Below the pieces are notes generated by a model. It worked only from the letters and a program-made list of their open reading frames with translations, ran no database searches and was not told where the DNA came from. The position numbers and the translations under genes were made by a program. A DNA stretch of 64,000 nt from Sphingomonas faeni (GTDB taxonomy: Bacteria > Pseudomonadota > Alphaproteobacteria > Sphingomonadales > Sphingomonadaceae), in the NCBI RefSeq assembly GCF_030817315.1, contig NZ_JAUSZF010000001.1, positions 692,001-756,000 of the forward strand, given 5' to 3'. Shown one piece after another: positions 1-64,000 of this stretch (positions within the stretch are counted from its first letter, which is position 1; each line of letters begins with the position of its first letter).

Positions 1-41
1 AGCCCGAGCGGTATGAGGCGGCGGGGCTGGGGCGCGCCTGA
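1..41 (+). CDS. 3' end of an upstream gene (partial)
   Basis: One frame starting at base 3 reads through to a TGA at 39-41 and would encode a short C-terminus ending YEAAGLGRA. Its third codon positions are mostly G or C, like the real genes here. The fragment is too short to identify. It ends 11 bases before the next start codon, so it could belong to the same transcript. Confidence 0.3.
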   Translation, partial: PERYEAAGLGRA

Positions 42-52
42 AGGAGACTTAC

Positions 53-334
53 ATGCCTGTCGCTACATGGAATGGCCGCGAGATCGCACGATCGGACGAT
101 ACCGTCGTCGTAGAAGGCAATCACTATTTCCCCGCCGACAGCGTCGACCCGGCTCTGCTGGAGGATAGCGCGATGCACTCTAACTGCCCGTGGAAGGGCG
201 TGGCGAGCTACAAGACGCTGGTCGTCGACGGGAAGCGCAACGTCGATGCGGTCTGGTATTATCCGGACCCGAAGTCGGCGGCGGTTGAGATCAAGGGCCG
301 GTATGCGTTTTGGAAGGGCGTGACCGTCGCGTAA
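53..334 (+). CDS. DUF427 domain protein
   Basis: A 93-residue protein that looks like a complete DUF427 domain. The family signature is visible as a WNG near the N-terminus, EGNHYFP, the NCPWKG segment around residue 46, and WYYPDP followed by IKGRYAFW near the C-terminus. A strong ribosome-binding site (aaggaga) precedes the ATG. DUF427 proteins are small beta-barrel proteins of unknown function that are widespread in bacteria and some fungi; no reaction can be assigned. It ends just before a palindromic repeat that separates it from the convergent metallopeptidase gene. Confidence 0.85.
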   Translation: MPVATWNGREIARSDDTVVVEGNHYFPADSVDPALLEDSAMHSNCPWKGVASYKTLVVDGKRNVDAVWYYPDPKSAAVEIKGRYAFWKGVTVA

Positions 335-354
335 GGGCGCAGACGGATTTTAAT

Positions 355-476
355 TCCTCCCCCGCCAGGGGGAGGTGTCGCCGAAGGTGACGGAGGGGGG
401 AGGAAGCGGAACAGTCGTAACCCGTTCCTCCCCCTCCGTCTGGCAAGTGCCAGCCACCCCTGGCGGGGGGAGGATC
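355..476. repeat. Palindromic repeat, family B
   Basis: Imperfect inverted repeat of about 120 bp. The left part contains cctcccccgccagggggagg followed by a ggtgacggagggggagg block. The right part is its complement (cctccccctccgtc, then a short hairpin ggcaagtgcc, then cccctggcggggggagg). It fills the gap between two convergent genes and could form a large cruciform or act as a bidirectional terminator. Related copies lie near 25.2 kb and 34.5 kb. Confidence 0.8.
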
Positions 477-487
477 GAGGCCTTACC

Positions 488-1409
488 TCAAATCGCGCCC
501 GAGAACGTGTCGCACTGCTGCGGATCGCCGCTGTCGAGCCCGCGCTTCAACCACGCCTGACGCTGCGCCGACGTCCCATGCGTGAAGCTGTCCGGCACCA
601 CACGTCCCTGCGACTCCTTCTGCAACGTGTCGTCGCCGATCGCCTGCGCGGCCGTCATGCCCTCCTGGATATCGCCGGCTTCGAGCCGCGACCGGTTGGC
701 TGCCGCCCACACGCCCGCATAGCAATCCGCCTGCAGTTCGAGCCGTACCGACAGCGCGTTGCCTTCGGTCTCGCTCGCCTGCCGCTGTGCCCGCTGGACC
801 TGCGCGTTGGTGCCGAGCAGCTTCTGGATGTGATGGCCGAACTCGTGCGCGATCACGTAATCCTGCGCGAAGTCGCCGTCCGCCTTGAACCGGGTCGAAA
901 GCTCGTTGAAGAAGCTCGTGTCGAGATAGATGCCCTGGTCGGTCGGGCAATAGAACGGCCCCATTGCCGACTGCGCCGCGCCGCAGCCCGAACGGCCATT
1001 GCCGTCGAAGAAATACCAGCTTCGGCGCTTCGAATCGCTGGCCGTTCTTCTGGAAGATCGCTTCCCACGTGTTGTCCGCTGAGCTGAATGCGTTGCAGGC
1101 GGCCTTGCTCTCGGGCGTCAGGTTGCAGCTCGATGTGGTATCCGTGCCGGCGCGCGGCGATCCGCTCTGCGTGGTCGGCGCGGAGGACTGTCCACCGCCG
1201 AGCAGGCCGCCAAGGCCACCCATGCCGCCGAACACTGCCATCAGGATCAGTACGACGACGATCCCGCCGCACCCGAAGCGACTGCCGATCATCGGCAACA
1301 GCCCCATCAGCAGGCCGCCACCACCGCCGCCGAAACCGCCGCCGCCGCCGGATCCGGATCCGCGCTGGTCCTCGACGTTGATGTTCGGATCGTAATTGTC
1401 GAGCCGCAT
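488..1409 (-). pseudogene. Neutral zinc metallopeptidase (YpfJ family), frameshifted
   Basis: Two reading frames together encode one membrane-anchored neutral zinc metallopeptidase of about 307 residues. The N-terminal part (from 1409) has MRLDNYDPN, a Gly-rich linker, one transmembrane segment (GCGGIVVVLILMAVFG) and then an Ala/Ser/Thr linker. The C-terminal part carries the zinc site HEFGHH and the downstream [12 protein letters not shown] helix expected of the family. The frames switch at about 1011-1013: removing one A from the AAA there (plus strand) restores [22 protein letters not shown], the usual family sequence. Either the gene is inactivated by a single inserted base or this is a sequencing error. 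Purine-rich gaaaagggg precedes the ATG. Confidence 0.85.
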
Positions 1410-1511
1410 GAATATGCCCCTTTTCGTTTCTGCTTGGGAACGAAATGCGCAAGGTGGCGCTAGAGTTGCACGGCGGTCGAATCCGCTGCGGAAGAGGATT
1501 GGGGAGTGCGC

Positions 1512-2297
1512 ATGTTCCTGAAGGGCAAGACCGCGGTCATCACCGGATCCACGTCGGGGATCGGCCTGGCCTATGCCAAGGCGTTCGCGGCCGAGGGCAC
1601 CGCGGTGGTGCTCAACGGCTTCGGCGACGCGGACGTGATCGAGCGGGAGCGGGCCGCTCTGGCGCAAACCAGCGGAGCCGCCGCGCTTTACGATCCGGCC
1701 GACATGACCAAGCCGGACGAGATCGCCGCGATGGTCGAGCGAGCCGCCGCCGAGACCGGTAGCGTCGACATCGTCGTCAACAACGCGGGTATCCAGCACG
1801 TCGCCGGGATCGCCGACTTCCCGATCGACAAGTTCGATGCGATCATCGCGATCAACCTGTCCTCGGCCTGGCACATGATGCGCGCCGCGGTGCCGTTGAT
1901 GCGCGCGAAGGGCTGGGGGCGCATCATCTCGACCGCCTCGGCGCACTCGCTGGTCGCGAGCCCCAACAAGTCGGCGTACGTCATGGCCAAGCACGCGATC
2001 GCAGGGCTGACCAAGACGATCGCGCTGGAGACCGCGACCGACGGCATCACCGTCAACTGCATCTCGCCCGGCTATGTCTGGACCCCGCTGGTCGAGAACC
2101 AGATCCCGGACACGATGGCGGCGCGCGGGATGACACGCGATCAGGTGATGAACGACGTGCTGCTCGCCGCGCAACCGACCAAGGAATTCGTCACGCCCGA
2201 ACAGGTCGCGGCGTTCGCGCTATTCCTGTGTCGCGACGAGGCCAAGGCGATCACCGGCGCGAACCTGTCGATGGACGGCGGCTGGACCGCAGCGTGA
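1512..2297 (+). CDS. bdhA: 3-hydroxybutyrate dehydrogenase (SDR)
   Basis: Classical short-chain dehydrogenase/reductase of 261 residues that interconverts (R)-3-hydroxybutyrate and acetoacetate with NAD. The cofactor motif TGSTSGIG lies near residues 10-17, NNAG follows near 89, and the catalytic Ser-Tyr-Lys set is visible (Ser about 143, Tyr156, Lys160 in SAYVMAK). The C-terminal region (ISPGYVWTPLVENQIPD, then QPTKEFVTPEQVA) matches 3-hydroxybutyrate dehydrogenases rather than general SDRs. I prefer the ATG at 1512, two codons after a possible GTG at 1506, because of the spacing to a gaggattggggag purine tract. The enzyme would link polyhydroxybutyrate or ketone-body turnover to acetyl-CoA. 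Confidence 0.9.
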   Translation: MFLKGKTAVITGSTSGIGLAYAKAFAAEGTAVVLNGFGDADVIERERAALAQTSGAAALYDPADMTKPDEIAAMVERAAAETGSVDIVVNNAGIQHVAGIADFPIDKFDAIIAINLSSAWHMMRAAVPLMRAKGWGRIISTASAHSLVASPNKSAYVMAKHAIAGLTKTIALETATDGITVNCISPGYVWTPLVENQIPDTMAARGMTRDQVMNDVLLAAQPTKEFVTPEQVAAFALFLCRDEAKAITGANLSMDGGWTAA

Positions 2298-2364
2298 CCG
2301 ACATGGTCGTCGGTGTCGCCGAAATATGATTGTCATACAGCATGTTGGAGGGTTATCTTCGGTG

Positions 2365-3030
2365 ATGGGCATGCGATCGACGACGAAGCGGACATCGCTG
2401 GCGACGGGAGCCTGCATCGTCCTGGCGGGCTGCGGTTCGAGTTCGGTGCACGCGGCTACCGCAGGCATCGCGGCACCGTCCCCGATAGACCCTGACCGGG
2501 ATGGCGATTGGCGACGAGTCGCGACACCGGCGGACCGAGCACGGTTGCGCGGCTGGCGTGGGGCTTGGATGGATGCGCTGGCGCAGGTCGATCGGCGGGA
2601 ACTCGCCCGCGAACCGGCTCTGTTCGATCCGGACCATGCGCTTGCCAACGCCTTGCCCCCCGCCGGCGCGTACCGATGCCGGACATTCAAGCTTGGCGCG
2701 CGTGGCGGGATCGGGCCGACCTACTCGGCCTCTGCGTGGTTCGCCTGCCGGATCGACTCGAACGGCGGCACCGACGTCGTCAGCTTGGTCAAGATCGACG
2801 GATCGCAGCGTCCGGTCGGTACCGTATTCGCCGATACGGATTCGCGCGCGGTATTCCTGGGCACGATGGAACTGGGCGATGAGAAGCGCCCGATGCGCTA
2901 TGGTCGCGACGTCAATCGCGACATGGCCGGCCTGATCGAGCGCATCGGCCCGCAGCGGTGGCGCGTAGTCCTGCCATATCCGCGGTTCGAATCCGTTCTG
3001 GATGTCGTCGAGCTGGTGCCCGCGTCTTAA
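2365..3030 (+). CDS. DUF4893-like secreted protein
   Basis: About 221 residues with an N-terminal signal region ending in a lipobox-like LAGC, so probably an exported lipoprotein. The mature part (ATPADRARLRGWRGAWMDALAQ, then GAYRCRTFKLG) resembles the DUF4893 family common in sphingomonads; the function is unknown. In-frame alternatives are ATG 2326 and ATG 2371; 2365 or 2371 lie at a better distance from the ggaggg tract at about 2347 and place the signal sequence at the N-terminus. Its TAA stop lies in a TTAA that also serves, on the other strand, as the stop of the convergent gene. Confidence 0.7.
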   Translation: MGMRSTTKRTSLATGACIVLAGCGSSSVHAATAGIAAPSPIDPDRDGDWRRVATPADRARLRGWRGAWMDALAQVDRRELAREPALFDPDHALANALPPAGAYRCRTFKLGARGGIGPTYSASAWFACRIDSNGGTDVVSLVKIDGSQRPVGTVFADTDSRAVFLGTMELGDEKRPMRYGRDVNRDMAGLIERIGPQRWRVVLPYPRFESVLDVVELVPAS

Positions 3031-3674
3031 CGCGCGGGGGCGAGCGTGACGATCGGCATCGCTATGCGCGTCGTGGCACCGACCGAAATTGTGCTGGTGG
3101 ACTGAACCGGGGAAAGGGGCGCGAGCGTGGCGAGATAGGCCTTCCCGTGCAGGCCGACGGGCGTCACGCGGCCGGTATTCTCCGCCAGTACGGCTTTCAA
3201 ATACGACCGCGGTTTCTTCATAAGCTTCGGTTGGTCGATACCTGTGAGCCCGACGATCCGCGCCGCTTCCTTCACGAAGGTCACGCAATTGTGATCCGAC
3301 AGGCGATAGACGCTGTCCGGCTTGCCCTCGCTCCAGGCGTCGACCAACCGCAGCACCGCTTCATACTGCGCGTCGCTCATGACGACCGAGAATTGCGCGT
3401 CGCTGCCGGCAACATAACTTGGCTTGGCGATATCGAGCTTGCCTGCGACCGGGCCCATCAACAGCGCCGGCGAGACCGATTTGGCGGTAAACCCGACATT
3501 CGTGTCGACCGGCGCACCGCCCGCATTGGGAATGCCGCGCAACGTGAAGAATGCATGCGGGAAGCTGTTGCCGAGCTCATGGCTCCAGAACGTGATCGTC
3601 ACCGCGGCCTGTGCAGGCAGCACCGATCCGACGTAAAAGACGAGCAAGGCAATCAGGCGGAGCAACGGTTTCAT
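3027..3674 (-). CDS. Secreted protein with a possible papain-like Cys site
   Basis: A 215-residue protein with a clear Sec signal peptide (hydrophobic stretch residues 5-22, cleavage after AQA). The central DHNCVTFVKEAA segment resembles the His/Asn/Cys region of papain-like or NlpC/P60-like folds (for example DUF4105-type proteins), but I cannot assign a family securely. It overlaps the convergent upstream gene by four bases and probably acts in the periplasm. Confidence 0.65.
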   Translation of the reverse strand: MKPLLRLIALLVFYVGSVLPAQAAVTITFWSHELGNSFPHAFFTLRGIPNAGGAPVDTNVGFTAKSVSPALLMGPVAGKLDIAKPSYVAGSDAQFSVVMSDAQYEAVLRLVDAWSEGKPDSVYRLSDHNCVTFVKEAARIVGLTGIDQPKLMKKPRSYLKAVLAENTGRVTPVGLHGKAYLATLAPLSPVQSTSTISVGATTRIAMPIVTLAPAR

Positions 3675-3730
3675 GTTCGGATGCTATCGCGCAAACTCAA
3701 GCGTTGCCAGCGGCTTGCGTATAACTCAGA

Positions 3731-4714
3731 TTAGGCGTGGTTTCGATTGGGAGCGCCGTCGTCGTGACGAGGCTCGATAGCCAGCACCGCGTTCTCGCGC
3801 TTCTCCGGGCGGATATATATCGACGACAGCGTCGGCACGGCGGCGCGAAGTTCGGTCTCCATCGCCTCGATCATCGTTTCGCCGTCGCTCATCGTGACCG
3901 CGTCGTCGAAGTCCGCGCTGATTGCGACGAAGATGCTGTCGGGCGCGGCGTGGACCGTGCGGACGTGGTTGACCGAGACGATCGCGGGATGCGCCGCAAC
4001 GATCTTTTGGATCGTGGCGATCACGGCCGGGTCGGCGCGCTCGCCGATCAGCAAGCCCTTCGATTCGCGCGCCAACAACACGGCGACCAAGGCGAGGATC
4101 AGCCCGATCGCGATTGATGCGGCGCCGTCGATGCGCGGATCGTTGAACGCATGGCTTGCCCAGATGCCCATTCCGGCGATCACGAGACCCGCCAGCGCCG
4201 CGGAATCCTCGAACAACACGATGAAGCCGGCCGGATCCTTCGACCGGTGGATCGCCGACCACCAGCCCATGTCGCCCTTGGTCTTCGAGAATTCACGCAC
4301 CGCGATCGTCCAGCTGCTGCCCTCCAGCGCGAACGATATGGCGAGCACGATATAGTTGATCGTCGGGCTGGTCAGCGGTTCCGGGTCCTGGATGTGCCGC
4401 CACCCCTCGTAGATCGACACGCCCGCGCCGATCGCGAAGATCAGGATCGCGACGACGAACGCCCAGAAATACAGTTCTCGGCCATAGCCGAACGGGTGCG
4501 CCTCGTCGGCCGGGCGCTTTGCCTTGCGCTGGCCGTAGAGCAACAGCACCTGATTGCCGCTGTCGACGACCGAGTGAAACCCTTCGGTCAGCATCGACGA
4601 CGATCCGGTCATGCCGGCGGCGACGAACTTTGCCACGCCGATCCCGAGATTGGCGGCGAGGGCGCCGTACAGGACGATATCGTCCTTGATGCGCGCGGTC
4701 AGTGAGGTAGCCAT
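3731..4714 (-). CDS. Cation diffusion facilitator transporter
   Basis: A 327-residue inner-membrane CDF-family divalent cation/proton antiporter. The metal-site helices are visible as SMLTEGFHSVVDSGNQ (His and Asp four apart, TM2) and FEDSAALAG (TM5). HPFGYGRELYFWAF between TM2 and TM3 is typical of the subfamily near ZNT9/FieF-like proteins with a long TM3-TM4 loop. A cytoplasmic ferredoxin-like C-terminal domain (residues about 215-310) follows the last membrane segment. The metal is probably Zn2+, Fe2+ or Mn2+ and cannot be decided from sequence. It is transcribed alone, with a palindromic repeat upstream. Confidence 0.88.
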   Translation of the reverse strand: MATSLTARIKDDIVLYGALAANLGIGVAKFVAAGMTGSSSMLTEGFHSVVDSGNQVLLLYGQRKAKRPADEAHPFGYGRELYFWAFVVAILIFAIGAGVSIYEGWRHIQDPEPLTSPTINYIVLAISFALEGSSWTIAVREFSKTKGDMGWWSAIHRSKDPAGFIVLFEDSAALAGLVIAGMGIWASHAFNDPRIDGAASIAIGLILALVAVLLARESKGLLIGERADPAVIATIQKIVAAHPAIVSVNHVRTVHAAPDSIFVAISADFDDAVTMSDGETMIEAMETELRAAVPTLSSIYIRPEKRENAVLAIEPRHDDGAPNRNHA

Positions 4715-4772
4715 GCCGCCGTCCTACACGAGGGGATGCGGTTGGAAAGGGGCGGAATTTCGACGCGAGTTT

Positions 4773-4892
4773 CCCTTCCCCCCTCCCTGAAAGGGAGGGG
4801 CCGGGGGTGGGTAGGTCACCGCATTAATCGAACCGGCACGACACGAGCGGGCCGACCCACCCCCAACCCCTCCCTTTCAGGGAGGGGCGAAG
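4773..4892. repeat. Palindromic repeat, family A
   Basis: About 120 bp. Each end is a small hairpin (ccctccctgaaagggaggg on the left, cctccctttcagggagg on the right). The inner flanks, ggccgggggtgggt and acccacccccaacc, can pair with each other across a 45-base centre, so the whole element can fold as a stem with two terminal hairpins. Confidence 0.85.
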
Positions 4893-4908
4893 TCAGAGGA
4901 AACAGGAA

Positions 4909-4939
4909 TACCCGCCGATGGACGAACCATCGGCGGGTA
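4909..4939 (-). terminator. Rho-independent-like terminator of the 54-aa gene
   Basis: A perfect 13-bp stem (tacccgccgatgg / ccatcggcgggta) with a 5-base loop lies 32 bases beyond the stop codon at 4971. On the minus strand it is followed by attcctgtttcc, only weakly T-rich. Confidence 0.6.
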
Positions 4940-4970
4940 CCTTTCCTCCCCAGGAAACTCTTGAACGGGT

Positions 4971-5135
4971 TTAGCCGAGCCGACCGAGACGGTGGTACAG
5001 CGCGCTCATCCGCATCAGCCGAGCGTCGTCGATGGAGGTCTTGCTGATCATCTCGCCGAGCACCTCCTTCATCAGCGCGAAATCGTTGGTCGAGAAGACG
5101 GCGCGGGCGCGGGGTTGTTCGGTGGTCGTCTGCAT
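4971..5135 (-). CDS. Small conserved-looking 54-aa protein
   Basis: A short gene encoding 54 residues beginning MQTTTEQPRARAVFSTNDFA and ending YHRLGRLG. It is supported by a good Shine-Dalgarno (ggaggcaagcc before the ATG), a hairpin terminator directly downstream and a plausible helical composition (LMKEVLGEMI, DDARLMRMSALYHRLG). I do not recognise the family. It sits divergently from the ScfR regulator, sharing the 186-bp gap with it. Confidence 0.6.
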   Translation of the reverse strand: MQTTTEQPRARAVFSTNDFALMKEVLGEMISKTSIDDARLMRMSALYHRLGRLG

Positions 5136-5321
5136 GGCTTGCCTCCTTCATGGCCTGTCTCTCCCTTTACAGCTTTCATCTGCGTGGAGAGGCGATGCCC
5201 AACTGGTACCGGCGCACATGCCTCCGGGAGAATGGCAAACAACGCGAACTCGGCGTCGGACTGTCGGCGATCCTTGATAATCGGCTGTCCGTCTGTAAAG
5301 ATCGTGACAGGAGATTGGGCG

Positions 5322-6704
5322 ATGGCAGACCGTAAATTGCTCGCAGGACATGCGATCAGGCGCTTGCGCAGGAGCGCCGGGCTCACGCAGGCGGCGATGT
5401 CCGAGATCCTGTCCATCAGTCCCAGCTATCTCAATCTGGTCGAGCGCAATCAGCGACCGATCTCCGCGACGTTGCTGATCAAGCTCGCCGAGAGCTTCGA
5501 CTTCGATCCGCGAGCGCTTGCGGCAGGGGAACCGGGCGGCGGTGCGGATGCGATCCGCAGACGGCTGGCGGATCCGATGTTCGCCGATCTCGAGATCGAT
5601 CGCACGGAGGTCGAGGAATGGTTGGCCAGCGCGCCCGGTGGAGCCGCAGCGTTCGCGCGCGTGTTCGACCGGATCGGTGGGGGCACGGCAGTCGGAAGCG
5701 GCGACGATCCGGTGACGCTCGTCCGGCGCGAAATCGAACGCTGGCGCAACCATTTCGCCGACCTAGATGCGACAGCCGAAGCGCTGGCGGACGAGTTGCG
5801 GCTCGGTGCGGGCGATCTGTACGGCGCGATCGCCGAACGGCTGCGTGCGAGGCACGGTCTGACGATCCGCGTGCTGCCGGCCGACGTGCTGCCGGACATG
5901 CTGCGCCGGCTCGACCTCCACGCGCGCCAGTTGCAGCTGAGCGAGATGCTCGACCCTGCCTCGCGGACGTTCGCGGTCGCCTTTCAGCTGGGCCAGATCG
6001 AGGCGAAGGCGGAGATCGATGCGCTCGCTAAGGGCGCAGGCTTCACCGATCGCGCCGCCGAGCGGCTCTATCGCCGCCACCTGCTCGGCTATTTCGCTGC
6101 CGCGCTGATGATGCCGTACGCCCGGTTCCTGCGCGGGTGCGAGACGACCGGCTACGATATCGAGCTTCTGCAACGCCGGTTCGGGGCAGGCTTCGAACAG
6201 GTCGCGCACCGGTTGACGACGTTGCAGCGGGTGGGCGCGCGCGGGCTGCCGTTCTTCATGATCCGGATCGACCGCGCGGGGCAGGCATCGAAGCGCTATC
6301 CCGGCGCAAGCGGTGCGGCGCTGGTCGAGGCGGATGGGCGCTGTCCGCTGTGGCGGTTGCATCACGCATTCGACCGGCCCGGCAGTTTGATGGTCCAACT
6401 CGTCGAACTTGAAGACGGCGCGCGTTGGCTGACGATGGCGCGAACGGTGACACCGCAGGGCAGTCGCTTTGGCGCGGTCCATGCCGAATTTGCGATCGGC
6501 CTCGGTGTGGCGGCATCACAAGCCGGCGTGCTGGCGGCGGCGAGCGGTTTCGATCTGGCGGGGAGGGCCATGCCGATCGGCCTGGGTTGCCGCGCCTGCT
6601 TCCGCAACGACTGCCCGCAACGCTCGATCGCGCCCGCGGGCCGGGCATTGCTGATCAACGAACGGGAAAGGCGCACATCGGCGCTGACGTTCGCGGGGGA
6701 CTAG
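5322..6704 (+). CDS. ScfR-family XRE transcriptional regulator
   Basis: A 460-residue regulator with an N-terminal XRE helix-turn-helix (residues about 8-62, RRLRRSAGLTQAAMSEILSI then SYLNLVERNQRPIS) and a long C-terminal domain of the short-chain fatty-acyl regulator type, the family that includes RamB/PrpC-type regulators. The conserved cysteine-rich tail GCRACFRNDCPQRS is present near residue 425. The start ATGGCAGACC is preceded by ggagattgggcg. Family members respond to acyl-CoA levels and control glyoxylate or propionate metabolism; the target here cannot be read from context. Confidence 0.85.
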   Translation: MADRKLLAGHAIRRLRRSAGLTQAAMSEILSISPSYLNLVERNQRPISATLLIKLAESFDFDPRALAAGEPGGGADAIRRRLADPMFADLEIDRTEVEEWLASAPGGAAAFARVFDRIGGGTAVGSGDDPVTLVRREIERWRNHFADLDATAEALADELRLGAGDLYGAIAERLRARHGLTIRVLPADVLPDMLRRLDLHARQLQLSEMLDPASRTFAVAFQLGQIEAKAEIDALAKGAGFTDRAAERLYRRHLLGYFAAALMMPYARFLRGCETTGYDIELLQRRFGAGFEQVAHRLTTLQRVGARGLPFFMIRIDRAGQASKRYPGASGAALVEADGRCPLWRLHHAFDRPGSLMVQLVELEDGARWLTMARTVTPQGSRFGAVHAEFAIGLGVAASQAGVLAAASGFDLAGRAMPIGLGCRACFRNDCPQRSIAPAGRALLINERERRTSALTFAGD

Positions 6705-6713
6705 GGACCGAAC

Positions 6714-6755
6714 GACCTAGATCGATCCTCCCCTGGGGGGGAGGATCGATAGGTC
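6714..6755. terminator. Bidirectional terminator hairpin
   Basis: A long inverted repeat (gaccta..tcgatcctcccc / ggggaggatcgataggtc, with a 2-base bulge) lies in the 49-bp gap between two convergent genes. Its right arm reaches into the stop codon of the aldo/keto reductase. It probably ends transcription from both sides. Confidence 0.65.
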
Positions 6756-7701
6756 AGGCGCCCGCGTCGGTGAGGGCGGCCAGTTGGTCCTCGGTCAGCT
6801 CCAGCGTCATCGCCGGCAACAGGTCTTCGATCTGCTTTACGCTGGTGGCGCTGGCGATCGGCGCGGTGATGCCGGGTTGGGCGAGCAGCCATGCCAACGC
6901 GACTTGTGCATGGGTCGCGCCGGTCGCTTCCACGACCGAGTCCATCGCGTCGAGCACCGCCTTGCCGGTGCCTTCGAGCAATTCGCCCATTCGGCCGCCA
7001 CGGATGCTCTGGCCGAGGTCTTCCTTGGTGCGGTATTTGCCGGTGAGGAACCCCGACGCGAGCCCGTAATACGGCAGCACGCCGATATTTTCGACGACGC
7101 AATAATCCTGCAATTCGCCTTCGAATTTGGTGCGGCTGACCAGATTATATTCGGGCTGGAGCACGTGATAGCGAGGCAAATCGGACGTCTTGGCGGCCTC
7201 GACCGCGGACTTCAGGCGGGCGGCGTGGAAGTTGGACGCGCCGATGACGCGGACCTTCCCAGCGTCGACCAGTTTGCCGAACGCTTCGAGCACAGCCTCC
7301 TGCGGCTGCGACTCGTCGTCCTGGTGCGCGTAATAAAGGTCGATCCGATCGGTACCGAGACGCTTGAGCGACGCTTCGGCAGCAGCGACGATGCGCGCGG
7401 GGGCGAGCTTCTCGCCGCCTTCGCCGGGAAGCATGCCGACCTTGGTCGCGATCAGCACGTCGTCGCGCCTGCCGCTGGTCTTCAGCCATTCGCCGATCAT
7501 GCTTTCGGATTCGCCGCCCTTGTGACCATCGACCCATGCCGAGTATGCGTCGGCGGTGTCGATCATCGTGCCGCCGCCGGCGACGAACGCATCGAGCACG
7601 GCGAAGCTCGCCGCGCGGTCGGCGGTCCAGCCGAACACGTTGCCGCCGAGGACGAGGGGGGCGATCTTCAGATCGGTCGAGCCGAGGCGGCGGAGAGTCA
7701 T
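6754..7701 (-). CDS. Aldo/keto reductase
   Basis: A 315-residue NADPH-dependent oxidoreductase of the AKR superfamily (TIM barrel). The catalytic tetrad is recognisable: Asp and Tyr in DTADAYSAW (about residues 48-53), Lys in ATKVGM, His in YYAHQDD. The C-terminal cofactor region ITAPIASATSV is also typical. It resembles the YajO/Tas-like subgroup; the substrate is unknown. Its ATG overlaps the stop codon of the small lipoprotein gene upstream (ATGA), so the two are probably translationally coupled. Confidence 0.88.
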   Translation of the reverse strand: MTLRRLGSTDLKIAPLVLGGNVFGWTADRAASFAVLDAFVAGGGTMIDTADAYSAWVDGHKGGESESMIGEWLKTSGRRDDVLIATKVGMLPGEGGEKLAPARIVAAAEASLKRLGTDRIDLYYAHQDDESQPQEAVLEAFGKLVDAGKVRVIGASNFHAARLKSAVEAAKTSDLPRYHVLQPEYNLVSRTKFEGELQDYCVVENIGVLPYYGLASGFLTGKYRTKEDLGQSIRGGRMGELLEGTGKAVLDAMDSVVEATGATHAQVALAWLLAQPGITAPIASATSVKQIEDLLPAMTLELTEDQLAALTDAGA

Positions 7702-7898
7702 CGGGTCTGATCGCTTTGATTCGAGGAGATTTCGGTATCGTCGGGCGCAGCGGCAACCGCGTTCAGATCGACGCTGTTGGCGTCTAGCATCGCAGCGGCT
7801 TCGTTCAACTGATGCGCTTCGTCCGCCGTAACGGCGCCGGGTTCGGTGGCCGGAGAGCAGGCCGCCAGCGCGGAGATGACAAACAGCGCCCCCAACAT
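7698..7898 (-). CDS. Small lipoprotein, 66 aa
   Basis: Starts at ATG 7898 with a lipoprotein signal (MLGALFVISALAAC, lipobox LAAC) followed by a short polar mature part of about 50 residues rich in Ala, Asp and Glu. A longer in-frame start at 8009 exists but would place the signal peptide internally, so I reject it. It overlaps the aldo/keto reductase start by four bases. Function unknown. Confidence 0.6.
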   Translation of the reverse strand: MLGALFVISALAACSPATEPGAVTADEAHQLNEAAAMLDANSVDLNAVAAAPDDTEISSNQSDQTR

Positions 7899-8012
7899 CG
7901 CACCGTCATGCCAGCGAAAGCCGGTATCTTCCCGGAGAGGTCGTCGTGACCCGAACCGGGAGGTTTCAGCATGCACTAGGGTGACGGTGGAGTGGGGGCG
8001 CCCTGGCAAGAT

Positions 8013-8384
8013 TTAGTCCTTGATCGCGTTGCCGGCGCGGGTCAGCGCGTTGCCGGTGGCGTCAGCGGCCCGGTCGGCCCCGTTGTTGATCGACGCGCCC
8101 GCGCGGTCTGCGCCGGCTTCGATTCGGTCGCCGGCGCGGTCGGTCTTGGCATCGAGATTGTCGGTCGAGTTGTCGAGGCGGGCAGCGGCATTGTCGAGCG
8201 AACGCTCGGCCGAACCGAGCGCGCGATCGCTGGCGGCGCTGACGTCGTCGACGGCATTGGCGGTGGTCGCGCTCGCGTCGGCAGCAATGGCGTTGGCGGC
8301 CTGTGCAGTCTCGTCCTGCGCGTTGTTGCTGCAGGCGGCGAGGCCGGCGGTCAGGGCCAGGGCGGGGATCAGGAACTTCTTCAT
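8013..8384 (-). CDS. Ala-rich lipoprotein, 123 aa
   Basis: Lipoprotein signal MKKFLIPALALTAGLAAC, then a 105-residue low-complexity mature region with irregular repeats of Ala/Asp/Asn/Arg (SLDNAAARLDNSTDNLD, DRAGDRIEAGADRAG). Heptad-like spacing suggests a long helix. A ggagtagatacgt tract precedes the ATG. Function unknown; probably an envelope protein. Confidence 0.75.
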   Translation of the reverse strand: MKKFLIPALALTAGLAACSNNAQDETAQAANAIAADASATTANAVDDVSAASDRALGSAERSLDNAAARLDNSTDNLDAKTDRAGDRIEAGADRAGASINNGADRAADATGNALTRAGNAIKD

Positions 8385-8541
8385 ACGTATCTACTCCCGT
8401 AAACGTCGTCTTGTGGACCAGCAAAATCACAGCCCATAGCGCAATCGAACGCGGACAAGGCGTTTCCGATCCGTCACGACCGTCGCGGATGCGACAAGCC
8501 GCTCCGGCTCGCACCTGATGTCGAAGACGCTCACGCTCGCG

Positions 8542-8577
8542 TTGACCTCATATAAAGAATTCTTTATATGACCGGTC
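8542..8577 (+). promoter_or_regulatory. Promoter and 22-bp operator of the methionine-cycle operon
   Basis: A perfect 22-bp palindrome (8549-8570) centred on GAATTC with ATATAAAGAA arms lies between a -35 match TTGACC (8542-8547) and a -10 match overlapping its right end (TTATAT 8564-8569 or TATATG 8565-8570; spacing 16 or 17). The predicted transcription start (about 8576-8578) coincides with the ATG at 8578, and no Shine-Dalgarno is present, so the message may be leaderless. The position fits autorepression by the ArsR-family product of the first gene. ATAAAG-type palindromes are what I recall for the SahR regulator of S-adenosylmethionine metabolism. Confidence 0.7.
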
Positions 8578-9531
8578 ATGACGATGGCGCTCGAAATCTT
8601 CCGTGCATTGGCTGATGCGACCCGATTGCGGATTCTGGCGCTGTTGCGGCGTATGGAGCTGTCGGTCGGCGAACTCGCGCAGGTGCTCGGGCAGAGCCAG
8701 CCACGCGTGTCGCGGCATGTGAAGATCCTGTGCGATGCCGGGCTTGCCGAACGTCGCAAGGAGGGCAGCTGGGTGTTCGTCGCGCTTGGTGCGCCCGACG
8801 TGGTCGAACCGGTCGCGGCGGCGCTGGATGTCTGGGCGAAGGCCGAACCGGATCATTGGGCGGTGGCGGATGCGGCACGGCTTGCCGCGGTGCGCGCGGA
8901 CCGGGCGGCGAGTGCGGCGGCGTGGTTCGAGGGGCATGCCGACGAATGGGACGCGATCCGGTCGCTGCACGTCGCCGATAGCGAGGTCGAGGCGGCGATG
9001 GCACTCGTGCTGGGCGACGCTCCGGTAGGGACGCTTATCGATATCGGTACGGGTACCGGGCGGATGCTCGAATTGTTCGGCGGACGGGCTACGGTCGCGC
9101 TCGGGATCGATCGCAGTTCGGAGATGCTGCGGCTTGCGCGGGCGAAGCTTCACGACATGACGCACGCGGAACTGCGCCAGGCGGACCTTTACGCGCTGCC
9201 GATGGCGGATGCCGCGGCGGATGTCGCGATCCTGCACCACGTCCTGCATTTCGCGCAGCAGCCCGGCGCGGCGGTGAGTGAGGCGGCGCGGGTCCTCGCG
9301 CCCGGCGGGCGGCTGTTGATCGCGGACTTTGCAAGCCACGACCGTGAGGAATTGCGGGTGCGCGATGCGCACACGCGTCTCGGGTTCGCGGACGAGCAGA
9401 TGGCGGCGTGGTTCGAGGCGGCGGGCTTGCAGACGGCGCGGGTCGAGACGCTCGAGGGCGGTGAGTTGACGGTAAAATTATGGCTCGGCCGGCAGATCGG
9501 CGCGAGCTTGCGTGAGGTGAAGGCGGCATGA
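8578..9531 (+). CDS. ArsR-family regulator fused to SAM methyltransferase (SahR-like)
   Basis: A 317-residue two-domain protein. Residues 1-95 form an ArsR winged helix (ALADATRLRILALLRRMELSVGELAQVLGQ, then QPRVSRHVKILCDAGL). Residues about 130-300 form a class I SAM-dependent methyltransferase fold (IDIGTGTGRMLELF, then DVAILHHVLHFAQQP). It overlaps metF by four bases and heads a metF-metH operon, so it is probably the SAM- or SAH-sensing repressor of methionine synthesis (SahR type). The ATG at 8584 is an alternative start. A methyltransferase activity is not shown; the domain may serve only as a ligand sensor. Confidence 0.85.
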   Translation: MTMALEIFRALADATRLRILALLRRMELSVGELAQVLGQSQPRVSRHVKILCDAGLAERRKEGSWVFVALGAPDVVEPVAAALDVWAKAEPDHWAVADAARLAAVRADRAASAAAWFEGHADEWDAIRSLHVADSEVEAAMALVLGDAPVGTLIDIGTGTGRMLELFGGRATVALGIDRSSEMLRLARAKLHDMTHAELRQADLYALPMADAAADVAILHHVLHFAQQPGAAVSEAARVLAPGGRLLIADFASHDREELRVRDAHTRLGFADEQMAAWFEAAGLQTARVETLEGGELTVKLWLGRQIGASLREVKAA

Positions 9532-10472
9532 CGAACATTTCGATCCCCCAACTGGCCGAAGCGCGGCGCGCGCTTGAGGAACCGCTGTTCGCGGACCTAG
9601 CGGGCGATGTCGGTATCAGCTTCGAATTCTTCCCGCCCAAAAGCGAGAAGATGGAGACGCAGCTCTGGGACGCGATCCGGACGCTGGAGCCGCTTGGCCC
9701 CGATTTCGTGTCGGTCACCTACGGCGCTGGCGGTTCCACGCGCGAGCGGACGCACGCGACGGTCGCGCGGATCCAGCGCGAGACGTCGATGAATGCGGCC
9801 GCGCATCTGACCTGCGTCGAGGCGACCAAGGCCGAGATCGACCAGGTCGCCGAGGAGTATTGGGCGGCAGGCGTGCGCCACATCGTCGCGCTGCGCGGCG
9901 ACATGCCGACGCTCGGCCAGCCGTATCAGGCGCATCCGGGTGGGTATGAGAATGCGGCGGCTCTTGTTGCTGGCCTGCGGAAGCTGCACCCGTTCGAGAT
10001 TTCGGTCGCGGCGTATCCCGAATGCCATCCGGAATCGGGCGGCCATGATGCTGATCTCGACAATCTGAAGCGCAAGCTCGACGCGGGTGCGAGCCGCGCG
10101 ATCACGCAGTTCTTCTTCTCCCCCGAGGCGTATTTCCGGTTTCGCGACCGGGTTGCGGCGGCGGGGATCACCGCGCAGATCCTGCCGGGCATCCTGCCGG
10201 TCTCCAACGTCGCCCAGACGCGCAAGTTCGCAGGCGCTTGCGGCGCGGAAATCCCGGCGTGGATGGACCGGCTGTTCGAAGGCCTCGACGATCATCCCGC
10301 TGCCCGGCAACTCGTTGCGGCGACGATCGCGGCCGAGATGTGCCGGCGGCTCTATGCGGGCGGCGTGAAGGACTTCCACTTCTACACGCTCAACCGCGCG
10401 GAGCTGGCCTACGCGATCTGCCACATGCTGGGTGTTCGCGCGAAGCCGGTTGAAAAGGTCGCCGCGGCCTAA
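9528..10472 (+). CDS. metF: 5,10-methylenetetrahydrofolate reductase
   Basis: A 314-residue FAD-dependent TIM-barrel enzyme that reduces 5,10-methylene-THF to 5-methyl-THF, the methyl donor for MetH downstream. Family motifs are visible: SFEFFPPKSEKMETQLW (N-terminal Glu), SVTYGAGGSTRERT, AAHLTCV, VRHIVALRGDMP, then AITQFFF and GILPVSN. The start overlaps the regulator stop as ATGA. The C-terminal region DFHFYTLNRAELAYAIC is intact. A family A repeat follows the stop codon. Confidence 0.96.
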   Translation: MTNISIPQLAEARRALEEPLFADLAGDVGISFEFFPPKSEKMETQLWDAIRTLEPLGPDFVSVTYGAGGSTRERTHATVARIQRETSMNAAAHLTCVEATKAEIDQVAEEYWAAGVRHIVALRGDMPTLGQPYQAHPGGYENAAALVAGLRKLHPFEISVAAYPECHPESGGHDADLDNLKRKLDAGASRAITQFFFSPEAYFRFRDRVAAAGITAQILPGILPVSNVAQTRKFAGACGAEIPAWMDRLFEGLDDHPAARQLVAATIAAEMCRRLYAGGVKDFHFYTLNRAELAYAICHMLGVRAKPVEKVAAA

Positions 10473-10473
10473 C

Positions 10474-10591
10474 TTCTGCCCCCCTCCCGTAAGCGGGAGG
10501 GGCCGGGGGTGGGCTCGCGCTCTCCTCCAACGTTACCGCCCGAGGATATCAGGCGCCCACCCCCGACCCCTCCCGCTCGCGGGAGGGGGGA
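10474..10591. repeat. Palindromic repeat, family A, between metF and metH1
   Basis: About 118 bp with terminal hairpins cccctcccgtaagcgggagg and ctcccgctcgcgggagg and pairing inner flanks ggggtgggc / gcccacccc. It occupies almost the whole metF-metH1 gap, and its last purine tract (ggagggggga) is placed as the ribosome-binding site of metH1. Confidence 0.85.
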
Positions 10592-10600
10592 GTGAATACG

Positions 10601-11659
10601 ATGACACCACGTGAACGTTTCAACGCGGAAGCCGCCAAGCGCATCCTGATCACCGACGGCGCGTTCGGCACCGAGATCCAGAACTGGAAGCTCGACGAGG
10701 CGGCCTATGCGGGATCGCTCGGCTTGAGCCATGACCAGAAGGGCAACAACGACATCCTGGCGATCACCAAGCCGGAAGTCCCCGAGACGATCACGCGCGA
10801 ATATCTGGAAGCCGGTTCGGACATCGTCTCGACCAACACGTTCAGCGCCAACGTGATCTCGCAGGCCGATTACGGCGCCGAGCATCTGGTGCGCGAAATC
10901 AACGTCGAGTCCGCGCGGATCGCGCGTGCGCTCGCGACCGAATACGAAGCGAAGGACGGTCGTCCGCGCTTCGTCGCCGGCGCGATCGGGCCGACCAACA
11001 AGACACTGTCGCTGTCGCCCGACGTCAACGATCCGGGGTTCCGCGAGATCGACTTCGATTACTTGAAGGGCGTGTACCGCGAGCAGATCGACGCGCTGCT
11101 AGAGGGCGGCGAGGGGGTCGGAGTCGACTTCATCCTGATCGAGACGGTGTTCGATACGCTCAACGCGAAGGCCGGCATCATGGCGGCGATCGAGGCGGGC
11201 GACGCGCTTGGGCGCGACGTGCCGATCATGATGTCGATGACGTTGACGGATCTTAGCGGGCGTAACCTGTCGGGGCATACGGTCGAGGCGTTCTGGCACG
11301 CGGTGCGGCATGCCAAGCCGATCACGATCGGGCTGAATTGTTCGTTCGGGGCGGAGCAGTTGCGGCCGCATGTGAAGACGCTGTCGGCGATCGCGGATAC
11401 GCTGATCATGGTCTACCCGAACGCTGGCCTGCCCAACGAACTCGGCGAGTATGACGAGCAGCCGGAGACGACGGCGGGGTTGGTCGGCGAGTGGGCGGTG
11501 GCGAAACAGGTCAACGTGCTCGGCGGCTGCTGCGGGTCGACGCCGGCGCATATCAAGGCGATGGCGGATGGTGTGCGCGGGCTAGAGCCGCGGGTCGTGG
11601 CGCGGCCGGAAGTACGGACCAAACTCGCCGGCCTCGAACCGTTCACGATGGCGGCCTGA
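10601..11659 (+). CDS. metH1: Methionine synthase, homocysteine-binding part
   Basis: A 352-residue protein equal to the N-terminal homocysteine methyltransferase module of cobalamin-dependent MetH. Zinc ligands are in place: Cys247 in GLNCSFG, and Cys310-Cys311 in GGCCGS. Other motifs: ITDGAFGTEIQ, TNTFSAN, FIETVFDTLNAKAG-like and MSMTLTD. The rest of MetH is encoded by the next gene, so the enzyme works as a two-subunit complex. This split is known in several alphaproteobacteria. GTG at 10592 is an in-frame alternative start, but ATG 10601 is better spaced from the purine tract supplied by the preceding repeat. Confidence 0.93.
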   Translation: MTPRERFNAEAAKRILITDGAFGTEIQNWKLDEAAYAGSLGLSHDQKGNNDILAITKPEVPETITREYLEAGSDIVSTNTFSANVISQADYGAEHLVREINVESARIARALATEYEAKDGRPRFVAGAIGPTNKTLSLSPDVNDPGFREIDFDYLKGVYREQIDALLEGGEGVGVDFILIETVFDTLNAKAGIMAAIEAGDALGRDVPIMMSMTLTDLSGRNLSGHTVEAFWHAVRHAKPITIGLNCSFGAEQLRPHVKTLSAIADTLIMVYPNAGLPNELGEYDEQPETTAGLVGEWAVAKQVNVLGGCCGSTPAHIKAMADGVRGLEPRVVARPEVRTKLAGLEPFTMAA

Positions 11660-11661
11660 CT

Positions 11662-11785
11662 TCTTTCCCCTCCCGCAAGCGGGAGGGGGCAGGGGGTGGG
11701 CTCGCGCTCCCCTCCAACGATTAGGCCCGCGGATGGCGGGCGCCCACCCCCCGACCCCCTCCCGCTTGCGGGAGGGGGGGAAGAA
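11662..11785. repeat. Palindromic repeat, family A, between metH1 and metH2
   Basis: About 124 bp, very similar to the copy inside metH2 (13798-13920): same terminal hairpin cccctcccgcaagcgggagg, same ggggtgggc flank and closely similar centre (cgcgct.ccctcca). Its 3' purine tract ggagggggggaagaa lies upstream of the metH2 ATG and probably helps ribosome binding. Confidence 0.85.
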
Positions 11786-11793
11786 CCAGACAG

Positions 11794-14511
11794 ATGACCA
11801 CCACTTCTTCCTCCTCATTCGTCAACATCGGCGAGCGCACCAACGTCACCGGCTCCGCGCGCTTCAAGAAGCTGATCATGGCCGGCGATTACCCCGCCGC
11901 GGTCGAGGTCGCGCGCCAGCAGGTCGAGAGCGGCGCGCAGGTGCTCGACGTCAACATGGACGAGGGGCTGCTCGACGCGCATCACGCGATGACGACGTTC
12001 CTGAAACTGATCGCCGCCGAACCCGATATCGCGCGCATCCCGTTCATGGTCGACAGCTCGAAATGGAGCGTGATCGAGGCGGGGCTGAAGTGCGTCAGCG
12101 GCAAGCCGATCGTCAATTCGATCAGCATGAAGGAGGGCGAGGAGCAGTTCCTGGCGCAGGCGCGCAAGTGCATGGCGTACGGTGCGGCGGTGGTCGTGAT
12201 GGCGTTCGACGAGGTCGGGCAGGCGGACACCAAGGACCGCAAGGTCGAGATCTGCGAGCGCGCCTATAAGCTGCTCGTCGGGATCGGCTTCCCGCCCGAG
12301 GACATCATCTTCGATCCCAACGTGTTCGCGGTCGCGACGGGGATCGAGGAGCACAACAACTACGGCGTCGACTTCATCGAGGCGTGCAAGGAGATCAAGG
12401 CACGCTGCCCTCACGTCCATATCTCGGGCGGGCTGTCGAACTTCAGCTTCTCGTTCCGCGGCAATGAGCCGGTGCGCCGGGCGATGCACAGCGTGTTCCT
12501 GTACTACGCGATCCCCGCGGGTATGGACATGGCGATCGTCAACGCCGGTCAGCTCGACATCTACGACGACATCGATCCCGAACTGCGCAAGGCGGTCGAG
12601 GACGTCGTGCTCAACACCGATCCCGAGGCCGGCGACCGGCTGGTAGCGCTCGCCGAACGCTATCGCGGGACCGACGTGGTCGCCGAGAAGGCGGCGGCGG
12701 AATGGCGCTCACTCGGCGTCAACAAACGGCTCGAATATGCGCTGGTCAAGGGCATCGACCTTCACGTCGTCGAGGATACCGAGGAAGCGCGGCAGATCAT
12801 CGAGACCAATGGCGGCCGCCCGATCGAGGTCATCGAAGGTCCGCTGATGGACGGCATGAACGTCGTCGGCGACCTGTTCGGCTCTGGGAAAATGTTCCTG
12901 CCGCAGGTCGTGAAGTCGGCGCGCGTGATGAAGAAGGCGGTCGCGCATCTGCTGCCGTATATCGAGGCGGCCAAGGAGCCCGGCGCGCGCGGCAAGGGCA
13001 AGATCATCATGGCGACCGTCAAGGGCGACGTGCATGACATCGGCAAGAACATCGTCGGCGTGGTGTTGCAGTGCAACGGCTTCGACGTGGTCGATCTCGG
13101 CGTGATGGTGCCGTGGTCGAAGATCCTCGAAGCGGCGAACGAGAACGATGCGGACATGATCGGGCTCAGCGGGCTGATCACGCCGAGCCTCGACGAGATG
13201 GTGACGGTCGCCGAGGAGATGAAGCGCGCGGGCATGACGATGCCGCTGCTGATCGGCGGCGCGACGACCTCGAAGGTCCACACCGCGCTCAGGATCGCGC
13301 CCGCGTACGACGGTCCAGTGGTGCATGTGCTCGACGCCAGCCGCGCGGTGGGCGTTGCCTCGACGCTGGTGTCGGACACGATCCGCGACGAGTTCGTGAC
13401 CAAGACCGCGGACGAATATGAGGCGGTGCGGATCTCGCGCGCGAACAAGGGGCAGAGCGAATTGCTGCCCTTGGCTACCGCACGGGAGCGCAAGTTCGTG
13501 GCGGACTTTTCGTTGAAGCCTGCTGCGCCCGTGAAACCCGGCGTGCACGTATTCGCGGACTGGGACCTGACCGATCTGCGCGACTATATCGACTGGACGC
13601 CGTTCTTCCGCGCATGGGAACTGGCAGGGAACTTCCCAGCGATCCTGACCGACGAGGTCGTCGGCGAGAGTGCGAGTGCGCTGTATGCGGATGCGCAGGC
13701 GATGCTCGATACGATCGTCGCGGAGAAGTGGCTGACCCCGCGCGGGGTCGCGGGGCTGTGGCCGGCGCGCCGTGAGGGCGATGATGTTGTGGTCACCGCT
13801 TCCCCCCTCCCGCAAGCGGGAGGGGCCGGGGGTGGGCACGCGCTCTCCTCCATCGGCACGCTTCAGGATGGCGCGAGCCCACCCCCCAACCCCCTCCCGC
13901 AAGCGGGCGGGGGGGAAGAAGTCCGCCTCCCCATGCTGCGCCAACAGATCGCCAAGCGCGAGGGCCGCGCCAACATGTGTCTCGCCGATTTCATCGACAC
14001 CCAGGACGACTGGTTCGGCGGGTTCGCAGTCGGTATCCACGGCATCGACGAGCACATCGCGCGGTTCAAGGCAGGGCATGACGATTACAACGACATCCTG
14101 CTCAAGGCGCTCGCCGACCGCTTCGCCGAAGCCTTCGCCGAACGCCTCCACAAGCATGTTCGCCAAGAGCTATGGGGCTATGCGCCCGAGGAACAGCTCA
14201 CCAACGACGCGCTGATCAAGGAGCAGTATCGCGGCATCCGCCCCGCACCGGGCTATCCCGCCTGCCCGGACCACAGCCTCAAGCCGATCCTGTTCGACCT
14301 GCTCGACGCCGAGACCGCGACCGGGCTGGAACTGACCGAGAGCTTCGCGATGTTCCCGACCGCCGCGGTATCGGGCTTCTATTTCGGCCACCCGCAGGCG
14401 GAGTATTTCGGCGTCGCGCGCGTCGGTCGCGACCAGCTCGAGGATTACGCCGCACGCCGTGGCGCCGACCTCAAGACCGCCGAGCGCTGGCTTCGTCCTA
14501 ACCTCGACTAA
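11794..14511 (+). CDS. metH2: Methionine synthase, pterin/B12/activation part, with in-frame repeat
   Basis: A 905-residue protein equal to the C-terminal three modules of MetH. Pterin-binding barrel: residues 1 to about 280 ([18 protein letters not shown]). Cobalamin-binding cap and Rossmann domain: about 320-560, with the axial histidine in [12 protein letters not shown] near residue 412. SAM-dependent reactivation domain: from about 580 ([40 protein letters not shown] region). Between [13 protein letters not shown] and [13 protein letters not shown] the protein carries about 41 extra residues (669-709, Pro/Gly-rich) encoded by a family A palindromic repeat, inserted without breaking the frame. 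The normal family sequence resumes immediately. The insert lies in a loop of the activation domain, so activity may be retained. metH1 is directly upstream. Confidence 0.95.
13798..13920 (+). repeat. Family A palindromic repeat inside the metH2 coding sequence
   Basis: 123 bp, exactly 41 codons, with both terminal hairpins (ccctcccgcaagcgggaggg and cctcccgcaagcgggcgg) and the ggggtgggc / gcccaccccc flanks. It is read in a stop-free frame giving PLPQAGG at one end and PLPQAGGG at the other. The neighbouring protein sequence is normal MetH on both sides. Confidence 0.88.
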
Positions 14512-14580
14512 GGTCCGGGCTCGCGCGCGGAACAACCGCCGTGAGCCCGCGCTTACTATGGGTCCACATGCGGAGACCCG

Positions 14581-16356
14581 ATGACCGTTCCCCAGTATCT
14601 CTCGATCGCCACGCTGTTCGGGATGATGGCGCTCTTCATCTGGGGCAGGTTTCGCTACGACGTCACCGCGATCCTCGCGCTGCTCGCCAGCATCGCGCTC
14701 GGCATCGTCAGCCCGAAGGACGCGTTCAAGGGCTTTTCCGACGACATCGTCATCATCGTCGGCTCGGCGCTGGTGATCTCGGCGGCGGTGCAGCGCTCGG
14801 GAATCATCGAACGTGCTCTGGCCAAGTTCGCCAAGCGCGTGACGCGGGTCCGCTCGCAACTGTTGCTGCTGACCGCGTCGGTCGGGTTCGCCTCCGCGCT
14901 GGTCAAGAACATCGGCGCGCTCGCGATGCTGATGCCCGCCGCGTTCCAGATGGCGAAGAAGAACGATACGTCGCCCTCGGTCTTCCTGATGCCGATGGCG
15001 TCCGCATCTTTGCTCGGCGGGCTCATCACACTGGTCGGCACGTCGCCCAACATCATCGTCAGCCGCGTGCGCGAACAGATGACCGGGCATCCGTTCGGGA
15101 TGTTCGACTATGCCCCGGTCGGGCTCGGCCTGACGCTGATGGGGCTGATCTATCTGCGGTTCGCCTACCGGCTGCTGCCCCGCGATCGCCGGGCGGCAGC
15201 GACGATGGGCGAGGCGCTCGACATCAAGGGCTATATCACCGAGGCGATGATCCCGGAGGGGTCTCCCGCGGTCGACGATACGGTCGATGCGTTCCTCGAC
15301 CGCCACGACCGCGAGGTGACGATCACGCGAATCCTCCGCGCCGGGATGCGCAGCGCACCGCACGACCACACGCATCTGCGCGCCGGCGACACGCTGATCC
15401 TCGGCGGAGAACCCGATGCGCTCGAACGCGTGATCGCGCGCGACCGGTTGAAGCTCGAAGGTGAGGACCGCGAAAAGGCCGACGAGGACGACGACGACGA
15501 GGTCGGCGTGATCGAAGCGGTTATCAACGTCGGCTCACAGCTCGTCGGGCGCACTGCCGCAAGGCTCGCGTTGCAGGCACGCTACGGCGTCAATCTGATC
15601 GCGATCTCGCGGCAGGGCGAGCACCTCTCCCGCCGTCTCGCCAACACCGAACTCCGCGCCGGCGACGTGCTGGTGTTGCAAGGGCCGCTTGAGCAATTGC
15701 CGAGCAAACTGCGCGATCTCGGCTGTCTTCCGCTGGCGCAGCGCGAGATGCGGCTCGGCGTGTCGAAGCGTAGCTGGCTACCGATCGCCATCCTCGCGGT
15801 GGCAATGAGTGCGACCGCGCTGGGGTTCGTGCCCGTCGCGGTCGCGTTCTTCGCCGCGGCGGGGCTGATCATGGCGACCGGCGTGCTGCCGGTGCGCGAG
15901 GCGTACGACCATGTCGAATGGCCGATCCTGATCATGCTCGGCGCGCTGATCCCGGTCAGTGATTCGCTGCGTACCACCGACGCGTCGGAGGTGATCGCGA
16001 CGTGGCTGTCGTCGACCGCGGCAACCTTGCCGCCCTGGGGCGCGGTCGCGCTGATCCTGGCGGCGGCGATGGCGGTGACGCCGTTCCTCAACAACGCCGC
16101 GACGGTGCTGGTGATGGCACCGATCGCCGCCACCTTCGCCGGCGATCTCGGGTTTCGGCCGGAGGCGTTCCTGATGGCGACGGCAGTCGGGGCGGGGTGC
16201 GATTTCCTCACGCCGATCGGACACCAGTGCAACACGCTGGTGATGGGGCCGGGCGGGTACAGGTTCAGCGACTACGCGCGGCTCGGCGCACCGTTGTCGC
16301 TGCTGGTGTTGCTGGTAGGCACCCCGCTAATCGTCGCGGTCTGGCCGATGCATTGA
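14581..16356 (+). CDS. SLC13-family permease with TrkA-C domains
   Basis: A 591-residue inner-membrane transporter. An N-terminal membrane half (residues 1-200, ITLVGTSPNIIVSR as the substrate/cation motif) and a C-terminal membrane half (about 395-590, MAVTPFLNNAATVLVMAP and GAGCDFLTPIGHQCNTLVMGP) flank two cytoplasmic TrkA-C/RCK_C domains (about 205-295 and 310-385). A highly acidic linker, EDREKADEDDDDE, joins the two RCK domains. Members of this SLC13/DASS-type group move sulfate, dicarboxylates or other anions with Na+; the substrate is not decidable here. It follows the met operon on the same strand but with its own 69-bp gap. Confidence 0.85.
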   Translation: MTVPQYLSIATLFGMMALFIWGRFRYDVTAILALLASIALGIVSPKDAFKGFSDDIVIIVGSALVISAAVQRSGIIERALAKFAKRVTRVRSQLLLLTASVGFASALVKNIGALAMLMPAAFQMAKKNDTSPSVFLMPMASASLLGGLITLVGTSPNIIVSRVREQMTGHPFGMFDYAPVGLGLTLMGLIYLRFAYRLLPRDRRAAATMGEALDIKGYITEAMIPEGSPAVDDTVDAFLDRHDREVTITRILRAGMRSAPHDHTHLRAGDTLILGGEPDALERVIARDRLKLEGEDREKADEDDDDEVGVIEAVINVGSQLVGRTAARLALQARYGVNLIAISRQGEHLSRRLANTELRAGDVLVLQGPLEQLPSKLRDLGCLPLAQREMRLGVSKRSWLPIAILAVAMSATALGFVPVAVAFFAAAGLIMATGVLPVREAYDHVEWPILIMLGALIPVSDSLRTTDASEVIATWLSSTAATLPPWGAVALILAAAMAVTPFLNNAATVLVMAPIAATFAGDLGFRPEAFLMATAVGAGCDFLTPIGHQCNTLVMGPGGYRFSDYARLGAPLSLLVLLVGTPLIVAVWPMH

Positions 16357-16362
16357 GTCACC

Positions 16363-16444
16363 CGTCATCCTGACGAAAGTCAGGATCCAGAGTTACGCGC
16401 GCCGTCCCATCGGCTCTGGATCCTGACTTTCGTCAGGATGACGG
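16363..16444. repeat. Palindromic repeat, family E
   Basis: An 82-bp inverted repeat with long arms (cgtcatcctgacgaaagtc... / ...gactttcgtcaggatgacg, then ggatccagag / ctctggatcc) around a short centre. It lies between two convergent genes and may terminate both transcripts. Confidence 0.85.
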
Positions 16445-16456
16445 AGGGTTGCAGGG

Positions 16457-17920
16457 TCAGGCCCCAGCTTCCGCCGGCTTGCCCTCGCGCACATTACCCG
16501 GCAGACCGGTGATCGTCTTCACCTCCATGAAGTCGGTCAGGCCGTAGCGCCCGTTCTCGCGGCCGTTGCCCGATTGCTTGTAGCCACCGAATGGCGCGCC
16601 GATGTCCGGGCTCCACGAGTTGATCGTCACCAGCCCCGCGCGCAACTTCGGTGCGACCTTCGCCGCCGCCGCCGGGTCGCCCGAGATCGTCGCCGACAGT
16701 CCGTACTCCGTCGCGTTGGCGATGCGGATGCCTTCGTCCTGATCCTGATACGCGGTAATCGTAGCGACCGGGCCGAAGGTTTCCTCCTGCGCGATCCGCA
16801 TGTCCGGCCGCACGTCGGTGAACAACGTCGGCTGGATGTAATATCCCGCATTGCGCCCGTCCGGCCGCCCGACGCCGCCCGTCACCAAGGTCGCACCTTC
16901 GTCGATCGCGGACTGGATCAGCCCCTGGATCTTGTCGAACTGCGCCTTGTTGACGACCGGGCCAATATGCTGGCCCATCTCGGCGGGATCGCCGACCTTG
17001 GTCTGCTCCATCATCGACTTCACGATCGCGGTCGCCTCGGCAACCTGGCTCGCATGTACCAGCAGCCGGGTAGGCGCGATGCAGCTCTGGCCCGAATTGG
17101 CGAGCACCCCCGCGACCGTCGGCGGTAGCACCGTGGCGAGATCGGAACCCTCCAGCACGAGGTTCGCCGCCTTGCCGCCAAGCTCCTGATGCACGCGCTT
17201 CACGGTCGGTGCCGCTGCCAGTGCGACCGCGATCCCCGCGCGGGTCGAGCCGGTGAAGCTCACCATATCGACGTCGCGATGCGCGCACAGGGCCGCGCCA
17301 ACCCCCGGACCGTCGCCGTTGACGAGATTGAACACCCCCGCCGGTACGCCTGCCGCATCCATGATCTCCGCCAGGATCACGGCGCACGACGGCGCCTCCT
17401 CGGACGGCTTCAGGATCATCGTGTCGCCCGCCGCCAGCGCCGGCGCGACCTTCGCGCAGATCTGGTTCAGCGGCCAGTTCCACGGTGTGATCATCGCGAC
17501 GACGCCGAGCGGCTCGTGCACTACGGTCGCCTTGCCGATGACCTCCGAGAACTCGAACGCCGCCAGTGCCTTCGCGGTCGCGGAGAAATGCGCGAGGCCC
17601 GTGGGCGCCTGCGCCATCGAGGCGAGCGCCATCGGTGCGCCCATTTCCTGCGACATCGCCTTCGCCAGATCGGGCATCCGCGCCTTGTATTCGGTCATGA
17701 TCCGGCCGAGCACATCAAGCCGCTCCTGCACGCTCGTCTGGCTCCAGCTCTCGAAGGCGGAGCGTGCCGCCGCGACGGCCTTGTCGACGTCGGCGGCCGT
17801 GCCGAGCGTGATCTCGGTGCAGGGTTGCTCGGTCGACGGGTCGATCACCTGATAGACGGTGCCGCCTTCGCTATCGACCCAAGCGCCGTCGATATACTGC
17901 TGCAAATAGCTTTTCATCAT
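16457..17920 (-). CDS. Aldehyde dehydrogenase family protein
   Basis: A 487-residue NAD(P)-dependent aldehyde dehydrogenase. Motifs: PWNWPLNQICAKVAPALAAG (cofactor fold), SFTGSTRAG, general-base Glu in HQELGGKAANLV, catalytic Cys in NSGQSCIAPTRLL, and EETFGPVATI. The protein starts at one of two adjacent ATGs (17920 or 17917) after a ggagaggc ribosome-binding site; longer upstream starts lack family sequence. The aldehyde substrate is not predictable. It is divergent from the quinone oxidoreductase gene. Confidence 0.92.
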   Translation of the reverse strand: MMKSYLQQYIDGAWVDSEGGTVYQVIDPSTEQPCTEITLGTAADVDKAVAAARSAFESWSQTSVQERLDVLGRIMTEYKARMPDLAKAMSQEMGAPMALASMAQAPTGLAHFSATAKALAAFEFSEVIGKATVVHEPLGVVAMITPWNWPLNQICAKVAPALAAGDTMILKPSEEAPSCAVILAEIMDAAGVPAGVFNLVNGDGPGVGAALCAHRDVDMVSFTGSTRAGIAVALAAAPTVKRVHQELGGKAANLVLEGSDLATVLPPTVAGVLANSGQSCIAPTRLLVHASQVAEATAIVKSMMEQTKVGDPAEMGQHIGPVVNKAQFDKIQGLIQSAIDEGATLVTGGVGRPDGRNAGYYIQPTLFTDVRPDMRIAQEETFGPVATITAYQDQDEGIRIANATEYGLSATISGDPAAAAKVAPKLRAGLVTINSWSPDIGAPFGGYKQSGNGRENGRYGLTDFMEVKTITGLPGNVREGKPAEAGA

Positions 17921-18036
17921 GCCTCTCCGCATCGTGTCGCTACGTTTTATCGGGCGAAGGAATGGGCTCGCCGCCGATCGGTTGCAACCCGAAACGCATG
18001 CCGTAGTGTGGGGGCAGATTTCATCAGGAGGCCGGC

Positions 18037-19011
18037 ATGGCGAGAGTGGCATTCATCGAGAAGACCGGCGGCCCCGAGGTGATCCAGTGGCATGACGTCG
18101 AACTGCCGCCGCCGGCAAAGGGCGAGGTCTGGATGCGCAACACCGCGGTCGGCCTCAACTATATCGACACCTACCATCGCAGCGGCGTCTACCCGGTCGA
18201 CATGCCCTCGGGGCTCGGCAGTGAGGCGGCGGGCGTGGTTATGGCGGTCGGAGAGGGCGTGACGGGGTTCGCGCCCGGCGACCGCGTCGGCACCTTCGGC
18301 CCATCGCGCGGCGCCTACGCGACCGAGCGCAACGTTCCCGCCAAGGACCTTTTCAAGCTGCCGGACATGCTGGACGACCGCACCGCCGCGGCGATGCTGC
18401 TCAAGGGCACCACCGCCGAGTTCCTGGTCGAGCGCTGCGCCAAGATACAGGCAGGCCAGACCGTCCTCGTCCACGCGGCCGCGGGCGGTGTCGGCCACAT
18501 CCTGGTCGGCTGGCTGAAGGCGATCGGCGCGACCGTCATCGCCAGCGTCGGCAGCGAGGACAAGGCCGAGCGGACCCGCAAGGCGGGCGCCGATCACGTC
18601 ATCCTCCACAAGTCCGAGGACATCGCCGCGCGGGTGCGCGAGATCACCGACGGCAAGGGCGTGCCAATAGTGCTCGACGGCGTCGGCGGCGCGACGTGGA
18701 ACGCCTCGCTCGACAGCGCGGCGCGGCGCGGCCTGATCGTCAGCTACGGCAATGCCGGCGGGGTGGTCGACGGCGTCAACATCGGCGTCCTGGCGCGGAA
18801 GGGCTCGCTGTTCGTGACCCGCCCGACGCTGTTCGATTACTACGTCACGTCCGAGGAGAGGCAGGCCGGCATCGCCCGCATGTTCGCGATGCTCGACAGC
18901 GGCGCGATCACCCCCGAGATCGGCCAGACCTTCGCCCTCGAAGACGCCGCGGAAGCCCATCGCGCGGTCGAGAGCGGCGAGACCTGGGGAAGCACGCTGC
19001 TCCTGCCTTGA
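18037..19011 (+). CDS. qorA: Quinone oxidoreductase (zeta-crystallin type)
   Basis: A 324-residue zinc-independent medium-chain dehydrogenase/reductase that reduces quinones with NADPH. Signs: GLNYIDTYHRSGVYP, GLGSEAAGVV, AAAGGVGHILVGWLKAIGA (nucleotide fold, with the AAGGVG motif of this class) and YGNAGG. There are no zinc-ligand cysteines, as expected. The start follows tcaggaggccggc, a very good ribosome-binding site. Confidence 0.9.
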   Translation: MARVAFIEKTGGPEVIQWHDVELPPPAKGEVWMRNTAVGLNYIDTYHRSGVYPVDMPSGLGSEAAGVVMAVGEGVTGFAPGDRVGTFGPSRGAYATERNVPAKDLFKLPDMLDDRTAAAMLLKGTTAEFLVERCAKIQAGQTVLVHAAAGGVGHILVGWLKAIGATVIASVGSEDKAERTRKAGADHVILHKSEDIAARVREITDGKGVPIVLDGVGGATWNASLDSAARRGLIVSYGNAGGVVDGVNIGVLARKGSLFVTRPTLFDYYVTSEERQAGIARMFAMLDSGAITPEIGQTFALEDAAEAHRAVESGETWGSTLLLP

Positions 19012-19036
19012 TCCGAGCGTTGCTCACGAAAGAAGA

Positions 19037-19272
19037 TTGGTTCACGCGAAGGCGCGAAGGCGCGAAGAAGGTTTGTTCACGCGGAGGCGCGGAGGCGCGG
19101 AGGCGCGGAGGTGTCCCGCGCGGTACGACCGTCGCGTAACACTTCGGATGTCGATGATGAGGGGGACCGTTGGTCCCGTATTCAGCACCTCCGCGTCTCC
19201 GCGTCTCCGCGTGAACCCATTCTTCTAGCCTCCTTGCGCCTTCGGCTTGGCTCGGGACAGGCTTTGCGTGAG
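19037..19272. repeat. Composite palindromic repeat, family D
   Basis: About 235 bp. The left half has ggttcacgcgaaggcgcgaag, then a tandem ggcgcgga unit (about four copies). The right half contains the inverted form cctccgcgtctccgcgtctccgcgtgaa and ends ggctcgggacaggctttgcgtgag. A second copy with the same order of blocks lies at 62.5-62.8 kb. It sits between qorA and the phytase operon. Confidence 0.8.
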
Positions 19273-19340
19273 TCCGTACCAGCCTGCCGCTTCCACGCGC
19301 TGCGCACTATGACGGTGCGGTCGGATGGCGGCCGAAGCAG

Positions 19341-19358
19341 CTGTCATGGTGCTGTCAT
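19341..19358 (+). promoter_or_regulatory. Pho box
   Basis: Two perfect 7-bp direct repeats CTGTCAT separated by GGTG (19341-19347 and 19352-19358), matching the PhoB-binding Pho box layout (11-bp periodicity). It lies 85 bp upstream of the TonB receptor start. A degenerate third half (CTGCCAT, 19374-19380) follows. This predicts induction of the receptor-phytase operon under phosphate starvation. Confidence 0.85.
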
Positions 19359-19442
19359 GCTGACGTAACGGCGCTGCCATGCGCGGCAGCTACCGCGCCT
19401 CCCAAGCCGGCTGAAGAAGTCGGGACCACCCGGGGGAATACC

Positions 19443-22400
19443 ATGAAATCGAACCTGTCGACCCGCGTTCGCGGTCGCGTCCTTGCGCATGCGCTGCTCA
19501 CCGGCTGCGCGCTGATCCCGCTTACCGTTGCGAGCGCCCATGCGCGTCCCGACGCTGCAACGCCGGTCGGCGCGCCGCGCGCACCCGGCGCGATCACCGG
19601 CACCGTGTCCCAGGCGGGCAGCGGGGACTATCTCGATGGCGCATCGGTCTCGATCCCCGCGCTCGAACTGTCGACCGTGGTCGATCGTACCGGGCGGTTC
19701 TCGCTGGTAGGCGTCCCTGCGGGTACGCACGAACTCGTGATCCGTTATGTCGGTTTTCCCGACGCGCGCCGGACGGTGACCGTTGCCGATGCCGCCGTGA
19801 CGCTCGACGTGGCGATGACGACCGCCACGGGCGCGACCGCGGGCGAGGGTGACGAGATCGTCGTCTCGGGCTCGCGCCCGATCGCGGAATCCGAAGCCGC
19901 CGCACTCCAGATCCAGCGCACCAGCCCGTCGCTCGTCTCGGTCATCGCTTCGGATTCGATCGGTCGCCTGCCCGATCAGAACGTCGCGCAGGCGGTCAGC
20001 CGCCTCCCCGGCGTCGGCGTCCAGCGCGACCAGGGCCAGGCGCGCTACATCACGCTGCGCGGCGCCCCGATCAACTGGACCACGCTGTCGATCGACGGCA
20101 TCAACGTCGTCAGCCCCGAAGGTCGCGACGCCCGGTTCGACTCGATCCCGTCGGCGATCGCCTCGCAGATCGTCGTGCGGAAAGCCGTCACCCCCGACAT
20201 GACCGGCGAGACGATCGCCGGTAATGTCGACATCATCACCCGCTCCGCATTCGACTATCCCGGCATGAAGGTGCAGGCCAAGGGTGGCCTCGGCTATGTC
20301 GAACTCGGCAAGAAGACCGAATATGAGGGCTCGCTCGTCGTCTCCGACCGGATCGACACCGGGATCGGCGAGTTCGGCATCGTCTCGTCCGCCAGCCTGT
20401 ACCGCCGCGGCATGGTCACCGACAATTTCGAGACCGATTTCGAGGCGGTCAAGGAAGACAAGCGCCCCGGCTATCAGACGCGCAACTGGGCGCGCGAGAC
20501 CGAGAACAAGCTGTATCGCCTGACGCGGAAGAACTATTCGCTGTCGACCCGGCTCGACTGGCGCCCGGCGCCCGGCCACAAGCTGTTCGCGGAGACGATC
20601 TACTCGGCGTTCGCGGACGACGAGCAGCGTAACAACTACATCTTCGATCTCGACGATCAGCAGTCGCGTGCGCCGACCGGCAGCGCCGCCTGCACCGTCA
20701 ACGCACGGCCAGCGTCAGGCACGACCGGCTATGCCGACGTCTGCACCGGCAACACGCCGTTGCTAGGCACGGTCTACGGCGTCGATCTCAACGCGAACTT
20801 CACGGTGCGCAAATACAAGCAGTCGGTGTTCACCAACACGGTCGGCGGCGATCACGAACTCGGCGAGTGGAAGGTCGCATGGCGCGGCAACTTCACGCGC
20901 TCGATCGACGACCGTACCCAACCGGCGCAGCTGAACTACGAGAGCCCGAGCTTCGCGAACGCCACCAACCGGCTGACCGTCGGCTATGACCTGACCGACC
21001 CGCAGCTTGCCAAGGTCCAGCTGTTCCGCACGATCCGCAACGCCGACGGTACGTTCTCGCGCGGTGCACAGGTGACCGCGATCGAGGATTTTCCGACGTC
21101 GCTGACCCGCCTCCGCTCGCTGAAGGCGCAGGACGTGACCGAGGCCTACACCGCGAAGCTCGACATCAGCCGCGAGGCGTCGCTGTTCGGCGCGCAGACG
21201 GTGTTCACCGCCGGCGTCCGCTATGACGACCGCACCAAGACCGCGAACGAGAACCTGCTCGACATCAACAGCGCGGCGCAGTTCGCCGCCGCGGGGATCT
21301 CCACCAACTATTCCGCGATCGCCAAACCCGGCGGGTTCCAGGGCGAAATCCCGCTCGGCTATACCTTCCAGTATTTCGACCGCGACAAGGTGCTCGGGCT
21401 GGTCGATCAGGCCAGGAGCGTCGCCAGCTACCAGCCGGTCGACGCCAATTTCTACGAGGTCGGCGAGCGGGTCTATTCGGCCTATGCGATGGCCACCACG
21501 ACGACCAACTGGGGCAGCATCGTCGGCGGTGCCCGGGTCGAGCATATCCGCAACGACGCGCGCGCCTTCTCGATCGACGCGGCGACCAGCGTGGCGACGC
21601 CGGTCGAGGCGAAATCGAGCCAGACGCTCGTCTATCCGAGCCTCCACCTCAACTGGGACGTCAACGACCGGATGAAGGCGCGTCTGTCGTTCAACACTGG
21701 CGCCGCACGGCCCGATTACGATCAGCTTCGTCCGAACCTGACGTACAACGACGCCAACCTGACCGTGTCCGGCGGCAACCCCGACGCGAAACCCGAAAAG
21801 GCCAAGGGCATCGACGCCTATGTCGAATATTACACGATGCCGCGCGGCTTCCTGTCGATCGGCGCCTATTACAAGGACGTCACCAACGTCTTGTTCGACT
21901 CGGTGCAGACCTTCGGCAGTAATATCCTCAACAGCGGCGGCAGCGATCGTTCGCAATATCAGTTCTCGACCGTCCTGAACGGCGGCAAGGGCTATATCAT
22001 GGGTATCGAGGGCGCGATCCAGCAGCAGCTCGACCCGTTTACCGCCGATCTCGGCCTGCCGGACTGGATGGGTGGCTTCGGCATCCAGCTCAACGCGACG
22101 ATCAACAAGAGCCGCGCGGACACGCCCGGCACGGGCGATATCCCGTCGCGGAAGGTGCCGCTGCCCGGTGCATCCGACGCGATCTACAATCTGATCGGCT
22201 ATTACGAAAAATACGGCTTCTCGGCCCGCGTCTCATACCAGAACCGCTCGGCATGGCTCGACGCGATCGGTTCGGTCGCGGACGTCGGCGGCGTCGTCCG
22301 CGGTGTCGACGGCGGCGATTTCTATTGGGCCAAGGACAATGAACTTGACGCATCGGTCCGCTACGCGATCAACGGGAATTTCGAGATCTATGCCGATTTC

Positions 22401-22511
22401 GCCAATCTCCTGAACGGTCCGGGCCGTCGTTATGTCGGCACGCCGGCCTACACGATCGAGCATGAGACGTTCGGCCGGCGTTACACCGGCGGCGTGCGGG
22501 TAACGTTCTGA
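19443..22511 (+). CDS. TonB-dependent receptor, phytase-linked
   Basis: A 1022-residue outer-membrane receptor. Order: signal peptide (to about residue 34, ASAHA), a carboxypeptidase-regulatory-like beta-sandwich (about 48-122, GAITGTVSQAGSG..VRYVGF-like), a TonB-box-like EIVVSG near 135, a plug domain (about 150-270, GRLPDQNVAQAVSRLPGVGVQRD) and a 22-strand barrel ending in GVRVTF with a terminal Phe. Downstream phytase and upstream Pho box suggest it imports phytate or its inositol-phosphate breakdown products. It follows a Pho box and is transcribed with the phytase gene (stop and start overlap as TGATG). Confidence 0.93.
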   Translation: MKSNLSTRVRGRVLAHALLTGCALIPLTVASAHARPDAATPVGAPRAPGAITGTVSQAGSGDYLDGASVSIPALELSTVVDRTGRFSLVGVPAGTHELVIRYVGFPDARRTVTVADAAVTLDVAMTTATGATAGEGDEIVVSGSRPIAESEAAALQIQRTSPSLVSVIASDSIGRLPDQNVAQAVSRLPGVGVQRDQGQARYITLRGAPINWTTLSIDGINVVSPEGRDARFDSIPSAIASQIVVRKAVTPDMTGETIAGNVDIITRSAFDYPGMKVQAKGGLGYVELGKKTEYEGSLVVSDRIDTGIGEFGIVSSASLYRRGMVTDNFETDFEAVKEDKRPGYQTRNWARETENKLYRLTRKNYSLSTRLDWRPAPGHKLFAETIYSAFADDEQRNNYIFDLDDQQSRAPTGSAACTVNARPASGTTGYADVCTGNTPLLGTVYGVDLNANFTVRKYKQSVFTNTVGGDHELGEWKVAWRGNFTRSIDDRTQPAQLNYESPSFANATNRLTVGYDLTDPQLAKVQLFRTIRNADGTFSRGAQVTAIEDFPTSLTRLRSLKAQDVTEAYTAKLDISREASLFGAQTVFTAGVRYDDRTKTANENLLDINSAAQFAAAGISTNYSAIAKPGGFQGEIPLGYTFQYFDRDKVLGLVDQARSVASYQPVDANFYEVGERVYSAYAMATTTTNWGSIVGGARVEHIRNDARAFSIDAATSVATPVEAKSSQTLVYPSLHLNWDVNDRMKARLSFNTGAARPDYDQLRPNLTYNDANLTVSGGNPDAKPEKAKGIDAYVEYYTMPRGFLSIGAYYKDVTNVLFDSVQTFGSNILNSGGSDRSQYQFSTVLNGGKGYIMGIEGAIQQQLDPFTADLGLPDWMGGFGIQLNATINKSRADTPGTGDIPSRKVPLPGASDAIYNLIGYYEKYGFSARVSYQNRSAWLDAIGSVADVGGVVRGVDGGDFYWAKDNELDASVRYAINGNFEIYADFANLLNGPGRRYVGTPAYTIEHETFGRRYTGGVRVTF

Positions 22512-23533
22512 TGCGGATACTTTCGTTGGCCGCGCTGCTACTCGCGGGCTGCGCGACGACCTCGGCACCGACCGAAGTCGTGGCACCGATGGTCGCTGCG
22601 GCCGCGGAGACCGATCCGGTCGACACCGCCGCCGATGCCGCCGACGACCCCGCGATCTGGCGCAACGCTGCCGATCCGGCAAAGAGCCTCGTCATCGGCA
22701 CCGACAAAAAGGCCGGCATCCATGTCTACAGCCTGGCTGGCAAGCGACTGAGCTTCACGCCCGCCGCCCGCCTCAACAATGTCGACCTGCGCGATCTCGG
22801 CGGGCGGGTGATCGCCGCCGCCAGCGACCGCGCCGATGTGTCTACCGCGCATGTGTCGCTGTTCACGCTCAATACGGCGGCGGCAAAGCTTGTGCCGCTC
22901 GGTCGCTTCCCGGTCGGCGCGGGCGAGGCGTACGGCATGTGCCTCTGGACCCGTGCCAGCGACAAGGCGCTGTTCGGCTTCGTCGTGCTGAAGGATGGCC
23001 GCATCGATCAGGTGGCGATCGATCTGTCCGGGACATCGCCAAAGGTCACGACGGTCCGCTCGATGAAGCTCGGCACCCAGTCCGAAGGCTGCGTCGTCGA
23101 CGATCGCACCGGGCAACTCTACGTCGCGGAAGAAGATGTCGGCCTCTGGCGCTTCGACGCCGATCCGTCCGCACCGTCGATCGCAACCCCGATCGCCAAG
23201 GTCGACGGCAAGACGCTGGTCGCCGACGCGGAGGGCCTCGCGCTTGCGCCCTCCGGCAAGAGCGGCGGCTATCTCGTCGTGTCGAGCCAGGGCGACAACG
23301 CCTACACGCTCTACCGTCTGCCGGGCGTCACCTATGCCGGCCGCTTCCGCATCGGAAGCGGCACGATCGACGGGACCAGCGATACCGACGGCATCGACCT
23401 GATGCTCGGCGATTTCGGTCCGGCCTATCCACATGGGTTGCTGGTAGCGCAGGACGGCGACAACGCCCCCGCCACGCAGAACTTCAAATATGTCAGCTGG
23501 GACGCGGTCCGAAAGGCGCTTCGGTTGCGATAG
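22511..23533 (+). CDS. Beta-propeller phytase (lipoprotein)
   Basis: A 340-residue phytase that removes phosphate from phytate using Ca2+. The lipoprotein signal ends LLLAGC. Family motifs are visible: ADDPAIW, VIGTDKKAGIHVYSLAG, LNNVDLR, TQSEGCVVDDRTGQLYVAEEDVGLWRF, DAEGLAL and SSQGDNAYTLY. The protein would be anchored in the outer or inner membrane facing the periplasm or surface. Its start overlaps the receptor stop by one base, and its own stop lies 3 bp from that of the convergent ABC1 kinase gene. Co-regulation by PhoB is inferred from the upstream box. Confidence 0.92.
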   Translation: MRILSLAALLLAGCATTSAPTEVVAPMVAAAAETDPVDTAADAADDPAIWRNAADPAKSLVIGTDKKAGIHVYSLAGKRLSFTPAARLNNVDLRDLGGRVIAAASDRADVSTAHVSLFTLNTAAAKLVPLGRFPVGAGEAYGMCLWTRASDKALFGFVVLKDGRIDQVAIDLSGTSPKVTTVRSMKLGTQSEGCVVDDRTGQLYVAEEDVGLWRFDADPSAPSIATPIAKVDGKTLVADAEGLALAPSGKSGGYLVVSSQGDNAYTLYRLPGVTYAGRFRIGSGTIDGTSDTDGIDLMLGDFGPAYPHGLLVAQDGDNAPATQNFKYVSWDAVRKALRLR

Positions 23534-23536
23534 GCG

Positions 23537-24874
23537 TCAAGATCGATCGTCCACGCAATAGGCGGCGACCATCGCGCGGACGTCGACCTGCGCCTTCAAC
23601 CGCGCGGCGAGCAGCGCGGTGCCGCTGATCTTGCGTTGGACGAACAGCGTGTCGATCGGTGGCAGGTGCCACGTATCGCGGTCGCGCGCGATCTCGGTGC
23701 CCTGTTCGCGCAGGACCCCGACGAACGCGCGGTCGCCGAAGTCGAACGGACCCGGCTTGGCGAGTTCTGCAAGGATCACGTCGATCATCCGGTCGACCAG
23801 CGCGCGGTGTTGCAGCACCGCCGCTTCGCCGAGGAACCCGGCAGCGATGGCGGCCTCGCGCACCGCGTCGCGGTCGCCCGCCAGCGCCGCGGTGAGCAGG
23901 CGACGATACCCTTCGCCGGTTTCGGCCGGGAGGGGGCGGGCGGCGCCGAAATCGAGCAGGACCAGCTTCTCGGTCTCGGGCTGCCAGCGATAATTGGCGA
24001 AGTTCGGGTCGGTCTGCATCAGCCGCCAGTCGAACAGTTCGCGCAGCACGAGCGAGATCAGGTCGTGCATCACGCGGTCACGGACATCCTGCGGCCCGGT
24101 CTCCAGCGTTTCGACCGGTACGCCGGTGACGAAGCTCATCGCGAGGACGCGCGGCGTGGTGAGATCGGAATGGAGAGCGGGGACAACGAACTGCGGCTGA
24201 TCGGCGAGCAATTCGCCGTAGCGCGCGAGCATCTGCGCCTCGCGGAGGTAATCGGCTTCCTCGTGAAGCTGCTTCTTCGCCTCGTCGAGCAGCGGCGCGA
24301 TATTGAGCGACTTGGGCAGCATCCCCGACACGCGGAGCAGCGTCGCGACGTTGTCGACATCTGCGTCAATGCTCTCCTTCACGCCGGGATACTGGACCTT
24401 GATCGCCAGCTCGGTGCCGTCGGGCAGGCGGGCACGGTGAACCTGGCCGATCGAAGCGGCAGCGACCGGGTGTGCCTGGAAATGCGCGAAGCGGCGACGC
24501 CAGTCCTTGCCCCATTCGGCGGCGAGCACGCGGTCGAGCTGCTGCGGCGGCATGTGGTGCGCGTTGTTGCGCAGCCGTGCGAGAATAGTCGCAAGCTCGG
24601 GCGGGAGCATGTCGCCGGCATCCATGGAGATCATTTGTCCCAGCTTCATGGCCGCGCCGCGCAGGTGGGAGAGCTGGTCTGCGACGCGGGTGGCGTTGGC
24701 GGGGGTGAGGAGGAGGTCACCGATCCTGGGGCGTTCGCCGCTGGCAAGCCGGCGCGCTGCCTCGGCAACGACCCCGCCGGCGACCCCGCCCGCGAGTTTG
24801 CCGAAGACGCCAAGGCGGGCGAGGCGGCCGCTCGGGATCGCACGTCCGGCGCTGTTGCCGCTGTCTTCGGTCAC
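23537..24874 (-). CDS. ABC1/UbiB-type atypical kinase
   Basis: A 445-residue member of the ABC1/AarF/COQ8 family. Signature KxGQ is present in GAAMKLGQMISMDAGDMLPPEL (about 75-95). Further motifs: AAASIGQVHRARLPDGTELAIKVQYPGV (Ala-rich loop and ATP-site Lys), QTDPNFANYRW and LLDFGAARPL (metal-binding region). Family members support ubiquinone synthesis or lipid homeostasis. It lacks the C-terminal transmembrane pair of true UbiB, so it is nearer the COQ8/ADCK-like soluble group. It is not near other ubi genes here. Confidence 0.88.
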   Translation of the reverse strand: MTEDSGNSAGRAIPSGRLARLGVFGKLAGGVAGGVVAEAARRLASGERPRIGDLLLTPANATRVADQLSHLRGAAMKLGQMISMDAGDMLPPELATILARLRNNAHHMPPQQLDRVLAAEWGKDWRRRFAHFQAHPVAAASIGQVHRARLPDGTELAIKVQYPGVKESIDADVDNVATLLRVSGMLPKSLNIAPLLDEAKKQLHEEADYLREAQMLARYGELLADQPQFVVPALHSDLTTPRVLAMSFVTGVPVETLETGPQDVRDRVMHDLISLVLRELFDWRLMQTDPNFANYRWQPETEKLVLLDFGAARPLPAETGEGYRRLLTAALAGDRDAVREAAIAAGFLGEAAVLQHRALVDRMIDVILAELAKPGPFDFGDRAFVGVLREQGTEIARDRDTWHLPPIDTLFVQRKISGTALLAARLKAQVDVRAMVAAYCVDDRS

Positions 24875-24977
24875 GGGTGTTCCTTGGATTTTTTTGGGGG
24901 GCTCTTGTTAGGGATATGGGTGGCGGGAGCGGTCGATCAATCGAACCCAGCGAGCGAAGTTAACCGATGCTACCCGT

Positions 24978-25038
24978 TCTTGTTCTCCCGCGAAGGCGGG
25001 AGCCCAGACTGGATCCCCGCCTTCGCGGGGAAACAAGC
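24978..25038. repeat. Palindromic repeat, family C (short form)
   Basis: About 60 bp: ttgttctcccgcgaaggcgg and its inverse ccgccttcgcggggaaacaa around gagcccagactggatc. Nearly the same element is found in frame inside the amine oxidase gene at 46949-47006. Confidence 0.85.
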
Positions 25039-25088
25039 TCGGCGCGGACGCACTTGGGCCCATACCTTTTCGTCATTCCCAACCCCAT

Positions 25089-25185
25089 CGTCATCCCCGC
25101 GCAGGCGGGGATCCATATCCTCGACCGCTCGCGCTTCTATCGCATGGTAAGCCAGTATGGGTTCCCGCCTGCGCGGGAATGACGG
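25089..25185. repeat. Palindromic repeat, family C (long form)
   Basis: About 97 bp: cgtcatccccgcgcaggcgg on the left, and gttcccgcctgcgcgggaat then gacg on the right, with a 50-base centre. Related to the copies at 31.8 kb and at the right end of the window. Confidence 0.85.
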
Positions 25186-25204
25186 AAGGGGGCGCCTGCA
25201 ACGT

Positions 25205-25334
25205 GATCCTCCCCTGCAAGGGGAGGTGGCAGCCTCTTGGCTCACGGAGGGGTATCCGCACTTCGTAAAAGGGAGATACCCCTCTGTCCGGCTGCGCCAG
25301 CCACCTTCCCCCTGCAGGAGAGGGTTTACGAAAA
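25205..25334. repeat. Palindromic repeat, family B
   Basis: About 130 bp: gatcctcccctgcaaggggagg, a ggctcacggaggggtatc block and the reverse form gatacccctctgtccggctg followed by caccttccccctgcaggaga. Arms are less perfect than in the 34.5-kb copy. Confidence 0.75.
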
Positions 25335-25467
25335 TGGACGCCCGGATTGCTCCGCGCGCCCTCTTTTCACTCAGCGCCGTGGCAAAGCCACGCCGTCGGT
25401 CGTCGCTACCCGCGACGCCGGCCGACAGCGGCTGTGCGCTCTCGCGCACCGCTGCCGGCACGGCAGC

Positions 25468-26880
25468 TCAGCCGCTGTAGTACATGTCATACTCGACTGG
25501 GCTCGGCGTCATCTCCCAGCGCGCTACCTCGGCGTGCTTGATCTCGACATAGCTTTCGATTTGGTCCTTCGAGAACACGTCGCCCTTCAGCAGGAAGTCA
25601 TGATCGGCCAGCAGGCAGTCGAGCGCCTCGCGGAGCGAGCCCGCGACGGTCGGGACCTGTGCGAGCTCTGCCGGGGGCAGGTCGTACAGGTTCTTGTCCA
25701 TCGCCTCGCCCGGATGGATCTTGTTCAGGATACCGTCCATGCCGGCCATCATCAGCGCTGCATAGGCAAGATAAGGGTTGGCCAGCGCGTCCGGGAAGCG
25801 CACTTCGACGCGCTTGGCCTTGGGGCCCGTGCCGTACGGAATACGGCACGATGCCGAGCGGTTGCGCGCCGAGTAAGCGAGCAGAACCGGTGCCTCGTAA
25901 CCGGGGACGAGGCGCTTGTAGCTGTTGGTCGACGGGTTGGTGAACGCGTTGACCGCCTTGGCATGCTTGATGATGCCGCCGATGAAATACAGGCACATGT
26001 CGCTCAGGCCCGCATAGCCGTTGCCGGCGAACAGCGGGGTCTTGCCTTCCCAGATCGAGAAATGCGTGTGCATCCCCGAGCCGTTGTCCTCCTTGATCGG
26101 CTTCGGCATGAACGTTGCGGTCTTGCCGTACGCATGGGCGACCTGATGGACGACGTACTTGTAGATCTGCATGCGATCCGCGGTCTGCGTCAGCGTGCCG
26201 AACGTCAGGCCCAGCTCATGCTGTGCGGCTGCGACTTCGTGGTGATGCTTGTCGCAAGGCAGGCCCATCTCGATCATCGTCGAGACCATCTCGCCGCGAA
26301 TGTCGACGGCCGAGTCGACCGGTGCGACCGGGAAATACCCACCCTTGGCACGCGGACGGTGACCGAGATTGCCGCCCTCATATTCGCGCCCCGAATTGCC
26401 CGGGAGCTCGATGTCGTCGATCTTGTAATAGCTCGTCGAATAGCTGTTCTCGAAGCGGACGTCGTCGAACATGAAGAATTCGGCTTCGGGGCCGACATAC
26501 ACGGTGTCGCCGACACCGGTGGTCAGCAGATACGCCTCGGCGCGCTTGGCGGTCGAGCGCGGATCGCGTGCGTACAGCTCACCGGTCGACGGATCGGCGA
26601 TGTCACAGATCAGGATCATCATCGGCGTGGCCGAGAACGGATCGACATAGACCGCGTCGAGATCGGGCTTGAGCGTCATGTCGCTCTCGTTGATCGCCTT
26701 CCAGCCCTCGATCGACGAACCGTCGAACATCAGGCCGTCGGTCAGCTCGTCTTCGCCGATCAGGCTCGCGACCATCGTCAGATGCTGCCACTTGCCCTTG
26801 GGATCGGTGAACCGCAGATCGACCCACTCGATCTCCTGGTCCTTGATCATATTGAGAACGTCGGAGGCCGAATTCGCCAT
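25468..26880 (-). CDS. glnA: Glutamine synthetase, type I
   Basis: A 470-residue glutamine synthetase that makes glutamine from glutamate, ammonia and ATP. Motifs: [42 protein letters not shown], the ATP-site [27 protein letters not shown], and the adenylylation tyrosine in [11 protein letters not shown]. The start is ATG 26880 ([14 protein letters not shown]); a longer in-frame start lacks family sequence. It lies downstream of glnB on the same strand with a 143-bp gap, the usual alphaproteobacterial glnBA order. Adenylylation and the upstream sigma54 promoter imply nitrogen control. Confidence 0.97.
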
Positions 26881-27023
26881 GATGCTTGCCCTTCGTTTAG
26901 GAGATTGCCCACGCGGTGCGGGGGAATCTAATTGCTGTATGGAACTGGATTTCCACACAATGTTGCGCCGCGTCAAATGACGATCTCATCACGCGCCGTC
27001 AACGCCGTATGTGTGGCCGGAAG

Positions 27024-27879
<856 letters not shown>

Positions 27880-27895
27880 GAATGCTCCGTCAAAA

Positions 27896-28008
27896 CTCCC
27901 CTCCCTTGAAGGGAGGGGCAGGGGGTGGGTCGGTTTCGAGGGAACGTCCGGCCAGCCCCACGGCCGACCCAACCCCCGCCCCTCCCTTCCAGGGAGGGGG
28001 GACGTCAG
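27896..28008. repeat. Palindromic repeat, family A
   Basis: About 113 bp: cccctcccttgaagggaggg then cagggggtgggtcgg; on the right ccgacccaacccccgcccct then cccttccagggagggg. It fills the gap between accC and the ArsC-like gene, both on the minus strand. Confidence 0.85.
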
Positions 28009-28012
28009 ACGG

Positions 28013-29365
28013 CTAAGCCCCCTGCTTGGCCAACCACTCTTCCAGCCACTTGATCGTATACGCGCCTTCCTGGAACTCAGGATCGTCGAGCAGAGCACGG
28101 TGCAGCGGGATCGTCGTCGTGACGCCCTCGATCACCATCTCCTCCAGCGCCCGCCGCAACCGCCGCAACGCACCCTGCCGAGTCGTCCCGTAGACGATCA
28201 GCTTGGCGATCATCGAGTCGTAGTAAGGCGGCACGCGATACCCGGCGTACAGCCCGCTATCGACGCGGACATGCATCCCGCCCGGCGCATGATACACCTT
28301 CACCAGCCCCGGCGACGGCGCGAACGTGCGTGGGTCCTCGGCGTTGATCCGGCACTCGATCGCATGCCCGCGGAACTGCACGTCTTCCTGCCGCAACGTC
28401 AGCGGATGGCCTTCCGCAACACGGATCTGCTCGCGAACCAGATCCAGCCCGGTGATCATCTCGGTCACGGGATGCTCGACCTGGAGCCGGGTGTTCATCT
28501 CGATAAAGTAGAATTCGCCCGCTTCCCACAGGAACTCGATCGTCCCCGCGCCGCGATAGCCCATGTCGGCCATCGCCTTAGCGACGATCCCGCCCATCCG
28601 CTCGCGTTCTTCGGCGGTGATGATCGGCGAGGGCGCTTCCTCGAGCACCTTCTGGTGGCGGCGCTGCAACGAGCAGTCGCGCTCGCCCAAGTGGATCGCG
28701 TTGCCGTTGCCGTCGCCGAAGATCTGGAATTCGATATGCCGCGGATTGCCGAGGTATTTTTCCATGTAGACGGTGGCGTCGCCGAACGCGGCCTTCGCCT
28801 CGCTGCCGGCCTGCTGCATCTGCGTCTCGAGATCGTCGGCATCGTTGACGACCTTCATCCCGCGACCGCCGCCGCCCGATGCCGCCTTGATGATCACCGG
28901 ATAGCCGATGTCCTCGGCGATCCGCTTGGCCTCGGCGATGTCGCTGATCGCGCCGTCCGAGCCGGGGACGAGCGGCAACCCGAGTGCGCCCGCGGTGCGC
29001 TTGGCCTGGACCTTGTCGCCCATCGTGCGGATGTGTTCGGGCTTGGGACCGACGAACAGGATGTTGTGCAGCTCGACGATCTCGGCGAACTGCGCGTTCT
29101 CGCTGAGAAAGCCGTAGCCCGGATGGATCGCGTCCGCGCCCGAGATCTCGGCGGCCGAGATGATGTTCGGGATGTTAAGATAGCTGTCGGCGGCGGACGG
29201 CGGTCCGATGCAGATCGCCTCGTCGGCGAGCCGCACGTGCATCGCGTCGGCGTCGGCGGTCGAGTGCACCGCGACCGTCTTGATGCCCATCTCGTGGCAG
29301 GCACGGTGAATCCGCAGCGCGATCTCGCCGCGATTCGCAATGAGCAGCTTCTTGATTTGCGGCAT
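28013..29365 (-). CDS. accC: Acetyl-CoA carboxylase, biotin carboxylase subunit
   Basis: A 450-residue ATP-grasp enzyme that carboxylates biotin on AccB, the first step of fatty acid synthesis. Motifs: [32 protein letters not shown] (ATP loop), the catalytic region [26 protein letters not shown] split by no gaps, and INAEDP. The ATG overlaps the accB stop by one base (TAATG), so the two are coupled. Confidence 0.96.
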
Positions 29366-29853
29366 TATTCCACCACGACCAGCGGCTGGTCGAACTCGAC
29401 CGGCTGGCCGTTCTCGACCAGGATCGCGGTCACGGTGCCAGCCGATGGCGCGACGATCGTGTTCATCACCTTCATCGCCTCGATGATCAGCAGCGTGTCG
29501 CCGGCAGCGACCTTCTGGCCGACCGTCGAGAACGGCTTCGCCTCGGGGTTGGCGGCGAGATAGACGGTGCCGACCATCGGCGACTTGACCGCGCTTGCGC
29601 TGATCGCGGGAGCGGACGCGCCGACCTCGGCCTGCGGGATCGACAGCGGCGCCGAGACGGGGGCCGGAGCGGGCGACGGCGCGTAGTGCGCGACGGGTGC
29701 GGCCTGGGCGGCCTTGCGCGCGACGCGAATCCGGCGCGAACCGTCCTCGACTTCGATCTCGGTCAGCTGCGTGGTGTCGAGCAGTTCGGCGAGCTGGCGC
29801 ACCAGGGTCACGTCGACCTGCATCGCACCGGTGTTTTCTGTATTGTCGGTCAT
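29365..29853 (-). CDS. accB: Acetyl-CoA carboxylase, biotin carboxyl carrier protein
   Basis: A 162-residue carrier. The N-terminal domain ([27 protein letters not shown]) is followed by an Ala/Pro-rich linker and a C-terminal biotinyl domain with the biotinylated Lys in EAMKVMN (about residue 128). It is first of the accB-accC pair and sits 14 bp downstream of aroQ, as is common in alphaproteobacteria. Confidence 0.95.
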
Positions 29854-29867
29854 GGCGGGGCCTCCTG

Positions 29868-30302
29868 TCAGAACCGTGCGACGGCTTCAAGCGCGAGCAG
29901 ATACGAAAGCGCGCCGAAACCCGCGATCGTTCCCTTCGCCGCCTGCCCGACCAGGCTCACATGCCTGAACGATTCGCGTGAATGGGGGTTGGAAAGATGC
30001 ACTTCGATCACCGGCGTCTTCACGCCCTTGATCGCGTCGTGCACCGCGACCGAAGTATGCGTGAAAGCACCGGCGTTGAGGATGACGGCCTTGGCACCGC
30101 GCGCCTGCGCCTCCTGGATCCAGTCGACGAGGTGCCCCTCGTGATTCGACTGGCGCATGTCGATCTCCAGGTCGAGCTCGCGGGCGCGGTCTTCCAGCAT
30201 ACCGGCGATATCGTCGAGCGTCTCGTCGCCATAGATTTCCGGCTCGCGCGTTCCCAGCAGGTTGAGGTTGGGGCCGTTCAGGACGAATATCGTATCGGGC
30301 AA
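29868..30302 (-). CDS. aroQ: Type II 3-dehydroquinate dehydratase
   Basis: A 144-residue shikimate-pathway enzyme. Motifs: [20 protein letters not shown] with the catalytic Tyr, [26 protein letters not shown] and [16 protein letters not shown] with the catalytic His. It is the first gene of an aroQ-accB-accC transcription unit, divergent from thiSG. Confidence 0.95.
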
Positions 30303-30434
30303 GGGTGGCCTTTCGGTTACGGGTCGGTTGCGGGCGCTGTGGTGCGGCCTCTATATGCGCGTCACGCCATTCCTTACAGGCCCGTCTCGCGACAAGTCGA
30401 GCCGCGCCTTTGCAGTATAGTGGATCACACACCC

Positions 30435-31427
30435 ATGCCCCATTCCGATGGCACCGTCTCGATCACCGTCAACGGCGAGCACAAGCGCGTCTCCGCCGGA
30501 CTTTCGCTGGCAGGACTTGCGACCGAACTCGGCCTCGTGCCCGAGAAGATCGCGGTCGAGCGGAACTTCGAGGTCGTGCCGCGCTCGACGCTGGCCGACG
30601 TGATGGTGGAGGACGGCGACGACCTCGAGATCGTGCATTTCGTCGGTGGCGGCGACCACGAGGATAGCTGGACGGTCGCTGGGCAGACGTTCAAGTCGCG
30701 GCTGATAGTCGGCACCGGCAAGTACAAGGATTTCGCGCAGAATGCCGCCGCAGTCGAGGCATCCGGCGCAGAGATCGTCACCGTCGCTGTCCGCCGCGTC
30801 AACGTGTCGGATCGCAACGCGCCGATGCTGACCGACTTCATCGACCCGAAGAAGATCACCTACCTCCCCAACACCGCTGGCTGCTTCGATGCCGAATCGG
30901 CGATTCGCACGCTGCGACTGGCGCGCGAGGCTGGTGGCTGGGAGCTGGTGAAGCTCGAAGTGCTCGGCGAGGCGAAGACGCTGTATCCGGACATGGTCGA
31001 GACATTGCGCGCGACCGAGATCCTCGCCAACGAGGGTTTCAAGCCGATGGTCTATTGCGTGGACGATCCGATCGCCACCAAGCGGCTGGAGAATGCCGGC
31101 GCGGTCGCGATCATGCCACTCGGCGCACCGATCGGCTCGGGCCTCGGCATCCAGAACCGCGTGACGATCCGGCTCATCGTCGAGGGGGCAGGGGTGCCCG
31201 TGCTGGTCGATGCGGGCGTCGGCACCGCGTCGGATGCGGCGGTAGCGATGGAGCTCGGGTGCGACGGCGTGCTGATGAACACCGCGATCGCAGAGGCAAA
31301 GGATCCGCTGATGATGGCGGCGGCGATGAAGGCCGCGGTCGAATCGGGGCGGCTCGCCTATCGCGCCGGGCGGATGGGGCAACGCCGCTATGCCGACCCG
31401 TCAAGCCCGCTGGCGGGGCTGATCTGA
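30435..31427 (+). CDS. thiSG: ThiS-ThiG fusion (sulfur carrier and thiazole synthase)
   Basis: A 330-residue fusion. Residues 1-73 form a ThiS-type ubiquitin-like fold ([20 protein letters not shown], ending HFVGGG). Residues from about 79 form ThiG ([17 protein letters not shown], with the Schiff-base Lys in [11 protein letters not shown], then GIGTASD-like [18 protein letters not shown]). ThiS normally needs a free C-terminal Gly-Gly, but here GGG is internal, followed by DHEDSW. Either the protein is cut after the glycines or the carrier half works differently or is vestigial. I see no TPP riboswitch upstream. The start is ATG 30435. Confidence 0.9.
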
Positions 31428-31466
31428 CCCGCCTGATCGCAAACCCGGTCATGACGCAAACGTCAC

Positions 31467-31493
31467 GGAACCCACGGTAAAGACAGCCGTTAT
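31467..31493 (+). promoter_or_regulatory. EcfG-type stress promoter of the CsbD gene
   Basis: GGAAC (31467-31471), 16-bp spacer, CGTTAT (31488-31493). This matches the alphaproteobacterial general stress sigma factor consensus GGAAC-N16/17-CGTT. It lies 58 bp upstream of the CsbD start. Confidence 0.75.
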
Positions 31494-31550
31494 ACCTTCG
31501 CAAGATCAAGCGGCCCGGCAGTCGGGTTCGCATAGACAATGGAGGCCTTC

Positions 31551-31733
31551 ATGGGCGAGTTCACCGATAAGGTTGCAGCAGCCGGCAACAAGGTCGCAGG
31601 CAACGTCAAGGAAGCCGTCGGCAAGGCAACCGACAACGACCGGTTGGTAGCCGAAGGCGAGGCGCAGCAGACCAAGGGTACTGCGCAGAACGTCAAGGGT
31701 AGCGTCAAGGGCGCGCTCGGCGACGACATCTAA
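31551..31733 (+). CDS. CsbD-family stress protein
   Basis: A 60-residue hydrophilic protein with the CsbD pattern: FTDKVAAAGNKVAGNVKEAVGK, then AEGEAQQTKGTAQNVKGSVKGA. A GGAGG tract sits 5 bases before ATG 31551, so the ATG at 31539 is rejected. CsbD proteins are abundant in stress and stationary phase; the molecular role is unknown. A strong stress-type promoter lies upstream and a strong terminator downstream. Confidence 0.9.
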   Translation: MGEFTDKVAAAGNKVAGNVKEAVGKATDNDRLVAEGEAQQTKGTAQNVKGSVKGALGDDI

Positions 31734-31756
31734 GCTTTCGCTTGATGTGAGAATAC

Positions 31757-31790
31757 AGGCCGCTTCGGGAAACCGAAGCGGCCTTTTCTT
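31757..31790 (+). terminator. Intrinsic terminator of the CsbD gene
   Basis: A 12-bp perfect stem (aggccgcttcgg / ccgaagcggcct) with a GAAA tetraloop, followed by tttctttg. It lies 24 bases past the stop codon. Confidence 0.9.
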
Positions 31791-31830
31791 TGCGTAACGG
31801 GTTCAGGTCACTGCTACCACCTCACACCAT

Positions 31831-31925
31831 CGTCATCCCCGCGCAGGCGGGGACCCATAATCTATACGATCTCGATCGACCTCCACCGTCAGCCCATATG
31901 GGTTCCCGCCTCCGCGGGAATGACG
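31831..31925. repeat. Palindromic repeat, family C (long form)
   Basis: About 95 bp: cgtcatccccgcgcaggcgg on the left, gttcccgcctccgcgggaat then gacg on the right. Confidence 0.85.
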
Positions 31926-31981
31926 AGTGATTGGAGTAAGCGACCTTGCTCCCCAACCCAAACCCCATCACGAGCGCCCAC

Positions 31982-32647
31982 ATGACCCTCCCCACCCGCA
32001 GCTACGCCGCGTTCCTGTTCGACATGGACGGCACGATCCTCACCTCGATTGCCTCCGCCGAGCGCACCTGGACTAAGTGGGCGATCGCGCACGGCCTCGA
32101 CGCCGCGACGTTCGTGCCGACGATCCACGGCGTACAGTCGGTCGAGACGGTCCGACGCCTGAACCTCCCCGGCGTCGACCCAGTCGCCGAAGCCGCCGCG
32201 ATCACTGCTGCCGAGATGGTGGATGTGGACGACATCGATCCGATCGCCGGTGCAGCCGCGTTCCTCGCCAGCCTGCCACCCGAACGCTGGACGATCGTGA
32301 CTTCGGCCCCGCGCGCGCTCGCCGAAGTCCGCCTCAGGGCAGCGGGCCTGCCGATCCCCGCAACGATGATCGCCGCGGACGACATCCCCAACGGCAAGCC
32401 CGCCCCCGACTGTTTCCTGGTCGCCGCCGAACGGCTCGGCGTCGCCGCAGGCGATTGCCTGGTGTTCGAGGATGCGGCCGCCGGCATCGCCGCGGGCGAA
32501 GCCGCTGGCGCTGACGTGCTCGTCATCACGGCGACGCATCGGCCAGGGCACGGCGTTCGCGGTCTCCATCCGCACGTGCCGAACTATCTCGGTATTTCAA
32601 CCACCCTCGGGTCGGACGGAACCCTGACGCTCGTCACGACCGCCTGA
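31982..32647 (+). CDS. HAD-superfamily phosphatase
   Basis: A 221-residue HAD hydrolase (subfamily IA). Motif I FLFDMDGTIL carries the nucleophile and acid/base Asp pair; motif II is the Thr/Ser in IVTSAP; motif III Lys in GKPAPDCF; motif IV VFEDAAAGIAAGEAAGA. Sequence near the cap domain resembles sugar-phosphate phosphatases of the YfbT/GPP group, but the substrate is not assigned. ATG 31982 is chosen because the longer frame from 31946 adds non-family residues. Confidence 0.88.
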   Translation: MTLPTRSYAAFLFDMDGTILTSIASAERTWTKWAIAHGLDAATFVPTIHGVQSVETVRRLNLPGVDPVAEAAAITAAEMVDVDDIDPIAGAAAFLASLPPERWTIVTSAPRALAEVRLRAAGLPIPATMIAADDIPNGKPAPDCFLVAAERLGVAAGDCLVFEDAAAGIAAGEAAGADVLVITATHRPGHGVRGLHPHVPNYLGISTTLGSDGTLTLVTTA

Positions 32648-32663
32648 GGCTACCAGTATCCAC

Positions 32664-32855
32664 TCACTCCGGCCGGCTACCAGCAGCGTTCGCAACGCGA
32701 GCGATCAGTTCGTTCAGCGCGGCTTCGTCTAGACGTCCGGCCGTCCGCAATGCGGCTTCCGGCGTCATCGCGATCACGCAGCCATTGGGGCCGTCGATGA
32801 TGACCTCCCCGTTTTCGTGAAACACATTGCGTGGTTCGGCAAAGGGCAATGTCAT
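32664..32855 (-). CDS. Small hypothetical protein, 63 aa
   Basis: A 63-residue soluble protein (MTLPFAEPRNVFHENGEVIID then GPNGCVIAMTPEAALRTAGRL). The composition and a plausible helical C-terminus support a real gene; I do not recognise the family. It is convergent with the HAD gene (16-bp gap) and 89 bp from the upstream hydrolase gene on the same strand. Confidence 0.6.
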   Translation of the reverse strand: MTLPFAEPRNVFHENGEVIIDGPNGCVIAMTPEAALRTAGRLDEAALNELIARVANAAGSRPE

Positions 32856-32944
32856 CGCAAGTCTCCCGTCGCGGGATCAACGCGTCGTCAGGCCGCAAGC
32901 TCCCTGTAACCCGGCAAGCTCTGCCGAGCATCGCGCCAAAGCCA

Positions 32945-33949
32945 TCAGCCGGAAACGAGTTCGCCCATCCATCGGTCGAACAGCTGCGGCCACAAAGACC
33001 CCGGCGAACGCGGCGACAGGCGCGTGCCGAAGCCGTGGCCGCCATGTTGCAGGAAGTGCGCTTCGGCCGGGATACCGGCGCGGCGTGCGGCGGCGAGCGT
33101 GTCGACGCTGTTGGCGACCGGAACGGTGTTGTCGTCCTCGGCATGGACGAGGAACAAGGGTGGAGCGCCGGCCTTGAGCTGGCGGTCGATCGCATAGCGC
33201 GCCTGCACCACGGGCAGCGGGTCGGGCCCGAGCAGGTTCGCGCGCGACCCACCATGGCTGCGGCCCGGATCCATGTTCGAAACCGCATACATGAGTCCGG
33301 CCCAGGCGGGACGGGCGGAATGGCGATCGGCCGCGTCGACGGTCCGGTAGGCCTTGTAGTCGGGCAATATTGTCAACGACCCTGCCAGGTGTCCGCCAGC
33401 CGAGAAGCCGAGCACGCCAAGCTTCTCCGCCCTGATCCCATAGCTGCGTGCGTTGGCGCGGATCAGCCGCATTGCCCGCTGAGCGTCGGCCAGCGGTACA
33501 TCGGCGCGATCCGCCCAACCTTCGCCCGGCAAGCGATAGCTCAGCACGAACGCGGTGATCCCGAACGCGTTCAGTGCGTGCGCGACGTCGATGCCCTCGT
33601 TGCGCAGCGACGTGATCGAATAGCCGCCGCCGGGCACGATCAGCACCGCGCGGCCGTCGGGACGTGCAGACCGGAACACGCCGACCTCGGGGCGCACCAC
33701 GCCGCGCATCTGGAAATCGCGATAGCCGTCGGGGTATCGCGGCATGCGGGGTTGCGGGACCGGCAACGGGTTCGGCGCGCCCTGCGGAATACCGGGCCAC
33801 AGCGCGAATCGCTCGGCCGGCGGCCACATCGGCAAATCCGTTGCGCGAGGCTGGCCAGCGGTCGATTGCGCACCTGTCCGCGCGAACGCCGGTAGCGTCA
33901 GCCCAGCGGCGAGGGGAAGGGTGAGGAGCGAGCGGCGGTCGAAGGTCAT
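32945..33949 (-). CDS. Exported alpha/beta hydrolase (esterase-like)
   Basis: A 334-residue hydrolase with a twin-arginine-like signal (DRRSLLTLPLAAGLTLPAFA). Hydrolase motifs: VLIVPGGGYS (oxyanion loop), GFSAGGHLAGSL (nucleophile elbow G-F-S-A-G), HAEDDNTVP (acid Asp) and HGGHGFG (catalytic His). This pattern is that of acetyl-xylan-esterase-like or BD-FAE-like enzymes that remove acyl groups from sugars. The actual substrate is unknown. Confidence 0.85.
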   Translation of the reverse strand: MTFDRRSLLTLPLAAGLTLPAFARTGAQSTAGQPRATDLPMWPPAERFALWPGIPQGAPNPLPVPQPRMPRYPDGYRDFQMRGVVRPEVGVFRSARPDGRAVLIVPGGGYSITSLRNEGIDVAHALNAFGITAFVLSYRLPGEGWADRADVPLADAQRAMRLIRANARSYGIRAEKLGVLGFSAGGHLAGSLTILPDYKAYRTVDAADRHSARPAWAGLMYAVSNMDPGRSHGGSRANLLGPDPLPVVQARYAIDRQLKAGAPPLFLVHAEDDNTVPVANSVDTLAAARRAGIPAEAHFLQHGGHGFGTRLSPRSPGSLWPQLFDRWMGELVSG

Positions 33950-34024
33950 GCCGGATTTCTAGACGATCGATCGGCGCCGGGGGAGGGGCGTATGACGCGA
34001 ACGGCGATTATTCGCATCGACACC

Positions 34025-34450
34025 TCAAAACACCGCCAAAGCCGCGTGCAGCGTGAGCGCGGCGAGCATCACGCTCGAGAGCATGAAGAACAGGAAGCGG
34101 ATGCGGACGCGATTACTGGTCGCCTGCGCCAGGCTGTGAGCGATCCGCAGCCCGACATAGGCCCACGCGATCCACGCGTTGACGCCGTTGCCCGTGCCGC
34201 TGAGCGCGAGCACGGCGCATACCGCGTAGAACAGCGTCGGCTGTTCCATCAGATGATTGTAGTTGTGCGCCTTCCACTGCGCCTGAGGCGGCAACGACCG
34301 GTCGGCATCGGAGGCCTTGGTCCCGACGAGCGTACCCATGTCGACGCCCGCCGCCTTCATCGCCGGTAGCCGGGTGACGAGCATCCAGCCCAGCATCACG
34401 AGCGTCCACGCGATGAGGACGACCATCGGTCGCAGGATCTCGCTATGCAT
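34025..34450 (-). CDS. MAPEG-family membrane protein
   Basis: A 141-residue integral membrane protein with four hydrophobic segments and the MAPEG-type core (AHNYNHLMEQPTLFYAVCAVLAL, then AWAYVGLRIAHSLAQ). The family includes glutathione-linked membrane enzymes; bacterial members are mostly uncharacterised. A family B repeat follows downstream. Confidence 0.85.
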   Translation of the reverse strand: MHSEILRPMVVLIAWTLVMLGWMLVTRLPAMKAAGVDMGTLVGTKASDADRSLPPQAQWKAHNYNHLMEQPTLFYAVCAVLALSGTGNGVNAWIAWAYVGLRIAHSLAQATSNRVRIRFLFFMLSSVMLAALTLHAALAVF

Positions 34451-34516
34451 GAAAAAGCCTCCCCCGGTTACCCGGAGGAGGCTGCATCAATTGCCCGGAA
34501 GGGGCAACGCTATCTC

Positions 34517-34643
34517 TGATCCTCCCCCGCCAGCGGGAGGTGGCAGGCACTTGCCTGGCGGAGGGGGAGGAAAGGGCAAACCGGTTGTATCGCCGCCCCC
34601 CTCCGTCGCTTCGCGCCACCTCCCCCTAGCGGGGGAGGATCAG
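34517..34643. repeat. Palindromic repeat, family B
   Basis: About 127 bp: gatcctcccccgccagcggg-aggtggc at left, a hairpin caggcacttgcctg, ggcggagggggagg, then the inverse ccccctccgtcgc and ccacctccccctagcggggg-aggatc at right. It lies between the MAPEG and DHS-like genes, both on the minus strand. Confidence 0.85.
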
Positions 34644-34649
34644 CCAGCC

Positions 34650-35711
34650 TCAGGCCTTGTCGAAGCTCGCGCCCCACTTGCGGACCGGACGGTCCTTCCA
34701 GAGCCCACGATGATACGCGTCAGACGCCAGCAACGGCATCACCGAACCGGCTTCGGCGAACACCATCTGCTCGATGCCCGTGTTCACCTTGCCCCACGAA
34801 GCCGCTTCCTGCAGCGTCGACGACGAGCACGCACCGTCGCGCACGTCGGCAACGGTGATCTGCACCGCGTACTTGTGCACCTGGACGTCGTCGTGCCCGA
34901 GGATCTCGGCGCAAACCACGGTGTCCTGGATGAAGTTCTTCGGCACGCCGCCGCCGATCATCAGCAGCCCGGTGGTGCCCGCCTTGATCTTGATCTCGGT
35001 CAGCTCGCGGAAGTCGGCGATCGCGTCGAGGACCATGTACGGCTTGCCCGCCTTCACCGCGTCGACCTGGTGCTTGACCAGACCGAAGCCTGCCGACGAG
35101 TCGACGAACGCCGGGCAGAAAATCGGCACGTCATGCTCGTAGGCGAGCTTGACGAGGCTGTTCTCCTTCTTGCCGTGCTCGACGAGATACTTGCCCATCT
35201 CGCGGATGAACTCGCGGCTCGAATAGGCGCGCGGCTCGAGCGTCTCGGCGATCTCGAAGATCGTGTGGTCGACGTGCTGGAGTTCTTCCTCGTCGATGTA
35301 CGTGTCGTAGATCCGGTCGATCATCAGCGAGCGCAGCACGTCGTCGTGCGGCACTTCGAGCGCCTGGTAATGCTTATGGCCGAGGCCCTCGAAGAAATCC
35401 ATGTCGACGATCGTCGCGCCGGTCGCGACGATGCCGTCGATCATGTTGTTGCGCAGCAGCTCGGCATACAGGTCCATGCAACCGCCGGCCGAGGTCGAGC
35501 CCGCGATCACGAGGAAGATCGTGCAGTCCTTGTCGGCCAGCATCTGGTTGTAGATGTCGGTCGCACGGCCGAGGTCGCGGCTGGTGAACGACATCTTCTT
35601 CATCGCGTCGACGATCGGCCGCGCGTCGAAGCTCTTGATGTCGATATGCTCGACGGTGGTGGAAAGGAGTTCCGCCTTGCGCTGCGCGTCGATGCGGGTG
35701 TCTTCGGTCAT
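34650..35711 (-). CDS. Deoxyhypusine synthase-like (homospermidine-type) enzyme
   Basis: A 353-residue protein of the deoxyhypusine synthase fold. Visible motifs: FLVIAGSTSAGGCMDLY and GIVATGATIVDMDFFEGLG (NAD-binding region), LMIGGGVPKN and the Lys-containing C-terminal SWGKVNTG with the catalytic-type Lys. Bacteria lack eIF5A, so these proteins are thought to make homospermidine or related polyamines using NAD. The ornithine-type decarboxylase gene directly upstream would supply putrescine, which fits that role. Confidence 0.85.
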   Translation of the reverse strand: MTEDTRIDAQRKAELLSTTVEHIDIKSFDARPIVDAMKKMSFTSRDLGRATDIYNQMLADKDCTIFLVIAGSTSAGGCMDLYAELLRNNMIDGIVATGATIVDMDFFEGLGHKHYQALEVPHDDVLRSLMIDRIYDTYIDEEELQHVDHTIFEIAETLEPRAYSSREFIREMGKYLVEHGKKENSLVKLAYEHDVPIFCPAFVDSSAGFGLVKHQVDAVKAGKPYMVLDAIADFRELTEIKIKAGTTGLLMIGGGVPKNFIQDTVVCAEILGHDDVQVHKYAVQITVADVRDGACSSSTLQEAASWGKVNTGIEQMVFAEAGSVMPLLASDAYHRGLWKDRPVRKWGASFDKA

Positions 35712-35725
35712 GTCTAATTTCTCCT

Positions 35726-35845
35726 GATCCCCCCTCCCGCCTGCGGGAGGGGGCTAGGGGGTGGGCGCCCGCTCGCCGCGAACGCTCCGGATGTGGAAAA
35801 CGCGCGCCCAACCCTCGGTCCCCTCCCGCGAGCGGGAGGGGAAGA
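35726..35845. repeat. Palindromic repeat, family A
   Basis: About 120 bp: cccctcccgcctgcgggagg-gggctagggggtgggcgccc at left; gcgcgcccaaccctcggtcc-cctcccgcgagcgggagggg at right. It separates the decarboxylase gene from the DHS-like gene on the same strand. Confidence 0.85.
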
Positions 35846-35873
35846 CGAAGAGCGAGCGATTACTTGGTGTTGA

Positions 35874-37109
35874 TTACAGCTTGACGACGTTCGACGCGAG
35901 GTCCTGAAACCGCTCGTCATACAGCGAGACCATCGGCTCATCCGTAACGATCACCGTCTCGTCCGATCCGAACCCGTTGAACGCGGTCCGCATCGCCGAG
36001 CCGTACGCGCCCAGCATGCCGATCTCGATATAGTCACCCGCCTGCGTGTCCGCCGGCAGCATGAACGGGCCGACCATATAGTCCATGTCGTCGCACGTCG
36101 GACCATAGAAGCTGAACTCCATGTCCTTCGCGCGGCTGTCCGGCTCGCGGAGCAACTCGGTCGGGAAACGCCAGCCGATATGCGCCGCATCGAACAGTGC
36201 GCCATACGCGCCGTCGTTGATGTACAGCTCGGTCCCGCGACGCTTTTCGACGCGCACGATGATCGACGAATATTCCGCGCACAATGCCCGGCCCGGCTCG
36301 CACCACAGCTCGGACGAATAGCTGACGGGCAGCGATTCGAACGCGCGATGGATCGTCTCGAAGAAATGCTCGAGCGGGGGGGGCTCCATGCCGGGATACG
36401 ACGACGGAAAGCCGCCGCCGACGTCGATCACGTCGACCGTGACCGCCGCCTCGACGATCGCCGCGCGGACGCGCTCCATCGCGTTCGAATAGGCCTCCGG
36501 GGTCATCGCCTGCGAACCGACATGGAAGCAGATGCCTAGCGCGTCCGCAGCCTGGCGGGCCGCGAACAGCAGCTCCTTGGCTTCATGCGGCGCTGCACCG
36601 AACTTCGACGCCAGCGACAGCTTCGAATGCTCCGACGACACGCGCAAACGCACGCACAACGTCAGGTCGGTGGCTTCGCGGGTGGCACGAACGACCTTGT
36701 CCAGCTCTTCCAGGCTGTCGAGGCTGAAGGTGCGGACGCCATGCGTGAAATACGCCTCGGCGATCGCTTCCTCGGCCTTGACCGGGTGCATGAAGCAGAG
36801 CGTAGCCTCAGGGAGCGTCCGTGCGACCAGGCGCACCTCGGCGATTGACGCCACGTCGTAATGCGTGATGCCGTTGTCCCACAGGATCTGCAGGAGCTCG
36901 GGAGACGGGTTCGCCTTGACCGCATACATCGAGCGACCCGGGAACTTCTCGACGAAGAACCGAGCGGCGCGCGCAGCAGCGTGCGGACGAACGAGCGTTA
37001 CCGGGTTGACCGGGCGCCCTTTAGCGATGTCGATGCCGCTCCCGATGCGGGAGGTGTCGGCGGTCGAATGGGCTTTCGCTAACCCCAGCGCGATATGATG
37101 CTTGACCAA
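35874..37109 (-). CDS. Fold-type III PLP decarboxylase (ornithine/lysine type)
   Basis: A 411-residue alanine-racemase-fold decarboxylase, like eukaryotic-type ornithine decarboxylase. The PLP Lys is in MYAVKANPSPELL (about residue 64). The phosphate-binding Gly-rich loop is VIDVGGGFPSSYPG, the EPGR motif is present as CEPGRALCAEYS, and the catalytic Cys is in GPTCDDMD with the substrate Asp. It probably makes putrescine (or cadaverine) for the downstream polyamine enzyme. Its start lies 137 bp from the divergent dehydratase. Confidence 0.92.
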   Translation of the reverse strand: MVKHHIALGLAKAHSTADTSRIGSGIDIAKGRPVNPVTLVRPHAAARAARFFVEKFPGRSMYAVKANPSPELLQILWDNGITHYDVASIAEVRLVARTLPEATLCFMHPVKAEEAIAEAYFTHGVRTFSLDSLEELDKVVRATREATDLTLCVRLRVSSEHSKLSLASKFGAAPHEAKELLFAARQAADALGICFHVGSQAMTPEAYSNAMERVRAAIVEAAVTVDVIDVGGGFPSSYPGMEPPPLEHFFETIHRAFESLPVSYSSELWCEPGRALCAEYSSIIVRVEKRRGTELYINDGAYGALFDAAHIGWRFPTELLREPDSRAKDMEFSFYGPTCDDMDYMVGPFMLPADTQAGDYIEIGMLGAYGSAMRTAFNGFGSDETVIVTDEPMVSLYDERFQDLASNVVKL

Positions 37110-37246
37110 TTCAAGGGACCTCCAATGTCCTGAGACAAATTACGAAAACACTGCCTTGCGGTTGGAAGTCCCATGGGGCAGCGGAAGCGCGATCTACGGT
37201 CGCTTGCCCCCCATGTAAATAGGGTTGGGCGCATAGGAGCCAGTGT

Positions 37247-38209
37247 GTGACGATTTTGCGACAGCCAACGCGGGCGGGGGTACGGGACGCCGCGGAAAAG
37301 ATCGCGCGGATCCTGCCGCCGACGCCGCTCTTTTTGAGCGAAATCAAAGGTGTGCCGGTCGCGTTCAAGGCCGAATCGTTGCAACCGATCGGCGCCTTCA
37401 AGATTCGCGGTGCATGGCATCGGCTCACCGCATTGGACGAAGCCGCGCGGAAAAAAGGCGTGGTCGCGTTTTCCTCGGGCAATCACGCGCAGGGCGTTGC
37501 CTGGGCAGCCAAGCGGCTCGGCATCTCGGCAACGATCGTGATGCCCTCGGATGCGCCTCGACTCAAACGCGAATCGACGCTCGCGCTGGGAGCGGAGGTG
37601 GTCACCTACGACCGCGCAACCGAAAGCCGCGAGGCGATCGCTGCCGGACTGGCCGAAGCACGGGGTGCGACACTGGTGCCGAGCTTCGACGATCCGTGGA
37701 TCATCGAGGGGCAGGGGAGCGCCGGGATCGAGGCCGCAACGCAGATGGCGGAGCTGGGCATGGGCACCCCCAGCCGCGTGATAATCCCGTGCGGCGGTGG
37801 CGGCCTCTCGGCAGGCATCGCGCTGGCCTTGAAGGACAGCGCGATCACCGTCGTCGAACCCGAAGGCTGGGACGACATGCGCCGCTCGCTCGAGGCCTCC
37901 TGGATCGAACCCGTCGGCCCCAACCCGCCGCCAACCGCGTGTGATTCGCTCCAGACGTTACGCGTGTCGCCACTGACCTTCGACGTCCTCTCCCGCCGCG
38001 ACGCGACTGGCGTTGCTGTCAGCGAGCCGGAGATCGCCGCTGCTCAACGCTGGGCCGCGGAGAAACTGCGTCTGGTGATCGAACCCGGCGGCGCGGTCGG
38101 GCTGGCCGCGGTGCTCGCCGGCAAGGTAAAGCTGGAACCCGGCCTGCTCGTCATCCTCTCCGGCGGCAACGTCGACCTCGCCGCGTACGCAAAGGCAATG
38201 GCCGCATGA
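37247..38209 (+). CDS. Serine/threonine dehydratase family protein
   Basis: A 320-residue fold-type II PLP enzyme. The PLP Lys lies in GAFKIRGAWHRL (about residue 53), the substrate loop is SSGNHAQGVA, and the phosphate-binding loop is PCGGGGLSAGIA. It lacks a regulatory ACT domain. It is of the IlvA/serine-racemase-like type; deamination of threonine or serine is likely, though the substrate is uncertain. The start is GTG 37247 behind aggagccagtgt. Its stop overlaps the start of the small membrane protein gene. Confidence 0.88.
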   Translation: MTILRQPTRAGVRDAAEKIARILPPTPLFLSEIKGVPVAFKAESLQPIGAFKIRGAWHRLTALDEAARKKGVVAFSSGNHAQGVAWAAKRLGISATIVMPSDAPRLKRESTLALGAEVVTYDRATESREAIAAGLAEARGATLVPSFDDPWIIEGQGSAGIEAATQMAELGMGTPSRVIIPCGGGGLSAGIALALKDSAITVVEPEGWDDMRRSLEASWIEPVGPNPPPTACDSLQTLRVSPLTFDVLSRRDATGVAVSEPEIAAAQRWAAEKLRLVIEPGGAVGLAAVLAGKVKLEPGLLVILSGGNVDLAAYAKAMAA

Positions 38210-38385
38210 ACCCTGCACTGACCTCGATCGCCGCCGCGGCGCCCGCCATCGCCATGCTGGGAATGTTCGCGTGCCTGATCGGCGGAGTAGCGCTGATCGT
38301 GAAGAAGCAGGACACGAAAAAAGGCGTGCTGATGCTGGTAATGGCCGCCGTTTTGCTAGCCAACGTAGCGATCTGGACACTCTAA
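38206..38385 (+). CDS. Small membrane protein, 59 aa
   Basis: A short gene whose ATG overlaps the dehydratase stop (ATGA). It encodes 59 residues with two predicted transmembrane helices: AAAAPAIAMLGMFACLIGGV then MLVMAAVLLANVAIWTL, separated by a charged turn VKKQDTKKG. The coupling to the dehydratase and the clear two-helix pattern support a real gene. Function unknown. Confidence 0.7.
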   Translation: MNPALTSIAAAAPAIAMLGMFACLIGGVALIVKKQDTKKGVLMLVMAAVLLANVAIWTL

Positions 38386-38527
38386 CTCCCTCGCCCCTGC
38401 AGGGAGAGGGAAGGGGCCCGCCGCGCTTGCGGTGGGAAGGGAGAGGGGGTTGGGGAGAGCATATCTATCCCCAACTCCCCCTCATCCGACGCTGTCGCGC
38501 CACCTTCTCCCCGAGGGGAGAAGGACA
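38386..38527. repeat. Palindromic repeat, family F (B-like)
   Basis: About 140 bp: ctcgcccctgcagggagagg-gaagggg, a ccgccgcgcttgcggtggg hairpin, gggagagggggttggggag, then the inverse ctccccaac tccccct and ccttctccccgaggggagaagg. The same design occurs at 59575-59691. Confidence 0.8.
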
Positions 38528-38530
38528 GAA

Positions 38531-39187
38531 TCACCTAATCGGCGAGTTCGGGTCCAGCCGCATATCCAGATACTTGTCCACCGACCCCATCAGCTCCGGC
38601 ATCTCATGCTCGAAGAAGTGGTTCGCCTTCGGGATCGTGTCGTGATGGATCGTGATATGCTTCTGCGTCCGCAGCTTGTCGACCAGCTTCTGCGTAGCAC
38701 CGGGCGTCGCGACCTCGTCGGCTTCACCCTGGATGATGATCCCGCTCGACGGGCACGGCGCTAGGAACGTGAAGTCGTACAAATTCGCCGGCGGAGCGAC
38801 CGAGATGAACCCACGGATCTCCGGACGGCGCATCAGCAGCTGCATGCCGATCCACGCACCGAAGCTGACGCCCGCGATCCAGGTCGTCTGTGCCTCGGGA
38901 TGGAAGCTCTGCACCCAGTCGAGTGCACTCGCAGCGTCGGACAATTCGCCGACGCCGTTGTCGAACACGCCCTGGCTCTTGCCGACACCGCGAAAGTTGA
39001 ACCGGAGCGTCGCGAAGCCACGCCGCTGGAAGGTCTTGTAGAGCTGCTGCACGATCGCGTTGTTCATCGTGCCACCGGCCGACGGATGCGGATGCAGGAT
39101 CATCGCGACCGGCGCGCGCGGACGCGGGCCCGGCGCAAAACGACCTTCGAGACGGCCTTCGGGGCCGGGGAAAATGACTTCTGGCAT
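38531..39187 (-). CDS. Alpha/beta hydrolase
   Basis: A 218-residue cytosolic hydrolase of the dienelactone-hydrolase-like group. Motifs: AMILHPHPSAGGTMNN (oxyanion HPHP), FNFRGVGKSQG, AGVSFGAWIGMQL with nucleophile Ser, IQGEADEVATP and NHFFEHEM with the catalytic His. Start ATG 39187 (MPEVIFPGPEGRLEG). Close homologues are conserved beside cysteine desulfurase genes in sphingomonads as far as I recall, but the function is unknown. Confidence 0.85.
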   Translation of the reverse strand: MPEVIFPGPEGRLEGRFAPGPRPRAPVAMILHPHPSAGGTMNNAIVQQLYKTFQRRGFATLRFNFRGVGKSQGVFDNGVGELSDAASALDWVQSFHPEAQTTWIAGVSFGAWIGMQLLMRRPEIRGFISVAPPANLYDFTFLAPCPSSGIIIQGEADEVATPGATQKLVDKLRTQKHITIHHDTIPKANHFFEHEMPELMGSVDKYLDMRLDPNSPIR

Positions 39188-39268
39188 GGGCACTCGCGAG
39201 CTGGGATACGCACTCGGGTAGAGTGCCTGATTATGCGCGCTATATAGCGTTCGAGCCCCTTTTCGCAA

Positions 39269-40288
39269 TTGGAACCGGTCCTGTCCCGCATCTACCTCGA
39301 TCACGCTGCCACCACGCCGATGCGCCCCGAGGCGATGGCGGCGGTTGCGGACGGCATGGCGCGCTGGGCGAACCCGTCCTCGCCGCATGCCGAGGGACGC
39401 GCGGCACGGGCTGCGCTCGAGGATGCGCGGAAGCGTATCGCCAAGGCGCTTGACTGGCCGCACCACGTGATCCTGACGAGCGGCGCGAGCGAGTCCGCGG
39501 CGCTTGCGTTGAAAGGGCGGCCCAGCCTCGGCGTGGCCGCGGTGGAACACGACGCGGTGCTCCGGGCGGCCGAACGCCCGATAACGCTGAACGTCGACGA
39601 CCGCGGAATCGTCGCCCCCAGCCAGACCACGCAGACGATCGCGCTCCAGTCCGCCAACAGCGAAACCGGCGTATTGCAGGATCGCCCCACCGGCCTCTGG
39701 ATCGCCGACTGCTCGCAGACCGCCGGCAAGCTCCCGCTCCCCGACGCCGACCTCATCATCGTCTCCGCGCACAAGCTCGGCGGCCCCCCCGGCATAGGCG
39801 CGTTGCTGGTCCGCGACCTCGGCCTCCTCGACCCGACCGGTGGACAGGAACGCGGCTATCGCGGCGGCACTGAGAACCTCCCCGGCGCGCTAGGCTTCGC
39901 CACCGCGCTGGAGGCTCCGCGAGACTGGTTCGCCGGCATGGCCGATCTCCGCGCCAAGCTCGACGAAGCGATCCTCACAGGCGGCGGTGAGATCGTCGCG
40001 CACCACGCCCCGCGCATCCCGACGATAGCCTCCTACCGCATGCCCGGAATCAGCTCCGCCGCGCAGCTTATCCGCCTCGACATGGCCGGGTTCGCCGTCT
40101 CCGCGGGCAGCGCCTGTTCGTCCGGCAGCATGCGCCCGAGCCACGTCCTCGCCGCGATGGGCTATTCCGCGCAAGCCGCCGCCGAAGTCGTCCGCGTCAG
40201 CTTCGGCTGGACCACGACGGCCGAAGATGTCGCCAAGTTCGCCGAGGCCTGGACGCGCATCGCCACCGACATAAGGCGAGCCGCATGA
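39269..40288 (+). CDS. Cysteine desulfurase, first of a tandem pair
   Basis: About 339 residues, class V PLP enzyme that removes sulfur from cysteine. Signs: YLDHAATTPMRPEAM at the N-terminus, PLP Lys in SAHKLGGPPGIGALL and the mobile catalytic-Cys loop GSACSSGSMRPSHVL. Start codon uncertain: TTG 39269 is used here; a nearby start just before RIYLDHAATT is also possible. Length is short for IscS (about 400). It overlaps the second desulfurase gene by four bases (ATGA), suggesting the two may act together. Confidence 0.85.
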   Translation: MEPVLSRIYLDHAATTPMRPEAMAAVADGMARWANPSSPHAEGRAARAALEDARKRIAKALDWPHHVILTSGASESAALALKGRPSLGVAAVEHDAVLRAAERPITLNVDDRGIVAPSQTTQTIALQSANSETGVLQDRPTGLWIADCSQTAGKLPLPDADLIIVSAHKLGGPPGIGALLVRDLGLLDPTGGQERGYRGGTENLPGALGFATALEAPRDWFAGMADLRAKLDEAILTGGGEIVAHHAPRIPTIASYRMPGISSAAQLIRLDMAGFAVSAGSACSSGSMRPSHVLAAMGYSAQAAAEVVRVSFGWTTTAEDVAKFAEAWTRIATDIRRAA

Positions 40289-41547
40289 CCTATCTCGACT
40301 ACCAGGCGACCACCCCCCTCGCGCCCGAAGCGCTCGCCGCGATGCTCCCCTGGCTCGAATCGCAACACGCCAACCCGCATTCCCCCCACCGCGAAGGCCG
40401 CCGCGCGAAAGCCGCCGTCGAAGTCGCCCGCAACCAGGTCGCCGCACTGCTCCCCCCCGGTGGCCGCATCGCCTTCACCAGCGGCGCGACCGAGGCGCTC
40501 AACTGGGCGATCAAGGGCACGACCGGACCGATCGTGACGTTGGCTACCGAACACGCGGCCGTCCTCGACACTGTCGCGGCGGAGGCGGCGAGGGGGCGCC
40601 GCGTCACGATCCTCCCAGTCGGCGCAGACGGCCTTGGTGGGAGTGACAGTCGAGGTGCCGGCAGTCAGCACGACTCTTCCCCCCTCCCTGGAAGGGAGGG
40701 GTCGGGGGTGGGTCGGCTTCCGTATGATCGAACGACGGCGGCAAAAGCTGGCCAACCCACCCCCAGCCCCTCCCTGCCAGGGAGGGGGGAAGTCGAAAGT
40801 CGATCTACGCCAGTCGACCCCGACACATCCCGCGCCGCGATCCCCACCGGCACCGGCCTCGTCGCCGCGATGCTCGTCAACAACGAGATCGGCGTCATCC
40901 AGCCGATCGCCGCGCTCGCCGACGCCACCCACGCAGCCGGCGCGCTGATGCTCTGCGACGCGGTCCAGGGCTATGGCCGGGTAGCAATCCCAAGCACCGT
41001 CGACCTCATCGCCATCTCCGCACACAAGATCCACGGCCCCAAGGGCATCGGCGCACTCTGGATCCGAGACGGCATCGACCTCGCCCCCTTGATGCACGGC
41101 GGCGGACAGGAAGCCCCCGGCCGCTCCGGCACACTCTCGCCCGCACTATGCGTAGGCTTCGGCGTTGCCGCGCAACTCATGGCCGACCGCAAGGATCAGG
41201 ATGCCGCGCACATCGACCGTCTCTGGTCGCTCGCGCTCGACCGCCTCGGCCCCGGCTGGACGATCAACGGCGCGACCGACTTCCGCTATCACGGCAACCT
41301 CAACATCCGCCGCGAAGGCCTCGACGTGAATCGCCTCATGTCCGACTTGCGCGACATCGCCTTCTCCGCCGGTTCCGCCTGCGCCAGCGGCTCCGGCCGC
41401 TCCAGCCACGTCCTCCGCGCGATCGGCCTCACGGAAAAAGAAGCGCGCTCCAGCATCCGCCTGGGCTTCGGCCGATACACCACCGAAACCGAACTCCGCG
41501 ACGCAATCGATGCGATCGTCGCCGCAGCCGAGGCGCAATGGCCATGA
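40285..41547 (+). CDS. Cysteine desulfurase, second of pair, with in-frame repeat
   Basis: A 420-residue cysteine desulfurase. PLP Lys in SAHKIHGPKGIGAL, Cys loop AGSACASGSGRSSHVL and LVAAMLVNNEIGVIQPI are all normal. Between PVGADGL (about residue 116) and VDPDTSRAAIPTGTGL (about 177) there are about 60 extra residues compared with the family; about 40 of them (131-170) are encoded by a family A palindromic repeat read in a stop-free frame (PLPGREGSGVG at one end, PSLPGRGEV at the other). Without the insert the length would be normal for the family. The 2Fe-2S ferredoxin gene follows. Confidence 0.9.
   Translation: MTYLDYQATTPLAPEALAAMLPWLESQHANPHSPHREGRRAKAAVEVARNQVAALLPPGGRIAFTSGATEALNWAIKGTTGPIVTLATEHAAVLDTVAAEAARGRRVTILPVGADGLGGSDSRGAGSQHDSSPLPGREGSGVGRLPYDRTTAAKAGQPTPSPSLPGRGEVESRSTPVDPDTSRAAIPTGTGLVAAMLVNNEIGVIQPIAALADATHAAGALMLCDAVQGYGRVAIPSTVDLIAISAHKIHGPKGIGALWIRDGIDLAPLMHGGGQEAPGRSGTLSPALCVGFGVAAQLMADRKDQDAAHIDRLWSLALDRLGPGWTINGATDFRYHGNLNIRREGLDVNRLMSDLRDIAFSAGSACASGSGRSSHVLRAIGLTEKEARSSIRLGFGRYTTETELRDAIDAIVAAAEAQWP
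40674..40795 (+). repeat. Family A repeat inside a cysteine desulfurase gene
   Basis: About 122 bp: cccctccctggaagggaggg-gtcgggggtgggtcggc at left; gccaacccacccccagcccc-tccctgccagggaggg at right. Same orientation and reading frame (SPLP...) as the copy in metH2. Confidence 0.87.
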
Positions 41548-41849
41548 TCGTCCGCTTCATCGCCCGCGACGGCACCGCGACCACGGCCGCCGCAGACCCC
41601 GGCGACCGCCTGCTCGATGCCGCGCAGGCGCATAACCAGCCACTCGAAGGCACTTGCGAAGGCCAGCTGTCCTGCGCGACCTGCCACGTCATCGTCGACC
41701 CCGCCGATTTCGCCCGACTGCCGCCCGCGAGCGAGGACGAGGAGGACATGCTCGATCTCGCGCACGATGCGACGCGCACCAGCCGTCTCGCCTGCCAGAT
41801 CCGGCTGACCGACGCGCTCGACGGACTTACCGTGCGGATCCCCAACTAA
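41544..41849 (+). CDS. 2Fe-2S ferredoxin (adrenodoxin type)
   Basis: A 101-residue ferredoxin. The cluster ligands are Cys in GTCEGQLSCATCHVI (C-x5-C-x2-C) and a fourth in SRLACQIRL. The start overlaps the desulfurase stop as ATGA (ATG 41544); ATG 41538 is an alternative. Position after two cysteine desulfurases suggests a role as electron donor in iron-sulfur cluster assembly. Confidence 0.9.
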   Translation: MIVRFIARDGTATTAAADPGDRLLDAAQAHNQPLEGTCEGQLSCATCHVIVDPADFARLPPASEDEEDMLDLAHDATRTSRLACQIRLTDALDGLTVRIPN

Positions 41850-41973
41850 GTCAGCCAAACTCGGACAGCAAAGCTTACAGGAAGACAACGGCCGGTTCAT
41901 GGAACGTGCACGGCCGGAAGCGGATTATCCCCTCATCGCCTCAATGTACGAGGTCTTGAGAGGAGTACCGGAC

Positions 41974-42288
41974 ATGAAGATCATCGCAATGTTCGCCGCT
42001 GGTGCCTTGGCCGCGGGAACCGTTTTTGCCGCAGCCCCCGCCGACGCCCAGCGCCACGGCTGGGACGGCCCACGCGGCGGCCCCGGCTGGCATGGGCCGC
42101 GCGGTAACCGCGGCTGGCACGGCCGTCGTGGCTGGGACGGTCCGCGTCACGGCTATCGCGGCTACCGCGGCGGGTATCGTGGTGGCGGCTACGGGTATCG
42201 CGGACCCCGCGGCTATGGCCGCACGCGCGTCGTATGCCGGATCGAACGTGGCTATTACGGGCCGGTCCGTCGCTGCTTCCGCCGCTAA
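41974..42288 (+). CDS. Gly/Arg-rich secreted protein, 104 aa
   Basis: Signal peptide MKIIAMFAAGALAAGTVFAA (cleavage near ADA), then a repetitive mature part rich in Gly, Arg, His, Trp and Tyr (GPRGGPGWHGPRGNRGWHGRR, YRGYRGGYRGGGYGYRG) and a C-terminal pair of Cys (VVCRIERGYYGPVRRCFRR). Strong aggag site before ATG 41974. Such proteins are common in sphingomonads; function unknown. Confidence 0.75.
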   Translation: MKIIAMFAAGALAAGTVFAAAPADAQRHGWDGPRGGPGWHGPRGNRGWHGRRGWDGPRHGYRGYRGGYRGGGYGYRGPRGYGRTRVVCRIERGYYGPVRRCFRR

Positions 42289-42303
42289 ATCGCGCGCTGA
42301 TAC

Positions 42304-42330
42304 GGAACCGTAACGACCGAGCCTAGTTTA
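42304..42330 (+). promoter_or_regulatory. Possible EcfG-type promoter
   Basis: GGAAC (42304-42308), 16-bp spacer, AGTTTA (42325-42330). It resembles the stress sigma factor consensus, weaker at the -10 than the CsbD promoter. It lies 52 bp upstream of the 79-aa gene. Confidence 0.45.
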
Positions 42331-42381
42331 TTAACATAGGTTGCAGGGCTCAGCGGAGTTCGCACCCAGTAGGAGATTATC

Positions 42382-42621
42382 ATGAAGTTGTTCACCCTCG
42401 CCGCCGCCGGTCTCGTCGCACTCACCGGGCTCGCTCCGGTCGGCATCGCCGCCGAAGCATCGGCACAGCGCACCGTCGTCCATGAGCGCACCGTCGTGCG
42501 TCACAACGGCAACCGCCCGGGCTATCGTCGTCACGCCGTGCGCACGCGCCAGGTTTGCCGCAACGTCTACCGCAACCATCACCGCCAGCGCGTCTGCCGC
42601 ACGGTCCGCATCAACCGCTAA
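42382..42621 (+). CDS. Small secreted His/Arg-rich protein, 79 aa
   Basis: Signal peptide MKLFTLAAAGLVALTGLAPV ending near ASA, then a basic mature part with paired Cys at the end (RTRQVCRNVYRNHHRQRVCRTVRINR). The C-terminal layout resembles the Gly/Arg-rich protein upstream (two Cys in an Arg-rich tail), so the two may be related. Function unknown. Confidence 0.7.
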   Translation: MKLFTLAAAGLVALTGLAPVGIAAEASAQRTVVHERTVVRHNGNRPGYRRHAVRTRQVCRNVYRNHHRQRVCRTVRINR

Positions 42622-42680
42622 GTCCGAGCCCGCGCCTAAAGCGGCTTGATCATCCCGCCCGACCCCGCCATATGCGCCGC

Positions 42681-42769
42681 GGGAGTCGGGCGGACGTGGT
42701 CGTCGCCAACTTGGTCAGATCCGGAAGGAAGCAGCCACAACGACTCAGCTACGGGTCGTCCCGGCTCCC
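42681..42769 (+). ncRNA. ffs: Signal recognition particle RNA (small 4.5S type)
   Basis: The universally conserved SRP RNA apical region is present as TTGGTCAGATCCGGAAGGAAGCAGCC-like sequence (42712-42736, read in two parts: ggtcagatccgg and aaggaagcagcc). Flanking strands gggagtcggg and cccggctccc pair to close the hairpin. It lies 330 bp upstream of dnaX, the usual neighbour. Ends are approximate. Confidence 0.9.
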
Positions 42770-43099
42770 ACCGCGAATGTCAGAAAGCTGACATGAGCGC
42801 GGCCAGCGGCGCAAAGCGCCGTCTGACGATGCGGCTTAGCCGCAGCGCGCTACCTTCTCTTCTCAGTAAGTCGCCGACACCATTCGCGACCCGGAACGCA
42901 ACCACCCGTTCCCCAAACGTTCCAAACCAGTGTCCTACACGATCACCCCGTGCCAAGCCCGGCTGATGCACCACACCCCCGCCAAAACCGCCCCCGCAAG
43001 CCGCCGCGCCAAGCGAAGTACAGACTCTTCCCAGCATCTATACTTCCTATACTTCACTCCCCTTCGACAGCACGCGCAGCACCCGCTATGACGCCCCCA

Positions 43100-44809
43100 A
43101 TGTCAGATTCCTTCGACCTGGGCGAACCCCCGCAGCCGGCTAAGGCGCCAGCCCAAACAGGGGACGTCGCCTACCGCGTGCTCGCGCGCAAATACCGTCC
43201 GCAGACCTTTTCCGAGCTGATCGGCCAGGACGCGATGGTCCAGACGCTCGGCAACGCGATCAAGCGCGACCGGCTCGCCCACGCCTTCCTGATGACCGGC
43301 GTCCGCGGCGTCGGCAAAACCTCGACCGCGCGACTGATCGCCAAGGCGCTCAACTGCATCGGCCCCGACGGCGACGGTGGCCCGACGATCGACCCCTGCG
43401 GCATCTGCGAGCCGTGCCGCGCGATCGCCGAAGGCCGCCATATCGACGTGATCGAGATGGATGCCGCCAGCCATACCGGCGTCGACGATGTCCGCGAGAT
43501 CATCGACGCGTCGCGCTATTCGGCGGTCACCGCGCGCTTCAAGATCTACATCATCGACGAAGTCCACATGCTGTCGAAGAACGCGTTCAACGCGCTGCTG
43601 AAGACGCTGGAGGAACCACCTCCCCATGTGAAATTTCTGTTCGCGACGACCGAAGTGAACAAGGTGCCGGTGACGGTCCTCTCACGCTGCCAGCGTTTCG
43701 ACCTGCGCCGCATCTCCGCCGAACAGTTGTCGAAGCACTTCGCCTGGGTTTCCGAACAAGAGGGCGTCGTCGCCGAGCCCGAGGCGCTGATGCTGATCGC
43801 CCGCGCCGCGGAGGGCTCGGCGCGCGACGGCCTGTCGATCCTTGACCAGGCTATCGCGCATGCCGGGCTCGAAGGCGGTGGCGTGACGGCCGATGCCGTG
43901 CGCCAGATGCTCGGCTTGTCCGATCGCGGCGCGGTGCGCGACCTGCTGACGCTGATCCTCGCGGGCGACGGGGCAGGGGCGCTCGCCTCGATGCGCCGGC
44001 AATATGATTACGGCGTCGACCCGCTGTCGGTACTCCGCTCGCTGCTCGAAACCGTCCACGGCATTACGCTGACCAAGGTCGGCACGCCCCCCGATGCCGC
44101 GCAGCCGATGGAAGAGCGTGCGGCGCGCGAGGAATGGGCGGCGTCGCTCGGCTATCCCGCGCTCCACCGTCTGTGGCAGCTGTTCCTCAAGGGCCATGAC
44201 GAGGTCGCCAAGGCGGCGCTCCCGATCGAGGCGGCGGAGATGGCGCTGCTGCGCGCGATTTACGCCTCGACGCTGCCGGACCCCGGCGAGTTGGCGCGGC
44301 AAATCGCCAGCGGCAGCGCCCCCGCGGCCGCACCAGCGTCGTCACCGCCGCCGCCACCTGTGTCCCCGTCCGGCGAAGCGCCGCCCTGGAACGCGGCATC
44401 CGCTGCGAAGGCGCCCGAACCCGTGGCCACCGGCCCGATCCTGCCGCCGACGTTTGAGGCGCTGGTCGATCTGCTCGACGAATCGGGCGGGCTCGCGATT
44501 GCCGCGCGCCTCCGTCACGGTGCGCGTGTCGTAAGCTACGCGCCGCCCGAATTCGCGCTCAGCGGCAGCCGCCCGGTCTCGGCGGACACGCTCGCCGAAC
44601 TCAACACGCTGTTGAAGGCGGTGACGCGAACGGCGTGGAAGGTCTCGATCGTCGACGCACCCGGCGAGCCGACATTGCGCGAGGCGCAGGACGCCGCGGA
44701 CGCCGCGGTGCGCCAGGCTATTCTCGAATCCCCCATCATGAAGGCCGCGGTGGCTGCGTTTCCGGACGCTCAGCTCGAATCGTGGCCAGGTCAAAGGAGC
44801 AACGCATGA
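43100..44809 (+). CDS. dnaX: DNA polymerase III gamma/tau subunit
   Basis: About 569 residues, the clamp-loader ATPase. Motifs: YRVLARKYRPQTFSELIGQ, Walker A GVRGVGKTSTAR, zinc-site cysteines in CIGPDGDGGPTIDPCGICEPC, Walker B IIDEVHMLS and SRC sensor SRCQRFDL. The C-terminal part beyond about residue 370 carries an Ala/Pro-rich linker and the tau-like domain. ATG 43088 is an in-frame alternative four codons upstream. The gene overlaps ybaB by four bases. Confidence 0.95.
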   Translation: MSDSFDLGEPPQPAKAPAQTGDVAYRVLARKYRPQTFSELIGQDAMVQTLGNAIKRDRLAHAFLMTGVRGVGKTSTARLIAKALNCIGPDGDGGPTIDPCGICEPCRAIAEGRHIDVIEMDAASHTGVDDVREIIDASRYSAVTARFKIYIIDEVHMLSKNAFNALLKTLEEPPPHVKFLFATTEVNKVPVTVLSRCQRFDLRRISAEQLSKHFAWVSEQEGVVAEPEALMLIARAAEGSARDGLSILDQAIAHAGLEGGGVTADAVRQMLGLSDRGAVRDLLTLILAGDGAGALASMRRQYDYGVDPLSVLRSLLETVHGITLTKVGTPPDAAQPMEERAAREEWAASLGYPALHRLWQLFLKGHDEVAKAALPIEAAEMALLRAIYASTLPDPGELARQIASGSAPAAAPASSPPPPPVSPSGEAPPWNAASAAKAPEPVATGPILPPTFEALVDLLDESGGLAIAARLRHGARVVSYAPPEFALSGSRPVSADTLAELNTLLKAVTRTAWKVSIVDAPGEPTLREAQDAADAAVRQAILESPIMKAAVAAFPDAQLESWPGQRSNA

Positions 44810-45129
44810 AGAATATCGATGAAATCCTCGCCATGGCGCAGAACGTCCAGAGCGAGATGGAAAAGGCGCAGGCCAATCTCGACACGATCGAGGTCGAGGG
44901 CGCATCCGGCGGCGGCCTGGTCAAGATCAAGGCCTCCGCAAAGGGCCGCATCATCAACATCGCGATCGACGATTCGCTGATGCAAGTGAGCGAGAAGCAG
45001 ATGCTCGAGGACCTGCTGACGGCAGCGTTCAACGACGCGCGTGCGAAGGCCGACGCAGTGTCGGGCAGCGAAATGTCGAAGATGACCAGCGGGTTGCAGC
45101 TGCCACCAGGCTTCAAGCTGCCGTTCTGA
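44806..45129 (+). CDS. ybaB: YbaB/EbfC nucleoid-associated protein
   Basis: A 107-residue DNA-binding protein (ILAMAQNVQSEMEKAQANLDTI, then TSGLQLPPGFKLPF with the family C-terminus). Start ATG overlaps the dnaX stop as ATGA, behind caaaggagcaacgc. dnaX-ybaB is the usual order; recR, which often follows, is absent here. Confidence 0.94.
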   Translation: MKNIDEILAMAQNVQSEMEKAQANLDTIEVEGASGGGLVKIKASAKGRIINIAIDDSLMQVSEKQMLEDLLTAAFNDARAKADAVSGSEMSKMTSGLQLPPGFKLPF

Positions 45130-45148
45130 TATCTGCAACCTAACCTTG

Positions 45149-45182
45149 CACCGTCACCCTGGCTTTCGCTGGGGTGACGGTG
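45149..45182. terminator. Bidirectional terminator hairpin
   Basis: A 10-bp stem (accgtcaccc / gggtgacggt) with a loop that itself contains ctggctttcgctgg-type pairing, followed by gtttgtc on the plus strand. It lies between the convergent ybaB and mtgA genes. Confidence 0.65.
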
Positions 45183-45186
45183 TTTG

Positions 45187-45864
45187 TCAGGACGTGCGCA
45201 GGCAGCCGTCCAACCCGTCGTTCCGCACCACCGAAACCCGCCGCGACAGCGTATTCCCGTGCTTCCGCACGAACCCATGCGGGTCGATCGCAGCGCGCTT
45301 CTTCGGCAATGGCAGCACCGCGGCGATTCGCCCGGCCTCGGTCGGCGACAGTTTCGACGCGTCGTGGTTGAAATACCGGATCGCCCCGGCGTTCGCGCCG
45401 TATGTCCCGATCCCGGTCTCGGCGATGTTCAGATACACCTCCATGATCCGCCGCTTCGGCCACAGCACTTCGATCAGCACGGTAAAATACGCCTCGAACG
45501 CTTTGCGCACATAGCCGCCGCCCTGGAACAGGAACGCGTTCTTCGCCGTCTGCTGGCTGATCGTCGAGCCACCGCGGATCCGCCCGCCCTGCGCATTCCG
45601 CGCCGCCGCGCCCGCCATCGCCTTGAAATCGAACCCGTGATGCGAACAGAACCGCGAATCCTCCCCGGCGATCGCCGCGCGCGCCATGTCCGGGTCCATC
45701 TCAGACAGCGGCATCCAGTCCTTGGTGATCGTGTGCCCGGACATCAGGTCGCCCATCATCGTCCAGGTGAACGGCACAGGTACGAAGCGGTAAAGCCCGA
45801 CCCAGGCGACCGTGACCAGCACGAGCGTGAAGACGATCTTGGCGAAGATGCGGAGGAAGCCCAT
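45187..45864 (-). CDS. mtgA: Monofunctional peptidoglycan transglycosylase
   Basis: A 225-residue GT51 glycosyltransferase that polymerises lipid II. One N-terminal membrane anchor (IFAKIVFTLVLVTVAWVGL), then motifs AIAGEDSRFCSHHGFD (catalytic Glu), GGSTISQQTAKN, KRRIMEVYLNIAETG. Length is typical of MtgA, and there is no transpeptidase domain. Confidence 0.93.
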   Translation of the reverse strand: MGFLRIFAKIVFTLVLVTVAWVGLYRFVPVPFTWTMMGDLMSGHTITKDWMPLSEMDPDMARAAIAGEDSRFCSHHGFDFKAMAGAAARNAQGGRIRGGSTISQQTAKNAFLFQGGGYVRKAFEAYFTVLIEVLWPKRRIMEVYLNIAETGIGTYGANAGAIRYFNHDASKLSPTEAGRIAAVLPLPKKRAAIDPHGFVRKHGNTLSRRVSVVRNDGLDGCLRTS

Positions 45865-45873
45865 CGGCGTTCC

Positions 45874-47145
45874 TTATGCGATCGTCACGGACTCGCCAAT
45901 GAGCGCCCGTGCCGCCGCGACGCCGGTCTCGTATGCCCCGTGCGCGGTCGAGAAGTCGAACGGGTGGCATGCTTCGCCAGCGAAGTGGATGCGGCCATCG
46001 ACCGGTGCGGCAAGAACCGCGCGTTGTCCGGCCCGACCGACGCGCGCATGGCTGTAACTGCCGCCGATAAAGGGTTCGTTGCGCCAGCGGGTCGCGGCGA
46101 GCGGCGTGAAGCGCTTGCGCCAGTCGCTGCCGAGCAGGCCGACGAGTTCGTCGATCGCGAACTGCGCCGCATCGCCGTCCTCCAGCATCTCCGCACAATC
46201 GCCCCCGAAGAAACTCTCGACGATCGGCCAGCCGAACGGCGACAACCGGTGGCTGGCGGTGCACGCGCTGTACGGGTTGCCGATCAGGTGCGCGTTGGTC
46301 GGCCATTCAGGGCGGTCGACGTGGAGGAATACCTTGTCCGCGAGCCCGAGCGGGAGATCGGCCGCCGCGGTGTGCTTGTCGGGGAGGGGCGGGTCGAAGA
46401 CGATCTGCGATTTCGCGAGGACGGTGGTGGGGACGCAGACGATGACGTGGTCAGCGTCGATCGTTCCGGCGGGGGTGTCGAGTTTGAGGACGCGGCCGCT
46501 GTGGTCGATGCGGGTAACGGGTGTCGAAAGGCGGATATTCAGGCCGATGGCGTGGCTGGCAATCAGTGTGCCGTAACCTTCCTTGACCGTCCAGTTGTCG
46601 TCGGTGGCGGCTTCTTCGTAGGCGGCCCAGTCGTGGAGTGAGACCTGGCTGAGGTTCGCACCATTGGCATAACCGGAGATCGCGTCGATCTTCGGGAGCC
46701 ATCTATTATTCGGAGCGATGAAGTCGGAGAGGGGGCGGTCGGGGCCTTCGAGGGCGACGAGTGCATGTTCGTTCCAGGCTCGGTAGGCGGCGGCGGAGGA
46801 CGCTTGGTCTTCGGGCGGGAAGTCGAGGTCGCGCCACTGGGTGCGCCAGTTTGCGTCGGAGCGATCTACGGTGAAACCCGTCGCCTCTGCGATCGAAGTC
46901 CATGGATTGCGTTGGGCAGAGTGCAGCCAGCCGCAACCGGCGTCGACATGGTCCCCCGCGAAGGCGGGAGTCCAGTATGAGCCCCCGCCTTCGCGGGGGA
47001 ACAAGGAGGTCAGTGACAAGCTGTGGGCTCGGCCGCCGAGGCGGTCGCTCGCCTCGATGAGCAGAACGTCGCGTCCGGCGTCGTGCAGCGTACGCGCCGC
47101 AGCAATACCGGCTGCACCGCCGCCGACTACGACGGTGCGCGCCAC
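45874..47145 (-). CDS. FAD amine oxidase-like protein with in-frame repeat
   Basis: A 423-residue flavin monoamine oxidase-like enzyme. FAD motif TVVVGGGAAGIAAARTLHDAGRDVLLIEASDRLGGRAHS (dinucleotide fold, then the GG doublet), C-terminal GRIHFAGEACHP. Between RAHSLSLT and DHVDAGCGWLHSA there is an extra stretch of about 19 residues (46-64, SLFPREGGGSYWTPAFAG) encoded by a family C palindromic repeat in frame. The substrate is unknown. It starts one base after the rpoH stop on the same strand and precedes mtgA by 9 bp. Confidence 0.88.
   Translation of the reverse strand: MARTVVVGGGAAGIAAARTLHDAGRDVLLIEASDRLGGRAHSLSLTSLFPREGGGSYWTPAFAGDHVDAGCGWLHSAQRNPWTSIAEATGFTVDRSDANWRTQWRDLDFPPEDQASSAAAYRAWNEHALVALEGPDRPLSDFIAPNNRWLPKIDAISGYANGANLSQVSLHDWAAYEEAATDDNWTVKEGYGTLIASHAIGLNIRLSTPVTRIDHSGRVLKLDTPAGTIDADHVIVCVPTTVLAKSQIVFDPPLPDKHTAAADLPLGLADKVFLHVDRPEWPTNAHLIGNPYSACTASHRLSPFGWPIVESFFGGDCAEMLEDGDAAQFAIDELVGLLGSDWRKRFTPLAATRWRNEPFIGGSYSHARVGRAGQRAVLAAPVDGRIHFAGEACHPFDFSTAHGAYETGVAAARALIGESVTIA
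46949..47006 (-). repeat. Family C repeat inside the amine oxidase gene
   Basis: About 57 bp: gtcccccgcgaaggcgggag and ctcatactgg read on the minus strand with the inverse arm cgccttcgcgggggac. It matches the short family C repeat at 24978-25038 (same arms, same tccagt-like centre), and the protein reads FPREGGGSYWTPAFAG without a stop. Confidence 0.87.
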
Positions 47146-47146
47146 C

Positions 47147-48049
47147 TTAAGCAGCCAGCAGGCGCTTCTCGCCGGCGATGCGCATCATCGCCTTTTGCAG
47201 TTTCTCGAACGCGCGCACCTCGATCTGCCTGACGCGCTCGCGCGATACGCCGTAGACCTGCGACAGTTCCTCGAGCGTCTTCGGATCATCCGTCAGGCGA
47301 CGCTCCGTCAGAATATGCTGCTCGCGCTCGTTGAGGTCGTCCATCGCCGACACCAGCATCGAGTGGCGAACGTCGGCCTCCTGCGCATCGGCGACGATCT
47401 TGTCCTGCAATGGCGCATCGTCCTGCAGCCAATCCTGCCACTGACCCTCGCCGTCCTCGCGCATCGGCACGTTGAGCGACGTATCGCCGCCCATCGCCAT
47501 GCGGCGGTTCATGCTGACGACGTCGGTCTCCGCAACGCCGAGATCGGTCGCGATCTTGGTAACGTGCTCGGGACGCAGATCGCCGTCTTCGAACGCGTCG
47601 AGGCGGCTCTTCATCCGGCGCAGGTTGAAGAACAGCTTCTTCTGCGCCGCAGTGGTGCCCATCTTAACGAGGCTCCACGACCGCAGGATGTATTCCTGGA
47701 TCGACGCACGGATCCACCACATCGCATAGGTCGCGAGACGGAAACCACGCTCGGGCTCGAACTTCTTCACGCCCTGCATGAGGCCGATATTGCCCTCGGA
47801 GATCAGCTCCGACGTCGGCAGGCCATAGCCGCGATAGCCCATCGCGATCTTCGCCACGAGACGAAGATGCGAGGTCACCAGCTGCGCCGCAGCCTCGGTG
47901 TCGCCATGCTCCTGGAAGCGCTTGGCGAGCATATATTCCTGCTCGGGTTTCAGCAGCGGGAATTTCTTGATCTCGGCGAGATAGCGATTGAGACCCGCCT
48001 CGCTGCCGAGCGCAGGAATCGTCGCTGGAACGTTGGAGCGGGCTGCCAT
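47147..48049 (-). CDS. rpoH: RNA polymerase sigma-32 (heat shock) factor
   Basis: A 300-residue sigma factor. Region 2 has LISEGNIGLMQGVKKFEPERGFRLATYAMWWIRASIQEYI; the RpoH box is QKKLFFNLR; region 4 ends TLEELSQVYGVSRERVRQIEVRAFEKLQ. Start ATG 48049 (MAARSNVPATIPAL). It directs heat-shock genes. It is downstream of rluD with a 57-bp gap on the same strand. Confidence 0.95.
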   Translation of the reverse strand: MAARSNVPATIPALGSEAGLNRYLAEIKKFPLLKPEQEYMLAKRFQEHGDTEAAAQLVTSHLRLVAKIAMGYRGYGLPTSELISEGNIGLMQGVKKFEPERGFRLATYAMWWIRASIQEYILRSWSLVKMGTTAAQKKLFFNLRRMKSRLDAFEDGDLRPEHVTKIATDLGVAETDVVSMNRRMAMGGDTSLNVPMREDGEGQWQDWLQDDAPLQDKIVADAQEADVRHSMLVSAMDDLNEREQHILTERRLTDDPKTLEELSQVYGVSRERVRQIEVRAFEKLQKAMMRIAGEKRLLAA

Positions 48050-48106
48050 TGTCGTAATCCCTTTCTGCTGACCCCAATTGCCGCACTGCGGCATGGTGTC
48101 GATTAT

Positions 48107-49054
48107 CTATACGTCAAGCTGGGTGAACAGTTCCTGCATGTCTGCGGGCATTTCGCTTTCGAACGCCAAAGCGATGCTATTCACCGGATGGATGAACCCC
48201 AGATGCGCCGCGTGCAAGGCCTGCCGGCGGAAACCGAGCGTTTCGAGCAGCGACCTCTGAGCTTGATTTGTTCTACCATAGACCGGGTCGCCGAGCAACG
48301 CATGGCCGATCGACGCCATGTGCACGCGGACCTGATGCGTCCGCCCGGTTTCGAGCCGACACTCAATCAGTGCCGCCTTGCGCAATGCCTTTATGGTCGA
48401 GAAATGCGTCACCGCGCGCTTGCCGCCCTCGACGATCGCGATCTTCTTGCGGTTCTGCGGACTTCGAGCGAGCGGCGCGTTCACGGTGCCGCTCAGTGGG
48501 CGTGGGATGCCGCCGACGATGGCCTTGTAGCGACGATCGATGCTGTGGTCATGGAACTGCTTTGCGAGGCCTTCGTGCGCGCGGTCGGTCTTAGCGGCGA
48601 TCATCAGCCCCGACGTATCCTTGTCGATCCGGTGGACGATCCCGGGCCGCGCGACGCCGCCAATTCCAGACAGGTTGCCGGCGCAGTGGTGGAGCAGGGC
48701 GTTGACTAGCGTGCCGTCGAAATTACCTGCTGCGGGATGGACGACGAGGCCCGCGGGCTTGTCGATCACGATCAACTCGTCGTCTTCGTAGGCGACGACC
48801 AGCGGAATATCCTGCGCTTCGTTGTGCAGTGGCGTGGGCGGCGGGATATCAACAGCGAACACCTGGCCAACGGCGGTCTTCTTCGCCGAATCACGCCATT
48901 CGCGGCCGTTGAGCGTCACTTGACCCGCGGCAATCAAAGCCTTCAACCGCTCGCGCGACATGTCTGGCAGCACTTCGGCTAGCGCACGATCAAGCCTCCA
49001 GCCATCGGTGGCCGGCGTAATCGATGCTTCGACGATGGAAACCCCCCGGTCCAT
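48107..49054 (-). CDS. rluD: RluD-type pseudouridine synthase
   Basis: A 315-residue 23S rRNA pseudouridine synthase. N-terminal S4 RNA-binding domain (WRLDRALAEVLPDMSRERLKALIAAGQVTLNG) and catalytic domain with Asp in GIVHRIDKDTSGLMIAAK (HRIDKDTSG). The start is ATG 49054; only 17 bp separate it from the divergent JAMM gene start, so the promoters must lie within coding sequence. Confidence 0.93.
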   Translation of the reverse strand: MDRGVSIVEASITPATDGWRLDRALAEVLPDMSRERLKALIAAGQVTLNGREWRDSAKKTAVGQVFAVDIPPPTPLHNEAQDIPLVVAYEDDELIVIDKPAGLVVHPAAGNFDGTLVNALLHHCAGNLSGIGGVARPGIVHRIDKDTSGLMIAAKTDRAHEGLAKQFHDHSIDRRYKAIVGGIPRPLSGTVNAPLARSPQNRKKIAIVEGGKRAVTHFSTIKALRKAALIECRLETGRTHQVRVHMASIGHALLGDPVYGRTNQAQRSLLETLGFRRQALHAAHLGFIHPVNSIALAFESEMPADMQELFTQLDV

Positions 49055-49071
49055 GTCGTAGCGATGTGGCG

Positions 49072-49464
49072 ATGAGCGTGACGATTTCAAGCGAATTGGT
49101 TCAACGATTGATCGCGGCGGCCGGCGCGTCGCCCCACGCGGAGATTTGTGGACTGCTGTTCGGGGCGGCCGAGCGGATCGAGACGGCGGAGGCTTGTGCG
49201 AACGTCGCGGCGAATCCTGCGCGGGCGTTCGAAATCGATCCGGTTGCCTTGTTCGCCGCGCATCGGCGGGCGCGGGGAGGGGGCGTCCCCGTAATCGGCC
49301 ATTATCATTCGCATCCATCTGGTCTGCCGGTTCCGTCTCCGCGCGATGCGGCGCAGGCGATGGGTGATGGGGCGGTTTGGTTGATCCTCGGCAGTGGGAT
49401 CGCGCGCTCTTGGCGGTCGGTGGAGATCGGCGCGTTCGTCGAAGAGACGATCGAGCATGTCTGA
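49072..49464 (+). CDS. JAMM/MPN-type metallopeptidase-like protein
   Basis: A 130-residue Mov34/MPN domain protein. The zinc signature is seen as the N-terminal Glu in HAEICGLLFG, then HYHSHPSG (HxH plus Ser-Pro) and a following Asp (PSPRDAAQA). Bacterial members cut peptide or isopeptide bonds, for example to release sulfur-carrier proteins with C-terminal glycines. Start ATG 49072. A possible link to the thiSG fusion is speculative. Confidence 0.85.
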   Translation: MSVTISSELVQRLIAAAGASPHAEICGLLFGAAERIETAEACANVAANPARAFEIDPVALFAAHRRARGGGVPVIGHYHSHPSGLPVPSPRDAAQAMGDGAVWLILGSGIARSWRSVEIGAFVEETIEHV

Positions 49465-49476
49465 GGGGAGCGCCAT

Positions 49477-49601
49477 TCTCCTTCCCCCCCCCTGCCTGGA
49501 AGGGATAAGCCAGGGGTGGATCGGCCGGTTTAATCCACGACGCACTAAACATGCGGAAATCAACCCACCCCCCAACCCTTCCCCTCCAGGGATGGGCGAA
49601 G
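49477..49601. repeat. Palindromic repeat, family A (diverged)
   Basis: About 125 bp: ccccctgcctggaagggata-agccaggggtggatcggccgg at left; aacccaccccccaacccttc-ccctccagggatggg at right, with a variable centre. It lies in the gap upstream of chpT. Confidence 0.7.
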
Positions 49602-49741
49602 AAGCATCCTCAATCCTTTCCAGACAGGCATGGCAGAAATAGCGTTGTCGACCCGACCCATAAGGCACTCGAACCCCAAAAGTTGGCATTGCGCACTTGC
49701 CGCACCCCCGCCACAAGGCCCTCCAGAATTAGGGGAATTTC

Positions 49742-50386
49742 ATGACGGTCAGCCCTGTCGACTTCGCAAGCCTGCTCTGTTCGCGCCTGTGCCACGACCT
49801 GATGTCACCGGTCGGTGCGCTCAACAACGGGCTGGAACTGCTTGCCGACGAGACCGATCCGGCGATGCGCGAGCGGGTCATGGAATTGCTCGCCGACAGC
49901 GCGCGCGCGTCCGCGAGTAAGCTGAAATTCTTCCGCCTGGCATTCGGCGCTGCCGGCGGGTTCGGCGAACATGTCGACACGCACGAGGCACGCAATGCGA
50001 TCGAAGGCCTCGTTGCTGAGAACAAGCGGATCAATTTCGTCTGGGGTGTCGAAACACCGGCAATGCCCAAATCGGCAGTGAAGGTCCTGCTGAACCTTGC
50101 TCTGATCGCGACCGAATCGCTGGTACGTGGCGGCACGATGGAAGTGGGCGGCGAGGAGAATGATAGCCGGCTCGAGATTGTCGTGAAGATCGAAGGCGGT
50201 CGGATCGTGCTGGACCCGGAAATCCGCCGGACCCTGGTTGAGGGCGAGGGCGTACACGACGTCACTCCGCGCGCGGCTGCCGCCTACATGATCAACACAC
50301 TCGTCAAGGATGCGGGCGGTACGGTGATTGTATCGGAACCCGCCGACGGCATCATGATCTTCGGCGCGGTGTTCGACGCGCGGTAA
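49742..50386 (+). CDS. chpT: Histidine phosphotransferase ChpT
   Basis: A 214-residue phosphotransfer protein with the ChpT pattern LLCSRLCHDLMSPVGALNNGLELLADE, in which the phospho-His is the His of CHD (about residue 19), followed by a helical core and an ATPase-like C-terminal part lacking kinase motifs. In alphaproteobacteria it relays phosphate from CckA to CtrA and CpdR, controlling the cell cycle. It lies just upstream of the decayed chemotaxis genes with its own start. Confidence 0.9.
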   Translation: MTVSPVDFASLLCSRLCHDLMSPVGALNNGLELLADETDPAMRERVMELLADSARASASKLKFFRLAFGAAGGFGEHVDTHEARNAIEGLVAENKRINFVWGVETPAMPKSAVKVLLNLALIATESLVRGGTMEVGGEENDSRLEIVVKIEGGRIVLDPEIRRTLVEGEGVHDVTPRAAAAYMINTLVKDAGGTVIVSEPADGIMIFGAVFDAR

Positions 50387-50461
50387 GTGATCGCAGCCGC
50401 AGCAGGAATAAAGCACCCTTAACCTTCTCCCTGCATGGCAGGTTCGGAACGCGGGGCTCGC

Positions 50462-52751
50462 ATGGACGATCTGTTAGAGGAATTCATCGCCGAGACGCGC
50501 GAAACGTTGGAGGGAATCTCCGGCGAAATCGTCGCATGGGAAGCCGATCCTACCGATCGCACGCGCCTCGACGCGATCTTGCACTTCGTCCATACCGTCA
50601 AAGGGAGTTGCGGCTTCCTCGATCTCCCGCGGCTCGCCCGACTGAGCCATGCGGCCGAAGACGTGCTCGCTGCGTCCGTGACGACAAACGCGTTCCCGAT
50701 ACTTCGCTCGTCGACGCGGTATTCGGGATCGCCGATCGGATCACCGCGATCGTCGATGCGCTCGATGCCGGCGCACCGCTGAACGAGGCGCGCGAGGACT
50801 TGTTGATCGCCGCGCTTACGCCAGTTCACTACCCAAGGTGCTCGTTGCTGCGATGCCCGTTGGACGCAGCGCCAGCCGCAGCGTCCGACTGAACGTCAAC
50901 CTGCTCGATCACATGATGAGCGGCATGTCGGACATGGTGCTGGCTCGCAACGAACTCGCCGCAGGCTCCGCGACGGCGACATCGATCCAAAGGTCGAGGC
51001 GGCACTCGAACGCGCTGTCACTGACCGTCGTGGACATGCGCGATACCGTGACGCGAACCCGCATGCAAAAGTCGAGGCGCTGTTCTCGGTACTGCCACGG
51101 ATGGTACGCGATACCAGCGCGGAGCTGTGCAAGGCGGTGAACCTCGTGATCGAGGGGGCCGATGTCGAGCTCGACCGCGAGATGATTGAACTGATGCGCG
51201 ATCCACTCGTCCATATAATTCGCAAATCGATCGATCACGGCATCGAGACCCCGGCGGCCCGTCGCATGGCGGGAAAGCCCGAAACCGGCCGTTTGGTTGT
51301 ATCCGCGCGTCAGTCGGGCAACCAGATACTCATCGAGATCAGCGATGATGGGCGGGGCATAGACGTCGCCCGGATCGTCGCAAAGGCTGTCGAAAAGGGA
51401 CTGTATAATCAGGCCGAACTCGCCGCGATGAGCGAGGCGTCGCAACCGGAATTGATCTTCGCTCCTGCTTTGTCGAGCCGTGATGCGGTTACGGCAAGGT
51501 CGGGCCGTGGCATAAGCATGGACATGGTACGTGCCAATATCGAGCAGATCGGCGGCCGTGTGGTGCTGGCAAACGATCCCGGGCGAGGTTTGCGGATCGT
51601 CATCCATGTACCGCTGACCCCTCGATCCTGTCGACGATCGTCTTGGGCGTCGGCTCGCAATGTTTTGCTCTGCCGCGTCAGGCGATGGGGGAGATCGTCA
51701 TGGTCCGCGGCGATCGGGTGCGGTTTGACACGATCGGTGATGCGGCGACCGCAACGGTGCGGGGGCGCCGGATGCCTCTCGTCTCGCTGGCAACGCTCTT
51801 CTCGCTCGGCTGCACTGCGCCACCCACACTGGTCATCGTATCGACACGTGAGGGCGATTACGCGCTCGGCATCGATACTGTTCTGGATACCGAGGAACTG
51901 GTCGTAAAGCCCGCGTCGCCGGCAGTGATGGCGGCCGGTATCTATACGGGAATGACGTTGCCGGACAACGGGTTACCGATGCTGCTGCTCGACGCCTCTG
52001 GCATAGCCGCAATCACCGGCCTTCGCTTTGCGCCGCGCGCGGCCATCAATGCATCGATGCCGAAGCGGCTGTGCCAGGCGTCCCTGTGCTGTTGTTCGAT
52101 GATCTCGATCGACAACGCCGCGCGATCGCCTTCGCCGTCATCGACCGTATCAAGCCCGTTTCGAACGATGCGATCCGCTGGTCTGCAGGTGCGATGAGGC
52201 TGACGGTCGGCGAAGCGATCATTCCGTTATACGCTGTCGGCGATCTGGGCACGCGGCGCGACGTCTCGGTGCTCCGCTTGACCGACGGGGTTAGCGAGAT
52301 GGCCTATGCAATCGCCGAGGCGATCGAGATCGTCGAGCTGCCCGCCGATATTGCACCTGCCCGTGGCGTAGGTCCGATCGGGCGTGGTGTTGATCGCGGG
52401 CGAACCGGTCGAGTTAATTGGTCCTCACGCGCTGTTTTCGAGTCTGCCGGTGACGATCGTATCGACGCGGATATGCCTGTTGCAGGTCGACGGTTCGGGC
52501 TGGAGGGAGACGTTCCTCAAGCCCGCGCTGGAAGCGTCCGGCTACCGGTGCGTCACTGCGCTCGCCAATGGGAGACCGCTGCGGTTGCGCTGGCGATAGA
52601 GGATACGCCGTTGCGCGACACGCGTTCGCCGCTAGTAACGTTGCGACGCTCGAAAAGCGCGGATGGTGCCGACGATGCCGAAGATGCGAGCATCTACCGC
52701 CACCACCGGCCGGCATTGATACCGGCCCTCGCGGCTCGGAGGTCGGAGTGA
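50462..52751 (+). pseudogene. cheA: cheA, chemotaxis histidine kinase, many frameshifts
   Basis: All parts of a CheA kinase can be read, but only by switching frame about nine times. Order: HPt domain from ATG 50462 (EFIAETRETLEGISGEIV, HTVKGSCGFL with the phospho-His), dimerisation helix (VNLLDHMMSGMSDMVLARNEL), ATPase (LVHIIRKSIDHGIETP, ISDDGRGID, GRGISMDMV) and CheW-like C-terminal domain, ending TGA 52749-52751. Lesions are near 50675, 50815, 50960, 51013, 51070, 51620, 52061, 52380 and 52575; most are loss of one base (commonly a G from GG), one is an insertion and one a two-base loss. Between lesions the protein is normal. Probably a recently decayed gene. Its stop overlaps cheW. Confidence 0.9.
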
Positions 52752-53175
52752 CCGAACTTTTCCTGGTGCCGCATATCGCCGGTCGGGGCGTCGCTGTTGC
52801 TGCGGCACAAGTCGATCCGGTGGTCGATATCGGGGAGATCGTTGCCGTGCCCCTAGCCGGCGCGTTCGTCCGCGGGCTGGCGGCCTTGCGCAGCCGGGTC
52901 GTAACGGTAATCGACACCGGCACTGCGCTCGGTCTGACGCCGACGTCCGAGACGGTACGGCGCGCAGTGATCACGGTGACGGAGGGACATCACTGCGCTT
53001 CCTGGTCGACTCGGTCGAGGACGTGGCGCCGTTCGTGCCGCTACCGCTGTCCTCGGGTCTGGCGCTGGACGGCGGGTGGGCCGACGCCGGGATCGGCCTC
53101 CTAGAACGCGACGGGGAACCGCTGCTGATCCTCGATCTCGCGGCCGTTATTCCAGTTGCTGTCGCCAGAACCTGA
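52748..53175 (+). pseudogene. cheW: cheW, chemotaxis coupling protein, frameshifted
   Basis: A CheW-type coupling protein starting at GTG 52748, overlapping the cheA stop. The first 85 codons read normally (LFLVPHIAGRGVAVAAAQVD, GLAALRSRVVTVIDTG), then one base (probably G) is missing at about 52998 and the rest (LVDSVEDVAPFVPLPL, ILDLAAVIPVAVA) continues in another frame to TGA 53173-53175. One inserted base would restore 142 residues. Confidence 0.88.
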
Positions 53176-53250
53176 TATTTCGGCTGCTTAGCCCGCTGCT
53201 TACGCTTTTCTGCGTAGATGGAACTCACGATCTACCCCGGAAGGCTTTCC

Positions 53251-53616
53251 ATGAAGACCTATCTCGTCGTCGATGATTCCAACGTGATCCGCAAGGTCGC
53301 ACGTCATATTCTGGAGACGCTGGACTACACCGTTTCCGTAGCTTGTGACGGTCGCGAAGCATCGGCCTCGTGCATGGCGTCGATCCCCGACGTGATCCTG
53401 CTCGATTGGAACATGCCGGTAATGAGCGGTATGGATTTCCTCCGTGCGCTGCGCGAGGCGGACGTGCCGCGGCGTCCGAAGGTGGTGTTCTGCACGACCG
53501 ATAATGGGATGGCGTATATCCGTGCGGCGATCGAGGCGGGCGCCGACGAATACGTCATGAAGCCGTTCGACCGTGACACGCTGGAATCGAAGCTCCAGAT
53601 CGTCGGCATGGCTTGA
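53251..53616 (+). CDS. cheY: CheY-type response regulator, intact
   Basis: A 121-residue single-domain receiver. Acidic pair in VVDDSNVIRK (Asp about 7-8), phospho-Asp in LLDWNMPVMSG, Thr in FCTTDNG, Lys in MKPFDRD. Start ATG 53251 behind ggaaggctttcc. This is the only gene of the chemotaxis cluster without a lesion. With CheA broken it cannot be phosphorylated by it, so it may respond to another kinase or be under residual selection. Confidence 0.92.
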   Translation: MKTYLVVDDSNVIRKVARHILETLDYTVSVACDGREASASCMASIPDVILLDWNMPVMSGMDFLRALREADVPRRPKVVFCTTDNGMAYIRAAIEAGADEYVMKPFDRDTLESKLQIVGMA

Positions 53617-53629
53617 TCCGGCCTCGATT

Positions 53630-54760
53630 GTGGCCGGCACGTCCCACCCTTCGTCGCTGACGGCGCTTCGTTCGGAAGACGCCGGTCGCGATATCGCCGA
53701 TGCGGCACGGGTGCTCATCGTCGACGATTCGGTGGTCGCCCGCCCAGTGATCGCGCGGCTGATCGATACAAGCGACCGGTTCTCGGTCGTCGGCGCGGTG
53801 GGCAATGTCGCTGGGGCCTTGACGGTCCTGGAGTGCGCAGAGGTCGACTTCATCCTGCTCGATATCGAGATGCCTGGGATCGATGGGCTTACCGCGTTGC
53901 CCGAACTGATTGCGGCGGGGCAGGGCGCGAAGGTCATGATCGTGTCGTCGAGTGCCGACGAGGGCGGGGCTACCGCGGTCCGGGCGCTCGCGCTCGGCGT
54001 GGCCGATACGCTAACCCAGCCTTCGACGAGCGCGTTGTCCACGCGGTTTGGTTCGGCACTCGTCAGCAAGCTCGATATGCTGCGCGAATATCAGGGGCCG
54101 ATGCCACCAGAATCGGTGTCGCGCTAGCCCACCGCGCATCCTTCCGAGGAGGAGGTGCTGCCGAGACGCGCGGTGTCGACGAGCGAAGACTATAACATGG
54201 TCGCGATCGGTGCCCCGACCGGCGGCCTCCACGTGCTGAGCCAGGCGTTTCGCGAGCTATCCACCGAGTTCCACCTGCCGATCGTCATCACACAGCATCT
54301 GCCGGTATCGTTCATGCCGTATTTTGCCTCTCAGATTGCGCTGCTTGCCGGGCGTCCTGCGACGTGGCGGTCGATCGGATGTGATTCGCCCGGGTCAGAT
54401 CAGCATCGCGCCGGGCGATGCGCATCTGAAAACCGTGAAACTGTCCGAAGGCGGAGCAGCGCTCCGTCTCAAGCACGAGTCGGTGGCAAGCGGCTTCATA
54501 CCCGCGGTCGACCCGATGATGGCCTCGCTCGCCGACGTCTACGGTCCACGCTTGCTCGCGGTTGTGCTGAGCGGCATGGGGCGCGACGGCGCGGAGGTGC
54601 GCGGCGCGTGCACGATAGCGGCGGCTGCGTTGTCGTGCAGGATCGGCAAAGCTCGGTCGTGTGGGGCATGCCGGGGGCGATCGGCTCGGCGGGTGTCGCG
54701 GACGCGGTGCTGGCCCCCGGCGCGATCGATCGGCTGGTCGCAACCGCGCGTCGGCAATGA
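53630..54760 (+). pseudogene. cheB: cheB, chemotaxis methylesterase, frameshifts and stop
   Basis: GTG 53630 starts a receiver domain (VLIVDDSVVARPVIARL, LLDIEMPGIDGL) that runs to an in-frame TAG at 54125-54127. After the stop, the same frame continues into the catalytic domain (MVAIGAPTGGLHVLSQAFREL, IVITQHLPVSFMPYFA), consistent with a single nonsense change such as CAG to TAG. Further single-base losses lie near 54358, 54381 and 54597. The C-terminus (VVWGMPGAIGSAGVADAVLAP) ends at TGA 54758-54760. Confidence 0.85.
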
Positions 54761-55586
54761 TGTCGGGCACTGCTTCGTCACTTGCGGCATCGCAGACGAC
54801 GATCGACATCCTGACCGCCTTGCTCGTGGTCAGCACCAGTCAGCAGATTCCCGCATATGGCTCATGGCACCTCGACACCGCACTGAAACCGTTGCTGCGC
54901 GCCTGCAAACTCGACAATCTCGATCAGTTGGTGACGCAGTTGCTGCAGGGCGACCGATCGATCGGCGCTCGATCGTGGATGCGCTGGTTAATCAGGAGAC
55001 CTCGTTCTTCCGCGATGCGCAGGTATTCGAAATGCTTGCCGAGGCGGTCGCCGCAGCGGAGCGCGATAGCCGTCGAGCACGTATCTGGTGCGCAGGCTGT
55101 TCGACGGGGCAGGAGCCGCTGTCGCTAGCGATGAAGTTCGCCGAGCGGCACGCCGGCGGAGCGCCTATGCCGGAGATCCTCGCCACGGACGTGTCTGACG
55201 CCGGGATCGCGCGCGCGCGGTCCGGCCGGTTCTTGCAGTTCGACATCAAGCGCGGCCTGCCGGTGCGTCGCATGATCCGCTGCTTCGACACGGCCGGAGG
55301 CGACTGGATCGCCAAACCCGAACTCCTCGGAATGATCGCATTCCGCCGGATGAACCTAGTATCCGATCCGCCACCGTCCGGACAGTTCGACATCGTCCTG
55401 TGCCGCAACATGCTGCTGTACTCGTCCGCCGACACGAAGAGCGCGGTGTTTCCGAAAATCGCGAAGGCTATGAGGCCTGAAGGCATATTGGTGATGGGGG
55501 TCGGTCAAACCGTTATTGGCCAGACTTACGTGTTTGCGCCCAGCATGCGGTTCCGAGGATTTTACGAAAAGGTCGTTCAAGCCTGA
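54757..55586 (+). pseudogene. cheR: cheR, chemotaxis methyltransferase, frameshifted
   Basis: CheR-type SAM methyltransferase. The N-terminal part reads from ATG 54757 (DTALKPLLRACKLDNLDQLVTQLLQGD), then one G is missing near 54968. The C-terminal domain continues in another frame (LVNQETSFFRDAQVFEML, IWCAGCSTGQEPLSLAM, LCRNMLLYSS, VMGVGQTVIGQ) to TGA 55584-55586. Normal length is about 276 residues if repaired. The start overlaps the cheB stop. Confidence 0.88.
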
Positions 55587-55661
55587 CCCGGTCGGACATG
55601 GTCGCCGTGACTTGCCGACGATCTGGCCATAAGGGCGAGGCATCATTCACAGGTGTCCCGC

Positions 55662-56366
55662 ATGCGCAAATTCTTCGATCCCAATCTCGCGGGAGCAAAC
55701 CTCAAGGATCGCCTCCTGGCGTGTCTGGGCGCGCTGCTCGGCATCGGCTTAACCAGCGTAATCAGTGCAGCGTTCGTTCACCCGCACGGCGCATTCCTAC
55801 TGATTGCGGCACCGATGGGAGCCGCCGCGGTGCTCGTGTTCGCCGTCCCGGCAAGCCCGCTCGCACAGCCTTGGCCGGTGATCGGCGGAAACACGGTCTC
55901 TGCGCTCGTGGGTGTCGCCGTAAGGATGCTCGTACCGGCGCCCGAACTCGCGGCGCCGCTCGCGGTAGGCGCGGCGATCCTCGTGATGTCGCTGACCCGC
56001 TCGCTTCATCCGCCTGCTGGCGCGGTGGCGCTGACCGCGATCGTCAGCGGCCCTGCCGTCCTCGACGCTGGCTTCGCGTTCGTACTCATACCGATTGGGG
56101 TGAACTCGGTCATCCTGACATTGTGCGGAGTCCTGTTCCACCGGTTCTCCGGGCACAGTTATCCGCACCGTGTTGCCGGGATCGCACCTGCGCCGATCAA
56201 TGCTGCGCTGCAGGCCGAGGACCTGGACAAGGCGCTAGCCGATCTCGGCGAGACGCTCGACGTCAGCCGCGAGGATCTCGATCTGCTGTTCGGCCGCGTC
56301 GAGTATCATGCCAGGCATCGCCGGAAAGGCAGTACCGGCGGCTTTCCAACCGGACGCGCGGCCTAG
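55662..56366 (+). CDS. HPP-family membrane protein
   Basis: A 234-residue protein with four predicted transmembrane helices and the HPP motif SLHPPAGAVALTA. C-terminal soluble part (about 165-234). Some family members in plants and cyanobacteria carry nitrite across membranes; the role here is unknown. A GTG at 55653 is an alternative start. The TAG stop lies in a CTAG that also forms the stop of the convergent cdd. Confidence 0.85.
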   Translation: MRKFFDPNLAGANLKDRLLACLGALLGIGLTSVISAAFVHPHGAFLLIAAPMGAAAVLVFAVPASPLAQPWPVIGGNTVSALVGVAVRMLVPAPELAAPLAVGAAILVMSLTRSLHPPAGAVALTAIVSGPAVLDAGFAFVLIPIGVNSVILTLCGVLFHRFSGHSYPHRVAGIAPAPINAALQAEDLDKALADLGETLDVSREDLDLLFGRVEYHARHRRKGSTGGFPTGRAA

Positions 56367-56812
56367 CTGATCCCGAGATCGGCGGGACCGAACGCGTCGG
56401 GAAGCAATTCAGATACGACATAGGTGCGGATCGCATCGCCTTCCGCCGCGCCGCAGTGCACGGGGAGGTCGCGCTTCCCCATCTGCGCGGCCTCGTTGAT
56501 GATCTGACGGCAGCGCCCACAGGGGCTCACCGGGGAACCGCCGGTTACGCGGCCCTCGGCGTCCATCGCGCCGCCGATCACGCCGATCGCGACGATATCG
56601 CGCAGCCGACCCGCAGCGCTGGCCGTGGCGATCGCGACGGTTTCGGCGCACAGTGACAGACCATAGCTGGCGTTCTCGAAGTTCGCGCCGGTAATGACGC
56701 TGCCGTCATCGAGCAGCACGGCCGCACCGACCGCGAACCGCGAATAGGGCGCGTGAGCGTTGCGCGAGGCGTCGCGCGCTGCGGCCACGAGTTGCGTTGC
56801 TTGATCAGTCAC
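56363..56812 (-). CDS. cdd: Cytidine deaminase
   Basis: A 149-residue zinc enzyme. Motifs: YSRFAVGAAVLLDDGSVITGANFENASYGLSLCAETVAIATA (His/Cys-Ala-Glu zinc site: CAETVA) and SPCGRCRQIINE (second Cys pair). Start GTG 56812 overlaps the upstream gene's stop (GTGA). It converts cytidine to uridine in pyrimidine salvage. Confidence 0.93.
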   Translation of the reverse strand: MTDQATQLVAAARDASRNAHAPYSRFAVGAAVLLDDGSVITGANFENASYGLSLCAETVAIATASAAGRLRDIVAIGVIGGAMDAEGRVTGGSPVSPCGRCRQIINEAAQMGKRDLPVHCGAAEGDAIRTYVVSELLPDAFGPADLGIS

Positions 56813-57486
56813 GATGCCACCACGTCCCAATTCACTGGTCCCTCAATCCCGTCGATACGGCGGAAATCGCTCGCCCGCCACATCCGCCACGGTCGCGCGG
56901 TGTAGTCGGGCTTGAGGATATTTTCCACCGCCCATAGCGGCCGGGGCACCGCGTCCGACAGCGTGTATTTCCCGTCCACTGCCTTGCTGATTCGCAGCAT
57001 CACCGGCTGCCTCGTGTGCGTTTCAACCATGGTCACGAACTGCGCGATGTCGGCGATCAGCGTCGCGCGGTCGGGCCGCGCGGTGCAGTCGTCGTGGAAC
57101 GCGATATCGACCGCGGTCGGCAATGCGTCCGACGTACGCGGCACGAAGGTGTTGAAAGCGTTCGCCTGCTCGTCCGCGCGCTGGCACAGCGAATAGACAT
57201 GGACCGCACCGCGTCGCAGGCCGGCCTCGGGAAGCGCCGCCCAATTCCCCTCAAATGTCGGATCGCGGCGGTCGGTGCCCGACGTCGCGACGATATAGGC
57301 GAAGTCGGCACCACTCGCGCGCACCGTGCCCCATTCGACCGAGCCGGGGTTCTCCGCAAGGTCGATGCCCTGCAACGGATAGTGTTTGACGTTGGGGTGC
57401 CATCCAGTTGCCGCGGTCCAGCCGCAGATACCGACAAAGCCGGTTGCGGCCAGCGCGGCCGCGAATTTCAAAAGTCCGTGAGCCAT
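56809..57486 (-). CDS. GH25-like protein lacking a catalytic Glu
   Basis: A 225-residue protein with an N-terminal membrane anchor (FAAALAATGFVGICGW) and a GH25 (lysozyme-type) fold. The first catalytic Asp is kept in GIDLAEN, but the conserved acidic motif usually DIE or DLE reads DIAFHDDC, where Glu is replaced by Ala. The enzyme may be inactive, or a shifted acid could act. Overlaps cdd by four bases. Confidence 0.75.
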   Translation of the reverse strand: MAHGLLKFAAALAATGFVGICGWTAATGWHPNVKHYPLQGIDLAENPGSVEWGTVRASGADFAYIVATSGTDRRDPTFEGNWAALPEAGLRRGAVHVYSLCQRADEQANAFNTFVPRTSDALPTAVDIAFHDDCTARPDRATLIADIAQFVTMVETHTRQPVMLRISKAVDGKYTLSDAVPRPLWAVENILKPDYTARPWRMWRASDFRRIDGIEGPVNWDVVAS

Positions 57487-57493
57487 GGGTCTT

Positions 57494-57976
57494 CTAGTTG
57501 CGGATGTGGAGAACGCAGATCAGCGTGAACAGCCGTCGCGCGGTGTCGAAATCGACCTCGATCTTGCCGTCGAGACGCTCCTTGAGCAGCTCGGCGGCTT
57601 CGTTGTGGACGCCGCGGCGCGCCATGTCGACCGTTTCGATCTGCGCCGGGGAGGATTGCCGGATCGCCTGGTAATAGCTGTCGCAGATCGCGAAATAGTC
57701 GCGGATCGGGCGGCGAAAACGGCCGAGCGCTAGCACCAAAGTCTCGAGATGCGTGTCGTTCTCGCGGTGGATATGGATGCCGAGGCGTCCTTCCTCCGAC
57801 TGGAGCTTGATCTTGTAGGGGCCGGCATAGCCGTCCGGGTAGGCACGCTGCGGGGCGAAGTGATTGCCCTCGATCAAATCGAAGATTGCGATCCGCCGCT
57901 CCTGCTCGACATCGGGCGAGCGCCAGCCGAGACTGGTCTCGTCAAGTTGCACATCGATGATCCGCGGGTCGGCCAT
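57494..57976 (-). CDS. UPF0262 family protein
   Basis: A 160-residue protein of the alphaproteobacterial UPF0262 family: RIAIFDLIEGNHFAPQ, GPYKIKLQSEEGRLGIHI and PIRDYFAICDSYYQAI. Start ATG 57976 (MADPRIIDVQLDETSLG). It is divergent from dnaB with a 99-bp gap. Function unknown. Confidence 0.9.
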   Translation of the reverse strand: MADPRIIDVQLDETSLGWRSPDVEQERRIAIFDLIEGNHFAPQRAYPDGYAGPYKIKLQSEEGRLGIHIHRENDTHLETLVLALGRFRRPIRDYFAICDSYYQAIRQSSPAQIETVDMARRGVHNEAAELLKERLDGKIEVDFDTARRLFTLICVLHIRN

Positions 57977-58075
57977 ACCGGTTCGATAGCGGCGCGCATT
58001 CGCCCTGTCACTTATCCCCAGCATTCCGGCGCGAGCAGCTTGGACGAGGACCCGTCCATCGCGTAGGTGAAGCAG

Positions 58076-59566
<1,491 letters not shown>

Positions 59567-59574
59567 TTGCTTAA

Positions 59575-59691
59575 GTCCCTCACCCCTCCGGGGAGAGGGA
59601 AGGGCCCCGCCGCCCTTGCGGTGGGAAGGGAGAGGGGAGTGAGGCTCGGGACGTTGCATCCCAACTCCCTCTCCCCGAAGGGGCGAAGGAA
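59575..59691. repeat. Palindromic repeat, family F (B-like)
   Basis: About 117 bp: tccctcacccctccggggag-agggaagg, a ccgccgcccttgcggtggg hairpin, gggagaggggagtgag, then the inverse ctccctctcc and ccccgaaggggcgaagg. It lies between the convergent dnaB and cysH genes. Confidence 0.8.
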
Positions 59692-59696
59692 TTGGA

Positions 59697-60449
59697 TCAA
59701 ATCATCGGATCGTAATCGGTCGGCGCGTGGATGCCGCATTCCACCTTGTCGAAACTGCGCCAGCGGCCTGCGCGCGGGTCTTCTCCCGGCGCAACCTTGG
59801 TCGTACAAGGCGCGCAGCCGATCGAGAGATACCCCTGCGCCTCGAGCGGATGCCGCGGCAGTTCGTGCTCGGCGAAATAGGCGTCGAGCTTGGCCTTGTC
59901 CCAGTCGGCGAGCGGATTGATCTTCAAGCGGCCCTCGTCCTCCTCGAAGCGGGGGAGCGCGGTACGAGTCCCCGACTGGAACCCCTTACGCCCCGAAATC
60001 CACGCATCGAACGGGGCGAGCGCGCGACGCAACGGCTCCACCTTGCGAAGATCGCAACACCCATCCGGATCGTACGACCACCGCAACCCCGTCTTGTCCT
60101 TGATCGCCAGCAAGCGCGGATCGGGACGAAACACGCGCAGGTCGGTCAACCCGAGTTTCTCCGAAAGCTCGTCGCGGTACGCCAAGGTTTCGCCGAACAT
60201 TTTTTGGGTGTTGGTGAATATAACGGGAACTTCGACGTCGACCTGGGCGATCATGTGGAGGAGCACCGCGGATTCGGCGCCGAACGAGGACACCGCGGCG
60301 ATCCGTCCGCGCAACTCACCGACCAGCAGTTCGAACAGCATCTCCTGCGCGGAGACGCCCTCGAACCGGTCCTGCATCGCCATCGCGTCGGCGCGCGTGA
60401 ATGCGGGCGTCACGTCGATCATGTCGAGCTTGCGTGCTGGCTCACCCAT
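59697..60449 (-). CDS. cysH: Phosphoadenylyl/adenylyl-sulfate reductase
   Basis: A 250-residue reductase that makes sulfite. Motifs: SSFGAESAVLLHMIA (PP-loop type), the 4Fe-4S cysteines as CC in DGCCDLRKV and Cys-x2-Cys in YLSIGCAPCT, and the C-terminal ECGIH catalytic Cys. The four-cysteine pattern suggests the APS-reductase type that uses adenylyl sulfate. Start ATG 60449 (MGEPARKLDMID); it overlaps DUF934 by eight bases. Confidence 0.93.
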   Translation of the reverse strand: MGEPARKLDMIDVTPAFTRADAMAMQDRFEGVSAQEMLFELLVGELRGRIAAVSSFGAESAVLLHMIAQVDVEVPVIFTNTQKMFGETLAYRDELSEKLGLTDLRVFRPDPRLLAIKDKTGLRWSYDPDGCCDLRKVEPLRRALAPFDAWISGRKGFQSGTRTALPRFEEDEGRLKINPLADWDKAKLDAYFAEHELPRHPLEAQGYLSIGCAPCTTKVAPGEDPRAGRWRSFDKVECGIHAPTDYDPMI

Positions 60450-60882
60450 GGCGCAGCTTCCACACCGGCACCGCACCGTCCGCCGCCTTCTGGTACGGCG
60501 TGTCGTAGCGCTCCAGGCTGGCGCGCAGCACGTCGATGTCGATCGGTGCCTGGGGTGCGAAGCTGTCGAACCCGCAGCGCCGCATCAGCGGGATCTGGTC
60601 GACCAGCACGTCGCCCTGTGCCCGCAATTCGCCGGTATACCCCGCCTCACGAAGGATGCGCGCGGACGAATAGCCACGCCCGTCGCGGTAGCCGGGAAAG
60701 CTCACCTCGATCAGCGCGAGCTGGTCGATCTGCGGCAACAGCGCGCGTGCATCGTCGCCCGCTTCCAACCGCACGGCCGCCGCGTTGCTCTGGCCGATGA
60801 ACGAGTCGAGCGTCACCGCGGGCTCGTCATGCGGCTCGTCGTCGCGGAAGCGGAGCAGCGTCTGGTCCGGATACTCAACCAT
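60442..60882 (-). CDS. DUF934 protein of the sulfite-reduction cluster
   Basis: A 146-residue DUF934 protein (IEVSFPGYRDGRGYSSARILRE, GELRAQGDVLVDQIPLMRRCGFDSF). It overlaps both cysI and cysH by eight bases, which is a strong sign of a tightly coupled operon. DUF934 is usually found next to cysI and cysH and is thought to assist sulfite reduction; the exact role is unknown. Confidence 0.85.
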   Translation of the reverse strand: MVEYPDQTLLRFRDDEPHDEPAVTLDSFIGQSNAAAVRLEAGDDARALLPQIDQLALIEVSFPGYRDGRGYSSARILREAGYTGELRAQGDVLVDQIPLMRRCGFDSFAPQAPIDIDVLRASLERYDTPYQKAADGAVPVWKLRHG

Positions 60883-62506
60883 AGATCGCCTCCTTGAACG
60901 TCTCGAAGCCGACGCGGCGGTAGGTGTCGAGGAAGCGCTCGCCGGTCTCGCGGACCTGAAGATAGCGGTCGGTAACGCGCTCGATCGCGTCGACCACGCC
61001 GTCCTCCGAGAAGCCGGGGCCGGTAATCTTCGCGAGACTGACGTCCTCTGCGCCCGAGCCGCCGAGCGAGAGCTGGTAATTCTCAGTGCCCTTCTTGTCG
61101 ACGCCGAGAATGCCGATGTGGCCCGCGTGATGATGCCCGCACGCGTTGATGCAGCCGCTGATCTTGAGCTTCAGTTCGCCTAGGTCGCGCTGGCGATCGA
61201 GGCTGCCGAAGCGGGTCGCGATCTTCTGTGCGAGCGGGATCGAGCGCGCATTGGCGAGGCTGCAATAATCGAGGCCGGGGCAGGCGATGATATCGCTGAT
61301 CAGGTCGAGATTGGCCTCAGCGAGCCCGGCGTCGTTCAGCGCCGACCACACCGCGTGCAGGTCGGCACTGCGAACATGCGGCAAGACGATGTTCTGCGCA
61401 TGCGTGACCCGCAGTTCGTCAAAGCTGTAGCGTGTGCCGAGGTCGGCCATCACGTCGATCTGGTCCGCCGACGCGTCGCCCGGGATGCCGCCGATCGGCT
61501 TCAGGCTGATGTTGACGATCGCATAGCCCGGCTGCTTGTGCGCCTTCACGTTCTGGTCGAGCCAGACGGCGAAGTCGGGATCGCTGCGGTCGATATCGGT
61601 CGACGCGTTCTGGTCGAAATCGGGCGCGCCGAAGTGGCTGGTGATGCGCTCGAGTTCGGCGCGCGGCGGATCGAGGCCCAAGCCCTTCACCGCGGCGAAC
61701 TCCTCCTCGACCTGACGGCAATATTCGTCGGGGCCGATCTCGTGGAGCAGGATCTTGATCCGCGCCTTGTAGATGTTGTCGCGGCGGCCGTAGCGATTGT
61801 AGACGCGCAGGCACGCTTCGAGATAGCTCATCAGGTCGTCGGCGGGGACGAAGTCGCGGATCTCGTGGCTGATCATCGGCGTGCGGCCCATGCCGCCCCC
61901 GACATAGATCTTCGCGCCGAGTTCGCCGTCGCGAACGTGCAGCCCAATGCCGATGTCGTGGAGGCGCATCGCCGCCCGATCCTCGTCCGCCGCGATCACG
62001 CAGATCTTGAATTTGCGCGGGAGGTACGTGAATTCCGGATGGAAGGTCGACCATTGGCGGATCAGCTCGGCCCAGGGACGCGGATCGGCGACCTCGTCCG
62101 CGGCGGCGCCGGCGAACTGATCCGAACTGATGTTGCGGATGCAGTTGCCGCTGGTCTGGATGGCGTGCATCTCGACCGTCGCCAACTCCTGGAGGATGTC
62201 CGGGGTCTGGTCGAGCTGGATCCAGTTGAACTGGATGTTCTGCCGCGTGGTGAAGTGCCCGTAGCCGCGATCGTACTTGCGCGCGATATGCCCGAGCATC
62301 CGCATCTGACGGCCGTCGAGCGTCCCGTACGGCACCGCGACGCGCAGCATGTATGCGTGCAGCTGGAGGTACAGGCCGTTCATCAGCCGCAACGGCTTGA
62401 ACTGATCCTCGGTCAGCTCGCCAGAGAGGCGGCGGCGGACCTGATCGCGAAATTCGTCGACGCGCTGGTCGACGATCGCCTGGTCGTATTCGTCGTATTT
62501 ATACAT
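60875..62506 (-). CDS. cysI: Sulfite/nitrite reductase hemoprotein
   Basis: A 543-residue siroheme and 4Fe-4S enzyme. The siroheme/cluster cysteines are in PGLDYCSLANARS and SGCINACGHHHAG (C-x5-C ... C-x3-C). Motifs YGHFTTRQNIQFNWIQL and NISSDQFAG also fit. It reduces sulfite to sulfide, with siroheme made by cobA. It starts 30 bp beyond a family D repeat. Confidence 0.94.
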   Translation of the reverse strand: MYKYDEYDQAIVDQRVDEFRDQVRRRLSGELTEDQFKPLRLMNGLYLQLHAYMLRVAVPYGTLDGRQMRMLGHIARKYDRGYGHFTTRQNIQFNWIQLDQTPDILQELATVEMHAIQTSGNCIRNISSDQFAGAAADEVADPRPWAELIRQWSTFHPEFTYLPRKFKICVIAADEDRAAMRLHDIGIGLHVRDGELGAKIYVGGGMGRTPMISHEIRDFVPADDLMSYLEACLRVYNRYGRRDNIYKARIKILLHEIGPDEYCRQVEEEFAAVKGLGLDPPRAELERITSHFGAPDFDQNASTDIDRSDPDFAVWLDQNVKAHKQPGYAIVNISLKPIGGIPGDASADQIDVMADLGTRYSFDELRVTHAQNIVLPHVRSADLHAVWSALNDAGLAEANLDLISDIIACPGLDYCSLANARSIPLAQKIATRFGSLDRQRDLGELKLKISGCINACGHHHAGHIGILGVDKKGTENYQLSLGGSGAEDVSLAKITGPGFSEDGVVDAIERVTDRYLQVRETGERFLDTYRRVGFETFKEAIYG

Positions 62507-62522
62507 GCGGGGTTCCGGAGAA

Positions 62523-62776
62523 GGATTGGTTCACGCGAAGGCGCGATGGCGCGAAGAGATTCAGAAGAATTCTGTTCGCGCGGAGACACGGAGACGCGGA
62601 GGAGAAAGCACCCGCGCTTGCGGGCAGCAAAGCTGAAGCGGCTAGCGAGTGTGAAGGCCGCTGCGCGGCAAGCGCAACACCTCCGCGTCTCCGCGTCTCC
62701 GCGTGAAACACCTTCTCGCTAACCTCTTCGCGCCATCGCGCTCCTTCGACTTCGCTCAGGACAGGCTTTGCGTGAA
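62523..62776. repeat. Composite palindromic repeat, family D
   Basis: About 254 bp with the same block order as 19037-19272: ggttcacgcgaaggcgcgatgg, then cggagacacggagacgcggagg, a unique centre, then cacctccgcgtctccgcgtctccgcgtgaa and a tail ending cttcgctcaggacaggcttt-gcgtga. It sits between DUF2849 and cysI, on one strand, interrupting the cys cluster. Confidence 0.8.
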
Positions 62777-63073
62777 TCATATCACCCAGCTGCCGGCGGT
62801 CGGGTCGGCGGGTTTGAGGGTCAGATCGGGCCGCATCGTCGGGCCTAAAGCGCGGATGCGGTCCTTGATGTGGGCGGGGCGGGGGCCTTCGTCGGTTTGC
62901 GTCGCCCCGATCAAATAGGGCACGTTGACGCGGCGTGCGCCTTCCTCGGCCTGGAGGATGGATTCACCTGCAACGCCGACGTCGACCGCGTGCTCGACAT
63001 GGCGCGACCAGCCGTTGCCGGTCCACCACACGACATCGCCGGTGGGAAGGTCGTTTCCGGTCAACAGCTTCAT
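62777..63073 (-). CDS. DUF2849 protein
   Basis: A 98-residue DUF2849 protein (MKLLTGNDLPTGDVVWWTG NGW, EEGARRVNVPYLIGA, then AHIKDRIRALGPTMRPDL). Its ATG overlaps the cobA stop (ATGA). DUF2849 genes are typically beside cysI, so a role in sulfite reduction or siroheme use is inferred; nothing more is known. Confidence 0.85.
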   Translation of the reverse strand: MKLLTGNDLPTGDVVWWTGNGWSRHVEHAVDVGVAGESILQAEEGARRVNVPYLIGATQTDEGPRPAHIKDRIRALGPTMRPDLTLKPADPTAGSWVI

Positions 63074-63861
63074 GCGGCGGCGTCCTCTGCTACGCGAGCC
63101 CAGCGGGCGAGTTTGTCTTCGGCGTCCGACAGTTCGACGACTTCGCCGACGACGATGATCGCGGGGCTTTTGACGGCCTCGCGAGTCACCATCGCACCGA
63201 GGTCGGCCAGTAGCGTGCGGATCGCCCGGCTGCCTTGCAACGTGCCGCGCTCGAGCACGGCAACCGGCATGTCGGGCGCGACACCATCGGCCATCAGTTT
63301 GTCGGCAATGTCGGTAGCCGACGCGATGCCCATGTAGATGACGAGCGTGCGGCCTTGGCCAGCAAGTCCGGCCCAGTTCTGGTCGCTGAGACCTTTGCAC
63401 TGGCCTGCAACGAAGCTGACCGCGCTGGAATGATCGCGGTGGGTGAGCGGCAGCATCGCTTCGGCGGCGCAACCGAGCGCAGCGGATACGCCGGGGATCA
63501 CCTCGACCGGGAGGCCGGCAGCGCGGACCGCCTCGACTTCCTCACCGCCGCGACCGAACACGAACGGGTCGCCGCCCTTGAGGCGAATGACGATCGCGCC
63601 AGTCTTCACGTGCGCGATGATCAGCGCGTTGATCGCCTCCTGCGGCAGCGTGTGGCGTGCGCGCTGCTTGGCGACCGAGATGCGCTGTGCCGACGGCGGC
63701 GCGATGTCGAGCACGCGTGGGTCGATCAGTCCGTCATGCACGACGACGTCGGCGGTCTTCAACGCCTCGACCGCGCGGACGGTCAGGAGACCGGGATCGC
63801 CCGGGCCCGCCCCGACGAGGATGACGCGCCCGCGGGCGGTAGGGTCTAGGAGGCTTGCCAT
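63070..63861 (-). CDS. cobA: Uroporphyrinogen-III C-methyltransferase
   Basis: A 263-residue SAM-dependent enzyme that makes precorrin-2, the precursor of siroheme. Motifs: VILVGAGPGDPGLLTVRAVEAL, VVHDGLIDPRVL, GDPFVFGRGGEE and VIPGVSAALGCAAEAMLPLTHR. It lacks the dehydrogenase/ferrochelatase half of CysG, so another protein must finish siroheme. ATG 63861; the stop overlaps DUF2849. Confidence 0.93.
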   Translation of the reverse strand: MASLLDPTARGRVILVGAGPGDPGLLTVRAVEALKTADVVVHDGLIDPRVLDIAPPSAQRISVAKQRARHTLPQEAINALIIAHVKTGAIVIRLKGGDPFVFGRGGEEVEAVRAAGLPVEVIPGVSAALGCAAEAMLPLTHRDHSSAVSFVAGQCKGLSDQNWAGLAGQGRTLVIYMGIASATDIADKLMADGVAPDMPVAVLERGTLQGSRAIRTLLADLGAMVTREAVKSPAIIVVGEVVELSDAEDKLARWARVAEDAAA

Positions 63862-63962
63862 GCGACCGGAGATGGGCGGATGGGCGCTGTGCTGCAACCG
63901 AATGATGCTTTGGCGGTGGGTAGGATTGCTTTTGCGCCGGGTCGGCAGGCCTGACGACCACT

Positions 63963-64000
63963 CGTCATCCCCGCGGAGGCGGGGACCCATGTCCTCGGAC
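63963..64000. repeat. Start of a family C palindromic repeat (truncated by window end)
   Basis: cgtcatccccgcggaggcgg then ggacccatgt runs into the window edge. Matches the left arm of the 25.1-kb and 31.8-kb copies. Confidence 0.7.

Follow-up and report, generated by a model that had tools for sequence, protein, structure and literature searches.

The metH2 gene of Sphingomonas faeni carries, in frame and within the stretch that encodes the activation domain of methionine synthase (MetH), a REP-like palindromic element. At the same site close relatives carry the same palindrome, other palindromes or none, and comparable inserts stand in several other core enzymes: the pattern suggests that a small number of permissive sites in housekeeping proteins see palindromic repeats come and go. 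We consider it probable that the metH2 insert belongs to a class of REP-like palindromes that are mobile but non-autonomous, that selection confines to tolerant loops, and that are then gained, lost and exchanged there.

The metH2 insert and its repeat family

The window (the whole stretch of DNA analysed, 64,000 nucleotides) contains a metF-metH1-metH2 cluster (9528-14511, plus strand) in which three copies of one palindromic repeat – here called type A – are found, two of them between genes and one inside metH2 (Table 1). MetH is split in this genome: metH1 encodes the homocysteine-binding part and metH2 the remainder, and both match MetH models of NCBIfam. The metH2 product scores 1145 bits against TIGR02082 (cut-off 1011) and 1432 bits against NF007024, which is below the cut-off of 1497. 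Judged from the sequence, the likely start of metH1 is the ATG at 10601. The right ends of both intergenic elements, just 5' of the metH1 and metH2 starts, are purine-rich (10575-10601 and 11765-11794) and could, on these grounds, serve as the ribosome-binding sites of the two genes.

Table 1. Genes and palindromic elements discussed in the text, with their positions in the window.
Feature	Position	Strand	Basis and remarks
metF, methylenetetrahydrofolate reductase	9528..10472	+	ORF; NCBIfam
Type-A element between metF and metH1	10471..10598	+	Covariance model; G000:C1:702471-702598
metH1, homocysteine-binding part of MetH, separate gene	10592..11659	+	ORF; NCBIfam
Type-A element between metH1 and metH2	11657..11787	+	Covariance model; G000:C1:703657-703787
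metH2, cobalamin-dependent methionine synthase (pterin-binding, B12-binding and activation domains), 905 aa	11794..14511	+	ORF; Pfam domains
Type-A palindromic element in metH2	13794..13922	+	Covariance model R1; palindrome proper 13799-13918
Palindrome left arm in metH2	13802..13843	+	Repeat alignment; REP unit 13807-13822
Palindrome right arm in metH2	13873..13914	+	Repeat alignment; REP unit 13894-13909 (1 mismatch)
Fourth type-A element, between minus-strand genes 34650-35711 and 35874-37109	35721..35851	+	Covariance model
Sister-family palindrome, core CCTCCCT...AGGGAGG, in frame in cysteine desulfurase gene 40285-41547	40676..40792	+	Frame test; PF00266

An initial annotation of this DNA had placed a palindromic repeat in frame within metH2, and the placement holds: positions 13798-13920 are stop-free within the single open reading frame 11794-14511 and are translated in frame as residues 669-709 of 905. 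The palindrome is GC-rich and imperfect, lies within the activation domain, and has arms that are 74% complementary when paired without gaps. Folded as RNA, the insert reaches -98 kcal/mol, compared to a mean of -61.7 kcal/mol (sd 4.0) for 200 dinucleotide shuffles (z = -9.1), none of which was as low. Its kinship with the two repeats that lie between the genes of the cluster, also claimed at the outset, is borne out by direct-repeat alignment at 65-72%: identity to the metF/metH1 copy is 72% for the metH1/metH2 copy and 65% for the metH2 copy. Relative to the short alleles of close relatives, which have 9 or 16 codons between the anchors (46 here), the net gain is 30-37 codons.

In the comparison with Escherichia coli MetH (3bul) the alignment runs to GDDIEI and resumes at LRQQ, with 15 residues between. 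In an AlphaFold model of residues 555-905 (27 sequences, mean pLDDT 78) the insert residues 673-706 link two strands of the activation domain and have a pLDDT of only about 26-35, which predicts disorder. Residues 803-824 also have a pLDDT below 50 despite forming a largely conserved stretch, and the model is for this reason only fair; compared with known structures, it resembles the activation domains of MetH (best match: E 3.5e-35, TM 0.79 by query length, rmsd 5.1). The insert is probably, as modelled, a floppy surface loop in the activation domain of MetH.

The unit from which type A is built (CCTCCCGCNNGCGGGAGG) occurs in 102 copies at no more than one mismatch in the 4.37-Mb genome, compared to one occurrence of a reversed-pattern control. 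Within the genome stretches examined, type A forms 55 clusters, of which 41 are two-unit copies of at most 185 bp. The units are organized as inverted pairs, the arms of which are paired both in alignment A1 and in model R1, and in several copies the pair ends in ACTTCTkCCCC and GGGGnAGAAGT. The type-A element is thus a REP-like inverted dimer of a hairpin unit of about 20 bp with a short spacer. One locus (G000:C1:2473133-2473555; L050) holds four units, formed by direct duplication of a two-unit element whose spacer is unusually long.

Two candidate properties of the element were rejected. It is not frame-aware: measured with fixed margins, the lengths of the 41 two-unit copies fall in all three classes modulo three (16, 15 and 10 copies for remainders 0, 1 and 2). 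With this the description of the element as 123 bp, exactly 41 codons, loses its standing as an element property, model R1 (16 genomic copies) placing the metH2 copy at 13794-13922. Nor is the element specially stop-free by design: a mean of 4.0 of the six frames is open, compared to 3.7 in shuffles, which is hardly above chance, and GC content explains the open frames.

In-frame insertion was assessed by taking the frame from codon usage over 300 bases on either side of a cluster and asking whether the coding frame of each flank continues through it without a stop. Six type-A clusters are read through in this way, each in a conserved gene (putA, carA, metH2, glyS, ileS and hrpB, by their NCBIfam names); the remaining 49 of 55 are not stop-free in-frame inserts. 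The metH2 insert is therefore not unique but one case of a class, and its portrayal as exceptional gives way further to a type-B insert (see below) in glyS and to the sister-family insert in the cysteine desulfurase gene of the window. Indeed glyS, which encodes the glycyl-tRNA synthetase beta subunit (L037; G000:C1:2097281-2099875), contains two in-frame palindromes of different families, the second of which – the type-B copy – is close to the C terminus.

The window holds still more palindromes. Those at 16362-16444, 25089-25184 and 31830-31926 start with CGTC, have an ATCC stem and are, by the frame test, out of frame with the flanking genes; they resemble the CGTC REPs described in PMC3733652. 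Other long inverted repeats lie at 4775-4892, 19075-19216, 27898-27999, 34516-34643, 59576-59690 and 62541-62741, and among these the repeats at 4775 and 27898 have the design of the metH2 element with a different core.

Turnover of the MetH loop among relatives

Matches to metH2 were obtained in 245 of 250 genomes of the genus, with no internal stop among the matches listed; at E 1e-150 the gene was not found in five, and two more genomes (G208 and G221) have weaker or split matches. The reading frame is kept across the loop in 95 of 96 metH2 loci, and the remaining locus (L172, in G181) stops at a contig end inside the palindrome. These data bear on the possibility that the insert is absent from the final protein, be it through RNA removal, ribosome skipping or protein excision. 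A hairpin of -98 kcal/mol in a coding region is an unusual obstacle to ribosomes, which speaks for such processing. RNA removal, however, would not need a frame, yet the frame persists through inserts of varied length, and an Rfam scan of the window at gathering threshold returned SRP RNA only: we judge absence from the protein to be very improbable.

Inserts of ten or more residues are found at one MetH site only (95 sequences). Close rows of the alignment were those with 93-100% identity over the N-terminal 660 residues, among the matches listed from the 250-genome sample; they comprise our own genome (G000), the best-scoring loci, and G084, G245 and G252, where the match is broken at the insert. 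Twenty-one of these 24 rows are palindromic and three are short, a frequency biased by the manner of selection. The 69 more distant rows – likewise selected, and in which a species may appear twice – consist of 14 palindromic, 27 short and 28 long non-palindromic loops. All these counts omit L069 (the same as L153 over the compared part) and L073, as well as L172, which could not be parsed. The assertion that other families normally have no such insert here calls for a correction: many Sphingomonas carry other palindromes or a non-palindromic loop of about 29-48 codons. Strain-specificity, which was to be judged by comparing homologues, does not hold in any simple form: some palindrome is present in 20 of the 23 close relatives, but type A is found in only two of them (G112 and G198).

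Loop classes were named by peptide. Type A occupies the MetH loop of our own genome, G112 and G198, and type B (SPLRGEGWGEG) that of 11 rows, including Sphingomonas sp. Leaf34; further classes are C (SPARGGG), D (SRLREGSGEG), E (PLPFRGGVG) and single ones. Types A and D have a common hairpin core that is read in different frames. By eye, the spacers of types A, B, C and D are mutually dissimilar, and A and B have some junction letters in common; G010 carries a palindrome of quite a different class. The 35 palindromic loops form nine clusters at 75% identity, five at 70% and three at 65%, one of these last taking in 32 of the 35. Because the number of clusters shifts with the identity threshold, the count of independent origins is threshold-dependent, and some apparently different elements may, to judge from their sequences, be old relatives changed in place.

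The history of the loop was followed on a maximum-likelihood tree of metH2 from which the loop had been removed (support is good for 16 of 29 inner branches, and 7 are drawn open). On this tree the loop state must have changed at least 13 times across 25 close rows, of which two are identical, and at least 18 times across all 33; the tree is that of the gene itself, the topology of which would be distorted by recombination in the flanks. Short alleles are nested among palindromic alleles, and the sister of our own sequence is G249 (support 100/99), which carries type B. A single ancient palindromic insertion in the ancestor of the genus, which then drifted or was rewritten in place by gene conversion from genomic copies, would explain why 32 of the 35 palindromic loops join in one cluster at 65% identity and why types A and B agree in some junction letters. 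It sits poorly with the nested short alleles, with the quite different class in G010, with the dissimilar spacers of A, B, C and D, and with the different reading frames of A and D, and we regard it as unlikely.

The type-A insert of our own genome differs from that of G198 by 1.8% and from that of G112 by 4.5%, compared to 8.4% and 6.7%, respectively, for the 1700 bases of gene upstream. From this low divergence relative to the flank we infer that alleles may have been exchanged between species, the alternative being that the element changes more slowly. Element and flank distances show no significant correlation (rho 0.23, p 0.13, 45 non-independent pairs), which fits exchange and is no proof of it. 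No target-site duplication, of the kind that an IS-derived MITE would leave, was recognised by eye at the metH2 junctions. The metH2 allele type likewise shows, by eye, no simple correspondence to the REP family that is most abundant in each genome (counts of A, B and C). G252, with counts of 0, 0 and 0 for the three REP cores, has a short MetH loop and non-palindromic GlyS loops: this one genome fits the expectation that resident elements fill the slots.

A further line of evidence concerns constraint. Among ten type-B alleles, divergence within the insert is 0.035, 0.068 and 0.071 at codon positions 1, 2 and 3, compared to 0.025, 0.018 and 0.200 in the upstream gene of the same alleles; within the insert the arms differ by 0.040 and the spacer by 0.114. 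No codon-like constraint on the insert peptide is visible, and it is the arms of the palindrome that change least. Slow change of the arms, relative both to the spacer and to the third codon positions of the gene, would be expected if the insert were kept for a function – as an mRNA hairpin that slows ribosomes or protects the message, or as a loop that tunes the enzyme – as would the presence of some palindrome in most close relatives examined. Such a function appears quite unlikely to be what retains the insert, given that its second and third codon positions diverge alike, that the peptides are wholly different between types, that close relatives have short alleles, and that only six of the 55 type-A clusters are inserted in genes in frame.

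The same pattern in other enzymes

Slots comparable to the MetH loop are found in GlyS and IleS. By a strict test, and with our own genome included, palindromes are present at 20 of 26 parsed loci for GlyS slot 1 and 19 of 25 for GlyS slot 2 (29 loci in each case), and at 18 of 24 parsed loci for IleS (30 loci); these counts are conservative, since the loci from which the test took its controls contain additional palindromes. GlyS was matched in 29 of 30 genomes, the exception being G249, and the unparsed loci number 3 of 29 for slot 1, 4 of 29 for slot 2 and 6 of 30 for IleS. Our own IleS insert fails the strict test, yet is of type A by the covariance model. The slot peptides of the two enzymes belong to classes A, B, C, D-like and others.

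CarA was compared at the peptide level in 20 of 120 listed proteins, and at the DNA level in our own genome. Its linker carries type A, a LSTSLETNGEG type or PLPFRGGAGGG, or is without such a peptide; the nearest named matches are from S. albertensis, S. faeni and S. aurantiaca. The CarA of Sphingomonas sp. CARO-RG-8B-R24-01 (P0111) apparently contains two tandem copies of the PLPFRGGAGGG-type peptide. For the cysteine desulfurase of the window, 17 of 120 listed relatives are 410-427 aa long and 103 are 355-361 aa, and proteins named S. faeni include both long and short forms; 11 of the 120 sequences were examined beyond their length. The enzymes of 355-361 aa, which by length would be without the insert, may represent a natural empty site at the protein level.

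Frames are broken at or next to a slot in three draft genomes: G174 in ileS (L289), where one hairpin of the palindrome is left, G181 in glyS slot 2 (L249), and G095 in glyS slot 1 (L259). A contig end coincides with a slot in metH2 of G181, in ileS of G249 and probably also in ileS of G112. The broken frames are likely due to collapse of hairpins in assembly, with real breaks as the alternative. These breaks, together with the G181 contig that stops inside the metH2 insert, could also be taken to mean that the insert is itself an assembly artefact or part of a decaying pseudogene. That is hardly credible: the same class of insert recurs in many independent assemblies, and metH2 is intact and conserved on both sides of it. 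The concern raised in the initial annotation, an assembly artefact, is dispelled as regards a single genome by palindromes in the same place in the independent assembly of Leaf34 (L069) and in many others.

Proposed origin and relation to known systems

If the insert is a non-autonomous REP-like mobile palindrome, then copies would land in many places and those that break genes would be removed by selection; the survivors would be intergenic copies and copies in the few surface loops able to take about 40 extra residues. The GC-richness of the element leaves most of the six frames stop-free, and an insertion with a net length that is a multiple of three would yield a disordered, Pro/Gly-rich loop. 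Tolerant loops would stay open thereafter – palindromes being lost, other families arriving, and alleles being exchanged between related species by recombination. Transposition of the element, retention of the peptide in the protein, movement of alleles by recombination and selective removal of harmful insertions are the steps that we infer.

A bolder proposal, to which we give rather little credence, is that the loops are exchange sites: cruciform-forming DNA would itself promote replacement by other palindrome families or by the alleles of other species, leaving MetH, IleS, GlyS, CarA and other enzymes with continuously renewed, family-switching loop peptides. If true, REP-like DNA would constitute a standing generator of protein variation that operates without RAYT.

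Palindromes inside proteins, best known from the obligate intracellular Rickettsia, are here extended to a genus that includes numerous environmental species in culture, and the MetH loop offers a comparative system in which one loop of one core enzyme holds several inserts or none among close relatives. The observations bear on the mobility of REP-like elements in genomes in which no RAYT is detected, and on whether repeats can supply protein loops with material that is neutral or of use. They also carry a warning: palindromic loops can break draft assemblies.

PF01797, the Y1 transposase family of RAYT type, has no match in our own genome, and a RAYT-driven REPIN in the strict sense is rejected on these grounds. 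The family is present in 8 of the 37 genomes searched, two of them in the genus (G006 and G010), and it was also matched in 5 of 14 control genomes; the other genus members in this search were G001-G022, a set with at most a minority of the close relatives. Inspection by eye of the unit ends in 16 aligned type-A copies revealed no GTAG/CGTC tag, and type A, having neither tag, is therefore REP-like without belonging to either superfamily.

Erythrobacter litoralis and Sphingopyxis alaskensis are sphingomonads. Intragenic REPs were described in 2013 in many species, in frame in conserved genes, and those in tRNA synthetases of these two bacteria are among them (PMC3733652). In recB, X. campestris and X. 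oryzae have different REPs at nearly the same position, and REPs of the CGTC type apparently also occur without a dedicated transposase (PMC3733652). REP, REPIN and BIME elements are like type A in that they consist of short hairpin units, mostly as inverted dimers, present in tens of copies, some of which are in frame and most of which, probably in type A too, are intergenic; type A is unlike them in having no GTAG/CGTC tag, in residing in a genome where no RAYT-type transposase was found, and in a multi-species turnover of loops that the available part of the source does not describe (PMC3733652).

Repeats with inverted symmetry that are read as protein are also known elsewhere, in other sequences and other hosts: enterobacterial RU elements, which are intragenic and MITE-like (PMC2759123), and coding palindromes of nematomorph mitochondria, which are reported to be perfect inverted repeats of up to 284 bp (PMC6649704). 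A parallel in behaviour would be with Rickettsia palindromic elements, found in frame within Rickettsia genes (PMC10969869). Like the Sphingomonas inserts, these are palindromes of about 150 bp, many of them in frame in unrelated conserved genes, where they add an extra peptide (PMC10969869 and PMC3733652), and type A has this trait of in-frame insertion in conserved genes, with six cases. The resemblance noted at the start therefore stands as what seems an analogy of behaviour; by the published descriptions, on which the comparison is based, the Sphingomonas element is unlike the Rickettsia ones in being GC-rich and in that several classes alternate in one slot.

Titles and opening lines of abstracts in the literature on intragenic and in-frame palindromes yielded no description of multi-allelic slots; single slots may be included in the gene list of PMC3733652 (Additional file 3). 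In-frame REPs in genes, those in sphingomonad tRNA synthetases included, are already known: what is new is a multi-allelic slot, found across many species and in several core enzymes.
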